NCBI GenBank assembly: GCA_026874595.1
Contig: CM049308.1
Location: 51,967,624-52,031,623 of the forward strand
From: Sipunculus nudus
Taxonomy: Eukaryota > Annelida > Sipuncula > Golfingiida > Sipunculidae
Direction of reading: 5' to 3'
Length of the DNA stretch: 64,000 nt
Positions 1-64,000 of this stretch are shown in pieces. The notes under the pieces were generated by a model. It saw nothing but the letters and a program-made list of their open reading frames with translations, was not told the DNA's origin and made no database searches. The stretch's first letter is position 1; each line of letters starts with the position of its first letter. The translations under genes and the position numbers were made by a program.

Positions 1-600
1 AGGAGATTAATAAGAGTATTGACACTAACGGAAGATATATTATAACAGAATGTAAATTGAAGGACTTCACTGTATACTTTTTAATATTTATGCACCGAAC
101 TACGAAGCACAGCAGGTCTTTAATCAAAAAGTGTTGGAAGAAATTTTGGATATGTCTCAGAATTTAAAAATTTTGATCTATTTAGGGTGGAGATTTTAAT
201 GTACATCTTACTGAACTTGATGCTGATGGAGGCAAAATAAATGTGAAGCAGGCTTCAGTCAAACTTTTAAGTGTGATGGAAGTTTTAGATATTTGTGATA
301 CATGGCGTGTTAAACATGAAAATACACAGTCTTTTACATGAAGGTCACCAACTCCTTTAATTCGAAAGCACTTGGAATATTTCTTTATATCAAATTCTCT
401 TCAGTTACTTATTGAATGTTGTGAGATTATTTCTGCTGTAGGTACTGATCACTCAGCAGTCCTGTTAAAAGTAAATAAGTCAAAGCAAATCATCAGGGGA
501 TCGTCACATTGGTGTATTAATAATGATTTAATTAACGACAAAGAATACATAATTGCTTTCAGGTGTAAAATTGCTGAATGGAAAAATGAAGTTTAAAGTA
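1..600 (+). pseudogene. L1/Tx1-type LINE, endonuclease domain (decayed)
   Basis: This is the C-terminal half of an apurinic-like endonuclease (APE) domain of a non-LTR retrotransposon, which nicks target DNA to prime reverse transcription. Reading changes frame near 185. Conserved blocks are GDFNVHL (near 187-207), a leucine-rich helix ending in DICDTW, then the late-EN block with YFFISNSLQ and the terminal GTDHSAVLL around 440-470. The tryptophan expected after QSFT (near 340) is replaced by TGA, and there are other frame changes, so the gene is dead. The element enters from outside the window, so its 5' end is not seen. Family placement rests on the order of motifs and on the matching reverse transcriptase and C-terminus downstream. 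Confidence 0.8.
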
Positions 601-1912
601 AAACAGCAAGATTTAAATGGGTTTACTTGAAATACAAAATAAGAGAGTACACTATTAAGTAAAGTAAAGATAAAGCTAGGAAGTTTAAAGGAAATGGTAA
701 AATATTAGAAGAAGAGGTTAATAAAATGGAACAAAACATAAAGAGTACAGAAACCATATCAAAATATGAAATGTAAAGTACAAGAACATTATGATAAGAT
801 AACAAGAGGTATTATAGTGAGATCTAGGGCACAGTGGTTGCATCATGGTGAGAGAGGTACAAAATACTTCTTGAACCTAGAAAAACATAATCATAAAAAA
901 AGGTGTTATAAGAATTCTGTCAAAAGACGGACAAGATATTGTTCCCCATGCAGCAGTCATGTCATTCATTAAGAATTCTTTTATTGATAAATACCAGAGA
1001 AAAGTAATTTATACTGAAAAAGAGTTCAACAGTTATTTTGAATGTCTTCCTGTACATGAGAATACTTTCAGTGAGTCTGAAGCAAAATCAGGTGGGAATT
1101 TAATTACAAGAAATGAAGTGTATTCCTGTTTGAATGCAATGAAGAATAATAAAACTCCAGGTAATGATGGATTGACAAAGGGATTTTATTTGGCTTTATT
1201 TAATGAACTTGGCCCATGCTTAAAAGATTGTTTGAATGAAAATTATGAACAGGGATCTCTGACATCTTCACAAAAGCAGGCCCTTGTTAAATTAATTCCT
1301 GAGCCAGGGAAAGATTTAAAACACTTAAGTGGTTGGAGACCAATACGTTTGTTGAATGTTGATTTAAAATTGTTGAGTAAAATACAAGTCAAAAGAATAG
1401 AAAGATATCTACCAAAATTAATAAAATATGATCAATATGCTTTTTTAAGGAAAGATATATTGGAGAACCGATCAGATTAATATGGGATGTGTTGCATTAT
1501 ACGGAATTTGAACATAAACCTAGAATTATGTTTGCAGCAGGCCCAGAAGCTGCTTTCGACAGTGTCGATCATGGTTTGTTTTATATATGAGACTTTTAAG
1601 GTATTTTGGTTTTGTTAGTGCTTTTAGCAGATGGATTAAAATATTACACACTGATGTACAAAGTTCAGTTATGAACAATGGCTTTTCCACAAGGTATTTT
1701 CAGTTAGAAAAAGGGACCCGGCAAGGTGATCCGCTTGCTCCATATTTATTTATCATTGTGTTAGAACTATTTGCAATCAAGATTAGAAATGACAACAATG
1801 TAAAAGGAATAGACATTGGAAACACAGAAGTCAAACTATGCATGTTTGTAGGTGATACAACATTATATGTTGAAAATGTTAAATCACTTGAAAATGTACT
1901 TTCGAGTAATTG
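601..1912 (+). pseudogene. L1/Tx1-type LINE, linker and reverse transcriptase (decayed)
   Basis: This continues the same element. The linker (about 770-960) holds the charged helix and the RAQWLHHGERGTKYFLNLE block typical of L1/Tx1 ORF2. The RT fingers follow at 959-1480, with NNKTPGNDGL and GWRPIRLLNVDLKLLSK. RT motif A is recognisable at about 1540-1575 (AAFDSVDHG). Motif B lies near 1710-1750 (GTRQGDPLAPYLF). Motif C near 1845-1860 reads FVGDTT where the family has the catalytic F/YADD, so both catalytic aspartates are damaged. Several stops and frame changes confirm a pseudogene. An active copy would copy its own RNA at the nicked target. Confidence 0.88.
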
Positions 1913-2578
1913 AAAGATTTCAGTATTTTTATTCACCCAAGTTAAATTATACGATATCAGAGGTTGCTTGCATAGGATCTATAAAACATGTGACCAAAAA
2001 TTTGTATAATCTGAAATGGGTAGACCTCTCAAAAGCAACCATAAAAATACTTGGAATTCATTATTCTTATAATAAGGACTTGATTTAAAAAAAGAAAATT
2101 TTACACGTGTGGAAAATAACCTTGCAACAACTATGTCAATATGGAAAAGTCGAAATTTTTCAGTGTAAGGAAGGGCAGAAGTTGCCCGCACATTAGCTCT
2201 GTCAAAGGTTTTCTATGTGACAAATATGATGATACCGCCAAAAAACACGTTGAAGCATTTTAAAGACTTCTCTGTGACTTTATTTGGAGGGGAAAAACCT
2301 AAGGTTAAATATACTACAATAACGGGGAAATCTGAAAATGGGGAAAAAATGTCCCAGACATTGAGAGCGAGATAAAATCACAGAGAATTCTGTGGGTCAG
2401 GAGGTTAGTTTGTAATCAGTCGTCTATGATTACCGAGATACTGGATTACAAGTTAAGGAACATTGGTGGATTAAGATGTGTTAGAAGTAATTTTGATGTT
2501 AGTATTCTACCAACTGATTTACCTAACTTTTATATCAGGTGTTTTGAAGACTGGGTAAATTATGTGTCAGTGGAACCA
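1913..2578 (+). pseudogene. LINE RT thumb/connection region (decayed)
   Basis: Coding-like sequence continues past the RT core in shifting frames. Recognisable stretches are a segment around 1960-2090 with the weakly conserved KILGIHYSY block typical of the L1/Tx1 thumb, and an open stretch at 2426-2578 ending in VEPT. The reading is cut at 2578/2579 by the Helentron-like insertion and resumes at about 5858 in THEDVLYQFVWNNKYI. Removing the insertion would bring the two coding parts back into register, which supports one original element. Confidence 0.7.
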
Positions 2579-2880
2579 ACAAGTGACCCAGGGGTCATGA
2601 CGCTCAGCTGACCAGGAAGACATTGACAAAAGTAATTTTATCATATGAATGTCAAATTTGAATGAAATACTTTTTCCAAACTTGACCTTTTGTATAAAAT
2701 CATCCAATACTCATTGGGGTACTATGGAGCTCTGTAGTATGAAGGATATGGGTAACAGACACCTATTTTCAAGGTTTACAAGATGACTTTTCAGGGGTCT
2801 CCCAGCATGTCAAAAAATAAAATTCTAGGTCCAGTTATTATGATTTGTGCCCTGTTTACAGATGACCAAATGTTTAAAGA

Positions 2881-5720
2881 TCACAAAAGTAGAGAATAAA
2901 AATCGTAAAAAATAATTAAAATATAGGTGGCGCCACCAATCTCCAGAAATTGATGAAACACTCCATGAACAATATCCATGCAAAGAATCATGGTGATTAA
3001 TGCATTAGTTCAGATACTTGAGCTTTTGTATTAAATTTTGCATTATTCTGGGGGGTACTTCAGAACCCCATAGCTCGAAGAATATAGGTCACAGTGACCT
3101 AATTTCAGGTTTACAAGGAGAATTTCCATAGACCTCCCAGGATTTAAAGTAAGAAGATTCCCGGTCTAGCGGTTACGATTTGTGCCCTGTTAACAGACAG
3201 ACGCCTGGATGGCCAGACGGATGACGGACAAAAGGTGATCCCTACAGCTCAGATGACTTTCAGTCAACTGAGCTAAAAATTGAAAAAATACAGGTGGCGC
3301 CACCAGAATGCAGAAACTGATGAAACATTTCATGATCAATATCCATGCAAAGAATCATAGTGATCAATATAATAATTGTTCAGATACTTAGCTTTTGTAT
3401 CAAATTTTCCATTATTCTGGGGGGTACTTCGGAGCCCCATAGCTCAGAGGTTATGGGTAACAGAGACCTAATTTCAAGTTTTTAAGGAAACTTTTCATGG
3501 GCCTCTCAGCATGTCAAGAGAGAAGATTCTAGGTCCAGTTGTTACGATTTGTGCCTAGTTTACCGATGACCGCATCTTATTAGGTCTCAAAAATAGAGAA
3601 AAAAATTAGTAAAAATAAAAAAAATACAGGTGGCGCCACCATAGTGCAGAAACTGATGACACATTCCATGATCAATATCCATGCAAAGAATCATGGTGAT
3701 CACTGCAATAGTTGTTTAGATACTTGAGCTTTTGTATCAAATTGTCCATTATTCTGAGGGATACTTCAGATGACTTACAGTCAGCTGAGCTAAAAACACT
3801 TAATGTTCAATATCCATGCAAAGAATCATGATGATCTCCGTATTAGTTCAGATTCTTCAGCTTTTGTATCAAATTGTCCATTATTCTGAGGGATACTTCA
3901 GAGTCCTATAGCTTGAAGGATATGGGTAACAGAGACCTAATTTCAAGTTTCCACAGGCACTCTTCATGGGCCTCCATGCATGACAAGAATGAAGTTTCTA
4001 GGTCCAGTTGTTGCAATTTGTACCCTCTTGATAGATAACATAGGTGGCGCCACCAGTCTGCAGGAACTGATGGAACATCTCATAATCAATATGTATGCCA
4101 AAAATCATGACCATCAGTGATGTAGTCATTGAGATATTGAAGTTTTTGTATGAAATTTTTGACTACTCTGGGGGGGTACTTTGGGGCCCCATAGCTCGAA
4201 GGATATGGGTAACAGAGACCTAATTTCTGGTTTCCATGGAGACTTTTCATAGGTCTTCTAGTGTGTTGAGAATGAAGATTCTAGGTCCAGTCGTTACTAT
4301 TTGTGCCATGCTAACAGATGACAGCATCCTTAAAGGTCTCAAAAATAGAGGAAAAAATCGTAAAACATCTAACGATACAGGTGGCGCCACCAGTCTGCAG
4401 GAACAGATGACACATCTCATGATCAATAGTTATGCCACAAATCATGACCATCATTCAAGTAGTTAATGAGATATTGAAGTTTTTCATAAATTTTTTACTT
4501 TTCTTGGGGGTACTTTAGGGCTCCATAGCTCGAAGAATATGGGTAACAGAGACCTAATTTTGATTTCCATGGAGACTTTTCATAGGTCTCTCAGTGTGTC
4601 GAGAATGAAGATTCTAGGTCCAGTCGTTATGATTTGTGCCACGTTAACAGATGACAGCATCCTTAAAGGTCTCAAAAATAGAGGAAAAAATCGTAAAAAA
4701 TCAAACAATACAGGTGGCGCCACAAGTCTGCAGGAACTGATGGAACATTTCATAATCAATATGTATGCCAAAAATCATGACCATCAGTGATGTTGTTATT
4801 GAGATATTGAAGTTTTTGTATGAAATTTTTGACTACTCTGGGGGGGGGGGGTACTTTGGGGCCCCATAGCTCAAAGGATATGGTTAACAGAGACCTAATT
4901 TCTGGTTCCCAAGGATATTTTTCATAGACCTCTCAGTGTGTCAAGAATGAAGATTCTAGGTCCAGTCGTTACGATTTGTGCTATGCTAACAGATGACAGC
5001 ATCCTTAAAGGTCTCAAAAATAGAGGAAAAATCGTAAAAAATCGAACAATAAAGGTGGCACCACAAGTCTGCAGGAAGTGATGACACATCTCATGATCAA
5101 TAGTTATGCCACAAATCATGACCATCAATCAAGTAGTTAATGAGATATTGAAGTTTTTGTATGAAATTTTTTACTTTTCTTGGGGGTACTTTGGGGCTCC
5201 ATAGCTCAAAGAATATGGGTAACAGAGACCTAATTTCTGGTTTCCATGGAGACTTTTCATAGGTCTCTCAGTGTGTCAAGAATGAAGATTCAAGGTCCAG
5301 TCTTCACGATTTGTGCCTTGTTAACAGATGTTTACATTTTGAAAGGTCTCAAAAATAGAGAAAAAAATTCGTAAAAAATTGAACGATACAGGTGGCGCCA
5401 CCAGTCTGCAGGAACTGATAGAACATCTCATGATCAATATGTATGACAAAAATCATGACCATCAGTCAAGTATTTAATGAGATATTGAAATTTTTGTTTG
5501 AAATTTTTTACTTTTCTGGGGGGTAGTTTGGGGCCCCATAGCTGGAAGGATATGGGTAACAGAGACCTAATTTCTGGTTTCCATGGAGACTTTTCATAGG
5601 TCTCTCAGTGTGTCGAGAATGAAGATTCTAAGCCAGTCATTACGATTTGTGCCTTGTTAACAGTTGTTCACATTTTTAAAGGTCTCAAAAATAGAGAAAA
5701 AAAATTAGGATGTCAAGTAA
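2881..5720 (+). repeat. Core array of ~335-bp tandem repeats with palindrome GGTGGCGCCACC
   Basis: About eight units are marked by a 12-bp palindrome at 2926, 3293, 3629, 4043, 4380, 4713, 5054 and 5391; spacings are 367, 336, 414, 337, 333, 341 and 337. Five of the eight palindromes (2926, 3293, 3629, 4043 and 4380), plus 5391, are perfect; those at 4713 and 5054 have drifted. Each unit also carries a CAGTCTGCAGGAACTGAT-like block, a (C/G)GGGGTACTTTGGGGC block, and ATGGGTAACAGAGACCTAAT. Short open frames here (4236-4466, 4539-4790 and their antisense) follow the repeat and are not genes. The long spacings at 2926-3293 and 3629-4043 coincide with extra pieces described separately. Confidence 0.9.
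3186..3285 (+). repeat. Internal copy of the element's right end inside the array
   Basis: A short microsatellite-like stretch (cagacagacgcc...gacgg) is followed by GTGATCCCTACAGCTCAGATG and the hairpin ending in CAACTGAGCTAAAAA, which is the right terminus of the family. It runs directly into the next core unit at 3286. A second, shorter internal end is at 3766-3800 (CAGATGACTTACAG, then CAGCTGAGCTAAAAAC). These suggest that the array is a composite of more than one element copy. Confidence 0.7.
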
Positions 5721-5761
5721 GAAGATTCCAGTTCTAGCGGTTACGATTTGTGCCTGGTTAA

Positions 5762-5810
5762 CGGACAGACAGACAGACAGACAGACGGACAGACAGACGG
5801 ACGACGGACA
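5762..5810 (+). repeat. (GACA/GACG)n microsatellite
   Basis: A run of GACA and GACG tetranucleotides lies just inside the right end of the Helentron-like element. A tetranucleotide array in this place is a hallmark of pearl/HINE-type elements. Confidence 0.9.
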
Positions 5811-5825
5811 AAGAGTGATCGCTAT

Positions 5826-5854
5826 AGCTCAGATGACTTTCAGTCAGCTGAGCT
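5826..5854 (+). other. Right-terminal hairpin of the Helentron-like element
   Basis: AGCTCAG at 5826-5832 pairs with CTGAGCT at 5848-5854. The stem continues as TGACT/AGTCA after one mismatch, leaving a three-base TTC loop. The same hairpin is at 26238-26266. A 3'-terminal stem-loop is what the rolling-circle mechanism of Helitrons and Helentrons is thought to use as a stop signal. Confidence 0.85.
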
Positions 5855-5858
5855 AAAA

Positions 5859-6784
5859 ACACATGAGGATGTTCTTTATCAGTTTGTGTGGAACAACAAA
5901 TATATAACTAAGAATGAAATATCTGTGTAAAATAATAGAATGCACAGTTTGGGCATTTGTTATGTTAAGGATTTATCTGATGAGAAAGGAGTATGGAAAA
6001 TATATGATGTATTTAAGAAAAGTCCCCTTGATTATATGTACTGGAAAGCATTGAGGAATGCAATACTGTATCGCTGGAAAATAATGTTTATGAACTATGA
6101 AATATAATCAACAGAGGTTGATACAGATATTATTGTAACAACTGAAGGAAATCAGTCCATGGACAAATTAAATTCAAATAAAATATATGGCACATTAATT
6201 GAAAAAATATGGAAACCTCCTACAGCTCAGAATTTTTTTAATACATTGAACACGAAAAATAATATTGATATTTATTGGAAAGATGTGTACGAAGGTATCT
6301 ATAGAACAACAATGGATACATATATGAGAGAATTCAAGGACAAACTATTGAATAATTACATTCAACTGAATGAGCATCTGTATACGTGGACAATAAAGGA
6401 AACACCCAAATGTTCATATTTAACTATAATGAAAGTATTGTTCATTTGTTTGAATGTACAGTTGCCAAAAACCTTTATTTTAGAATACACTCATGGTTGC
6501 AAAATAGTGATATTAATATGCCAGACCTATCACTAGATGTTATATTGTATGGTATACTCCCAGTCACCTCGAACAACATGCTGATTAACCAGATCTTGAT
6601 GTTATATAAATATGTTTTGTATATGCAAAGAGAGGACAATCCAGCTGCTTTGTTTTCAGTATTCCAGAGGATTTTAACCAAGACGGAGGTTACAGAAAGG
6701 TTTTTAGCACATGAAAAAGGTTTAAAGTCTAAACATACTTTGAAATGGGGTAAATTAAGAGATGCATGTGATCTAGACTATTGA
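5859..6784 (+). pseudogene. L1/Tx1-type LINE, C-terminal domain (decayed)
   Basis: This is the C-terminal region of the LINE begun at position 1. It includes VLYQFVWNNKYI after the insertion, a segment with AQNFFNTLNTKNNIDIYWKD (6220-6290), and the terminal block in which the usual zinc-knuckle area is followed by PDLSLDVILYGILP and a helix rich in basic and aromatic residues ending at a stop near 6782. Frames change at about 5930, 6070 and 6440. The final reading 6386-6784 is open for 132 codons and overlaps the previous frame, so the break is a simple frameshift. The 3' UTR probably follows to about 6950. Confidence 0.8.
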
Positions 6785-7546
6785 ATTTTGGATTTTTGAA
6801 TTTGTGGTCAGAATGGCCTTCAATTGTTAGTCTTGTGGAGTCCTGTACAATGTAAATTATCTGTATATCATGTCATTTGTGTTATAGATTTAATCGCCGA
6901 TGATAAATTTAGAAGGTTGAGTTAATTCAACAATCTGAGGCGGAAAAAAAGTTTGACAATCATATCTCCCCAGACTGCAGATGCACTCTGCTCATATATG
7001 AAAATGGAGCTTGTAGTAGCGATTAGATGCTGCCATGTGGCTGGCTGATCTATAAGAATAAGTGGAGACGTCAGCAATTAAGGGGAACACTCCCGTGTAT
7101 TATCAACATTTGACTATAAAGAGAAAAGATGAATATGCCAAGCGTTTTCTAGAACCGCTGTCGATGACATGTTAAAAACCGTGCCTTTGTGCATTTTCAT
7201 GTGCGAAAATGCGTGAAAAATAGGCGTTTCAATGTGAACTGGCAGACTCATATATTTGTACAGCGGATCTAGCAGATCTTCCACAAAAGGATGCTGATTT
7301 ATCCCGATCAAAGCAGCCCCTATACGCTGACGGACACAAGGAAATACCCGAGAAACATAAACATATGACTAAGAGGCGATTTTAAAGGGAATTATACAAG
7401 GGTCAGTGCCACCTTGAATGAGATTTCCCATCTTGAGATGTCGACGAAAAAAGCAATCCGTAACTGCTTCTGTGCAATCCCAAAATAATATGTTGTAATC
7501 TGCAACTGGCTTGATTTAAAAAGCTAATCATCATACTATAATTCAC
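6785..7546. other. No gene seen; probable LINE 3' tail, then unassigned DNA
   Basis: The first ~150 bases may be the LINE 3' untranslated region. The rest has no coding signal. A perfect 8-bp hairpin (GCATTTTC at 7191-7198, GAAAATGC at 7205-7212) is present without context. Confidence 0.5.
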
Positions 7547-7591
7547 GGGAATCTGTTTGTCTGTCCGCATGGGAATCTGTTTGTCTGTCCG
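7547..7591 (+). repeat. Two-copy 24-bp tandem repeat
   Basis: GGGAATCTGTTTGTCTGTCCG occurs at 7547-7567 and 7571-7591, a period of 24 bases. The TCTGTC-rich motif resembles the reverse complement of the GACA microsatellites of the Helentron-like family. Confidence 0.85.
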
Positions 7592-7887
7592 GATTCATTC
7601 GCACGCTACGGATCGCACGGTCGTCAAACTTCGTGGGAGGGTGCCTCTTGGTCCGGGGAAGAACGAGTTTATATTTTTTAGGCGTTTGGTCAAGAAATGG
7701 CCTCAAAATCGATAAAAATATTATGGGTTTAATACCTGCGGTGTGCCATGGCCATTCTCACATAGTGCGCCCGCGTCGTCCGGATTCTACTCTCGCTAAC
7801 CAATCAAATCAAACCTGACATAGTCTGCCAAACATTCACTACGCGTCGGCCTTTTCTAAGCAGTCCGCTAGGTCAATACAAATGAAT

Positions 7888-8218
7888 GTTGTTGTGGGTT
7901 CACCGCGGGTACGGATTTAGGCCGGGAACATCTCACCACTGCCCATATCGGCAATTTTGGCACAAGTGAATCATGTTGCGGGTTAATCGTTGGGACGAGT
8001 TGTTGTGGGTTAACCGCGGGGACGAATTTAGACCGGGAACATCTCACCACTGCCCATATCGGCAATTTTGGCACAAGTGAATCATGTTGCGGGTTAATCG
8101 TTGGGACGAGTTGTTGTGGGTTAACCGCGGGGACGAATTTAGACCGGGAACATCTCACCACTGCCCATATCGGCAATTTTGGCACAAGTGAATCATGTTG
8201 CGCGTTATTCGTTGGGAC
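7888..8218 (+). repeat. 111-bp tandem repeat, three copies
   Basis: The anchor GTTGTGGGTT occurs at 7891, 8002 and 8113, a period of exactly 111. The three copies are nearly identical apart from the first ~30 bases of copy one. Because 111 is divisible by three, a repetitive 131-codon frame stays open on the minus strand (7868-8263). It is low-complexity in its origin and has no recognised domain, so I do not call it a gene. Confidence 0.9.
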
Positions 8219-8364
8219 GATTTTGGACGCGGAACATCTCACCCCTCGCCACATTTGTGTCACTGCATTTCAAACGCGCACGCCATGTCAGTGCTTACTC
8301 ATAATTTAAGAAAAGTGTGGATGCAGGTACTGATATGGGTATATTCTAGTAAAAATAACCTGTG

Positions 8365-9330
8365 TCACAGCTGCCATATATTTTGAGTTTTGTGGGTGAC
8401 AAGTCGGAGGAATCCTGCAGTGCTCCTTGGCACAGAATACCTAGAGACTCTCTCACCTGAAAACAGAAACAATGTAGTTTTAATCTTTCTATTTTGCCAG
8501 AACCATTCACCCTGCATGACCAAGAAATGTTGTAAGTTAGAGTGACGCATTCCCAGGCCTTTTAATTTTTTATAGAATGTGCACATGTTGTGGCACCAGT
8601 AACCTGGTAACATGTTTCCTTTTGAGTGTTTGGCATCATCTTGTACGAACCCTGTAAATCATTTTCAGTGTACGTCTGTATACAGGGTTGCCCCTGCATG
8701 TAGTATCTGCAATGCGCTTCGCAATCTGTCATGACTATACAAATAGCAAGTGCTGGTAAGTCCCGTGAAATTGTGCCAGTTGAAGTGTACAATGGGGCTG
8801 TTGCAGAATCAGGTACATCCTGTTCCAGTTTCCACCGAGGGAGCGAATCTGCAGCATGATCTTTGACGAGCATTTTACCCTAAACTTTTCCACTCTGAAA
8901 AGGGTATGAGGCCAAAGCTTAGGTTTGCTTGAGTCCACAGCAAGGTGGGTCCTTTGATCACCAGCCATCTTTTCAAGATGTTCAGCATCTAACAAGTCAG
9001 TGTGAAAACGGTTGAAAATAGATGCACCGAACTCTTGTCTGCCAGCAATGGGTCCGCTAAGTGTTCAAGCAGCATACAGTTCTCTTCATACACACCACCT
9101 AATGCCGTTTCCTGTATGATGCTGATCAATGGGGTTTCAGCCTGACCATGTAACTTACTCAACAGGACGTTATGTGGAAACACGAACACCCACTTCCTGG
9201 TGGTGAAACAACTATCCCACATCCCCATGAAGCAGATTACTAACTGGTGGGAACTAGTAAAACTCACAAGAGGCAATGACCTGTGTGGCAAAAATAGATA
9301 ATTGCTGTTCTCAGCAAAACGACAGACCAG
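8365..9330 (-). pseudogene. Decayed coding-like region, family not recognised
   Basis: Minus-strand frames of 100, 86, 103 and 82 codons follow one another with overlaps (9291-8989, 8995-8735, 8873-8562, 8613-8365). The composition is protein-like (balanced, not repeat-driven), for example LLEHLADPLLADKSSVHLF and GLGMRHSNLQHFLVMQGEW. The sense of the frames and the need for frameshifts suggest one broken ORF of about 300 residues. A splice-acceptor-like TTTCTGTTTTCAG on the minus strand precedes the last piece (near 8450). I cannot assign a domain; a transposon-encoded protein is the likeliest origin. Confidence 0.35.
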
Positions 9331-10140
9331 TTATCTTAATAGAAAGTATAGGTATTTTATCAAGTATGAGCACCTCGGCGCCTGACAGTGGCAAAATGAT
9401 CATCGCGTGTTATACCGACCGTCCAGTAGTCCAGCCCGCCTAAGGATCAAGAGATGTTGTATTTAAGATGATGCTTTTTTATGGTGTGAACCTAGACCCA
9501 ATTTTACAATTTGCCTAATCCCTCTGTTTTTAGGGCATTCAAACTGCATATTTTAAAAGTGTTGCCAAACCTGAAGAATCCTGCTATTTCCCAAAGCCTG
9601 TGAATGGAAGGTCACCAGGAGGTCACGCGCTGTGTTCAGAGCGTACATCAGGCCTCTACTATAAGCCACATACTGTTAATGTAACAATTCACAGGTTGAA
9701 TAAACAAGACGAATCGGCTTACAGCTATATATTTTAAAAAATAGCTGTACTGTTGAAATTCCTTATTTTCTGCTCTTATTTACTCGCTATTTTATAAGCT
9801 TGGACAAAATCTATCCCAAATCAATATAATAGGTTTTACCGTTTTACAGTGCAAAACTGCAAGGCTGGATTCAGGATTTAGGCAAAGTGGAGGATGTACA
9901 ATCAGAGGACAAAAGGTTCCAATGTCCAGAAGAGTTGGGGATCCATGCCTCAATTTTCTATGAAACCCTTAAAAAAAGCTTGCTTCAGCTGTAAAAAGTT
10001 TTGACCCTCTCCCTTTATCCGCTTCTTAACTTAATAAGTGCATTAGATATTGTCTACAGACCACCAATTCCAATGTTGAAATGACATTTAGGCAGTTGTC
10101 CAATTGTGCATACATTGGTCCTAAGTTTTATAAAGTTATA
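9331..10140. other. No gene seen; contains a ~90-bp dispersed repeat
   Basis: Positions 9565-9655 (GTGTTGCCAAACCTGAAGAA through GGTCACGCGCTGTGTTCAGA) match 38185-38270 in the same orientation with scattered differences. The rest is AT-rich with no feature I can support. Confidence 0.6.
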
Positions 10141-10400
10141 TTATATGTCAAAAGGTATATCGGCGCGGTGTTGAGATCTATTTACGCGGCCGACCGTAGG
10201 AATCTTGCACGGCACCCGTATGACCTCTAAATCGGCCGGCCGTATGGCCAGTAGATCGGCCCTTGAGGCTAAATGCCGTGGGAATGAGGAATACTCCTTG
10301 CAGTTTATCGGCCGTACTCCCGCACATCGGCGTACCGTGGGGGCGCGGCAGGTCCGCAGACTTGTGATGTATATACACCCCTTACGCAAATTTTAAAGGC
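10141..10400. repeat. CpG-rich island-like segment, probably a repeat
   Basis: A sharp rise in G+C and CpG against an AT-rich background. It holds repeated CGGCCG/CGGCC motifs at 10191, 10235 and 10308. Overlapping open frames on both strands (82, 66 and 63 codons) result from the composition and have no recognised domain. It could be a mobile element rather than a promoter. Confidence 0.4.
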
Positions 10401-11130
10401 ACGATCATTGCGCACTTTGGCTTTGACATGTACCACATATGCCACATATACCGCCTCAACGCTTTAGAGTGCAACATATTGGACTGGATCTAGAGCATGA
10501 AATGAACAGCAAACAGCCATTTTGGCTGCACTTGACTTTTGATGGACACCCTAGCTCTTCGTCTTCCTCTTCACAATATAGGGGATCATCCCTTGGTTCA
10601 GCTTCTCTCTGGGTTCCTCACATATTTATCTCGATGTTGGCCATTCTTTAGCCCATCCTTTCATTCCCTTTTGATTTACCCCCATATGGCATGTTTCCTC
10701 CTTGATCCTCTTCGACTGATATGAAATTACCAAGAGCTCCGGCGCCTTTTCATTCCCACAAAATGACACCCGCTAACTTGCTGTGACTGCTCGTGCGCCG
10801 TGTTCTCGCCTTGCGGCTGCTTTACGAGTACCGCACGATTGATAAAAAAACTCATTGTGGACGCATTTTCCGGGAGCTAATTTTATCCCTAGGACAGAAT
10901 AAGCATTTAAAATGTTAGATTCCTTATCTGGAAATCTTTCTGGGATGTTTGAAATCAGTGAACTTATGGAATCTGTCTTGAAAGACTTGTGATTGCCCTT
11001 CCTTTGCAAGATGTGGATATTGCTTTCACATGCTCGAAGACAGTTTTTGCAGGATTCCCACAAAAACGCGCCTTGGATCATACCCTGCTGATGTAATAAT
11101 TATTACTATAGGGGTCTTTACACAGCCTAT
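10401..11130. other. No gene recognised
   Basis: Only short frames with no domain (10439-10651 plus, 11081-10773 minus). I see nothing further. Confidence 0.4.
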
Positions 11131-11135
11131 CATCT

Positions 11136-11415
11136 CATATGAATGTTATATCATTAAGGTACTTTAGTACATTTAGGTAGTGCATTAAGGTACAAGTATA
11201 TTATAATTGGCCATATTGTACCATAACTGCTCAATATTAAGAGGGAACTGTTATATTCACGAGAATATAGGTGCAATGAACAAAGACTAAATGTTGACAA
11301 ATACATAAGGACCAGCAAATTACCTCAAATGAATGTTATTTCATTTGGGTACTAGTACATTAAAAAGGTACAAGTACACGGTATTGGGCCAAAATATCCA
11401 ATATTGAGAGAGAAC
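11136..11415 (+). repeat. Diverged ~190-bp direct duplication
   Basis: TCATATGAATGTTATATCATT at 11135 and TCAAATGAATGTTATTTCATT at 11325 start two similar segments. Both go on to GGTACAAGTA and to an AATATTRAGAGRGAACTG block. Confidence 0.65.
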
Positions 11416-11794
11416 TGCAAAATACTGCACTTCCTTAAGGATGTTATTATCAAAGAATACTATTGACATGTTAAGTATAATGTAACATGAAAAAATGTCA
11501 TGCTGTATGGCTATGTTGATATGTTATGTCAGATCTGATTGTTATTGCTGAGTTGAGGTCCGATTAAGATTCTTCAGAAGTTTGGAATTCGGTAACAATG
11601 GAGCGTGTACAGGCGCGTGTTTGATAAATATCGGTCGCTGTACGTATGAAGATAACTGGTTAGTCGAAACTCAGTTCACATCTTGGCTTAAAAAAAGTCC
11701 GCGCTGGAAGTATGATGCTCACTGCGCAATTTGTTTAAAGACTTGAGCACAAATGGATCGCACTGCTGTCATTTAACACACGAACCGTAAAAAC

Positions 11795-12225
11795 ATGCCG
11801 AGCGAGAAGCAAACAGACTTAAGATGAAGGCTGAAAGAGAAGCTTTTGAGAGATCGCTGAGAAGTCCTACACCGTTTTCATCAAGGCTGAGTTCTGATGT
11901 TGCTTCATCTGGTAAAGTTGATAAGCCTAGACACAGTAGCATTGGCGGGAACGAGACGCTCAGAGCAGAAGCTGTTTAGACCCTAATGACTGTATTGAAA
12001 CATCACTCGTACAAGTCCAACGAAGGTATTGGTTCCGTTTTTAAGCTCATGTTTCCAGACAGTCAAATTGAGCAAATCCTGAAACGATTTTATATTGAGA
12101 GAAAAAAACATTATTTAACCACATTGGGCTAGAACCTTACTGTAAATAACTCCTTGATGAAATTAAGAACAAAACTACTACCACAGAGCAAATGGATCTT
12201 CATATTCGGTGGACATGTTGGATAA
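11795..12225 (+). pseudogene. Fragment of an unnamed, multi-copy invertebrate ORF family (hAT-like?)
   Basis: A frame with stops and shifts contains HHSYKSNEGIGSVFKLMFPD (about 12001-12060), then after a frameshift FNHIGLEPY and LLDEIKNK, then TEQMDLHIRW near 12185-12215. In my recollection this order (SYKSNE, FKLMFPDSQI, FGLAPYF, LFDES, QMDLHVR) marks a highly repeated uncharacterised protein family of molluscs and cnidarians, probably transposon-derived. A second fragment with the same FPDS...FG-A...LLFDE order is at 24597-24900. The name and mechanism are not established, so I give no function. Confidence 0.5.
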
Positions 12226-12484
12226 TTTCAAGGTAAGGTTTAGTTATATGTAATCGAAAATTAAAGGTCACCTAGATTTAAATAATTAATAACAAGTTAA
12301 AAAGCTCAAAATTAATTTTAGTTGTATTAGCATGTGACCAATGACATTAACCTTAATGAATGGGGTTGATATATTGTAAAAAATACTGTTTACTCAGATG
12401 ATGTTTTGTTGTATGGTTTAAATTCTATTTAATTAGGCCTGTGCCCATTCCTTCATTGCTGCATACGATTTTGGATTTATCTGC

Positions 12485-12488
<4 letters not shown>

Positions 12489-12538
<50 letters not shown>
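12489..12538. repeat. (TA)n microsatellite
   Basis: About 25 perfect TA dinucleotides. A minus-strand frame through it (IYIYIY) is an artefact. Confidence 0.98.
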
Positions 12539-12542
<4 letters not shown>

Positions 12543-13140
12543 CGTATGGCAAATCTCATAAATTTTGTCTTGGCACAACATTGTCGATGAATGGCACAAA
12601 GAGGAAAAGAGAGTTGATGAAAAATCTGGCGATGTATGTCCTCTGTGAATATTTGGATAGATACATGTTCAGTATGCTTGATGACAAAAAAGTTTTGGCT
12701 GAACAATTTCAGGAGCCATAACATGTAAACATTGAAATGTCTGAGAATCGAATCATCCGGATTGAGCAGGTTGAAAGGTGTACCCTATCCCAAGTTCTCA
12801 GTTGTCACTTGAAAGTTATTGGTTTTAGAAAGAGTTACTAGTTCAGCTGACAAGGTCATATGAGCTAATGTGATGAATTTGTCTTGTCGAAGTCTGTCTG
12901 TTAATAGCAGAACACCAAGGTTCAAACCTCTGTTGCTAGAGGTCATGACTAGTACTCTTGGGAAAAACAGAGTTAGGCGACTGAGCATTTTAAACCCATT
13001 TGCTCTGGACGCTTTCCACTAAAATCATATGCGCTTAAAGTATAAAAAGGAAAAGATATTTAAATATATTTGAGATATCAATATAAAAATTCAAACTGTA
13101 CGACACAGTGTGCCCTTTTAGTGTAACGGATTTAATAGTG
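12539..13140. other. No gene recognised
   Basis: Short frames only (12785-12988 minus and others). No domain, repeat or RNA gene that I can support. Confidence 0.4.
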
Positions 13141-13185
13141 TAACGTTTTAGAAAGAAGTTGCAAAAGGTAAGTAGGGTTCAAGTG

Positions 13186-13590
13186 TCACACCATCTTAAG
13201 TTGCACGGTAGTTCGTTCCATAGTATGCAGTAGACCAGTCAAACTGAATGCCCGTGTCTGTACGGAAGAGGAAGTGGTGAATGGCACAGGGAGCAAGACC
13301 TGGTCACCAGATCTGAGTAACCTTGATTTAGTATAAGGCAGTTCATGAAGGTAAACGGGTGCTTTGTTGTTAATAGCCTTCTCAATAAAAAAGTAGTCTT
13401 GAATTGAATACCTTCTTGCACAGGCAGCTATACATTCGTTCCCGAACGGGCAGCCAATGTAGACAGGAACTGTCAAGACTTGCAGTACCATAAGTGATCC
13501 TGGAGTTAGCCCGAACATTCAGATTGCAATCAGAAATGGAGTCCGAACATCGTTGGTAAAAGTTTCCCCGCATACTTGACCACAATCCAA
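13186..13590 (-). pseudogene. CR1/L2-like LINE, 3' end of the reverse transcriptase ORF
   Basis: On the minus strand, in two overlapping frames, lie the well-known C-terminal blocks of CR1/L2/Jockey-group polyproteins: LHWLPVRERM, then KAINNKAPVYLHEL, then a basic TKSRLLRSGDQVLL, then VQTRAFSLTG. These lie downstream of the RT catalytic core, which is missing. A 5'-truncated insertion is the common fate of such elements. A frameshift near 13420 separates the first block from the rest. Confidence 0.8.
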
Positions 13591-14500
13591 AAGGGAATCA
13601 CATGCACATTACCAGGGGGATCTAAGCAAATTATATAAAACACCAAAATATGGTGGTTCCCTCATAAAGAGCTGAAGGACAGACCCTCCTTAGCCTTCCT
13701 AGCATGCCTTGCCAGGCTGTAAACAAGACCCAATGGAGGTCGCCATTGTCAGGTTTTCTTATGAGTAGCCCATTATTCCATACATACTGAACATTAAAGC
13801 TACAATTTATATCTCAAATGAATAAACACCTCTGTATTATGCGTAATATGTAGGGGCTGTTGCATGTCCTCTCGCTGAACGCCGAATTTCGTGGTCTGAA
13901 CCGCTTTGGTCAGTTCTGACTAAGCTTTAGAGGGTAAACTCTCCACCTTGGGAGCTGTAACGCCAACAAGAAATAACAAAAAGAGCTGTTATAGGTTGTA
14001 GCTAGACTGAAGTCTGCTGATCTGCGTGGATGGTACACCGTACAACAAACAATAGACAAGCATCACCGTTACAACAGCATGGATCACATTCTTTTATGAC
14101 TCCCTGTCGAGAAACCCTCTTTGTTGACTGAGGTTCATCCAATGTAAAAAGTCTCGAACTATGAGACTACTGAACCACGAGAATCGTGGCAGCTTGATGT
14201 AATTACTGCTAATGGAGAGAGATTGAGATGTTATTATGTCGGCAAATTGCTTTTATGAAATAATTAAAAACGAATTTTATCGCCATTGATATTAAGGTGA
14301 TCTGACGATGCCTTGGTTTAAACAACTGTTTTTAGGAGTCTTGCATTTGTGTAGGCCCTATTATATACAGGCGGTACTATTTATACAGTTCAGATGAGCC
14401 CATTAACTATATCTTATCTTTATCTAGTACATCCATACTGTTACTCTCTTATAGTGGTGTGTGGTAGTGGAGTTAACTACCATGGTTCCTTCTATTTTCA
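13591..14500. other. No gene recognised
   Basis: Unassigned sequence between two retrotransposon scraps. No open frame above 60 codons and no repeat structure that I can support. Confidence 0.4.
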
Positions 14501-14509
14501 CATCCAACA

Positions 14510-14765
14510 GAGAGTAAAGGTCAAAACTCTCAGGGTTTCCATTTTCATGATACCTGGGGAGTTCATGTAGAACTAGAGTGTCTGATGTGAAGGTCCCTCC
14601 GGTGTTTCAGTAGTAACCGCTGGAGTATGTGTTGGTTGAAGGTCAAGGGCAGCAGTTTCGATAAGAACATTCTAGTAGCCCATACCATCGTATCAAATGC
14701 TTTCTCCAAATCAAGGGCGAGTATGAAATTTTATTTTCTCTTCCGTGAATTGATATCAATCTTTA
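14510..14765 (-). pseudogene. Reverse-transcriptase motif A fragment
   Basis: Reading on the minus strand from about 14735 gives ILALDLEKAFDTMVWATRMF, the motif A region of a non-LTR reverse transcriptase (the catalytic D is in LEKAFD). The frame stays open to about 14560 but loses similarity. There is no neighbouring motif B or C, so this is a scrap. It lies on the same strand as the CR1/L2-like 3' end at 13186-13590 and could be from the same original insertion, but about 1 kb of unrelated DNA lies between. Confidence 0.6.
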
Positions 14766-14802
14766 TCTTGTAGTTCTATTTTCGGTCCAAAAATAAATTT
14801 GT

Positions 14803-15054
14803 ATTGCTATAGAACAAACATTTGGTGTTCTCAAGGGGAGATTCCGGAGACTAAAATTCCTAGATGTTCAAGAGCTGGAGCATGCTGTCAAAGTTGTTAT
14901 TGTAGCATGCGTGCTACATAGCCTCTGCCTTGCAGAGATTTGTGCTGAATCAGAAATAGGCACTGATGAACAACATGAAATAGACATTTTCACACAGGAC
15001 AAAGCTGGAGCCTGCAAACGTGCCAGAATAATGCAGGATCTGTTTAAAAAATAG
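14803..15054 (+). pseudogene. PIF/Harbinger transposase, C-terminal DDE fragment
   Basis: An open frame without a Met reads AIEQTFGVLKGRFRRLK, then a helix ending ACVLHSLCLAE, then an acidic stretch and a basic end (CKRARIMQDLFKK) before TAG at 15052-15054. IE-x-x-FG-x-LK-x-RFR is the third catalytic block (E) of Harbinger transposases, followed by the conserved VLHN-like helix. The parts with the two D residues are missing upstream. The Myb/SANT-like gene at 15652-17030 faces it on the other strand, the usual gene pair of this superfamily. AT-rich DNA and AATAAA-like signals follow. Confidence 0.8.
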
Positions 15055-15651
15055 TGTCATCAAATTTTGAAATGGCACAAAACTAGTTTCACCTGTTTGC
15101 TTAATCCCTGGCGATAAATCATATAACCACTCAGTCTCATTTGTTATTTATTACAAGATTTATTTAATAAAATTACAAATAATTTGGCATAAACATAAAA
15201 AAATACAGTTTATATAAATGATCATTTAACTACAATGTAAAATTACACATCACTACGCATAAAAAAATATAGTTATAGTTCAACACCCTTGCAAAACTGC
15301 AAACTTGTAAAATCTCTACCACTGGTCAATAAATGTTAATTTAGTCAAAAAGGAATTTTCAGTCTTAAACTTCAAAAAGGACGAAAAAGTCCTTCAGTGT
15401 TAAAAATTTGTATGGTCATCTTCTAAAAGTGTGCCTTTAAAGTGCAAACAAATAAACATGTAAAAGTTTTAAATGCACCCATTGAGCAAATTACAGGTTT
15501 TATATGCCTGTTATGACTGCTTAATTCATTTTTCCTAAAGATATCAATGAGGGAGCCCATAAGCTTCATTCTGTCGTCATACATTTGCCTCATCATTTCT
15601 AATGCTTTTGACTGATTTTCCGTTTGAGTTTTGATTAGATTTAATATTTCA
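15055..15651. other. AT-rich spacer between the two convergent Harbinger-type genes
   Basis: There are AATAAA-like signals near 15160-15175 and no open frame. It probably contains the 3' UTRs of both remnants. Confidence 0.5.
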
Positions 15652-16130
15652 TTAGACTTCCTCTGTTTCTTTTGTTTCTATTTCCTTGTTCTGTGCAGCT
15701 CCTTTGTTTTCTTCTTTGACACTGTCGCTATCATTCTCATGTGATCTCTTTTGGCTGATCAGACTTACACTTGCAACAACTTTGGTAGTTATATTCGGCC
15801 TCTGCCCTAAGACCTCTTGTAAAAGGTAAAAGAAAGGACAGGTATTTTTGTCCATGCCCGATCTGTGTTTGTTATCAACAAGATCCCTGAATTTCTTGGT
15901 GATGTTTTTCATTCTTTTGTTCAACTTGGCCAGGTTGTTTTTTTTTCAAGTGACCCATCTCAACCAATTCTTTCCAAATGAGTTCCCATACATTCTTCTT
16001 TTTGTATTTGACACAAATAGTGTAGAGCATAGAGGTCAATAAGTTTATGCACAGTACCTGACGTCCAAATACACTTGCTGGATGAAGGTTCAGTGTAGTT
16101 GTCAACCAATGAAGCATTCTGTGAATACAA
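15652..16130 (-). pseudogene. Myb/SANT-like (Harbinger accessory) DNA-binding protein
   Basis: Two overlapping minus-strand frames make one trihelix domain: KKKNVWELIWKELVEMGH (frame 16117-15875), then NKRMKNITKKFRDLVDNKHR and TCPFFYLLQEVLGQRPNI (frame 15924-15652), followed by a charged tail rich in E, K and N ending at 15652. A one-base change in the T/A-rich run near 15940 joins them. The W-I-W and F-Y-L-L-x-x-V-L-G-x-x-P pattern is that of the Myb/SANT-like domain which accompanies Harbinger transposases and helps the transposase reach DNA and the nucleus. It faces the transposase remnant at 14803-15054. Confidence 0.7.
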
Positions 16131-16719
16131 AAGGCACAAACCTTAGAGTATTATTGTAATGTGTGCTAATATGAAACTGAAATCCTGAAAGATCACAGGT
16201 GTGTGGGTGTGTAAGAGAGAGAGAGAGAGCTTCATCAGTGTTATTAAGTTTTACCAAATATGGTGAATCCTGAGTGGAAACCTTTATGAATTAAACTTTA
16301 ACATAAAAAAAGTTGAAAGCAAAAATTTCATTACTATTTATTCTGTAATATTTCTTGTGTCTGTTTTTTTTTTGTAATGTTGCATAAATAATGTGCTGCA
16401 TGCTCGTATAGTCATACATTACATTTGTATATTAGTGTCACACTGTTGAGTGGCTTGCCCTAAAATCATGAAAAAGACAATTACAAAATAATTGGTAGCC
16501 TTTTTAATTTCTAAAGCAACCATCACTTTCCAAGCTTTCTATGTTAATGCCACTTTTTTTTATAAATTAACACCAGCTTTCTAAGGTTTCACCGAAATGC
16601 CCTGTTTTATTTGTGTGGGGACAACGTTTTCACAGTCAGCATTGTTAATGTATAATGCATTAGCTAAAAGTTACAGTATTATAGGTATAATGGAGTACAG
16701 CTATAAGTTTTTTTTGTAT
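16131..16719. other. AT-rich, probable intron of the Myb/SANT-like gene
   Basis: No open frame. A short GT/GA-rich run is at 16200-16230. Confidence 0.4.
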
Positions 16720-17030
16720 TTTAATAAAGTGAAAAGAAAATCTAAATTTACTTACTGACAATGTGTCAGTTTCATTTGCAGACTCCACTGATGCTCCAGA
16801 AGTTCCTCCGTTTGTGGCAAACTCTCTTTAACAAGGCCACATTTGGCTGCACTTTTTCGTATTTGTTCCATTATTTAATAAAGTGAAAAGAAAATCTAAA
16901 TTTACTTACTGACAATGTGTCAGTTTCATTTGCAGACTCCACTGATGCTCCAGAAGTTCCTCCGTTTGTGGCACACTCTCTTTAACAAGGCCACATTTGG
17001 CTGCACTTTTTCGTATTTGTTCCATTATTG
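16720..17030 (-). repeat. 154-bp direct duplication containing a putative exon
   Basis: 16720-16873 is repeated at 16874-17027 with one or two differences. On the minus strand each copy begins with an ATG-led frame (MEQIRKSAAKCGLVKE...) and reaches a good 5' splice site, TTGTCA|GTAAGT. It is in the right place and orientation to be the first exon of the Myb/SANT-like gene, so the gene has a duplicated first exon. The reading frame used in the exon is uncertain because two frames look plausible. Confidence 0.6.
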
Positions 17031-18450
17031 ATTCATCTGAAATATTAAAATGTCGTGATGTCACCTCTAATGTACCCTGTCATAAGTTACATCGGATATT
17101 TTCTTATTAGTATTAATTCTTGACCTGATACCCAGCGTTACTTTTGGACAAAAGGTATAAGTTTCAGAGTTCCCAGCAAACATCTCTGAAAAAATTCCCT
17201 GACTTTCCGTTGGTTTTCTAGGATAAATCATCATTCGGCAGATTTTGAATTTTGTCGCAAAAAAGTGGGAAACACCAGATTCATACACCAGGTGCTCGGA
17301 AGAGAATTGGTCCATCATTAATTGTTGGTGTTATATGTTGTGTATCCATACTCTGCATCATCAACCTTGGATATCATCAACCTTAGATTTGTATACAAAA
17401 GTTAAAAGGAAACAAGATTAAATCTGCATATTACTTGCACCGTTTTTATAAGTGATGCCACACTCTTTCAACCTGATAACTAACTGTGATCGTCAAAGAT
17501 ATTAAAAATTCCCTGACCTTGAAAAAAATATTTTTTTCCCTGACTATTCCCTGACCACTGGCAACACTGATTTTTATTGCCCCATAAGTACTAGCGGATG
17601 ACAGTGTTGGGTTTTAAACTACTGAAAACCTATCTTTACCACCGTAAAAATCTGTAAATAATTAAAGAAAAAGTTGTAACTTTAACTACATTTCACACTC
17701 ACAAGTTTATGTATTTTTGCCAATTCTTTAGTAGTGTCATAACATATTATGTCATATATTTACAGATAAAAATCTATTCTCCCGTCTTAGTAAAATATAA
17801 CAGCGAATCCATTTGCCAATGTGAAAGGTCCTTATCAGAGCATAATTATAACACACTCCTCTGATAGTTTTTTTCTGCCTCCATGCAGTCCCATTTTTAA
17901 CTTGTGTGCCATGGTGTTCCAACTAGCACTGGTAATCATGAAGTGTGTTTATAAGCATACCTTACAGACAAAGACTTTGACACAAGAACTCAAGTCTCAC
18001 AGGCAGACTGACAGAAGATGTATCCTCTGTATCATCCTCCTTCATACCTACCAATTGATTACTTACCACGGAACATCTGCGGACTATTAGCAGACTTGTT
18101 TTAGGTGGCTCATTGGACATCAATCAGACTGTCCATTAATTAATTGACATGATCATTGTCTAAGATTACAATGCCCAATTTTTCAATCAGGTCTTCTCAT
18201 TATTTTACAAAAAAAAATAACATGAAATTCATTAATGTTAATTGTGTAATTATGTTGGCATAAAAGTTATTAGGCTTGACAAAAAAATAAACAATGTTAA
18301 AATTATTGTACAACCTACCGCCTGACTGTAATCTTTCTGCTGTCGCTTTATCAACCCTAATTTTGAGAGTGAACCCATCTCGGTACTTATAGAGTGATTT
18401 TTTCCACAGAGCTATTAAAAACAGATACATTTATGAAGTCACAGCAAATG

Positions 18451-18452
<2 letters not shown>
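17031..18452. other. No gene recognised
   Basis: Contains an 83-codon minus frame (17318-17067) and an 89-codon plus frame (17821-18090), neither with a recognised domain. Around 17500-17570 there is a repeated CCCTGAC phrase, a motif also met at 17199, which suggests an old dispersed repeat. Confidence 0.4.
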
Positions 18453-18520
<68 letters not shown>

Positions 18521-18524
18521 CGTG
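18453..18524. repeat. Compound (TA)n(TG)n microsatellite
   Basis: A long TA run passes into a TG run and then CGTGCG. Confidence 0.98.
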
Positions 18525-18623
18525 CGTTAAGGCGTGTGATGAATCTGGATCACGACCGTCGGTTTCGCCTCGTCAGGTTACTGAAATTCAGCTAGTTGCG
18601 ATATTGGTTTATATTATTTCTTT

Positions 18624-19097
18624 TTAGCACGGTTGGGTGCCCTTGGACCATGGCGGCAGGTGGAAACAATTTCCGAACGTTTGTTCAAAAGGTTCTTTTG
18701 TTTTGAGCTTATGATTGCTATTTTCTCTGCAAAACACAGATTGCACTGACGTGAAGAGGTCATAAATATGTTTGACTGCTTGATTATAGACCATAGACTG
18801 CAGAGATATGAGTGATTTTATCCCAAGGCAGGCGGTGGCGTCCGACTGAAAACATAGTATCCGCAGAACTCTGGTTTGGGGGATACAATAAACTGCCAGA
18901 ATGTAAATGCCTATATATATATAAAGCTCATGACCCCAATTTAAATAAACATCCCTTATTATTGTTATATTTAAATGCACCAATAATAAGGGAATCACAT
19001 CGGTGCAGAAATAGTGGTTCAACGCCATTGTCGTCTCTGCAATGAACAAGCTGGTTTTTTTGGTCATCTTTCTTTTCCACTTACCTGACAACTTCAC
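18624..19097 (-). CDS. Unassigned 157-codon open frame
   Basis: The longest uninterrupted minus-strand frame outside the Harbinger element. It reads from MKLSGKWKRKMTKK to a stop after PPWSKGTQPC. It has a hydrophobic middle (HELYIYIGIYILAVYC) that comes partly from a short TA-rich run, and it crosses a perfect 12-bp hairpin. I recognise no domain, and the frame may be chance or a relic. A real product is doubtful. Confidence 0.2.
   Translation of the reverse strand: MKLSGKWKRKMTKKTSLFIAETTMALNHYFCTDVIPLLLVHLNITIIRDVYLNWGHELYIYIGIYILAVYCIPQTRVLRILCFQSDATACLGIKSLISLQSMVYNQAVKHIYDLFTSVQSVFCRENSNHKLKTKEPFEQTFGNCFHLPPWSKGTQPC
18953..18992. other. Perfect 12-bp hairpin
   Basis: CCCTTATTATTG at 18953-18964 pairs with CAATAATAAGGG at 18981-18992 around a 16-base loop. 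The stem is too short for a microRNA precursor. It may be the centre of an old inverted-repeat element. Confidence 0.7.
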
Positions 19098-19577
19098 AGC
19101 ATGAATCCTCTTGAAAAAGGTATTGTTTGGACTTTTTACGAGAAACTTTTGAATCTCAAAAGTATTTCAAGCAGGATCTTCAGTACTTTCTGCCTCAACC
19201 AGTCTCTTTGCTAATCGAGAAATGGGATTTTTACCCGACTTTACCATGTTCTTCAGCGTCTGCATGTAGCGTGGTGGTGGTCGGGAAGGGGGAGAAAGTT
19301 ACAACACCTGTGCATATAGATATGCAGGATGAAATTTTATAGGGGAGCAAGTATTACAAGGGAAAAGAGTATTCATAATTATTAACTTTTTAAAAACAGG
19401 CAAATATATTTAAAACAGCAGACTCCAATGCCAGAGGTAGGAGAATAATGAACGAATGTTTGCATAAGATCCTCCTTTTATATTGCATCAATTTAAATTC
19501 TCTCTCTAAATTTCATCTCATTCTTTTCCCTCTCTCCTATCCCCTCTCTGTCGTTCCTTTATTGCGGTATGGCTCTT
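19098..19577. other. No gene recognised
   Basis: A 71-codon plus frame without a domain, then T/C-rich DNA. Confidence 0.4.
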
Positions 19578-19970
19578 CTATAGCATGGTACATTTCCCTC
19601 CGCCAATCCTGACACAAGTTTCTTCATGTCTTCGTCGGGATTTGGTTTTTGGTGCATGGTGGCTGGCAAGGCATACAAATGTCCTACATGCACCTGTCAT
19701 CCCAGGATCTCTTGCACAACACCCCAACTTCCGCCACAGAGAGAGAACTCGAGGGTACATCCGTGTGGACGATGTGCTTGATGTCTGGTATCTGCACACC
19801 CATCTCGAAAGCTATGGTGGCTATCATGCAGCGGAGTGTGCTGTCAGGAAGAGGAAATTCAGACAGGTAGAAGTGCTCAAAATTATTGTCCATATTGCCA
19901 TGATATGTGCCTATGAGATATCTTCGGGTTTGAATCCAGGCTGCTGCCAGCATCCCTACCAAGTTGGGTA
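19578..19970 (-). pseudogene. RecQ-like helicase, C-terminal core fragment
   Basis: The minus-strand frame 19962-19684 contains RCMIATIAFEMGVQIPDIKH followed by IVHTDVPSS, the motif V region of superfamily-2 RecQ-type helicases. After a frameshift, the frame 19799-19578 gives WRKLGCCARDPGMTGACRTF, which corresponds to motif VI (family: QE-x-GR-x-x-RDG). Both arginines needed for ATP hydrolysis are altered or moved, and the N-terminal Walker A/B domain is not nearby. RecQ-like fragments of this kind occur in many copies in invertebrate genomes, often inside transposons; whether this one was host or mobile is unclear. Confidence 0.65.
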
Positions 19971-20085
19971 ATCAGATACTCCTGGATATCGATCAGTGTT
20001 GTTTATGTCCTTGAAAAATAAAAAAAACACTTTAGAATATACAGATTGAACGTGACCTTAATAGAAGAATTGATCAAAGTAATAG

Positions 20086-20330
20086 ACATGACAGCAGTAG
20101 AAAACAATTAATTGCTGAATTATTTACATGACAGCAATAGATAACAAATACTTGCTTAAAGTTATACACATAGCATTAGTAAAAAACAAATACTTGCTCA
20201 ACATAAATGTATATTACACTGATATATATCAATCATTTGCCACATAATGCACATGACATAAATATAAACAATTGCTTGCTTTCCATATAAATACAACATA
20301 AAGAGAAAAAATATAATTCCTTGCTAAAAG
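20086..20330 (+). repeat. Degenerate ~41-bp minisatellite
   Basis: ACATGACAGCARTAGAWAAC-like units start at 20086, 20126 and about 20167, and decay further on. The rest of the 19971-21319 interval is AT-rich without a recognised gene. Confidence 0.6.
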
Positions 20331-21319
20331 TATGATAAGAGTGAATAGATAAATTCTGAAGGGACATTTGTGCAAAAAAGGAGGTTCATTCTATATTAAT
20401 CATTCTTCCATGTAGTGTTTCTGCACTTTAGATGTACAAATATATGCCTTCAAGTGTACTTTTTTTATTATTGTACAATATTTTGATTTTATGGTCAATT
20501 TTGGAAACATACTTGGAAGAGACAATGGACGTTGGTGCAGTCCCTTCTTTTCCTTCAGGTCTTGCAACAGCTAGTTGAGCTACTCCTCAACCTTCTTCCC
20601 TCTGGGAACCTTTAACTCAAGGACTGCCACTTTCTCAATACTGCTGATTTCAAGCCACCTGCAGGTGGTACTCAGCATGCTGTTTTTTTTAAATATATTA
20701 GCGGGGGTTATTCATTTAACCTGTAATGACCCATGTTCATATATCGCTTGCACCTCAGACATCCGTTTGTCTTCTTCCCTTTCAACATGCACCTCTATTT
20801 GTCGACTTCATATATATGAAAGTTTAAGGTTATTTTACATTTTATATGTTTACTTTTACATGCTATTTGATCATGAGCAAACTCATATATGCGAAAGAGA
20901 GCAAACTTCTGATTCATATGTGAAAAATTTTTTATCACTTTTGTCTTTCGGCTTGAGTAAAAATTGATGTAATAACATAGAACCCAATTCGATTTGTAGA
21001 CGCATTCTCGGATCTAAGCCTTTCTGGCCTCAGCCATGACCAGTCGTTTGAAAGAATGTTTCTGGAATGTGAGTTGTGTTTACATTATTGGGTGGGCATG
21101 TAATTTACACTACGTAATGAAAAGATCCAGGTTTCAGCGTAAGCACCGGGACGAAGTTATTCTGTTGTTCTACCAACAATTTGTTCTGAAAACTAGAGGA
21201 CAACTGGACCTTATTGCTCTGCAAAAAGTATGGGTTAGTTGCCGTTTCGAAACAGATGCGACATGTCGCACATTATAATATGCTTTATACAGACATGTTT
21301 AAAACATGCGGTACGGTAC

Positions 21320-22638
21320 TTTTTTCCAGTTGTGAGACGCTTCAACATGTTTCACACACGTTTTGCTCACAGTCAAATCGAACGGGTGGGCTTTTTCGGC
21401 GTTTTAACGGACACTCGATGACGTGATGTCCGTCACAGCAGAATCGCCCGGTAAACGGGGTGGAGCAAGGACAGTGGAAAAACTCTGGAGGGATATGGAA
21501 GAAAAATCGAGAAGGATTGGTGAGTGGACGAAGTGGCAGCTTGGGCTCAACGCATATTTAAAGTTGAAGCAGTTGCAAACAGGCCGAAAGGTAAAATACT
21601 GCTGTTCCCTCAAAGCACCTCTATTATGTTATGTTTTGTGAAACGTCAGGTATTTTGAAGGGTATAGTGCAAGGAACAATATACTAATATGTACAGCTAG
21701 TGATCTGAAATGTTCCATGTTAAGTTTTGTACGCATGGTGCAGAATTAATGCCATAAAATGATGTATCTATGAATTAATGTCCATATTACATAACTTGAT
21801 TAATCTGGTCATGTTATTAATCAAGTTATCATTGCTATTTTATTTAATGGAGGTCATCAGTTTAATGTAAGCCAGTTCTTTGTAGGGTTAATTAAATAGA
21901 AAAATAGCCAATGGTATACGTGAAAAAGCTAACATGACGGGTCTGTTTTATCAAGTGACAATATAACAGGAAACATGTATGTAAAGGATATGGTTTTATT
22001 GGTGCTCTGTAACATTAGTTACTTCGGGTTATATAGAACTTCTTAAGGCATTCGATACTCATTGACGGAAAAGCGGGGGGGGGGGGGGGGGGGTCCTCTT
22101 CGAAGCTTATACAGTGAGAATACAAAATGTCCACTTTATTGTTGTTACCGTTTAAAGTTGCCGCTCGACAAGGTTTTCGAAAAAGAAGCTTGCGTTATTG
22201 ATAACATAGAGAACGAAAAGACCTTAAACAAATGGTTATTTGGGTAAAATGCAAGTATTAAACGGGCATGTTATTCAGCATCACTCATGTGCATAATGAA
22301 GATAACGAGATTTCATGTGCGGAAGAGCTAGAAAAGAGGAGAAAATCTGATAGGAAAAAAAATCCATTTTCCTTCCGAAAGAAACTAGTTCATTCGACCT
22401 TATAACAACATATTCATTCATGTGTTTTGTTTACTGTTATTTTCTTTAAGTGTCATTCTGACATATAATTAGTATTAAGACCGATCGAAAATCTCTGATT
22501 CTTGCACTTATATAAAAGTATATAAGGCGTTCTCCGACTTCAGGGGAGATGTACGTCTTTAGATTTTTGTTTTATATCATTCAGTTATTTGTCTAATCAG
22601 CTATCCGGTAAATCATACAGGTATGATGTGGAATGTTT
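21320..22638 (+). repeat. ~1.3-kb dispersed element, copy A (with conserved small exon and poly-G)
   Basis: This segment matches 60787-62147 in inverted orientation over almost its whole length. Inside is a frame at 21423-21589 reading VTAESPGKRGG... to SRRIGEWTKWQLGLNAYLKL and ending at a plausible donor, CGAAAG|GTAAAA. The part from EKSRRIGEW onward is conserved in the other copy with only a few substitutions, so this frame was probably once translated. A poly-G tract (22076-22093) lies in both copies at the same place. I do not recognise the protein. Confidence 0.7.
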
Positions 22639-24596
22639 TAGAAAAAGACCGCATGTTTCGAGGTCCGATCCTTTCAGCCTTGAGGTGTGAGTGGTATGTT
22701 GTTTTTTACACTAGTTGAGCTGCTTTTTTGCTTTATATAACATTTGTCGATCATAATAATGTTATACATAAATCATAGGGTTCAGAAATTAATTTGCAAG
22801 CCTCAGTTTAGCCTGGTTCTTGTGTTACAAGCTACAGTGGTTTGTCTTGGTCAAAAGATATATTATTCTGGTCAGTTGACTGCCATTTTGTAAATGAAAA
22901 CAGCAGGCATTTTGAAAAACAACAAAAATAATTGTGCCTTGATGTTGGTGAGAATACTTTAATAAATAATTCCATAAACTAGACACCTTCAGGTAATTTA
23001 TCTATACTTTCTGGAACTCTTACTGGCAGTATTTGATTCACATCGAATGCCATTTTGAAAAATAAGGGCTATTCTGTAAAATGGCGGCCATACAAATACA
23101 TGTATTTCTTTATTTTTTAATTGGTGTTCACGCCAAGTAATTTCATTTAGGTGTGATAAAAATATTGTGTAGAAAAATTGAGACATAGCCTGTGAAATAT
23201 GATAACATATGAAGAATACGCTGTCTGAGGCAACCATTTTGGAAAATGGCCGATACCTAGGTGGCCAGAGGTTGATATTTATTTATACAGATACGCATCA
23301 GATGCATGCCAAATTTCATGCTTATATCACCATTTGAACTATTTTCTGTTTTCCCCGCTCCACTACAATGGCATAGAATAAAAACACAGGCAAGTTATCA
23401 GTGCAGCCATGTTGTTTGTAGAGTATTCGAATTGGCGTTTGTTGCATCCTGCAAGTGTATGCCGCCCTGCCACCTGGTGCCCATGTGCAGACAAAGCAGC
23501 GTGTAACCAGAGTTTATTACATGCAATGGGTTACCACTGCGTGTGGAGCGTAGGCATTAGTATAGTTCCAGCTTTTACAGTATCATTCTAATTTAATTAC
23601 CTATGAAAAGCTGCACTTGAGAAGTCTGAAGTTCCAATGCCTGTTGTTATCGATTTCTTTTCTTTCGTGACATCTTCTTTTTTCCAACAAACCTCCTGAA
23701 TACAAACATGCAATGTTTATACAGCTGCAATATGGTATTCAATTTCGAAAGCCAACATTATTATTGACCTGAACTAGGGGTGTTAACTTAAAAAAGTTAG
23801 ACACGGCCACCCAACTTGAAAGACTGCACCATAAAATAGCAGTCACCCTACTGAAACCAGGACCATTGATCCACGTAGAAAGTCCAAAATCAAGAAAATT
23901 ATGCTTTTCAGTGGACTGGCAGTGACCAATAGGAACTGTTCAAGGACACTTAAACTTAAGGCTACAGAGGTTTTTAAATACTTAGCAGCCTGCCAGCAAA
24001 GAAATCTGGGGCAGGTGAAGTTTATTAACCGGTGCGAGGTACTGTACAAACTATGGATTCACTTCGGGCACTTGGAACTGGTGTCAACAAATATCGAGAG
24101 GCAGTTTTCATGCCCGCGTGCGGCGAACGCTTTCAGTAACACATAATTTGTGATTTTTTTTTTAGTATGATATCTTATGAAAAATAACAGCGACATCTAG
24201 TGACAGACGTGAAAAACAAAGCAAGGGCAAGTAAAACCCTGAAAAATCTAACAAAATCTCAGACAGATTGATTTAACCTAACTGTTTTTTATTTGAGAAA
24301 ACAAATATCCAGTTTGATTCCGAAGAAGCTTTACTTATAATTAATTAGACATTTATCAATAACCATACTTTTAAACAGACCTCAAAAAGTGATCCATCAA
24401 GACGTTATGGCGTTTTTTTTGTTTTTTTTTTGTGTCATTGACTTATATGACTATTGTCGGAGAAATTATCAGACGCTGCCAACTTGGCGCAATTGCGCTT
24501 CATCATATTTCTATCTGCCTATTTCAGTAATATCTGTTTCATGTAACAAGACATTGCCTTTGAGGTACGCACAAATATATGTAACGGAGCCCTAGT
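22639..24596. other. No gene recognised; dispersed-repeat-like DNA
   Basis: At 23000-23270 there is a palindrome-rich stretch with AAAATGGCGGCC and CCATTTTGGAAAATGGCC, typical of an old interspersed repeat. Frames at 23306-23591 and 23901-24146 show no domain. Poly-T runs are at 24154 and 24412. Confidence 0.4.
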
Positions 24597-24960
24597 CAGG
24601 GCAAAATGTCCCACGTACTATATATTTAAAGCGAGCCACTAACAAGAGAAAATTTGAAGAAGTACTCCAAGAAATACACAGCATCATTTCTTTTTGCAAA
24701 GATGTTCCCGGACAGCATCAAAGCAAAACAGTTTTCTTGCAAAGAAAAGCCAGCTACTTTTCAGTATTTGGCGTAGCAGAACATTCCAAGAAGTTGATTG
24801 GATCCAGTGTGAGAGGGCCAATAGTTCTTCTGTTTGACGAAAGAACAAAACCTTGGGAAGACGCTGTAGTGGTGAAATAGTATGCTTGTGACAGATTTAG
24901 CCATATCCTCGGAGTGTAAAGATTCAAAATATTGATCGACAAGCTGAGAATAAGATTGAT
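24597..24960 (+). pseudogene. Second fragment of the unnamed ORF family
   Basis: One frame gives FLFAKMFPDSIKAKQFSCKE (about 24689-24748). Another, after a one-base shift, gives FGVAEHSKKLI and VRGPIVLLFDE (about 24767-24840). The same order of motifs (FPDS-I, FG-A-xF-K-L, VLLFDE) identifies it with the fragment at 11795-12225. Both are on the plus strand, about 12.5 kb apart, and both are broken, so the family is repetitive here. The function is unknown. Confidence 0.5.
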
Positions 24961-25255
24961 TCAGCTCGCGCAGAATAATGTTCTTGCCTTAGGTTTTTAA
25001 ATTGTGCGCAGTTTCACAGGCTTATTGTATCATATCGTGCTCTAGCCAAAGGTCTCACAATCCAGAAGGTATTTACACTTATGGATATATACAAATGTGT
25101 ACTTGTAAAGCGCACTTGTGTTTAAAGGATTATTTAAATCATCAATGCTAATCCAGTTGGTTAGAGAATATTGGAGAACACACACAACATCATTGCTCTC
25201 CATTGGTTTTGTATTTTGCAACTGATATAGTTCTTTTTCCTTGATTTTCATGTAG

Positions 25256-26511
25256 AAATTAAAAAACCCTTACCCGAGACTCCAAGAATTTTGACTCCAG
25301 ATTATGAAACGATTGGCGACAGGACATAACAAGTGAGCCAGGGGTCATGACGCTCAGCTGAGTGGGAACACATTCACAGAAGGAATTTTATCATCTGAAA
25401 CCAAATTTTGTAAGTGGTATCCAAATTCAACTAAAGCATAGCTCCAAGGATATGGGTAACAGAGACCTTATTTCAGGTTTCCAAGGAAACTTCTAATGGA
25501 CCGTCCTGGATGTCAGGTCAGACGATTCAAGGTCCAATGGTTATGATTAAACAGACTTGTGCCCTGATTAACTACTGCTTCTTTAGAAGTCTCAACGATA
25601 GAGAAAAAAAGCGTAAATTTCGAAAAAATACTGATGCCGACACCAATCTGCAGCAACTGATGAAACCCAACATGATCAATATGAAAATTATTTTAAATAA
25701 TTGATTTAAATTTTAAACATTAATTATTCTAGGGCGTACTTTGAGCCCCATAGCTTAGAAGATATGGGTAACAACGACCTAATTTCAGGTTCCAAGGAGA
25801 TTTTCAGGGAACTCCCTGGATGTTAAGTGAGAAGATTCTTGTTCCAGTGGTTACGATTTCTACCCTGTTAACTGACTACCGTATTTTTGAAGTTCTCTAA
25901 AAAAATATAAAATATGCGTAAAAATTAGAAAAAATATCAAGATGGCGTCACCAGTCTGCAGAAACATTTCATGATCAATATGCATGCAAAGAATCATGAT
26001 GATCAACGCATTAGTTGTTCAGATAGTGAAGCTTTTATATCAAATTTGTAATTATTCTGGGGGTTACTTCTAAGCTCTATAGCTTTGAGGATATGGGTAA
26101 TAAAGACTTTATTTCGTGTTTCCAACGAGATTTTAATGGACCTCCCTGGACGTAATTTTAGAAGATTCTAGGTCCAGCGGTTACGATTTGTACCTGGTTA
26201 ACTGACCGACGAACGCCGGACAAAGTGTGATCCCTGTAGCTCAGATGACTTTCAGTCAGCTGAGCTAAAATAAGCAAAGCGAAAAACTCGAACTTCAACT
26301 ACGGGAATATCTGGGTACAGGCATGTGTATTCCCAGTCAAGTAAATGATACTACTTTTCAGCTGTACTTTAACAACCAGAGCACTGAAATTTACAAGGAT
26401 TACGGGAGTCGGCTTGTACATTTCAGTGTCACAGCTGGTTCTGTCAGGTACGTGTTTGCCAGCAAAACTTCATTTAAACACTCCCAGCTCATGTGGACAT
26501 TGCTAGACTAA
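25256..26511 (+). pseudogene. Putative terminal exon split by a Helentron-like element
   Basis: A strong 3' splice site (TTTTCCTTGATTTTCATGTAG) ends at 25255. The downstream frame reads EIKKPLPETPRILTPDYETI to 25326, where the Helentron-like insertion begins. Beyond the insertion, from 26272, an open frame in the same phase runs KQSEKLELQLREYLGTGMC and on to a stop at 26509-26511 after about 80 codons. The matching phase across the insertion and the sharp acceptor suggest one old exon. I do not recognise the protein; it could be a host gene relic or another transposon gene. Confidence 0.45.
25329..26270 (+). mobile_element. Helentron-like (pearl/HINE-type) element, second copy
   Basis: It has the same left end (ACAAGTGAGCCAGGGGTCAT), left subterminal repeat GCTCAGCTGA at 25352-25361, and the right hairpin at 26238-26266 ending CTGAGCTAAAA. 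The core holds about two to three diverged ~315-bp units; the palindrome has decayed to GATGGCGTCACC near 25942. The tetranucleotide array is reduced to a short GAC-rich stretch near 26203-26220. This shows that the 3.3-kb element in the LINE is a member of a family with variable core copy number. Confidence 0.8.
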
Positions 26512-26719
26512 ACATAAAAATTACTCTCATTGAGATGCGAGGCAAATTATTTTTTTCCTCAAAACTTTTCTAAAGATTCAAGAGCTTTTACCCTTTTCAT
26601 AGGTTTTAAAGATTTTATCACCCTTCGAAATATGTCGATCTCCCTGCAACCCTTTGCAGCCAACATGATACAATGGACCCAGGTAGAAAGACATGCTTCT
26701 AATGTGGGCAAATAAAAAC

Positions 26720-26856
26720 TGGTCATATATAAACATGAGGAAGCTTATAACTATATGTCAGGAGTAAGGAGGAATGCTAATGAGAATAATACCAGTTCAG
26801 AACCAGACAATGACGAGGACCAAGTCGACGACCATAGTGATCAAGCAGACTTTTAA
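26720..26856 (+). other. Acidic coding-like tail
   Basis: A Met-less frame reads KHEEAYNYMSGVRRNANENN, then an acidic stretch (SEPDNDEDQVDD) and a TAA near 26856. An upstream stop at 26713 closes it off. It could be a decayed exon following the one at 25256-26511. Weak. Confidence 0.25.
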
Positions 26857-27387
26857 CAAGAGAGACATGGTGCCCATGACCAGGTCCATGATTATGAAGT
26901 AATGGTAGTTGATTTTATTTGTGCTATATTAATCATATTATTGTCAACTATGGTGTAAACATATATTTTATTGATAAAATTAAAGTACACTTGCACAGTT
27001 CTCAACATGCGGAAGCTTTGGCCAGCGAGTGTGCTGCTCAAAAAACGTTGCATGTAGGTACGTAGGCTACCCCTCCGGTGCCTCAGTTACATACAGTACA
27101 GGTGTACTTATAGAACCTCGGACATTCGCACTAATGTCTTAACAAGTTATGACTTCTGGATTACAAGCAGTTATTTAGCATAGAATGTATCCAGTTGCAT
27201 GTTTTCTAGATATTTTTAGTAAACAAAATTGACTTATTTGTGAAAAAAACTTGTATTTCTTCATGACAGCTTGACTGGAATGTTGCGAATGTGAGAGGGA
27301 CAACGACATAATTGTAAATTTATGATGTATTAATTTATTACAACAAAACAATAATATTTGACATTCTTGGGCAGGCCGTGGCATTAG
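26857..27387. other. No gene recognised
   Basis: AT-rich sequence with only a 69-codon minus frame and no domain. Confidence 0.4.
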
Positions 27388-27937
27388 TACCTGTAGACCA
27401 GAACTGGACTCTTCGGGGCCTAGTTATAATCTGATGTCTATGTTGCCCCGTCACAGTCCAGCACCAACATGCCACTTCCAGGGAGTCCAGTGGAGTTTCC
27501 CACCGGAAGGCTGTAGCTACTGTGACTCAGAATTCTAACTCAGTCTTATCAAATAAGTTGTTATTTACCCCTCTGTGTCAAATCCACTCCTTCCCAGTAC
27601 TGATAAATGCATATATTTTCACAATTTCCTAATATATTTTCCAAACGCAAATGACTACCGGATACGACATGGGTTTACAGGATATATCAGCTCATGGGGA
27701 TAATAAAGGAAAAAAAATAGATATATCAGTATTGGGAGGATGTGGATTCGATGCTGAGAGGTAAATAACAACTCTGTTGATAAGAGTGAGTCGGTATTTC
27801 GACACGTGCTGGACTGTCATAAAAGTTTAAGCCTTCCAGTGGGATTCTCCACTGGACTCCCGGTAAGTGGCATTTAGGTGCTGGACTGTGATTGGGCAAA
27901 TAGGCCCCAAACAGTCCAGTTCTGGACTAAAGTACCT
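27388..27937. mobile_element. Fold-back (long-inverted-repeat) element
   Basis: The left arm starts GTACCTGTAGACCAGAACTG and the right arm, reversed, starts GGTACTTTAGTCCAGAACTG. The arms stay alignable for about 200 bases through CACAGTCCAGCACC, TGCCACTT, GGAGTCCAGTGGAG and GTTGTTATTTACC. The unpaired centre is about 120 bases. There is no ORF, so it is non-autonomous. The superfamily is not clear; I do not see a convincing target duplication. Confidence 0.8.
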
Positions 27938-28210
27938 GGACCCCATTGTGGATCTGCAGTTAAGATTAATTTCTCTTTTTGATGGAGCAAATACATTTGA
28001 CTGCACAGCACTTGACTTGGTCTAACACAGTGTTGGGTGCCTGTCACAATGAGCAGACACGATTGCTTCAGCCCAGCTTCCTGCATGTGGTACATCCTCA
28101 CTGCATACTTCATGGCCCGTCCAGATGATAAATAGTATACATGTGAATGCACCTCCCATGCTGAAACCGCCTGGTGTGTACCAGTGGTCTATAGTTATAA
28201 ATATATAAAT
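27938..28210 (-). other. Coding-like minus-strand segment ending at a donor-like site
   Basis: The minus-strand frame (to about 27940) reads MHSHVYYLSSGRAMKYAVRM and goes on to LILTADPQWGPG, ending at GGTCCAG|GTACTT, a good 5' splice match. The GTAC belongs to the terminus of the fold-back element, so the apparent donor may be accidental or created by the insertion. No domain recognised. Confidence 0.3.
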
Positions 28211-29103
28211 CACATGCCATAAGAATTATCTTATGGTGTCATTTAACAACAAATGTTAATTAAGATGTTTTTATTTGTACCAATGAGGGGCTTGGTTTAG
28301 CAGACTTGGGATTTAAAGAGATCGTGAAAAGTTACAAGCTTAACAAGCCATACTTTTGCTCAAAGAAGTATGAAGTGGAAAAAATCCGTTACCATTTTTA
28401 AAAAGTGCGTGTTTTTAATGACGGATTGGGAATGCCGTTATGTTGTCTGATAAGTCCCGGTTCAAAATGAATTTTCATTTTACCCTCATTCTCATTGTCA
28501 ATGTTTGAAATGTCCCTGTCTAATCACATGTAATATGCAGCTGAAGTGCTACGTATTTTTCAAACCCAATCACCTGTTATTTCCAATTATCCATTTTTAC
28601 CATGGCCGTGTTTCACGACGGTCCCATGACAAGCACCCAACGAACCCCACTCGGTCTTACAACAAAATTGATTGATTTACTTATTTTTAAAACAGCATGC
28701 AAGCTGAAGTATAGTATTTCTTTCTTTAAAATGGAAGATATAATGATATTCACCACTGACTGGTTACATTTTTTTAACTTTTCTTGAAATTATACAATAC
28801 CCAGATGCGGACGGCCAGACAGACGAAAATCGCAACGACGATCAACTCAATATTTACTTAATAGTCCATTTTTCAGCAACCGGCCTGTGGGAGTCGGGGG
28901 GGGGGGGGGGGGGGGCACATTGTAAATTGTTATGGGATTTAGTTATGATTAAATTTAGTATATATTACACACAGACATAATATAGTATACTCTGAAAAAT
29001 ATATTCACAAGGCTCAAATTCTTGATATTTTTAGCCACGGTTTGCAGCCTGACACACACCAGTTAAATGAACAAATGTTAAATGTTTTTACTTTTTTCAA
29101 CAG
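28211..29103. other. No gene recognised; poly-G tract at 28896-28915
   Basis: AT-rich with a 20-base G run. A 61-codon plus frame at 28602 has no domain. Confidence 0.5.
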
Positions 29104-29266
29104 AATGGCGGTCAGAGCATGTACGGAGTCAGTTACCATGACTTTAGCCATTTCGAATGCCAACAGTCAAATCATCATTGCCCACATGAGGACCATATTG
29201 GCATTTGCAAAGGATGCTTTGCCTATCACCAAGCTTTCCAGTTTTCTAGATCTGCAGATGATGAAT
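29104..29266 (+). CDS. Putative internal exon encoding a Cys/His-rich (zinc-binding-like) segment
   Basis: It is bounded by a good acceptor (ACTTTTTTCAACAG ending at 29103) and a good donor (GAAT|GTAAGT at 29267). In the frame starting at 29104 the 163-nt exon is fully open and reads NGGQSMYGVSYHDFSHFECQ, then a segment with C, HHC, H, H and CKGC, then FAYHQAF. The spacing C-x6-C-x2-H...C-x2-C resembles a zinc-binding fold but matches no domain I can name. The alternative frame (starting MAVRACTES) is longer, but its composition is less convincing. No neighbouring exon could be linked. Confidence 0.4.
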
Positions 29267-29270
29267 GTAA

Positions 29271-30660
29271 GTAAAAAAATAGTTATATTTACTCATCTTT
29301 ACATTACAACACATATATATATATAAGGTTTTTTGATTTAACTTGGCACCCTTTACTAAATTATTACTTTCCTTACAACATTCTACTGTTATTTTGCCTC
29401 TGTTGATTTATTAGTATATTTATACAGCATAACTGAATCTGCTTGGATTTCTAAATTGCAACACAATGTAGCATTGGCTGATGTGGGATACTAATTTAAT
29501 ATGGTGACCCATTCGTATACAAGTAAATCACTCTAGTTTTTTCCCCCTGAAAATTGAAATCAAAATCTCTTGTAATGTATGATAACCTGTTTTTGCTTAC
29601 ATTCACAGTTTTTGCAAAGTAAGAGACTTCTATGAAGCTGCTATTGAGAAAATGGTGAAGTGCTTCCCATTTTTTCTATAATATTTTTTTCTTCTTATTT
29701 TACTAGCTCCTGTTGCATTTGTTTTTATTCCTTGTAAGTATCCAAACACTTTACTACTGGTGTCGGAAGTGCGTTATTCCCTTCTGGCATTGCAAACAAA
29801 GCATTATCAAATGTTTTTGATTTTCCAGAATAACCTTCCCTCTTTCATGATTTGGCAAGACGGCTTCTCTCTGTATTAAGCTCTTCCAGGGCTTTTATAT
29901 ACGATTTCTGAACAATGCGAACAGAAGCAGAAGTATTGTTTTCAGACAAGTTTGCTGTTTCACGTTTGCCATTTACTTCCATATGCTGTAAAAACAATTT
30001 GACTTGTAAAATATTTGGAAAAGTCACTTGTAGAACTGGAGGCCACATTACTTGTTTTCCTGTAGACTTGATTTCTCTCGCAGTTTCTCATTTTCTTCCT
30101 CCAATACATCTTTTCTGGTCTGCAGACGCCCCCCCCCCCCCCAAAAAAGAACCATAACCATGAGCACTACATGTGCTTATAGTTAATTCCTTAGAATTTA
30201 AACTCCCCGTGTAGTGTTAGCATCAGAATTAGAATATCCTTTCCCATTCCTATCATTTATATGTAGTCTTCACATATACAGAGACTCGAAAAATACCAGG
30301 ATATTTCAAGGACGTTTCCATGACACACCCAGAATTTCCATTGCTTTCCATAACTTTTCAACCCTGGAAAATGAAATTGCCATTTTCTTTATCACAGCCT
30401 AGTGCCGCAGCTATTCACTTTCATAAAGGGTTGTCTTTGTTTTAGAGCTTCCCTGTTTCCCAGCCATGGAGTTGGTGAACCATGATACGTTTTCCTCTTG
30501 GCTTGCATATTCCATGCTAGACAAAATCGTTGGAGGTATACATGTGGTCGCAGACTATCGTATACTAGTTTATCTGTATCAAGTGAAACAAATGTGTTCA
30601 TCAGGACTAAATTAAACTAAAACTGAAGTAAAAATATTACTAAATTTTGTTAATATACCT
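29271..30660. other. No gene recognised; poly-C at 30127-30143
   Basis: A minus frame (30048-29845) is protein-like (VQKSYIKALEELNTERSRLA) but short and unassigned. A 17-base C run lies at 30127-30143. Confidence 0.4.
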
Positions 30661-33099
30661 GGATTTAATATTGTAAATTGCATTTGGGATTTTTTTTAAC
30701 ACTCCCCACCAGTCTAAATATGAACATACAATGGAGCATTTTTCATGTAGTTTACAAGTAAGGCCAGACTTTTTCAATTTTTTGGTTTACGAACATTTTG
30801 GAAAAGAGTCATAGGTAGGAGGTAGGGAAAAAAACTTTCGGCTTACACCTGCATGTATATGGGTGCTCGCAATGCTGTATCATTCAAACAGGTTACAACA
30901 TTTCATTCTTAAAATGGCACAAAAACTAACAAATACTTCTCTACCATGCAGAATAATGTTCCATATCATTACCAGTGTTTACTAAACATATAAATACCTG
31001 CATCTAATATATATGAACCTTGTCCATCGTTAGCTTTATCAATACTGCTATCTGTGAAATACCTTTGGTTGTATCAAATAAAAGAATACCCAGACAAAAA
31101 TGGCAAGCTGGTTTACATATTCCAATGATAAATTATGGTAATATTAAATTAAAAATGGAGTAACACATTGGTATTGCAGTCTAAGAAACACATAAAAAAT
31201 AAGCATAAATTATCATGATATATCAATATCTATTGCTTCAGAGTATTACTCAATTGTATATATATTACTAAAGTGTTATCGCAATACCTCCAATTTGAAC
31301 CATTCAGTATGATCTTTATAAAAACAAACAAAAAATAATAAAAATATACATGGTGGAATGCTGGCATATTTTGCATCCAGAATATGAACCAGGTCTATAT
31401 TTCTAAATCTTATCTTAGAACAGTTTAGAACACACTAAGATCCATGAAAATATGTCCATTTTTACCCTGCTATAATGTGGCAGAAATACTGTGCTTTAAC
31501 TGAGATTTTTAGAATTTTTAGTCACAAGGGATTTCCCAGTGTGTGGTGTCACTGCCGAGATGACAGTGCTCATTAGTTTTTCAACTTTTTGAACAAGTCA
31601 CACAACCTCATGTTTTTAGTGGAAAAATATATAGAAAAATATTATTCCTCAAGGAATTAGGCTCATTTTATGTAAAATATATTTTAATACTTTTTTTCAT
31701 AACCAAATATGTTATATGATAATATGAGATTTGGAATAGGTTTGCTTGACCTGAATTTACGGAGTCGAAGGTTCGCATCGAGCTCCACGTTCAACAGTCG
31801 CATCACCGCGCACTTTGTTATCTCTCGGCCTATTTTTCGGCATTCTGTCTTGATATTTATGCAAACCCAGGTATTCTTATCCTTATCGTTTAAGGTATTA
31901 AAATGATGCAGTCGAAGGTCCCAGGCGTCTTGAAAACAGCGTTTCAGTCGTGCCATGGGTAGCACTTCTAAATGACGGATAAGTAGCGACGCAGAAGATT
32001 TATCGGAGAGTTTCCACAGTAAATTACGATTTTTATCAATTGCATGTTACGCTTTACATCTATTCTTTTTTATAAACTTTTATAAACTTTCGACAGATCA
32101 TTATTTGATTTTGCAGTTTCTATTATGTTATCTATTTTGTAAATATTATTAAATTGAAAGATTCATAATAAACCTCTGAAAAGAAAATATCCGTGAATTC
32201 TCCATTTCTTCGTACCTTTTAGACACTCCAACCATTTGCCTTTATGGCCGAAGAATACGCTATCGTGATTGGCTTAAAAACTCCATTTGCAAACAGGAAA
32301 GCTAACTGATCAGCCAATTAAAAGAGTTCATACACTTTCGCTGATTACAGATTCATAATCAACAAGGCTTTTTATGCAATGACAACAGTTACGGACTCAG
32401 CGGCGCAATATTTTTTTTATTGTATACTGATCTCCTGTCAGAAACCTTGTAATTATATATAAAACAAATTCATTTTTTTTACATATATGCATATTTAAAA
32501 AAAATAATTTTTAGTTCATATATCACTCCTTTCATTTAAACATGCAGCTACATTGAAGCCAGTGTTACAAGTAAATACACACTTACAAAGAGTGAAGAAT
32601 CTGTCTAAACTGAATAGTACTTAAAATCCATTATGACAGGTATTGAAGTTAAATTGAAAGAATTTAAAGGAGTGCTTTTTCTTCAAATAATTTTGTATGT
32701 ATTAACAAGAGTATATAATAACGGCATACACAACAATCAGACACTGCCTAAAGCACAGTGATAATATTTAGCAATAAATAAGATTATCTGACAACACAGA
32801 AACATTAAAATGCATTGAGCTTGGATGTAGTTATATTAAAATAGTAATGTTTTTGTCATATAAACACTTGTATTTATGTAAGATTTAATTTAATTATCCT
32901 TGGGTGAAAATTATATTAATAATAAAACAAGAACACTCAAAAGTCAAAGTTTTCAAAACTTTGACTTTTGAAACAATCTTGTGTTGCTTTGCAAAAGATA
33001 AAATAAGAGAGGTACTGAATCAAGTCAACAGGCATAGACAGTGAAAACAAAGTGAGAAAGCGATGTCTCTGCATGTTTTAAGAAGGGCTCTCGAATGCA
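30661..33099. other. AT-rich intergenic DNA with a CpG-richer 93-codon minus frame
   Basis: 31965-31684 on the minus strand is open (MLPMARLKRCFQDAWDLRLH...) and CpG-richer than its surroundings; no domain recognised. 32937-32971 is a near-perfect 35-base palindrome. Elsewhere I see only AT-rich DNA. Confidence 0.4.
32937..32971. other. 35-base palindrome
   Basis: 17-base arms (TCAAAAGTCAAAGTTTT and its complement) flank a single C at 32954. It lies about 130 bases outside the Harbinger element, so it is not part of that element's terminal repeats. Confidence 0.9.
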
Positions 33100-33108
33100 T
33101 AAAGCTGC

Positions 33109-33298
33109 GTGTCCACTTATGCGGCACGGATACGGATGGGGATGCGGACGCGTTTTTAATCGCGCATATGGAATAATGGAGTGTGTCCACTTATGCGGTG
33201 CGGAGTGCGTGCGACGTGCGGAAACGTATACGTTTTTTGAAAACCGGACAATGTAGCCACGGGTACGGAAACGTATGCGGAAACGCACAAGTGGACAC
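33109..33298. promoter_or_regulatory. Subterminal GTGTCCACTT repeats (probable transposase sites)
   Basis: There are three copies in the left end (33109-33118, 33183-33192, inverted 33289-33298) and one in the right terminal repeat (36894-36903). Clustered subterminal repeats are typical binding sites for Harbinger proteins; the binding itself is an inference. The CpG-rich GCGG/ACGG context is shared by both ends. Confidence 0.6.
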
Positions 33299-33412
33299 AG
33301 AACTTGTCGTACGGAAATTTCCACTGATGACATCAGCTCACTTTTCATACCAGGTGATGCGATCATTTCATGGTAAATCACGTGTAGTCACCGTGCATCA
33401 GAGTGCATTAAA

Positions 33413-36055
33413 ATGCCCAGACTGGACAAAGAAGTTTCTGAAAAGTTGATCGAACAAGTGCGCGACCACAGATGTCTGTAGGATCCGATCAGCGCCGAGT
33501 ACAAGGACGCTCAGCTAGTTTTCAACGTATGGAATAGCATAGCAAAGGCTATGAGGGATCCTGCTGTGGCTGGTGAGTGACTGTTTCTGGATGTAAAATT
33601 AATGACAAGACTTTTCGCTCTGTTAAACATGTGTAGTTTGTAAAAAAATCTTTTGTTTTCAAGACATGAGCTCAGAGTGAGATATCATCATTAATGATTG
33701 TGTATTTACTACAGCAGTGAATAAAAATGACAGAATTTATTAAATACTCAGTTAAATTAGATTAAGACTTGGTGATTGATTATTTTATACAAGATTAGGT
33801 CTAAACTGAAGTTGTAGGAGAACTACAATATTAAACAAATTGTCGCTACATGTTATTCACGTGTTATATTGCTTGCAGGTCTGGACTGGAAGAAGAAATG
33901 GCGCAATTTACGAGACATTTACATGACAAAGAGAAAACAGGTTAGAACAACCAAATGTGGACAAAGTGCCCGAAGAGCAAGGAAGTGGATATATTTTGAC
34001 AGCATGTGTTTCCTCGACCAATACACAGAAGAACAATGGTAATTAGACTTAACATTTAATGCATGAATATTTCAAATATGTCAAACTCTTACTCTATATT
34101 TTGAAATATTTATGATTGGCTCGTCTGGCTTTTCCACACTGTTCTATGACTTTTTTTTTAAATACTGTTCCAGCACTGAAACTATTGTCCCGCAGGACGA
34201 AACAGAGAGTGAAGAAGAAACTGGTCTCGAGGGCTCATAGGATGAACCTTATATGTCATAAAGGTTTGAACAAATTAATATAAATTACATTATTTGAAGA
34301 AAACATTTGTAGGGTTCTGTTATTTAAATAAAAATCCAGTTTAAAAGTTAAAAAAGACAGACTTAACGCGTGTTAGCTCATAAAACATATCAAAATTTAG
34401 TTTTCAAACTGTCCCCTACGAACATGTCTTTCATGCCTGGATGCAGGTGCTACATCATTGAAGTATTCCTTGAAAATTGCTCTGATTTGCTGTGCATTCT
34501 GTGCTCCTCCATAACCAACGCCGGGAAATCTGCGAAGCCCCTGAGTTGGTTCTGCTCCTGCATGTTGTAGCAATGAGGATATCTGAGAAGGCGTTGATTG
34601 CGATTGAAGAAAATTATGCAGCACACAAGTTGCCTTCACTACGTCATTTGCGACCCCAGTTCCAACTGCAAGTTTTGTGTGAAACACTCTCCACCGAACA
34701 GCCAGAACACCGAACGCGTTTTCTACGATCCTTCTTGCCCCGGACAGCCTGTAATTGAATACTTGCTCATCATAGGGACATCCCCTTCCAGGGTATGGTC
34801 TCATGATATGGCGCTGTAAGGGGAAGGCCTCATCCCCTATAACCACACAAGGAACTCATCATCGGGAAAGTTTAACTTTTCCGTTACTATGGCTTTTCCG
34901 AGATTTGAATTTCCGAATATGCCCCCGTCGCTGTTCCGACCGTAAGACCCAACATCAATCGCAATAAATTTCAAATCTGCGTCCACCAGTGCCATGAGGA
35001 CTATTGAGAATGTTCCCTTATAATTAAAATACTGGGACCCTGTGTTGTTTGGGCACTTTATGACCACATGCTTCCCATCAAGAGCAGCTAAGCAGTGAGG
35101 AAACTGCCATTTATCTTTAAAATTTGCGGCTATCGATTTCCATTCTTCTGTTGTTGTTGGTAATTTCATGTAGATGGGTACTAATGTTTGCCACAAAAGC
35201 TGACACACTTCTCGCACAATATTGCTTACGGTCTTCACTCCCAGCTGGTAGGCAAAGGCTAGAGAATGGAAGGACTCCTCTGTGGCCAAGAACCTGTATA
35301 AGTAATACAGGAGCATATTAATGAAAATAACTTAAAATTATATAATTACATAATCGCAATTAAAACAGTGGTTAGATAGTGGCAAAGTAAATTTTCTATG
35401 GGTATTTCAAGTATATAGGATTCAAAGGTTTGCTTGTAAGGTTGTATGTGTCACTGTATATTTTACCTAATTTATTTTAAAACATTCTTAAATTTTCAGA
35501 TCAATGACACCGTCTGTTGTGCAGCAATCTTCCTCAGTCAGTGATTTGCCTTCATTTGTGGATATGCAAGGGCCCTCAAAAACAACAAAAGCACATAAGA
35601 GGAAAGCAAACTCAAAGGAATCTTCAGATTCAACAAGCTCCATGGAGAGAGCTCTGGCCGATCTAATCGTGCAGCACAGGAACGTCGCAGGGAAGATGCT
35701 TGAAGGTGTTGATGTAACAAGGATCAAGTCAGCCGAAGAACTGTATTTTGAAAGCGCTGCTCAGCGTATGGACCGATTGCCAGAAAAGACAAAGTCAGAT
35801 TTGATGTTCCAAATCTCCTCCTTATTATTTAATGCAGAGAACACTGATATTGCCCCAATGCCTGTCCCCCCTTTACCTACACCAAACTCCCCAGTTTCTT
35901 CGTTTTCTTCAGCACCAGGACCATCAGTGGAACCGCCTCAATGGACCTGCCCCACACCTGCTACGGATCGTGTACACAGTACACACAGCATGGACTTTGG
36001 CAGAGAAACGTCCATCATTGCACAAGCTATGAATTTGGCCAGTAATATGTCGTAA
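33413..36055 (+). pseudogene. MADF-BESS accessory DNA-binding protein of the Harbinger element
   Basis: There are four exons. Exon 1 (33413-33572) starts MPRLDKEVSEKLIEQVRDHR and carries a TAG at 33479-33481, where MADF proteins usually have Tyr, before DPISAEYKD. Exon 2 (33879-34038) reads GLDWKKKWRNLRDIYMTKRK and ends FDSMCFLDQYTEEQ, the second half of the MADF trihelix fold. Exon 3 (34174 to a TAG at 34238-34240, perhaps continuing to ~34255) is acidic. Exon 4 (35500-36055) follows a good acceptor and holds a basic KAHKRKAN stretch and a BESS-like motif (DRLPEKTKSDLMFQISSLLF) before a Pro/Ser-rich tail. The splice signals for exons 1-2 are GT/AG consensus. MADF proteins bind DNA; BESS motifs mediate protein contacts. 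AATAAA at about 34326 could end a short form after exon 3. Confidence 0.8.
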
Positions 36056-36816
36056 TATCTGGACATTTGGAACATCATTTATGATGCCTTTTGGAGTACA
36101 CCGTAATTAAATTATTGTTATTACGTTTTCTTAAATTAAAACTAGAGTATCCCATAAGTGTATAAATTATTAGTTGATACATTTGGGGTTTTGAATGTTA
36201 TTATACTGATAATAGGTTGTAATATATTATTTTGGGATTTGGATAACAGTGTAATTAAATTATTGTAATTATTTTTTTTAAATAGTTGATACATTTGGCG
36301 TTTTGAATGTTAATTTACTGTCAATAGGTTGTTATATATCATTTAAGGAGCTAAAACTGTTAACTGAGATTTGGACAGTTTAAAAACCACATACACAAGC
36401 TTGGACAAAGAGTGTTTTGCTTTATTATGTTTTATTTTTTGTAATATCCGGTATTATACCGCTGGGTTTTTTTAATAAATAAAGACGTACCTCAAGCACA
36501 CAGCTAATCTTTGTCTTGGGCAGATAACTTTTCTAAATCGAGAGTACTTCACCAAGTGTTCCTCGACCATTGACAGGACAAAACCAAACTGCTCTCTGTC
36601 CAGTCTCATGTACTGTTGGAATCTCTCTAAATCAGATTCCAGCTCCTGTATCAGATGGTATGCCCCTTGTTCATATCTCCTCTTATTGATAGCGTGCACC
36701 CACCAACGGTGTTTTCTTTTGTTCCTTTTTTTTGTTTTCACTACTATATACGCCCCTGTAATTATGATAAGCTGTTCCTGATGGTGAAGAAGCTGTGAGG
36801 ATGTGCTGAGTGGCAT
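34397..36816 (-). pseudogene. Harbinger DDE transposase (HARBI1-like)
   Basis: Exon 1 is 36816-36491 (start MPLSTSSQLLHHQEQ; then RWWVHAINKRRYEQGAYHLI and FRKVICPRQRLAVCL, the classic N-terminal region). Its donor is GAG|GTACGTC. Exon 2 is 35293-34397 after acceptor TTACTTATACAG. The joined codons give the family's CLRFLAT. Exon 2 has the helix-turn-helix (LGVKTVSNIVREVCQLL), block 1 AALDGKHVVIKCP (D), block 2 GSYGRNSDGGIF (D) and block 3 RRIVENAFGVLAVRWRVF (E). All three catalytic acids are kept. A two-base (TG) duplication near 34845 shifts the frame between blocks 2 and 3. Total length would be about 400 residues, normal for the family. The enzyme cuts and joins DNA at the terminal repeats in the nucleus. 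Confidence 0.93.
36056..36470. other. AT-rich spacer, intron of the transposase gene and 3' UTR of the MADF gene
   Basis: Contains a direct repeat: TTGATACATTTGGGGTTTTG near 36175 and TTGATACATTTGGCGTTTTG near 36286, each followed by similar AT-rich DNA and each preceded by GTGTAATTAAATTATTGT-like blocks. No coding sequence. Confidence 0.7.
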
Positions 36817-37032
36817 TATGGAGAAGCGAAAGAACGAAAAACGCACCAATGGACGCACACAAAAACGCATCCGTATCCGCAACGCATCCGTACAAGTGGA
36901 CACGCGGCTTAACTCCTCATCAAAGAACATGTGTTCATATTCTTTCAGCTTATGTTAAGTCTCTTTGACTTAGTCACCTACCTGGCTGACAGTGTAACGG
37001 ATCCATCCTTTCCTACCTGTTGATTGGAATGC

Positions 37033-37034
<2 letters not shown>

Positions 37035-37079
<45 letters not shown>
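37035..37079. repeat. (TA)n microsatellite
   Basis: About 22 TA dinucleotides, shortly outside the right end of the Harbinger element. Confidence 0.98.
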
Positions 37080-37082
<3 letters not shown>

Positions 37083-38449
37083 GGAAGCAGAATTCAGCGG
37101 TACCTTTCACGTGACTTTATTCAATAATTCACTATCATTTCTAGTTTTTTAATCATTTGTAATCGATTGAGATGGTTCACTTAATAAGAGGCTTTACAGA
37201 GGTCCATAAGTTTTTCTGAGCCCTGTTGGTTCGCGGAAGTCTTGAATTTTAGTTTATAGTTAATTTGAATCGATAAGCGAAATGAATACATTCAAAGGTT
37301 TTCCACAATATCTTTTATATTTGGAAACATTTTGTATTGCTTAAAAATTGCAGATAAAACAGCTTCATCTCAATCCTTGTATAAGCAACAACACAGGGGA
37401 AATCAGCACTAAATAATGAATATAAAACACAGAATTATACACTAAAGAAGGTATGTTAAAAGTGACTACATGGACGCTTTTGTATAAGCATTATTCATGT
37501 AAAATGAGATGTACAATAACATTCAAAATATAACAACATTCAAAATATAACATTCAAAATATAAAAAAAAAATATGAGACCTTTTAATTATCCATATATT
37601 CTACTTGCACAAATACAGACATGACCCGTTCCCTAGTGTGACTGCAAATATACCTGCATGAATATTCCCTGATGATGGAATTCCTGTGGGCTGGGTTCTA
37701 AATACGCTCCATTAGCAGCGGCTACGCTACGCTCAACTAATAATTGCTACACTACCCGCTGCATTAAACCGCGGTTGCCGGTCAGGTTTGGCCACCAGGC
37801 GACGCTGTTTCTGTGGAATTCCCCCTGCGTTATACTTGACCAAACACATTACACGTTATCATCAGCACAAACAGATGTTCTTCGAGGCACCGGTCACTTT
37901 ACACTGCTGTGGAAAGCGCTTGGTAGCACAGATTATTTTCGTCCCCATTGGAATACACATGATGCAATCGCCAGCTTTCAACACAGTCTGTATACGGACT
38001 TGCTTGAGGTCCGTTATCCCCCACTGTCTGCTGCTTCCTGCATTTCGTGCCGCAAGAGCTATCCCCGCAAAGCTATGTTTGTTTACACGCGCCTTAAGAC
38101 AATCAGATTTCTTATCAGTTCTGCAATTTTTTTATTAAACGCAGAGCCAATCAGATTTTATTTTATCCAGCGCAAACTGACCGGGTGTTGCCAAACCAGA
38201 AAAATCCTGCTAATTCTCACAGCGTGTGAGTGGAAGGTCACTGGGCCGGGAGGTCACGCACTGTGTTCAGAGTGTAGGTTCGAAACAAAGGAACCTTTCC
38301 TTGGACTGGCTGAAACCCGTGTCATCTCAGCCTCTAACATGCGCTCATCGGACACTTGATCCCCGTGACAGGGAATACAATTTGGTTATCCTGTCTTTTC
38401 ATATCCACGTCAGCGAACTAACTGGTTGAGATGTTCCGTGGTGTCACGG
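37080..38449. other. No gene; CpG-richer repeat-like segment from 37690
   Basis: 37520-37565 has three copies of ACATTCAAAATATAA. 37690-38430 is richer in G+C and has two overlapping frames (194 and 116 codons at 37775 and 37788) that have no recognised domain. 38185-38270 is the second copy of the ~90-bp repeat at 9565-9655. I think the segment is an interspersed repeat, and the long frames are not supported as genes. Confidence 0.5.
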
Positions 38450-39186
38450 ACTTCTTGTCGGATCAGCATCAAACACATATTGAACATATCAAGGAGCTGT
38501 ATATTTAGTATAATTCAATGAAATAGTCTAGAAATAATAAAGGTTAGATAAAATTTATGGGTTAGCTATTTTGCACTATCGCCTACATAACTATGTAAAT
38601 AGGCTTATTTTTTAAAATTAATTTATGACATAAAACATTTCATATTCAGCTGCTGATCGTCATGACCAATGGGTCACTTGTCTTGAAGTGTAGTAAGAGG
38701 ATTTCAATGGAAAATGGAGACAAGTTACTACAAGCAAGATACCGAGACCGTGGGGGAATTAACAACGTTCAGTTCATTAGAGACGTGATAAACTGTAAAT
38801 AAACTGAGTTGGGTATAAACTGAAGCACCAAAGTCCATCGATGTTCAGTTAAATCTATTAATACTTCAGTCCCGTGACGTCATATGTTGGGACTGACGTC
38901 ATATGTTTACAAAGTCCGATGGTCACGTAAAAAGATAAATGATCAAATATATCAATAATATCAAATCAAAGTCAAATCAAACTGAACAGTTATATGATCA
39001 GTGTGATGTGAATTATGTCAAAGTTCACCGTAATAAACAGTCGTAGCGATGGTATATGCAAAGTGATAGTGTGTAATCAGATAAATCATGCAATATAGTG
39101 CGAGTCTGACGCTAGACAAAGGAAATCACTGGTCTGTGTTCTGCCTCACTGGAACCAATGACTTGGTACAATGGGAGCCACCTCAA
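38450..39186. other. AT-rich DNA, perhaps leader of a minus-strand LTR retrotransposon
   Basis: It lies downstream, on the minus strand, of the primer-binding site below, where an untranslated leader and gag would follow. No gag-like frame is found, so the body of the element is lost. Confidence 0.4.
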
Positions 39187-39204
39187 GTCCCTTATCGGGC
39201 GCCA
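39187..39204 (-). other. tRNA-Lys-type primer-binding site of an LTR retrotransposon
   Basis: On the minus strand the sequence is TGGCGCCCGATAAGGGAC, which matches 16 of 18 bases of the complement of the 3' end of tRNA-Lys(UUU). Two bases away on its 5' side is an LTR-like end, GATATCGACA (39207-39216 on the plus strand reads TGTCGATATC). LTR end, two-base gap, then primer site is the standard layout. Confidence 0.65.
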
Positions 39205-39206
39205 AA

Positions 39207-39400
39207 TGTCGATATCGATCGGCGCACCAGTAATTTCACACCCTGTGACACTTGAGCCCACCGTGGGGTTCGAGGAGTGGTGGTAAATGTCATTACCTCC
39301 ACCCAGTTCATTGATGTGACCTCCGGGATGGTAACCCTGCCTCTTCTCTGGCGTACTCTTTTTGTTTTGCAAGAAAGCGAGAGTTTCTGATTTTTCCAAA
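39207..39400 (-). mobile_element. LTR remnant adjoining the primer-binding site
   Basis: The LTR's 3' end (…CA) is placed by the primer site at 39187-39204. The outer boundary is not determined; there is no second LTR in the window that I can pair with it. A 95-codon minus frame through this region (39399-39112) crosses the primer site and is not considered coding. Confidence 0.4.
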
Positions 39401-40140
39401 GCCTTTACTCCAGTATTTGTTGTAATTAATGATAATATTGGTTTGCCATATAAACATGATTATCCTACAAATACAGGTTTTTATTTAAGGTTACGTATAC
39501 CTTTTATAACGATCAAGACTTCATACAGCTTCAACAAACTGTTTTTTTATATATGTAGGCATAACAGCAGACCAAACATATTTTCTTGTTTTGAGAAATT
39601 CTGGGACATTTTTCAAGTACTTTTGTCCAAGGTACTCCTCCACTAACAGTTTCATCTTCTTTCTTTGTCTGCCAGATATTCATTCATCTTTTCAAATTCT
39701 TCAGTTGTTTGGACAGGACCACTGTCCAATATTTCACCCTCACATTCATTTCCATCATCTTTTGTTAGTAGTTTTCGAAGGACAGCAGTGATATTTCTCT
39801 GTTCTTCACGAATTTCATCAAGTTAATCAGTACAGTCACCCTGAAATCTATCAAAATAAACATACAATGTACAAACTTGTTCGTCATCCACAGACCTGAT
39901 TTCCCTAATATATGTGTTTGTTTAATAACATAAAGCAATTTGCCTAGAAATTGAGAGAGAACAACATTGAGGACCTTAAAAAAATATGACTTCATATGGT
40001 ATCATACTCAAATAGTTTCCAAGCTGTCCTCAAGACAAGTTTCATTTGAGTGATGAGCAACAGCACTATACTAAAATTGATTATGAGAATAGTTAAGTAA
40101 AACCCTTACTGTTGTGTTTACTGTGCACATTTTGGACTAC
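39401..40140. other. No gene recognised
   Basis: AT-rich. Plus frames at 39362-39791 and a minus frame at 39995-39765 have no domain. Confidence 0.4.
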
Positions 40141-40202
40141 AAAGATGTAGAAGATTTTCATGATCAGAAACTCTCACTCGTCCACAACCCCCCGAACTCA
40201 CT

Positions 40203-41060
40203 TTAGACTCCACTCAAATCCCCTGCTTTCACTAGGTCACGCGTCTCCTTTCTCTCCTGCTCTTTTACACTACGCCTTGCTCGTTCCACATGCTCTGTTA
40301 ACCGATCATCACCCATACCTCGCAGCCACCTCCAGGTGTTCTTCCTTTGAAACATTATGACACCCTCCATAGCACAACTACTTTGCATTCGGCCCTTCTA
40401 GCACCAGGTAATCTAACATACCAAAATCTCTGTCAGATTTTATATTCGTAATGGGCACACTGGCAGTCTCACTCATTCTCTTACTCAGATCAGCATTCAC
40501 TCCTCGTAGCTGATCTTGAAGCAACTTCTGGGTCTTACTAAAGAAGGATGCCACTCATTCACCAAAGCACCATACAGCCTGTCCTTTCTAACACTGATAT
40601 CCACATTTAAACACTCCACCACTTTCATCTGGCTAAAAGCATCCTGTGCAAACACACCAGTGACCTTTTCAACCTTGCAGTCAGTCCACTAATGTGCGTC
40701 ACACTCTCCACAACGGCCATGTCAGCAACTTGTCAATCAGCCTAAAGCACGCACTCAACACACAAACTTTTCCACACCCAGGTCAGCATGCACCGTTTTC
40801 ATCAACAGGTCCTCATCTTTCACACACACCAAAGGTCGCACAACAAAAGGTAAAATCAACAATACGCTGGTAAAACTGCTCTTCTGAATGTTCAGCCTCC
40901 TGACTGCCTCCAACATTCCTGCAAAGATGCTTGATGAATTTGAACGGTCAACAAATTTGGAATAAACAAAAAATACCTTGATTACTACCTGTTTGGCAGC
41001 ACGAATGTAGAAAAGTTCTTTCTCCGTCACTGCTGTATTCCCAGCCAAAACAGTGAGCTC
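40203..41060 (-). pseudogene. Decayed ORF, family not recognised
   Basis: On the minus strand, protein-like frames follow each other with shifts: 41048-40755 (ELFYIRAAKQVVIKVFFVYS, then SIFAGMLEAVRRLNIQKSSF), then KVEKVTGVFAQDAFSQMKVV and ECLNVDISVRKDRLYGALVN (about 40680-40560), then KTQKLLQDQLRGVNADLSKR and SDRDFGMLDYLVLEGPNAK (about 40540-40390), then 40388-40203. The order and amphipathic character suggest one ~270-residue ORF broken by at least three frameshifts. I cannot name the family. It is probably from a transposon. Confidence 0.4.
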
Positions 41061-41519
41061 ATCATTATATCACAGTGACATCACTTTTTAATTCTTATCA
41101 CGACCTTAGATTAGTCCCTCACGCTGTTTAGGGAGAATTTGCTAACGGTTTTAAAATAATAACAAATATAATGACTGGTCTATTAGACACACAAGCATCT
41201 TCATGTCTCTCTCTCTCACTGACCCGCTCCTCTAGTTCAGCTAATTAGTGTTTGCCAAAAAGCAAAGCTGATTCATACAAAGTAGGACTGAGAACATATT
41301 TTTATTTCTGTAATGTACTTCTGTTAGTGTTGTCTGTATCCATGTATGACTTGTATATTGTCAATGTCTATTTACTGTCATGATGTACAATGTACTTTGC
41401 GATAGCAGACGGCTGACGCGCGCGCAAGTCTGTTACTACATTGATAAACAGATTGGAGCGACTTTTTCAGATTTGACGCTTGTGTTTTGGGCTTTTTTCT
41501 GCTTGATAGACTTTATATT
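41061..41519. other. No gene recognised
   Basis: AT-rich sequence with a 72-codon plus frame from 41380 that runs into the repeat below. Confidence 0.4.
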
Positions 41520-42540
41520 ACAAACGAGAAACCTGTACAGTTTATACCGTAAAGTAGAACAGCAGGATTGCTTATTTAATGACGAGATACTTTTATAAGA
41601 TTAGCATACACATTTGGAGTTGAAAAGAAGGGATAGTGGTAAAGGGATTAGTGTCTGGATGATAAACTAATCACCGACATTACTGTAGAAGATGAGAGAT
41701 ATTATAGTTTAAAGACGTAGAAGTAGCAACTTGAATGTGGTCTGACATGTTTTGGGGGTTTTTTTGGGGGGGGGGGGGGGGAGGCGGAAATTGTCCAACC
41801 CAGTAGAAATGAGAAATCCTAGCGGGGACTAAAAGTGGAAGGGGTGGGGGTTGAGGTGGCAGTTCGGGATAGCTGGACCCCTTAAACAGCAATATGTATT
41901 AGCTTTTTAATGTTTTGTAGCTTTTTCTTCCCTTTCTTGCGTTTCTAGGCCTCTGTTGATTTTGCTTAGAAACGGTTCTTTATATTACGCTAAAAAAGGT
42001 TCTTTATATTGTAGCCTGTCAAAGGTACATCGCACCACACCATTACGGGAACGGTCGAAGGAGTTATATCAAGGAAGGACCAACTGAAGATCTCTGTGGA
42101 CACCGGGAAGAGTATCCAAACCCTCAAGGTTGACACCGGTGCTATTTGGAGGGACCTGATGGTGGGCGAAGATCAGAACGCGGACCCTGAGAAAGCCTTT
42201 CTACAGAAAATTCAGTTTCGCTGCAGTGTAGTAATAAAAACGAGATCGTATCTTTCGAAGTTTAGGAAAGACAGTAAAAAAGACAATTAAGTCGTAAGAA
42301 TCGATTACTTTCAATAAATTGATTACCTTCAATAAAGTGGTGTGGACCATTTTTTCTAGTCGGGTCTATGCCTGGCATTTGGTATCTGCATGTGCATCGT
42401 GTACGGTCAACATTAATGTAAGTAGCTTTATATTGTTGTGAATGTGATGTTGTGATTGGGAAATGTTAGTTGTTGATCGTTTGTGCGAAGTCATCGGGGG
42501 CTTAGTATTTGTAACAGTCATTAATCTCGGAAGAACTATA
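41520..42540 (+). repeat. ~1-kb direct repeat, copy 1
   Basis: It matches 48090-49400 in the same orientation, with shared landmarks: GATTAGCATACACATTTGGA, a poly-G tract (41766-41781 here), GTTGAGGTGGCAGTTCGGGA, TTCTTTATATTACGCT repeats, and GATTACTTTCAATAAATTG. A plus frame at 42096-42290 (MDTGKSIQTLKVDTGAIWRD...) is kept only in part in copy 2. The family is unknown. Confidence 0.85.
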
Positions 42541-43588
42541 TACCCAGAAATCCCTTTTCCTGACAGGTGGGAGGTTGTTTATGGCATGCCCTTTAGGTTT
42601 CCAAATTTTAAAGACCATAAGTAGAGTGGGATGCATTTTTTGTGAGAGAACGAAAGTATTTTAGCAGAACTTGTTCAACCTGGAATGGGTATTATAGCGA
42701 TTATGATGTGGTTATCAGAAAACTCAAACCTCCCGTAATATAAGCACCCGTGATCCTCCTTTTTTTTAACTTCCACATTGTGTTAGACTAGACAGAACCG
42801 TATAAATCTTATTCATATACCTCCTATCACGTTTATGGATATCAAACTCTCGAGAGACTTCCCAGCAATATGCCTTTCTAGATATACCCTGCATCGACAG
42901 CATTACTTAAATCGGCCGTGATAAAGCCCTTCGTGCTTTTCAAGCAATTTAGTGATTATTTAACAGGAGTAAACTTTATTCGTATGTGACGTTTTAGGCC
43001 CTCTGTGCCACAGGAGCGTTATCCAGTTTCAATAGAAGGTGTAACACGACGAGCCAGAACTTGATTGCACACCCCTTAATGACACTTGACCAAAATAAAT
43101 TATAGGGAAGGCACCGGGAACAAGACGAGCGAGTCTATGTTGATCGTAAACTGATTTTTCTTAGAGGTTCCAAAGAGAGTAAATTTGATATTTTGAATAA
43201 ACTTTTTTCGGAAAGTTGGAAAGTTGGTCTGGATTTAGCTCTACAAATGACCTATTTGCCTTCTCTATTAATACATCAGCTTGGAAAGGCTTGATAACAA
43301 CAAACCCTGTCTTTGCCTGATGATACAACTTTCCAAAATGTAAAGTTACAGTCTGGAAAAATACCGTCTCAATGACTGGACATTCTATCTGCAGAGAGGG
43401 GAATGCAAAATGCTTACTTTTTGGGGATGGGGAAATTAATAATAGTTAAGGGTTTTCGCACTTTGTGCCCCTATATGAATGTGAAATAAAAGATGAGAAT
43501 GTTTACTTTGTGGAGGGTATGTTCTGGTGCGAGGTCATCACCATGATCTCAGATACACTGATAGTTAGCATTAAATGGCTCGGTTTTC
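42541..43588. other. No gene recognised
   Basis: No open frame with a domain. Repeat-like shared ends with 49400-49450. Confidence 0.4.
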
Positions 43589-43639
43589 TTATCTTTTATG
43601 TATATGTAGCCGGTTGTTCCTCAGGTGATATATACATGT

Positions 43640-44140
43640 ATCAGTCTGTGTAGGTGTGCGTAAATAAAACAACAAATTATGATTAAAAAGGTAAAAATAA
43701 TTTTTAGTTGTTTTCTTTTTGTTTGCTGAGTAGGAGATTGTTTTACCTCTAATCAGACATATTAAAGTTTCCCGTAGAAGGGCAGAGTTTGCAAAGCTGT
43801 TGTTTCTGACTGTATCCGTAATGCATTCTTTGATGGAAGTTAAATATTCTTTATCATCTAATAAAGAAAAAATGAACTTCCAGTAACCTGGACCACGTTT
43901 AAACTCAGACATTTTTATATATACTCAGGAATGATCAGTCTTATTACCTGCTTCAATTCCTAAGCCTTGAATAAAGTTACAAAAACCTTCACTTATAAGA
44001 AAATAATCCAACCTGCAGAAAACAGGTTTGGGTTGGTACCTGTGCCAATTTTATTCATGTGTCTGTGAATGCTGTGATCTACAATTTAAACTACAAAGGT
44101 TCATCCATTCAAGTAAATTTTTTCTTGGTTTTATCATGAC
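43640..44140 (-). pseudogene. L1/Tx1-type LINE, endonuclease end and linker (decayed)
   Basis: On the minus strand, about 44135-43920 reads KKKFTWMNL, then CRLDYFLISEGFCNFIQGLG, then NKTDHS: the end of the APE endonuclease. The frame from 43912 continues MSEFKRGPGYWKFIFSLLDD and KEYLTSIKECI, the EN-RT linker conserved in L1/Tx1 elements (GPGYWKFN...L). A stop lies between TDHS and KMSEF. Below about 43740 the similarity stops at A/T- and GT-rich DNA. It is a different copy from the LINE at 1-6784, in opposite orientation. Confidence 0.75.
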
Positions 44141-44186
44141 CGAATTCAATTCCACCTCTTTCATCAATTGTAGGACGTAAACTTAG

Positions 44187-44340
44187 ATGAATAAGCAATG
44201 TAAAAGTGAAAGAAAATAAGCCATAGTTTGTGAAGATAGGACCAATATTAACAAAGTTCAGAAGAAAATAAGATTTTGATATGTTTTGATCATCTTGACC
44301 TTGACTTATTTGAATAATAAACATAGGATTCCCAGATATC
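44187..44340 (+). repeat. Dispersed copy of the 62.6-64.0 kb array unit
   Basis: AAGTGAAAGAAAATAAGCCATAG through CCAGATATC matches 62662-62808 closely in the same orientation. It shows that this unit also occurs singly. Confidence 0.85.
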
Positions 44341-44397
44341 GTTACGATAAAATTATTTATAAAATCGGTTTCTGGTTCAGCTCATTCATAATGGCCA

Positions 44398-44842
44398 ATT
44401 TGGCCCAAAAAGGTTTTGCCAACATTATTTATAAATTCGAGAGGTGTCACCTGTGCTGTGGATGTGTCTAAGGGTGCTCCTACTGCGAAAGGCAGGAGAA
44501 TATATTCTGCCAAGTATGACGCTAATAGTGGGCAGCGGAGAACCTTGTGTGAAATATCAGCTGATATTGCGACCTTTTTCCAGCTCAAGGCTAACAAGAA
44601 GCTTATTGTTTGTGTTACATGTCACAATACACAGCCGAATACGCAGTGCCACAGACAGAATCCGTAAAATCGAAACCGACCTAAACAAAGAAACCACAAC
44701 GATACAGCAAGGTCTGAAGCTTTTTTATAAGCAGTCTGTATCATTCAAAGTGAAGAGGACTGCCAAAAGCAGCCCTGCTACAGAATGTGATCTCTCCGAA
44801 AAAAGTTAGGACGAAATCGCCCCACAAAGAAAGCAGCCAGGT
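44398..44842 (+). other. Coding-like segment with a good donor
   Basis: Two overlapping plus frames (44416-44667 and 44444-44809) are protein-like; the second includes RIRKIETDLNKETTTIQQGL and KVKRTAKSSPATECDLSEKS, and CAG|GTAAGTAAAT at about 44840 is a consensus donor. This may be a 5' exon with a frameshift, coiled-coil in character, of a protein I do not recognise. Confidence 0.3.
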
Positions 44843-45777
44843 AAGTAAATATTTATTCACATTTCAACTGGTATTCATTACTTAATGTACCTGTAATCTA
44901 AAGACACCACTGGGTCTGCCTTTGTTGTACTAAGCCCTGCCCAACCTTCAAGTTCATAATTACCATGATTTTTAATTTTTTTTTCATGTAGTAAAAACAT
45001 GACCTTTTCAAAATTTCCCCAATAAAAAAATGGACAACCTTCTGGTACCCTGTTAGGGGATGCAACATCCCCCCCCGCCTGTTTTTTTTAAACTACAATT
45101 TAATGTTGTCATTTTTTTAATAAAATAAATGCAAATACAGTAATTAAGAGGATATTATAGTTCAAAATAGGATCTGATAAGCTTTGGCTCCTGAATTATT
45201 TTTTTATGCTCCCCTTATCAAGGAAAGCTTTGTTTGTTTCTCCAGTAACATCTGCTTTACAGGTATACTTCTAGATTGCAAAAGCATGAAAAGCATTATT
45301 TAAGAAAGTTTTATCGGTGGAAAGTTTGAGTTCTAAGCTAACAGAGTTGGAACCCTGATTAAAAAATGAACAAGTGTTGTTGAATATCTCAAGGGAAAAT
45401 ATTTTCTCAAAATCTTTAGATCTATAACAATATACTATGGATTGTGGTTAAAAAGACATTCACTTTTGTGATTTTTATTTGTCAGTTGGAAAAAAAATAT
45501 TTATTTTGTTTATGAACTGTACACTGTTTACAAAATATGAGTTAATGGCATTATTTGATATTTGTTTGAGTGAACATATGTGCTGATAGTGTTAAAAGGA
45601 TAAAACACAGGTGAAGTTTTCAAATACACATATATGTAAAAGTTCTACATGTAAACTTAATTTTTGTCCAGTAGTAAGAAACTGATTTTTTCATAATTTA
45701 CAAGTTAAAAACATGCATTTTCAGTTTGCATGGTCAGTTTGACATTCTACGTTGACTGTTTGCATGATTTTACACAT
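44843..45777. other. AT-rich, no gene recognised
   Basis: Poly-A/T runs, a short C run at 45069-45077, and no open frame above 60 codons. Confidence 0.5.
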
Positions 45778-46508
45778 TGTTGCATGGACGTCACCCGGAC
45801 ATCGGAGGATGGCGCCACGAAGTGGTGTGGCCGCCCCCGTTTCCACGCTTATGGATCCACCCCGCTATCAGTGACTACTGACGCGCTTTTAGAAACATAA
45901 AAACTATTCTTGGACCATTCAGTACTGGTTTTGCAGTTCTGCCGGCGCTATCGTTTGTCTCAAGCAAAACCACAAACTTCTGCGGTTTTCACCCTTTGTT
46001 GAAAGCCTATAAAACGAACTCGCCTGCAGTACGAGGCGGGACTATTGACTTTACTACGCCACGTTACAGTTTTCCCCGGGGACCGTGACCGTGGGCTCTT
46101 GGTCCCCAAGCCCACGGAATGCCATGAACCACGCCATGAACTTTATTATTTAGGAAGAGGAGAGACTTTGTTTGTTTGGTGCCACATGGATTAATACAGG
46201 ACTTCAGTTTTGTGTGTGCCCGAATTATGTGTTGATGATGGACTTCAGTTTCTCGTATACCGGATTCAGTTAAGTATTTCGTTACAGTTCGTTATTTAGA
46301 GACTCAGTTTTCGTCAGAGACTTGGTTATAAATTACGTTATGTATTGACTATTATATTATTTGTGTACGATTGTAAATATTGTGATATAGGAATATAGCA
46401 CTGTTTTTGCTCCCATATTTTGGTTACGTATTCATTTGAAGAGAACGTGTCTGAGCATATGTGTTACGGTTCGGCCTAAGTTGTTTGGTGTGAAAAGGGA
46501 CCGTAACA
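45778..46508 (+). mobile_element. Solo LTR with 4-bp target duplication
   Basis: It begins TGTTGCATGG and ends ACCGTAACA, so TG...CA with imperfect inverted ends TGTTGC/GTAACA. Immediately outside are ACAT (45774-45777) and ACAT (46509-46512). TATAAAA at 46009-46015 is in the right place for a plus-oriented U3 promoter, followed by G+C-rich DNA. No primer-binding site or polypurine tract adjoins it, so this is a recombination product (solo LTR). The length of 731 bp fits a Gypsy-type element. Confidence 0.85.
46009..46015 (+). promoter_or_regulatory. TATA box of the solo LTR
   Basis: TATAAAA lies 231 bases into the LTR. Transcription would start about 25-30 bases further on. Confidence 0.6.
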
Positions 46509-46532
46509 ACATGTAATTTAGTTATTGTTGGT

Positions 46533-47290
46533 TCATTTATTTGTTCTAAGATGAAGTGGGGCATCGTGATGGTAATTTGTGTGGAATACTTGGGTAGGTC
46601 TGTTCTTAAATAATTTTATAAATGGAGCTACCAAAACTGGTGAGCTTTGCAGAATCGCTTTCAAATTCTGAAATGCATTTTCACACTGAACATTCCATAC
46701 AAAATTTTGTTTCTTCTTTAACACTGAGGTGTAACAATGGACTTTGCTGAACTATCAGGACTACTATTACTGGGTGACTGTGCTTTAAACTTCTTTTGAC
46801 CATACTGATTTGCATTCGTGTTTGTGAATGACTGGTCGGATTTGCTAGAAAAGGACATTTTGTGTGTTAACGAATAATCATCAGCTAATTGAGCAGCAAT
46901 GTCAAGTGTGTCAGGACTTTTCTCATAAAGAGAAGTATTAACATCTGCGTTAATGCAGCGCTTAAATTCTTCAAGCAAAATCAACTGGCGCAAATTGTCA
47001 TAATCTTTCATTACATTTTTAGAACTATACCAGCGATCAAATAACTGCTCTTTTGTCCTTGCAAATTCGACGTAGGTCGGTTCTTTGCGCTTTTCCCCAT
47101 GTTCCGAATTTCTGGCGGTAAGCCTCCGGAACTCGTAACCTTTTAGGATTAACCGTTTAACCAGGTCATAGTCAGTAGCAGCTTCTACTTAAAGTTCTGT
47201 ATAAATTTCTCTGGCCTTGCCAGTCAATACACTTTGTAACAGCATAGTCAAATTTTCCTTAAGCCATTTTAAATTTTCAGCTACCTTATC
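46533..47290 (-). pseudogene. Gypsy-type retrotransposon: gag joined to an RNase H fragment
   Basis: From 47290 down to 46718, one frame with a single stop (TAA at 47189-47191) carries a capsid-like domain: LTGKAREIYTEL, YDLVKRLILKGYEFRRLTAR, FDRWYSSKNVMKDYDNLRQL, EEFKRCINADV and the AADDY-like AAQLADDYSLTH, then a polar tail. From 46724 to 46533, in another frame, comes the start of the RT connection/RNase H region (FVWNVQCENAFQNLKAILQS, PVLVAPF), with the catalytic part missing. Protease and reverse transcriptase are absent, so an internal deletion has joined the two ends. It is separate from the solo LTR, which is in the other orientation and has its own target duplication. Confidence 0.8.
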
Positions 47291-47664
47291 AAAGTGTAAG
47301 AAATATTTTTGATTCAGTGAAACATGGGCAAGAAGTCACGGTGGAAGGCAGAATTGAATGTGTACGGAAATGTTTTATTTAAGTGAAATATGTGCTCGAT
47401 CGATTGTCAGTACCTGATTTCTGTGTTAAAACGGTCCTAAAAATGTAAGCTGTGCTTAATGAAAGCTAGTCAAGCGATATGTTTTTATAAACAACCGGGT
47501 ACGAGTCGTGTTAATGTAGGCGCAGATTAGTATTAACTTTGAGATGGCTTGTCGCTTGTATCCTCTCTCGCTTGAGAGATGGGACATTTGATCTCAGTTT
47601 TTAATATGAACAGGATTTATGACGTGCCATTGAAAGGTCCCAATATATTTAATTTTTTTTGCAG
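47291..47664. other. No gene seen
   Basis: Unassigned DNA up to a poly-pyrimidine-rich acceptor at 47664. Confidence 0.4.
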
Positions 47665-47869
47665 ATTAAAAGACCGAGAAAAGTGTGCCTGCAAGTGGGA
47701 ACTGCATGAGCTGTCGATCAAGGAAGATACTGGGATAACTGATGTGACTCTATGGAGACAGGCGACAGAAGCAGGGGAGTGCCTCGCTAGTGGTCAGACG
47801 GTTGAACTGGTGGATGAAGGGGCCAGATATTCCAAATACCACAATGCGGTGACTTTAAATGTGAATTAA
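47665..47869 (+). other. Putative 3'-terminal exon, OB-fold-like
   Basis: The acceptor (AATTTTTTTTGCAG) is strong. The exon then reads RLKDREKCACKWELHELSIK, EDTGITDVTLWRQATEAGEC, a turn with GQTVELVDEGARYSKYHN and TLNVN before TAA. The alternation of strands, TLWR and GQ-x-V resemble the OB-folds of replication protein A-like proteins, which bind single-stranded DNA. That is a fold-level guess; I do not recognise the gene, and no upstream exon could be assigned. Confidence 0.35.
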
Positions 47870-48089
47870 GAAGATCAGATTATTGTGAGTAATACATTGT
47901 CTACCTGATCAAGACAGGAATGATTATTAACCTGGGTATATATTTAAATTAATATTTTGTCTATATTGTGGTAAGATAATGGGATGGGTATATTAATTTT
48001 TAGTTATTAATGCATTTGTTTCATAGTCAGTTGATTTCTCTCATTGTTCTCTTTCCTTTGGGTGATTATTTTTTTCTGCTTGAAAGATT

Positions 48090-49400
48090 TTATAGTACAA
48101 ACGCGAAACCTGTACAGTTTGTTTATACTGTAATGTAGAACAGAAGGATTGCTAATTGAATGACGAGATACTTTTATAAGATTAGCATACACATTTGGAG
48201 TTGAAAAGAAGGGATAGTGGTAGAGGGATGAGTGTCTCGGTGATAAACTTATCACCGACATTACTGTAGAAGATGGGAGATATTATAATTAAAAGTAGTA
48301 GAAGTAGCAACTTGCATGTGATTAACCAATATTTGGCAGGTCTGACGTGTTTTGGTTTTTTTGGGGGGAGGGGGGGGGGAGGCGGAAATTGTCCAACCCT
48401 GCAGAAATGAAAAAATCCTACTGGTCCGGAAAAGTTCGGGGACGGGCAAGCCCAAAAATATGGTTTAAAAAGCTTTGTTTTTAGCTTGCGGGGACTAAAA
48501 GAAGAAGAGGTGGGGGTTGAGGTGGCAGTTCGGGATAGCTGGACCCTTTAAACAGCAATATGTATTAGCTTTTTAGTGTTTTGCAGCTTTTTCTTTCCTT
48601 TCTTGCGTTTCTAAGCCTCTTTTGATTTTGCTTAGAAATAGTTCTTTATATTACGCTTAGAAAAAGTTCTCTTTATATTACGCTAAAAAATGGTTCTTTA
48701 TATTGCAGCCTGTCCATTTTCCATCGCACAACATCATTACGGGAACGGTCGAAGGAGTTATATCAAGGAAGAACCAACTGAAGATCTGTGAGGACACCGG
48801 GAAGAGTATCTAAACCCTCAAGGTTGACACCGGTGTTATTCGGAGGGACCTGATGGTTGGCGAAGATCAGAATGCGGACCCTGAGAAAGCCTTTCTACAG
48901 AAAATTCAGTTTTGCTGCAGTAGAGTAATAAAAAACTACGAGATCGTATCTTTCGAAGTTCAGGAAAGACAGTAAAAAAGACCATTAGGTCGTAAAAATC
49001 GATTACTTTCAATAAATTGATTACCTTCAATAAAGTGGTGTGGACCATTTTTTCTAGTCGGTCGTATGCCTGGCATTTGGTATCTGCATGTGCATCGTGT
49101 ACAATTAAGTCTGGAAAATCGATTACTTTCAATAAATTGATTACTTTCAATAAGGTGGTTTGGACCATTTTTTCTTGTCCGGTGTATGCCTGGCATTTGG
49201 TATATGTCCATCGTGTACAGGTAACATTCATGAAAGTAGCTTTATATGATTGTGATGTGATGTTGTGATTGTGAAATGTTAGTTGGTGATCGTGTGTACG
49301 AAGTCTTCGGGGGCTTAGTATTTGTAACAGCCATGAAACCCGGAGAACTATATACCTAGAAGTACCTTTTCCTGACAGGTGGGAGGTTATCTATGGCATG
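48090..49400 (+). repeat. ~1-kb direct repeat, copy 2 (with an internal 120-bp duplication)
   Basis: Partner of 41520-42540. It differs by a ~20-bp and a ~60-bp extra piece (near 48325 and 48425-48485) and by a second copy of a 120-bp segment: ATCGATTACTTTC occurs at 48998 and 49118, exactly 120 apart. Overlapping frames on both strands in this part (48836-49268) reflect the duplication. Confidence 0.85.
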
Positions 49401-50612
49401 TCCATTAGTTTCCAAATTTAAACGACCATGATCTTGTTCTAATCTTTTTTTTATGATTTTTATTCTGAGCCTATTTGTACAGGGCGAATTCTGGCACGAA
49501 GCGAGGATAGCCGGCAACGACATGATATGGAAGTAAAGATAAAATATTAATATTCACAATCAGAAAAGCAGAGAAGACGCTCTTGCTAAAGTTTGATAAC
49601 AAGGCCTACAGGCCTAATGCCAACCTGTGAAATGGGATGTACACCTGGTGTATGACTTCAGTACTGGCCATTAGGTTTCAAGACAATTGTAACATGTATA
49701 TGAAGAATGCAAGTCGTAAACATTTTTAAACTAGAACCAATAACAAATAACACGATGAAATACTTACAAAAGTGCGCACAGCACAAAAAAAGTAGTAGTG
49801 CCACCAGTCTTGTATATCATGAGCTATCCAAGATGTATTCATTTGACCAATTTCACGCTGAAATATCAAACCCCTCCTGAGAAATAAGCATGGGTATACA
49901 CTGTGTCCAAAATTATTGTAGATAGCTCCATCAGTCCTGTATACAACAGTGCTATCCGATAAGTTTAAATATACATAATTTCAGGTTAATATAACAAAGC
50001 AATTCTGAAAAATGAGCAGGAACATACAATGTGCTTTTAATTATGGGATGCTAGCAATACCTGAAGAGCGGGTGCATGATAATTTTATTTGTTTTATGGG
50101 TATTTTCTAACAATTCTTGCCAGTTAACGATACCTGCCACGCAATTGTAATCCAAATGTGGGCTATTTTGTTGAGTGATATCAGTTCATTTTAATTTCCA
50201 TCTCATACCTGCCATGCTTTCGAGCAAACAGGCTTCTTTTTGGTCAGCCACTTATACAAAATTGTTTCCTATTGGTCCATTAATTATTGTGCACTTGTTA
50301 AGTGGCCCTACATCTGGTATAAACTTCCATCCGTGAATGACAACAAGCGCACGTGTGCGGGCTAGACATGGAACACCGAGCTTGATCATGTTTATGATTG
50401 TTTTAGTTGTAATTAATTTTGTGTAATGAAATACATTTTAACATCCGATTGTGTGTCTTATTTGTTTGTGTTGACAAAATCAGACGTGAGGTCTCCACAG
50501 TTATGGTTTTTAATACAACTGAAGATCAGGATATTTTTTTATCTTTAATTGTGTTAATTTTTTATCAACTGATCTGTGATTGGTTACGTCTCATCTATCA
50601 AGAACCACCAAA
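49401..50612. other. No gene recognised; dispersed-repeat-like
   Basis: Between 49840 and 50040 two segments share CTGARAAATRAGCAKGRRYATACA, also met at 54285, which suggests a short dispersed repeat. The 68-codon frame at 50419 has no domain. Confidence 0.4.
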
Positions 50613-50876
50613 ATGTGTTGCGTGAAGTGTGACAAGTCTTTCATTCAAAAACAAGGAGGTTATAACTGGAAACTCCTGTCAAGTCGAGAGAAAAATGGGA
50701 TAACCGCACGTAGTTTTATGGAAATGATAGGGACTGAGAGCCAGAGGGGCCAGAAAAATTGATGAAAAACAGTACATCTGCCCAGACTGTTTCCCATATT
50801 TGGCAAAGTTTTGGGAAGACGCCAAGGGAAGATTCGTTGGAAAAGAATTTCACCAGAAGCGACCGCTGTCACTAGT
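50613..50876 (+). pseudogene. Putative 5' exon encoding a Cys-pair (zinc-binding) domain
   Basis: The frame starts MCCVKCDKSFIQKQGGYNWK and continues LLSSREKNGITARSF. After a one-base shift near 50757, it goes on EKQYICPDCFPYLAKFWED up to a donor, AGT|GTAAGTA at 50877. C-x2-C ... C-x2-C with about 50 residues between is the layout of a ZAD-like treble-clef domain. The frameshift in an A-run makes it a pseudogene or a sequencing error. The family is uncertain. Confidence 0.4.
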
Positions 50877-51088
50877 GTAAGTATATTTACAAAAAATAAA
50901 ATTAAAATAATACACACGCAACAATATAATGTTAAAATTTTCCAAATTATTTTTAACTGTGGCATTTAACTTACCATTTATAAAGAACATTCAACTTTAC
51001 AAGAATGCTTGCCAGATATGTGATGTTTATATATTGCCACCAATTATATTTGAAATACCTAAAGAGTATGTGTCTGTTATTTATGTGG

Positions 51089-51089
<1 letters not shown>

Positions 51090-51144
<55 letters not shown>
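51090..51144. repeat. (TA)n microsatellite
   Basis: About 27 TA dinucleotides. Confidence 0.98.
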
Positions 51145-51150
<6 letters not shown>

Positions 51151-51255
51151 AAATCAAGCAGGCTACATTGGTAGCATTATATTAACATCATCTATGTTTT
51201 TGGAGTATGTCTTTGTAATCTTTGACCTAAATAAGGTCATACATGGCCACATATG

Positions 51256-51258
<3 letters not shown>

Positions 51259-51292
<34 letters not shown>
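51259..51292. repeat. (AT)n microsatellite inside a TGTAAAT/ATTTACA palindrome
   Basis: The AT run is flanked by TGTAAAT on the left and ATTTACA on the right, so the whole 51253-51295 stretch is self-complementary. Confidence 0.9.
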
Positions 51293-51293
<1 letters not shown>

Positions 51294-51359
51294 CATAAGT
51301 CTTAAAATGGACATGAGGCCCCATGTTGTCCTTCCATTTTTACCAAGCCTGCCCAGTGT

Positions 51360-51580
51360 TCCCTTTAAAACACGTTTCGGTGTTCATTTGTAAACAGGAT
51401 GTTTTCTAATAACCACGTGGCGTTTATATTACATGAACGCCTAAGGTGTTGAAAAATAAACACTGGTGTTTTAACATCAACACCTGAACGGGTTTTTCAG
51501 CTTGAGCCAAGTTTAAAACACCAAAAGCCATTTATCCCTGAAGTGACGTTTATCCTTCAACACCTGATGGATTAAACAAA
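51360..51580. repeat. Cluster of GGTGTT/AACACC motifs in both orientations
   Basis: GGTGTT or AACACC occurs at about 51379, 51448, 51466, 51479, 51518 and 51560. It may be the terminal part of an inverted-repeat transposon; no boundaries were found. Confidence 0.35.
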
Positions 51581-51728
51581 GGGGGTTAACTTTAGTCGAT
51601 CTCTTTCAATGTTAATGCTATCTGGAACCATATCACAATATGGACTGAATGGAGAGTCACTTCATACCACTCGAACATGTTCTCACCTGAAACATTAAAA
51701 ATAACACAGGCAATGAAATACATGTGAA

Positions 51729-52200
51729 ACATTTATTTTGTCGGTTTGATGTTTTCTTTTACCAAATTTTATCTTTGTCGAGTTGGTGAGAAAACTGTAT
51801 TCAGTGTTTTACTTTCTTTCCAAGGTATAAAACGGTAGACCTACTGTTGCTATAGAACAAGAATTGGTGAATGGCATCCGACGTAGCTTATGCATGTAAT
51901 GAAGTAGTATACATACGAGTATGTAAATGCCATGCCAAAATGTTATATTTTGGCAGGGAAGTGAAAAATATGAGAACCATTTATTTTGTTTATTTGTTTT
52001 CTTTAACCAAAGTTTATTCAGTTTTTAAGAAAACTGAACCCAATTCTTTCCCTTCTCCTGAAGGTATGGCTCTCCAATTACATACTGTTATAACAGACCA
52101 AGAATATGAGAGTGGCACCTGAGGTAGCTCAGCCATGTTATGTAAAACATACATACATTATGTAAATGGCCTGCCGAAATGTCATATTTTGGCAGGGAAG
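51729..52200 (+). repeat. Two-copy ~245-bp repeat with hairpins
   Basis: TTTATTTTGT...TTACCAAA, then a conserved middle and the hairpin TGCCAAAATGTTATATTTTGGCA at 51933-51955 in copy 1; CTGCCGAAATGTCATATTTTGGCAG at 52171-52195 in copy 2. Short frames in it are artefacts. Confidence 0.7.
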
Positions 52201-52202
52201 TA

Positions 52203-52326
52203 TAACAGAGTCTGCAACAGTGACGCACTCTACGATTGTGGCTTCCTCTGTACTGACCAGCAGCCTAGGGGCCGCCTCGTTCCACTCCTCTGAGTGGACA
52301 GCTTCAAGCTGGTCTGGGCTCAGGTC
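52203..52326 (-). other. Putative minus-strand exon cut by the repeat
   Basis: After a good acceptor (TTTTCTTATTTTACAG; exon begins at 52326) the minus-strand frame reads DLSPDQLEAVHSEEWNEAAP and RLLVSTEEATIVECVTVADS. It is clearly richer in G+C than its surroundings. At about 52203 it meets the repeat hairpin without a donor. It could be a captured or truncated exon. No domain recognised. Confidence 0.4.
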
Positions 52327-52577
52327 CTGTAAAATAAGAAAATAAAAATAAATACAAGACAATTAAGGGACCCATGGGTCTCGGACCTCATTTGAAATTT
52401 TAAAATTTAGCAAATGCATTTTCGATATATTAAGAAATTTATATTTTTATTTTTTTTACACATCGCCTAGCTATTTTGTGTGAATCAAATACTATATATA
52501 TGAAAGCAAGACAAACTAGAATCTCAGCTAACTGACAAGGCCTCATTCAAAAGAACTGTATTTATGGGTGGTAACAG

Positions 52578-53758
52578 TAACAAGTATTCATGAAATAATC
52601 GTTCTAACATGGATGTATATCTGTACATATGTCTCTTGTTCAAGTTATAAATTTGATCAAGAGAGGTATGTAGTACATGTTAAAGTCTGTAAAAATCAGA
52701 AAAAAATACAAGTGGCGCCTCCACTTTTTGGGGAACTGACAAATCTACTCATAGTCAATATTCAAGGCAAGATTTTGATTATTCTAGGAGGTACTTACAA
52801 GCCCCATAGCTTTGGAGATATAGGCCGAAGCGACCTAATTTCAGGTTTCCATGAGTTTTTAGGGTCTTAATAGTTTTCCATACTTGAACAAGTAGGATAT
52901 GGCAATTTGATCCTTATTTGAAATTTTTTATCCTTATTTGAAATCAACATAAAATATCATGTTGAATATACAATTATTATCTTATACATTTTTTGGAACA
53001 TTTATGGTTTTGTCTAATTTATTTCAGAACTCCACTCCCAAAATACTCTAATAATGTTAATCATTTTTCATTAACTTGTGATACCTAGATCATCCATGAT
53101 AATACGACAGGTTGCGGCAGATGATAGTTCCCTTATGGTTCCTAAATTCTACAATGTCACCACTGGGTAACAAGTATTCATGAAATAATCGTTCTAACAT
53201 GGATGTATATCTGTACATATGTCTCTTGTTCAAGTTATAAATTTGATCAAGAGAGGTATGTAGTACATGTTAAAGTCTGTAAAAATCAGAAAAAAATACA
53301 AGTGGCGCCTCCACTTTTTGGGGAACTGACAAATCAACTCATAGTCAATGTTCAAGGCAAGATTTTGATTATTCTAGGAGGTACTTACAAGCCCCATAGC
53401 TTTGGAGATATAGGCCGAAGCGACCTAATTTCAGGTTTCCATGAGTTTTTAGGGTCTTAATTAGTTTTCCATACTTGAACAAGTAGGATATGGCAATTTG
53501 ATCCTTATTTGAAATTTTTTATCCTTATTTGAAATCAACATAAAATATCATGTTGAATATACAATTATTATCTTATACATTTTTTGGAACATATATGGTT
53601 TTGTCTAATTTATTTCAGAACTCCACTCCCAAAATACTCTAATAATGTTAATCATTTTTCATTAACTTGTGATACCTAGATCATCCATGATAATACGACA
53701 GGTTGCGGCAGATGATAGTTCCCTTATGGTTCCTAAATTCTACAATGTCACCACTGGG
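52578..53758 (+). repeat. 590-bp tandem duplication
   Basis: 52578-53167 and 53168-53758 differ at only a few positions (for example CTACTC/CAACTC near 52745/53335, and one inserted T). The unit contains one core segment of the Helentron-like family (AAGTGGCGCCTCCAC..., AGCTTTGGAGATATAGGCCG). The parallel 100- and 85-codon frames (52568 and 53203) exist because of the repeat and are not supported as genes. Confidence 0.95.
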
Positions 53759-54930
53759 ATATACTGCGAACATTCATGTACAATTATGCTAAAACAACAA
53801 AGACCCTATACCAACCTGAATTTACCTTATTTATCTGGTTCTAATAATAGTTACATGTAAACCTATTTAAAGCAGTAAATTCTTGCTTGGTATCTCTGAG
53901 AATCGTGTTTAAAATTTCATAAGGATCCACCAACAACTTTTCAGATTATCAATCATAACATTAGGGTACAGTGTGTCAAAATTCAGAGTGTGTAAAAACC
54001 TAAAATTAATCTGAACAGTAAAGGGAATGTTTTGTTAGAACCTAATACAAACAGGAAAGTGGTTGCTCCTTTCCCCATGGCGTACCCTGTCGCTTGTTCC
54101 AAGAACTAGAAAGTGCTGTCAGACAGCTCTTCCTGAAAATATATTAGATATTTTCTTCAGGCTTTTACTTCCTGTCATTAGAAAACAGTGACCCATGGAC
54201 TATGATGCCCAGCTGAGTATACGATGGTATTTTGACCTAACATCTGCAGAATTTCAGGATTATATGTATAAATCAATCCCTCCTGAAAAATAAGCAGGGA
54301 CATACACATGGCAAAAAGCAATATTTATTTATGTTCATAAATTGTATGTGACATATTTATTTCATGTACTCTGAGAAATGTAAATAAATTATATAAATTA
54401 CATGAAACTTTTTTTCAAGCACAACTTACTGCACAGATTACATGAAACATTTTTTTTTTCATGTTCATACATGACAGATAGCTGTAATGTCATGTAATCA
54501 TTCAAAGTATTACCACTAGTTAACTTGCAGATTGTGGGAATCTGATCAGTGTTTTACATCCATGAATATGAGATAACTGGTATATATGCATTGATAAATT
54601 CTTTATTCTGCTTTGATTTTTAGTTCACTGTATGCATGTGCATGCATCCATTGCAACAAGGGTGGTATAGGATCCCTTTCCTGCGTCAGGACTTTAATTC
54701 AATCAGGTCCCATACAACAAGCATTACTTAGTAAATGATATAATTATTGATATATGTACTTTGAATGTTATAAATTAGTTGTTTTTGAAAAAATGCGATT
54801 AATATCTTTTTTTAATTTATATTTATAGAAACCAGTCAATTTATAAACAAATGAACAAGCTGAAATTGGGAATATAACTGCAATAACAACCATTCAATGT
54901 TATAAATATGGCATTTAATGCATAACAAAT
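53759..54930. other. No gene; Helentron-like left-end relic at 54187
   Basis: CAGTGACCCATGGACTATGA near 54187 followed by GCCCAGCTGAGTA is a diverged left end of the family at 2579. The rest is AT-rich. Confidence 0.5.
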
Positions 54931-54936
54931 ATTTTT

Positions 54937-55209
54937 TTGAAGACCAGATTTCCTGTCAGTGAAGAAGATATGCGTAAGGTGAAGAGGGGGCTCTACGCCT
55001 TTGCTGGTTTTTCAAATGTTTTGTCATGGACACATGTGAGAATTGATAAGGCTCACGACGACGAGCATCTGTATGTGAATAGGATCGGCTACCACAGTGT
55101 CAACGTACAGGATGAAACTCCAATCATGTATTTGTATGGATATGTTTGCAAAGCTACTTTTAAAAGGAGCAGAGATGTTAAAATTTCGATGTTTTTAAAT
55201 GTAAACTGA
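54937..55209 (+). pseudogene. PIF/Harbinger transposase fragment (block 1 region)
   Basis: The frame reads RFPVSEEDMRKVKRGLYAFA, GFSNVLSWTHVRI, then HDDEHLYVNRIGYHSVNVQD. In this superfamily the block is G-F-P-x-V-L-G-x-V/I-D-G-T-H; here the G-x-D-G part is replaced by SW, so the first catalytic aspartate is lost. Similarity ends after SVNVQDET. Closer to the vertebrate/invertebrate 'HARBI1' subgroup with NRK-x-YHS-x-NVQ than to the element at 33103-36909. Confidence 0.75.
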
Positions 55210-56650
55210 CATTCTGGCAGTTAAATATTGTAAGGGTAAAGGATATATGGCTAAAGTTTCTTCCAGCTGGTTAGATGTACTTTTACTGGAAAAGTAGAAC
55301 CTTCAACTAATAGCTTACACGCGGAGGCCGCCGAATCACCATAAGGCCAGTCTTAAAAACAAAATTATTTGTGGTTTCACTCAACCAAATAGAAATAATC
55401 CGTGAGGAAGGCAAGATTATTTTTTTATAAAGAACATTTTCATGAGTATTTATTGGCATCCAATCAATATTGTCCGTCTGGTTACGGGTTAATATTCAAG
55501 AAAAAAAAGAGAAATACTTGAAATTAAAGATTTATTTGAAAGATATACAAAAACACACTGCTTTAACGAAATATGCGAATCAAATTTCTCATTTATTTAC
55601 TTTTTGCTCTTTTCGCCAACAATTGATGCCCTTTTTACGGATTAGTGTCCTATTGAAAGCTGGATTCCACACATTGGCAAGACTGTCTTTAACTGCTTTT
55701 TGAGCTCTTTATCTACAGTTCCACCGTCTCTACCACAGTGAGCACAGAGGTGCATGGAGGACAAGTCGGAAGAGTAGTAAGCCTTCTCTGTTATTATATA
55801 AATTATTATCAAATGGTTTAAAACATTCAGTTTTATCATTATATCGTAACAATGGTGTTCGGGTTTATAAAAGTATAAGATTATGCAAACATCATGAGAG
55901 AACACATACACGTGTTGGTATCACTTTGTTTGTCTAATATGACGGTTCCATTTTATATCAGAAATGATCGCTCTGGTTAAGATTTCAGGAAATAATAAGA
56001 TTCCACATATTATAACAGACACATGTATTAAACATACCAGGTCGTCGCTATAGCTCAGTAGATTGAAGCTCGGATCTAATTAAATTGTGGGAGAACAATC
56101 TTTATGAATAAAGGATATATTTAATAATATTCCGTGTGTGTAGTAATATATGATATGAATATATATATATGTATTCAGTGAAAAGAAATGTGAATGCCTA
56201 CACGAGAAAACGTACTTGTTTAATTATATTGATTTTTCTGTTTAATGGGCACGTCATGTTGAACCTTATTTTCATACGAGTCATATACAAAGGCTGAAAT
56301 CATACCATTTTGTGAGACATCAACATAACATAAAGCACTCTTAGGCTTTGAAGGCTGTGACACCAGCAGTAGGAAGCTTGTTTTTAGTGACTCTTTGTCA
56401 TTTGAAATTTTCTTTCATGAAATATTGGTATAACGCTTTATAATAAATGAAATATTGGTATAACGTTTTATAAATAAAATTGTAATTGACAATCAATGGA
56501 GACCGGTCTATCAAAAATATTCCTGCATTGGGTTTGTCAGTATCACGTGGTTCATGGGATATCCAGGGCATTGAAATGTACAACCAAACTTGTATTTATG
56601 CCTCTGATAAGATCAGTTGTATGATGTTTTTGTTATGGTTCCTTTCGCAG
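55210..56650. other. No gene recognised
   Basis: Plus frame 55470-55703 and minus frame 55911-55642 have no domain. 56535-56580 (CACGTGGTTCATGGGATATC through TGAAATGTACA) is repeated at 60474-60511. Confidence 0.4.
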
Positions 56651-56920
56651 CAACAACAAGGGCCAGTTTTACCTCACACGGCACAGATGATTGGTCCAAG
56701 AGACGAAGATGACGATATTTCCGAGTGTGGGAGTTATATCCAACCAAATTTTGAATGGATCATGGAAAATGAAACGTCTGAGGATGAGTCCGATGAGGGA
56801 GAGGACAGTGATGTGATTAGCTGTAGCTCAGGAGATGAGATGCATGGCAACAGTGAGGCATCTCGAGGATCTAGACATATATCCCTCAGTGACATGATCT
56901 CTGAACTTTTTTTTATTTGA
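56651..56920 (+). other. Putative exon with an acidic Ser/Asp/Glu-rich region
   Basis: The acceptor TTATGGTTCCTTTCGCAG ends at 56650. The frame then reads QQQGPVLPHTAQMIGPRDED, FEWIMENETSEDESDEGEDS and SLSDMISELFFI before a stop at 56920. The acidic stretch is typical of disordered activation or chaperone regions but not of a specific family. Confidence 0.35.
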
Positions 56921-56974
56921 ACTTTATCTCATTACATACTGTGTAGCGAGTGCCACTGTAAGGAAGCTTACTGC

Positions 56975-57385
56975 CTGTCTCATTAACATTAAAAGCCTCT
57001 CCCGAAACAAGATTCAACTATTAAAATCAGATATTGTTACATATATTGATCTTATATGTATCGCAGAATGCAACTTATATACAAACACAAATCATTATCT
57101 TGATCTTTTGGGCTTACGCCCAATTTTTCGGCATGAACGCAGAATTGGTGTCGGGCAGGAGTAGCAGTTTATGCAAAACATGACTTCTATATAAACACCG
57201 TTGTCACTTTGAAAATAAAAAAAATGATACCGAAACCAGTTAAAAATATCAAAATATTTTGGTTGGACCTTCAAATTAAATCTAGATTCTGTTAACTTGA
57301 TACATGTTACAGACTGCCTTATGCCCAGGCGTCAGTTTGGTCATGTTTTCAGGGAAACGTAGATGAGATACGCACTTGAGGCTTC
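56975..57385 (+). pseudogene. CR1/L2-like LINE, endonuclease N-terminal part
   Basis: A frame with shifts reads LINIKSLSRNKIQLLKSDIV, DLICIAECNL, then GLRPIFRHERRIGVGQE and, after a shift, KIFWLDLQIKSRF and CYRLPYAQASVW. The family pattern (N-x-x-SL-x-x-K-x-x-L, ICI-x-ET-x-L, HR-D-R-x-GGG-V, W-L-E, YRPP) is clear. The catalytic Glu of ICITET is kept as E (IAEC). The rest of the element is missing. Confidence 0.75.
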
Positions 57386-57471
57386 TATAAAATTATGTAA
57401 ATAGGCGATTTAAAATCCCAATCCAGCGACGTATAATAATACCAAACTAGATTCTTTTTGTAAATCGTACA

Positions 57472-57485
57472 CCCCCCCCCCCCCC
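57472..57485. repeat. Poly-C tract
   Basis: 14 C bases, then CTCCCC. Confidence 0.95.
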
Positions 57486-57833
57486 TCCCCGGCATCACTG
57501 AGAACAATGCGACCCTGCATCCTAAATCCAATTTTTACCACTTATGCAAGTTTTATTAAATGTATCCTTCCCCCCGCGAGATAATAATGATCATTGCTCA
57601 TTTTCTGAGAGATCTAAGTAAACAAAAGATCAATGAGTATAGAATGGATGTACTCACAGCCCGACTCCGATAAATACCGCCGAGTGTTACCACCATAGTC
57701 TTATTTTTTTTTTTGTGGCTGGTTTAAGGAGGGGTGTACCGGTGTTGGAGGGATGTTCTATTGTTAGGGGAGCGTACTCGTGATGGCTGGATGTACTTGT
57801 GTTGGACTCACTTATGTTGATCTTGTCTTCCAG

Positions 57834-57961
57834 CTCAGAGAACTAGATTACGTCACTGGTTCCTGGAGTTGGCGGGGTTACTCTTTCACTTTTGAACGTG
57901 CGGCATCCACATGTCTACAGGATCTTCCAGAGCCTGAACCCTGTCGTGTTGTACAGATTAG
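57834..57961 (+). other. Putative internal exon
   Basis: It has acceptor TGATCTTGTCTTCCAG and donor ATTAG|GTAATT. The open frame between reads LRELDYVTGSWSWRGYSFTF and ERAASTCLQDLPEPEPCRVV. It is richer in G+C than its neighbours. No domain recognised; a host or transposon origin cannot be told. Confidence 0.35.
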
Positions 57962-58840
57962 GTAATTCAAACAAAGAATGGGTCTATATAAATGGGTCTA
58001 TACATTTTTTAAAAAGAAATTAATATTACATAGAGTTAAATTAATGTGATATTTATTTTTCATAGTGAAAACCTTAAATGTTTTATACAAAACAGGTACT
58101 TTTAAGAAGAGGTGTTTTGTTGTTAAATTAATCATTTTTTTATGTAACAACAGAAATTAATATAAAACATCAGATCTCTGTGTACATTAATTAAGACCAA
58201 CAATATTAAAAAAAAAATAAAATAGAAACAAGTAGATTATTTTTATTAGATAATAATATCAATTTGCTGATCGAGGAGTGCTACAGCCAATAACTACATG
58301 AATACAAAAGGTATCACGAACTGGGTCTCAACAGATAGCTAAAACTCGGGGCTTTCTGATGATATGTCAGACGTGTAACATTTATGCATTAAACATCAGT
58401 GGCAATACTAATATTAACCCCTACCCCTTAAAATTGCTGAAAATTCGGTATTTTTATTCACTTTAATTAAGACTGCAGGAAGGTATACACGACAGTTAAG
58501 CTTTTGCTATTTGTTTTTTGGTTGAATGTTAGGTACCAGCTTGGTTTTCCTTGTTTCTTTAAAAAAATGTTTTGGGAAATTCTGGATAACATTTTAGGCA
58601 AAATGTGCTCGGCTGCAGTTGAACTTGAGGGAAAAATCTATAATATCAAATGGAGATAACGTCTGAGAAGAAGTGACTGGTTTGTTTTGATGGGTAAGAA
58701 TTAATTGCAAATAAGATTTTGTGACCAGACCACGCGTCTCCTAATGCTGAAACTTTAACGTGAGCAGTTTGTGAACGTAAGCTCTATATTATTACCATGA
58801 TCATTGGTTTGCTTTTTGATAATTTGCTGGCAGTTCAGTT
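57962..58840. other. AT-rich, no gene recognised
   Basis: No open frame above 60 codons and no repeat structure that I can support. Confidence 0.5.
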
Positions 58841-58848
58841 GTTTACAC

Positions 58849-59682
58849 TAGTGGTGGGCCGATCATCGAGTTTTTTCGCAAGTCAGTCGGTTTGCTGCCA
58901 CTTTCAAGCGCTACATTACGAAATGCAACTATCGATTACATCATACTCATGATTGTTTTTAGCAGAATGTCTTTAAGTTATAGGCAAAAATTACTCTTCC
59001 ATTTTTCACAACATTCCGCGCTTCAGATAATGAGTCTGTGTTCCCAAATAACTGGCAGGGAGCTGCAGAATTAGCGGAGAGTTTTCTAACGAGATGTTCA
59101 TTGCAAAATAAGGGCGGTATGGCGTTAAAATGCTCCATAATGCTCCAGGTCTATGCCAATATTGCAAGATTCTCTTAGAAATAATCTCCTCAACTGATGT
59201 CAGGTGCCTCTGCCGCATGAGTAATTATATTTTTAGCTTTCAATTATTATTTTTTAATTTTACCAAAAAATATATGGGTCTGTAATTTTTCTGACAGGCC
59301 TGTAAAACCAGTATTAATTTCGGCAGTCATCATAATTTTTATAAAATGAAAATCCTGGTGATGAAATTAAAATGATATGCGGGAGTATTCATGAGGGCCA
59401 GCAAGTAGATGTCCTGGACTGTGGTTTAATTCTTGATTACTATAACTAATAAAATGAAACTTTGAATAGCATATCTTATTTATAAAAGTAAAATATAAAA
59501 AAGGCAAAAACTTCTTTTCGTCAGGTAGAATTACTAAGACATGCCGGCTGGGTTAAGAGAGTACAGTTTCACAGATAATTGCACATTTCTTTATATTTGT
59601 CAGAACCGATTAATAATCGATCATCGATCGGTTTGCCCAAACCGATGATCGATTATGAAAAAGGAACCGACTCCCACCACTA
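58849..59682. mobile_element. Non-autonomous hAT-like element with 8-bp target duplication
   Basis: Ends TAGTGGTGGG (58849-58858) and CCCACCACTA (59673-59682) are perfect inverted repeats. The flanks are GTTTACAC (58841-58848) and GTTTACAC (59683-59690). An 8-bp duplication with short terminal repeats is the mark of hAT elements; the TAGTGGTGGG end also resembles hAT termini. Near the right end, 59610-59657, a hairpin is built from ATCGATCATCG/CGATGATCGAT. There is a 70-codon minus frame (59218-59006) but no transposase. Confidence 0.85.
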
Positions 59683-59757
59683 GTTTACACACTTGTTTAA
59701 TTGGATATATTTTTATGCTATTAAACTATTATGTCTTGACACTGATGTAGTAAACGT

Positions 59758-60418
59758 ATGTACCACCGCTTGGCGTCACTTTGTCGTGAGAGCCCACTTG
59801 TTACAAGACTGAACGTCAAAGGTTTCATTGAAAGAACTGTGGAGCTGGACCCAAGAGACCCTCGAAGAATCAATAAAACTGTCCACCCAGTGGTGAAACC
59901 ATCGATGGCAGAAAGTTGGGGGGGGGGGGGGGGGGGGGAACAGATCTGACAAGAGAAATTCTATAAGTTTTTGTGATCAACAATCAAGAATTATGAAATA
60001 TGTGATGTTCATACATACAACAAAGACTACTTGGTACATCTATACATTATTTGCATGAGTTAAAAAGAGAGCCTGTGTAGCATGATTAATGTTAATCTCT
60101 CTGTGATGAATGGTTCATACTACAGCAAGCAAAGTAAAGTTGGACACCTTCAGCCAAGAAAACACCGTTTTTGTGGAGAAAGTCGTGATTAATGGGCCAG
60201 CAGTGTATTCACCAGTAATTCCCAAGGCCCAATACAACATGGGCAGAGCCTTGATGGCATTGAAGAGGCAGCTCGGCGAAATCACAGGAATTTGGAGATG
60301 CATTCGTGTGGATTGTACACATTTGACTGGCAGATGCCTTCCCGCTCTCAGTGGAAAGTATCTTATAATCTGGAATTTTCTATCATTAAATATTTACTGT
60401 GACAAAATATTCAAGTAA
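59758..60418 (+). other. Two unassigned protein-like frames around a poly-G tract
   Basis: 59758-59949 reads MYHRLASLCRESPLVTRLNV and KGFIERTVELDPRDP, up to a poly-G tract (59918-59938). 60110-60418 reads VEKVVINGPAVYSPVIPKAQ and MGRALMALKRQLGEITGIWR. Composition is protein-like, but I recognise neither. Confidence 0.3.
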
Positions 60419-60786
60419 ATTAACCAAATTGACAGTCATTGAAAATAATCAGGGGTGCATAGGGGTTAACAATCGCGTGGCTCATGGAACATCCAGGGCA
60501 ATGAAATGTACAGTTTAAGTTTTTCAGTGACATTGCAAGCCTTGTTTAAAAGAACGTTGCTGTTAAGCTTCAGTCATAGCTAGTTTTGTTTAAATGTACG
60601 TACTGTGATGATATGAGGGGGCGTTCGATCCGGGAGAGCGACAGACATCAGTAACATGTCGGCAGCACAAGTAACAGTTGTTATTATCGAGACATTTATG
60701 AAAATAACGTGAAGACTATCCATTCTCTTTGGTTTAGTGTTGTATTTGATTTTAGTGGCACAGCGAAACCTTGACGAAGATAACAT
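60419..60786. other. No gene; short dispersed repeat
   Basis: 60474-60511 repeats 56535-56580. Confidence 0.5.
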
Positions 60787-62147
60787 TCCATATTATACAT
60801 GTATTATCACCAATTTAGGATAGCTGATTAGACAAATAACTGAATTATATAAAAGAAATCTATAGCTGACATCTCTCGTGAAGTCGATGAGTGGCTTTTT
60901 AATATACTTTTATACCGGGGCAAGGATCAGAGATTTTCGATCGGTCTTAATACCAATTATATGTCACAATAGATTCCCTTCGAGACAATGACTATGAAAA
61001 TGACACATATAGAAAATATCAGTAAACAAAACATTTCGGATGGATGTGTTGGTAAAACATCGACTGAACTATTTTCTTCCGGATGGAAAATGGATGTTTT
61101 TTCTTTCAGATTTTCTCCCCTTTTGTAGCTATTCAGCACCTGAAATCTCATTATCTTCATTATGCACATGAGCAAAGCTGAACAACATGCCCGCCTAGAA
61201 TTTGCTCTTTACCTAAATGACCTTTTGTTTAAGGTCTTTTCGTTCTCTATGTTATCAAAAACGCAAGCTGCTTTTTCCAATTCCAGGTCGAGCGGCAACT
61301 TCAAACAATAACAATAATGCGGACAGTTTGTATTGTCACAATATAGGCTTTGAAGGGAATTGAATGCCCCCCCCCCCCCCGTCAACGCGTATCGAATGCC
61401 TTAAGAAGTTCTAGTAGCACCCAAAGTATATTGTGCCGCTAATGTAAAACCATATCCTTTACATACATGCTTCCTGTTAAATTGTCACTTGATTCAACAT
61501 ACCCATCATGTTAGCTATGTTAGCTTTTTCACGTATACCATTGGCAATTTTTCCTTCTAATTAACCCTACAAAGAACTGGCTTACATTAAACTGATGACC
61601 TCCATAATATAAAATAGCAATGACAATTTGATTAATCTGGTCACATGTGATACATCAGCTATGTAAAATGAACATTCATTCATAGATACATGATGTAATG
61701 GCATTAATTCTGCACTATGAGTACAAAACTTTAAATGGAACATTTCAGATCACTAGCTGTACATATAAGTATATTGTTCCTTGCACTATACCCTTCAAAA
61801 TACCTGACGTTTCACAAAACATGACATAATAGAGGTGTTTTGAGGGAACAGTAATTTACCTTTCAGTCTGTTTGCAACTGCTTCAACTTTAAATGTGCAT
61901 CGAGTCCAAGCTGCCACTTCGTCCACTCACCAATTCTTCTCGATTTTTCCTTCCACATCCCTCTAGACTTTTTTCCACTGTCCTTGCTTGTTCCAACTCC
62001 ACCCCGTTTACCGCGCGTTTCTGCTGTGACGAACATCACTTTATCAAGTGTCCGTTAAAACACCGAAAAACCCCACCCGTTCAATATGACTTTTTTGAAA
62101 CATGTAGCAAAACGTGTGTCAGACATGTTGAAGCGTCTCATAACTGG
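60787..62147 (-). repeat. ~1.3-kb dispersed element, copy B (inverted relative to copy A)
   Basis: Reverse-complement partner of 21320-22638. The poly-C at 61366-61380 corresponds to the poly-G in copy A. The small exon reads (minus strand) VTAETRGKRGGVGTSK..., EKSRRIGEWTKWQLGLDAHL, with a stop before the end of the exon (LQTD, then TGA). Copy B ends where the Helentron-like left end at 62153 begins. Confidence 0.75.
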
Positions 62148-62152
62148 AATAA

Positions 62153-62640
62153 ACAAGTGACCCATGGGTCATGACGCTCAGCTGACTGGGAAGAGATTCG
62201 CAAAAGGAAATTTTATCATCAGAATGGTAGTATATACCCATTCAACTGAAGCATCAAACAGATTAACCAACAGGCCAAGATTTAGTCTGTATTTATATAT
62301 CTCAAAAATAGAGAAAAATGTGTAAACTTTTAAAACTAGAATACAGGTAACCGACAAGTGACTACATGTATCTGCCAAAATCGGATAGTGAGGCATGGAT
62401 TGAGTGGCAAGGGGAAATAGAGTGAGGTATGTTGCATATTAGCATGGATGTCTGCAGCCTAAATGTGTATGTAGGTTGTGCCACCTACCACAAATCCAGA
62501 AAGCTGTCCAAGTTGTATACACCTGCAAAATTTTAGGCAGAAAAGTCAAACCACTACATGTATATGAGCGATTTTTGCCCATGGCAGACAAACAGACTAG
62601 ATGACCTGAGGTCACGCGCTTGCCGGAAATGATGTAAAGT
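62153..62640 (+). mobile_element. Helentron-like element, third left end
   Basis: ACAAGTGACCCATGGGTCAT is followed by the subterminal repeat GCTCAGCTGAC and by AATTTTATCATC as in copies at 2579 and 25329. Core-like pieces (TCAAAAATAGAGAAAAATG) follow. No right hairpin is found before 62640; the element may continue into the array below and leave the window. Confidence 0.6.
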
Positions 62641-62676
62641 TAGTCAGATGAACGAGCAGTGTCAAAGTGAAAGAAA

Positions 62677-64000
62677 ATAATCCATAGTTTGTGAAGAAAG
62701 AACCAATATTAATAAAGTTCTAAAGAAAATAAGATTTTGATATATTTTGATCACCTTGACCTTGACCTTTGACTTATTTGAATAATAAACATAGGACTTC
62801 CAGATATCAACACGATTTATGACAAGTGTATTTACAAAACGATTCCTGCAAAACTGTGGCCAGTAGAATGCTACATGTGAGACGAAAGAACCAGGAAGCA
62901 GGCGAAATTGAGGACAACTGACAAACAGACAACATACTGACAAACTGACCCAAGATTGTGAACAGATGACTTAATCATGTTATGGAGAAACCTCAGAGGA
63001 AGATAATAAGCTATAGTTTATGTAAATGAGGTTTATAGTTTTGGAGATATGGCCAAAAAATGATATGTTGTGCAAGTTTGAGTGCACCGCCCCCTAGCGG
63101 CCAATTCTGGAAAATGAAAAATCTGTTTCGAGATATTAGTGTAAGACATAAGATGTAATAGTTTTAAAAGGATTCTTTCAAAACTGTGGCCTGTAGAATG
63201 CTATATGTGAGACGCAAGAACCGGCAAGCAAGCGGATTTGAGGACAACTGAGAAACAGACGGACACACAGACAAAGTGACTCAAGATTGAGACCAAATGA
63301 ATACACCAGGTTTTTGGAAAGACCCAGAGGAAGAACATAAGCTATAGTTTATGTAAATGAGGTTTATAGTTTTGGAGATATGGCCAAAAAATGATATGTT
63401 GTGCAAGTTTGAGTGCACCGCCCCCTAGCGGCCAATTCTGGAAAATGAAAAATCTGTTTCGAGAAATTAGTGTAAGACATAAGATGTAATAGTTTTAAAA
63501 GGATTCTTTCAAAACTGGCCTGTAGAATGCTATATGTGAGACGCAAGAACCGGCAAGCAAGCGAATTTGAGGACAACTGAGAAACAGACGGACACACAGA
63601 CAAAGTGACTCAAGATTGAGACCAAATGAATACACCAGGTCTTTGAAAAGACCCAGAGGAAGAAAATAAGCTATAGTTTTTGTAATTGAGGCTTACAGTT
63701 TTGGAGATATGGCCAAAACATTGTATGTTTGGGAGGTTTGCATACAGCGCCCCCTAGCGGCCGCATTCAGAAAATGGAAAAACAATTTCGAGATAATAGA
63801 GTAGGACTTACCATATGTCAGTTTCAAAAAGATTCCAGCAAAACTGTGGCCTCCAGGGCAAGACTACTGAAATCTCGAAATATCTCGTTTGACGAGAAAT
63901 TATACAAGATATCACGAGACTTATAAAAGAATCTTGCAGTACTTGTTGAATGCTACCTGATGCAAAAAACTAGACCTCTCTAGCTGTAAAACTGCCAAAG
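62677..64000 (+). repeat. ~330-bp tandem array, four units, running off the window
   Basis: The anchor CATAG/TATAGTTT occurs at 62682, 63011, 63342 and 63671 (periods 329, 331 and 329). Units 2-4 share the segment CGCCCCCTAGCGGCC at 63088, 63419 and 63748, and most units end in a GACGGACACACAGACAAA-like part. The period is close to that of the array at 2881-5720, but the sequence is mostly different; the AGTTTTGGAGATATGGCC block is similar to the AGCTTTGGAGATATAGGCC block of the other core. Confidence 0.9.

Follow-up and report, generated by a model that had tools for sequence, protein, structure and literature searches.

A two-gene PIF/Harbinger element

The segment 33103-36909 of the 64-kb stretch of DNA that was analysed (the window) is a full-length PIF/Harbinger DNA transposon of 3,807 bp, most likely from an animal genome, the ends of which carry the following features:

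33100-33102: left target site duplication TAA, read from the sequence
33103-33157, plus strand: left terminal inverted repeat, imperfect, about 55 nt, from local alignment
33109 and 33183 on the plus strand, 33289 and 36894 on the minus strand: sites of the ten-base sequence GTGTCCACTT, three at the left end and one at the right end
36861-36909, minus strand: right terminal inverted repeat, imperfect, about 49 nt, from local alignment
36910-36912: right target site duplication TAA, read from the sequence

Local alignment of the two element ends yielded a score of 47; 200 shuffles gave no more than 28. The target site duplications (TSDs) of PIF/Harbinger elements take the form TWA, and the 3-bp TSD seen here, together with the terminal inverted repeats (TIRs), a DDE_Tnp_4 transposase and a MADF domain in the second gene (PF10545), assigns the element to this class and bears out the earlier note, which had read it as a Harbinger with a transposase and a MADF-like gene. 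The four sites of GTGTCCACTT are the only ones in the 64-kb window, all of them lying within the element ends, and may serve as binding sites of the MADF protein. Harbingers are described, in the available text of PMC9179366, PMC9710019 and PMC2836001, as requiring two proteins, of which the Myb-like one binds subterminally, and in the case of zebrafish Harbinger3_DR this protein recognises a 9-bp subterminal motif (PMC9710019, available text). A search of the 64-kb window recovered no second copy of the element and no MITE derivative.

The two genes are composed of the parts given below, the splice sites being ranked by a consensus score built on approximate vertebrate frequencies:

33413-33572, plus strand: MADF exon 1, with PF10545 extending across the exon 1-2 join; donor in the top 0.11%
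33879-34038, plus strand: MADF exon 2; acceptor in the top 1.7%, donor in the top 5.2%
34174-34241, plus strand: possible MADF exon 3, acidic and doubtful; acceptor in the top 21%, donors weak or beyond the stop
34397-35293, minus strand: transposase exon 2, with DDE_Tnp_4 in two frames, split near 34850
35294-36490, minus strand: transposase intron, GT-AG, 1,197 nt, from splice scores
35500-36055, plus strand: probable last MADF exon (exon 4), in the transposase intron, from the open frame, a G+C block and an acceptor; alternative starts at 35525, 35538 and 35542
36474-36483, plus strand: AATAAATAAA, candidate MADF poly(A) signal, 7 nt before the edge of transposase exon 1
36491-36816, minus strand: transposase exon 1, from its open frame; donor in the top 0.39%

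The two transposase exons that had been proposed on the minus strand (36816-36491 and 35293-34397) are upheld by their splice sites and by the DDE_Tnp_4 domain. The intron has the donor CTTGAG/gtacgt, ranked among the GT of both strands of the window, and the acceptor tatacag/GTTC, in the top 6.8% of AG in the window, and the exons flanking it join in phase. Sequence profile analysis of exon 2 recovered PF13359 (DDE_Tnp_4) twice, in different frames and both times above the curated cut-off (8.6e-12 and 3.3e-13), one frame covering domain positions 1-75 and the other 77-158; given this frame break the copy has probably been inactivated. No Pfam family was recovered above the cut-off for exon 1, which we take to encode the N-terminus of the transposase on the basis of a resemblance, besides the splice sites.

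When MADF exons 1 and 2 are joined, with an X at the internal stop, they match PF10545 over positions 1-84 of 84 (1.2e-16, above the cut-off), while PF13837 is hit at 6.5e-4, below its own cut-off; the open frame containing exon 2 (33818-34042) recovers PF10545 by itself (3.3e-07). Exon 1 contains an in-frame TAG at 33479-33481, which is codon 23, and because of this stop and the splitting of the transposase domain between two frames the copy is almost certainly inactive. Exon 3 has a G+C content of 0.50, with flanks of 0.28 and 0.24, and a TAG near its end (34238-34240), downstream of which an AATAAA is found at 34327 on the plus strand. This exon may end earlier, at 34186, 34208 or 34223, or may be skipped.

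Elsewhere in the window a LINE-type reverse transcriptase remnant occupies 881-1913 on the plus strand in two frames (RVT_1 at 8.6e-06, which misses the curated cut-off, and at 2.7e-07, which passes it), and a minus-strand open frame at 46718-47188 matches the SCAN domain (1.6e-07) and is probably a retrotransposon gag. A plus-strand open frame of 227 codons at 37676-38359 (G+C 0.48) has no Pfam match at E values up to 0.1. Tandem arrays are found at 4042-5703 (337-bp unit, 4.9 copies) and 62836-63852 (329-bp unit, 3.1 copies), and at 7888-8220 a 111-bp unit, of a length divisible by three, is present three times with 97% matches and with both strands open. Scans of the 64-kb window for tRNAs and, at the gathering score, for Rfam families gave no hit.

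The plus-strand block within the transposase intron

On the strand opposite to the transposase intron an open frame of 187 codons extends from 35492 to 36055 on the plus strand. The acceptor at 35500 ranks in the top 7.1%, and that at 35525 scores higher (8.7 versus 5.6). The longest frame in 1000 dinucleotide-shuffled versions of the transposase intron had 150 codons, short of 187, and when the 556 nt of exon 4 itself were shuffled 1 in 1000 stayed open for at least 184 codons. Five stop-to-stop frames of at least 180 codons are present in the 64-kb window; the three with at least 187 are this one, the LINE remnant and the unexplained frame at 37676-38359.

Base composition is the best independent evidence for exon 4. 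The G+C content of the inferred exons lies at 0.41-0.50 and that of the inferred introns and the presumed MADF 3' UTR at 0.24-0.30, and when the exon mask is shifted circularly, 0.15% of the shifts reach the exon-minus-intron difference of 0.185 (best 0.186). A two-state G+C segmentation, which was supplied with no boundaries but with two G+C levels picked after the exon and intron values were known, delineated G+C-rich blocks at 34409-35296, 35506-36042 and 36484-36911 at all three switching rates, their inner edges falling at most 13 nt from the proposed exon edges; the last of these blocks takes in the right element end besides transposase exon 1. At the fastest switching rate only, extra blocks appeared, one (33871-34019) close to MADF exon 2 and one (34118-34248) close to exon 3.

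Exon 4 shows no Pfam domain above the cut-off. Its frame has a codon-position score of 2.5, a value equalled or exceeded by 11.7% of 2837 random windows, each taken in its best frame, and it therefore does not stand out from the background; one of the minus-strand frames of this block scores higher (3.1). AlphaFold, run on the frame with no alignment as input, produced a low-confidence model (mean pLDDT 57, pTM 0.23) of insufficient quality for a fold search, its best part consisting of helices at residues 42-64, 75-88 and 92-111 with ten-residue means of up to 81. The possibility that exon 4 supplies the BESS domain of a MADF-BESS protein was considered, on a resemblance of its sequence, and dropped for want of support from Pfam: neither the whole exon nor two segments cut out of it matched the BESS motif at E values up to 10, although the filters of HMMER may hide a weak match. 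Two of the helices of the low-confidence model (75-88 and 92-111) lie in the C-terminal part that had been the BESS candidate.

A sequence search of the PDB with the C-terminal half of the transposase, an exon 4 segment and the MADF part returned nothing credible. Against viral contigs exon 4 gave 3 pattern matches, and the transposase halves gave 2, 63, 53 and 17 against genome contigs and viral contigs, none of them a confirmed relative. No match came from plasmids and phages when they were searched by tblastn with the C-terminal half of the transposase, nor from viral contigs when they were searched for the TIR pattern. As these collections comprise prokaryotes, phages, plasmids and viral contigs, the misses say little on the host.

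Candidate joins between the block and the MADF gene

The earlier note envisaged the two genes as interlocked, with MADF exon 3, ending at about 34240, spliced to 35500. The open frame and the G+C block lend fairly good support to one part of this, a plus-strand exon within the transposase intron, provided that 35492-36055 is coding. The proposed join does not stand in this copy: exon 3 runs into the TAG at 34238-34240, the in-phase GT sites for 35500 come after this stop and are weak (the best in the top 17.6%), and splicing exon 2 straight to 35500 creates a stop. Eight models of the MADF tail were checked for stops, and five of them are open, to 36052, through the following plus-strand joins:

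34038 (exon 2) to 35542
34208 (exon 3 end) to 35538
34223 (exon 3 end) to 35538
34186 (exon 3 end) to 35525
34196-34208 (a 13-nt exon) to 35525

All five preserve the interlock, with sites that are weak or unproven, and because in-frame joins come cheaply (about one third by chance) they constitute permissive evidence only. Enumeration of possible middle exons gave 798 combinations with at most one stop; among the 28 of the 798 that were listed, most of the best-scoring stop-free middle exons lie within transposase exon 2 and seem fortuitous, and the best one outside it is again the 13-nt exon 34196-34208 leading to 35525.

The block 35492-36055 is likely to be the last exon of the MADF gene, to judge from the sequence, and transposase exon 2 would lie within a MADF intron on the condition that the block is joined to exon 2 or 3. 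On the whole we consider it probable that the transposase and MADF genes are mutually interlocked, with the last coding exon of each placed in an intron of the other.

One alternative is that the MADF gene ends at exon 3 and that 35492-36055 is an independent gene or exon under its own promoter, nested in the ordinary way in the transposase intron; the transposase and MADF genes would then be tail-to-tail neighbours and not mutually interlocked. The in-frame TAG at 34238-34240 with the AATAAA close by at 34327 and the want of a good donor after exon 3 speak for such an early end, and the drop in G+C after exon 3 fits an intron no better than a 3' UTR. Yet the block begins at acceptor-like sites, both at 35500 and at the higher-scoring 35525, its first ATG is in a poor context (by inspection), and its reading frame can be reached in phase from exon 2 or from exon 3 cut short, albeit with the chance expectation of about one third. 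We regard a separate gene as unlikely. Still less likely, in our estimate, is that the block is noncoding, the frame being a product of chance or a relic, for instance part of an older insertion in the intron. The absence of a Pfam match, the weak codon-position signal and the existence in the window of one comparable unexplained frame (37676-38359) would agree with this; against it, the frame exceeds those of all 1000 intron shuffles, the G+C edges come close to the acceptor and to the stop codon, and no stretch similar to the block is present elsewhere in the window. The interlocked layout is the best reading of this copy, in which we infer the place of the block in the MADF mRNA, as well as transcription, splicing and function, from the sequence.

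These features can be compared with those of other systems, as described in the available portions of the papers cited. The element shares with the PIF/Harbinger elements of fish a 3-bp TSD and the combination of a DDE transposase with a Myb/SANT-type protein, and its TIRs of about 49-55 nt may be set beside the 25-50 bp usual in fish; the best-matching domain of the second protein here is, in distinction, MADF (PMC9179366). With the PIF transposase/MADF pairs of insects it has in common a DDE transposase beside a MADF gene, the direction of the two not always being the same, and the cockroach transposase gene BPLG2, like the transposase here, has two exons, separated in most of the species by an intron of roughly 900-1500 bp; unlike the element, the insect pairs are domesticated and devoid of TIRs, their genes lying next to each other at distances of 97 and 179 bp (PMC9710019). 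As in rice Ping/Pong, two separate proteins are encoded, both of which are needed in the case of Ping/Pong (PMC2836001, the available text of which describes neither the order of the genes nor their introns). Host nested genes and tail-to-tail antisense pairs likewise display an exon within another gene's intron and convergent transcription, but in the element the nesting would be mutual and confined to one mobile element (PMC3192792, PMC5701935). Interlocking of exons is not mentioned in the available text of PMC9179366, the main text of which uses the words 'opposite', 'orientation', 'convergent' and 'overlap' 0 times, nor is it reported for the insect pairs in the available text of PMC9710019. 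Among the literature matches listed, no title or opening of an abstract described interlocked exons in a Harbinger, which leaves room for a prior publication. What is seen here is likely to be an unusual, zipper-like exon layout in a known kind of transposon.

Predicted transcript overlap and the proposed linkage of the two genes

In the proposed organization a minus-strand transposase gene of two exons and a plus-strand MADF gene of three or four exons would run convergently, so that their precursors would span a common 2.5-2.8 kb. Splicing would strip off nearly all of the complementary sequence and would therefore leave two ordinary mRNAs. The MADF/Myb-like protein would then bind the element ends and recruit the transposase, as in other Harbingers. 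Most simply, the layout would represent compact packing, which could be tolerated because splicing separates the genes.

The expectation that complementary coding RNA would exceed 1 kb is correct only for one mRNA set against the unspliced intron of the other (897 + 556 coding nt) and fails for the spliced mRNAs. Across 12 models that vary exon 3 and the 3' ends the mature mRNAs overlap by 0-238 nt, chiefly between the transposase 3' UTR and MADF exons 2 and 3, and no coding exon of one gene overlaps a coding exon of the other; the precursors overlap by 2,461 or 2,781 nt in two models of the 3' ends. Use of the poly(A) signal at 36474-36483 would put the end of the MADF mRNA at the very edge of transposase exon 1. 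No canonical poly(A) signal occurs close after the transposase stop, the nearest being an ATTAAA at 34060-34055 and an AATAAA at 33741-33736. The presumed MADF 3' UTR also contains a 67-nt direct repeat (36171-36237 and 36283-36349, 87% alike).

As the finished mRNAs would share only these 0-238 nt, the inference of double-stranded RNA was overstated. Intronic RNA is nuclear and short-lived, which also weighs against the idea that the interlock is a self-limiting circuit, where paired precursors would give rise to nuclear double-stranded RNA and small RNAs that damp both genes. The length of the precursor overlap would favor such a circuit, which is compatible with compact packing, and mutual repression might come about through collision of polymerases or nuclear double-stranded RNA. 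The available text of PMC3192792 describes transcriptional interference caused by nested genes, and that of PMC5701935 attributes double-stranded RNA to tail-to-tail and fully overlapping transcripts, and not to two other classes, so that tail-to-tail antisense pairs can form it; the same source nonetheless finds limited evidence for genic double-stranded RNA, and we hold a circuit of this kind to be highly doubtful.

The evolutionary tie between the two genes is weaker than had been suggested. Interlocking hinders the exchange of whole genes by a single crossover. It does not prevent solo-gene derivatives, since a deletion within the transposase intron could drop MADF exon 4 and leave the transposase whole, and by inspection deletion of transposase exon 2 would spare the MADF exons. 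Solo-gene derivatives have been counted in sea kraits (PMC8437027, available text), and in fish Harbingers the trees of the transposase and its partner are globally congruent and recombination is rare (PMC9179366, available text). A bolder proposal, which we rate as quite unlikely, is that an active Harbinger family has kept the interlock: genes that could not be swapped by one crossover would form one compact block, convergent transcription would cap both as a form of dose control, and the congruent phylogenies in fish would be explained in part.

If the layout is unique to this copy, or if exon 4 lies outside the MADF mRNA, the locus is an ordinary degenerate transposon. If other copies are alike, they would offer a case of obligate partner genes naturally locked into each other's introns, and a shared layout would predict that the exchange of whole genes is rarer in interlocked Harbinger families than in those with genes side by side.
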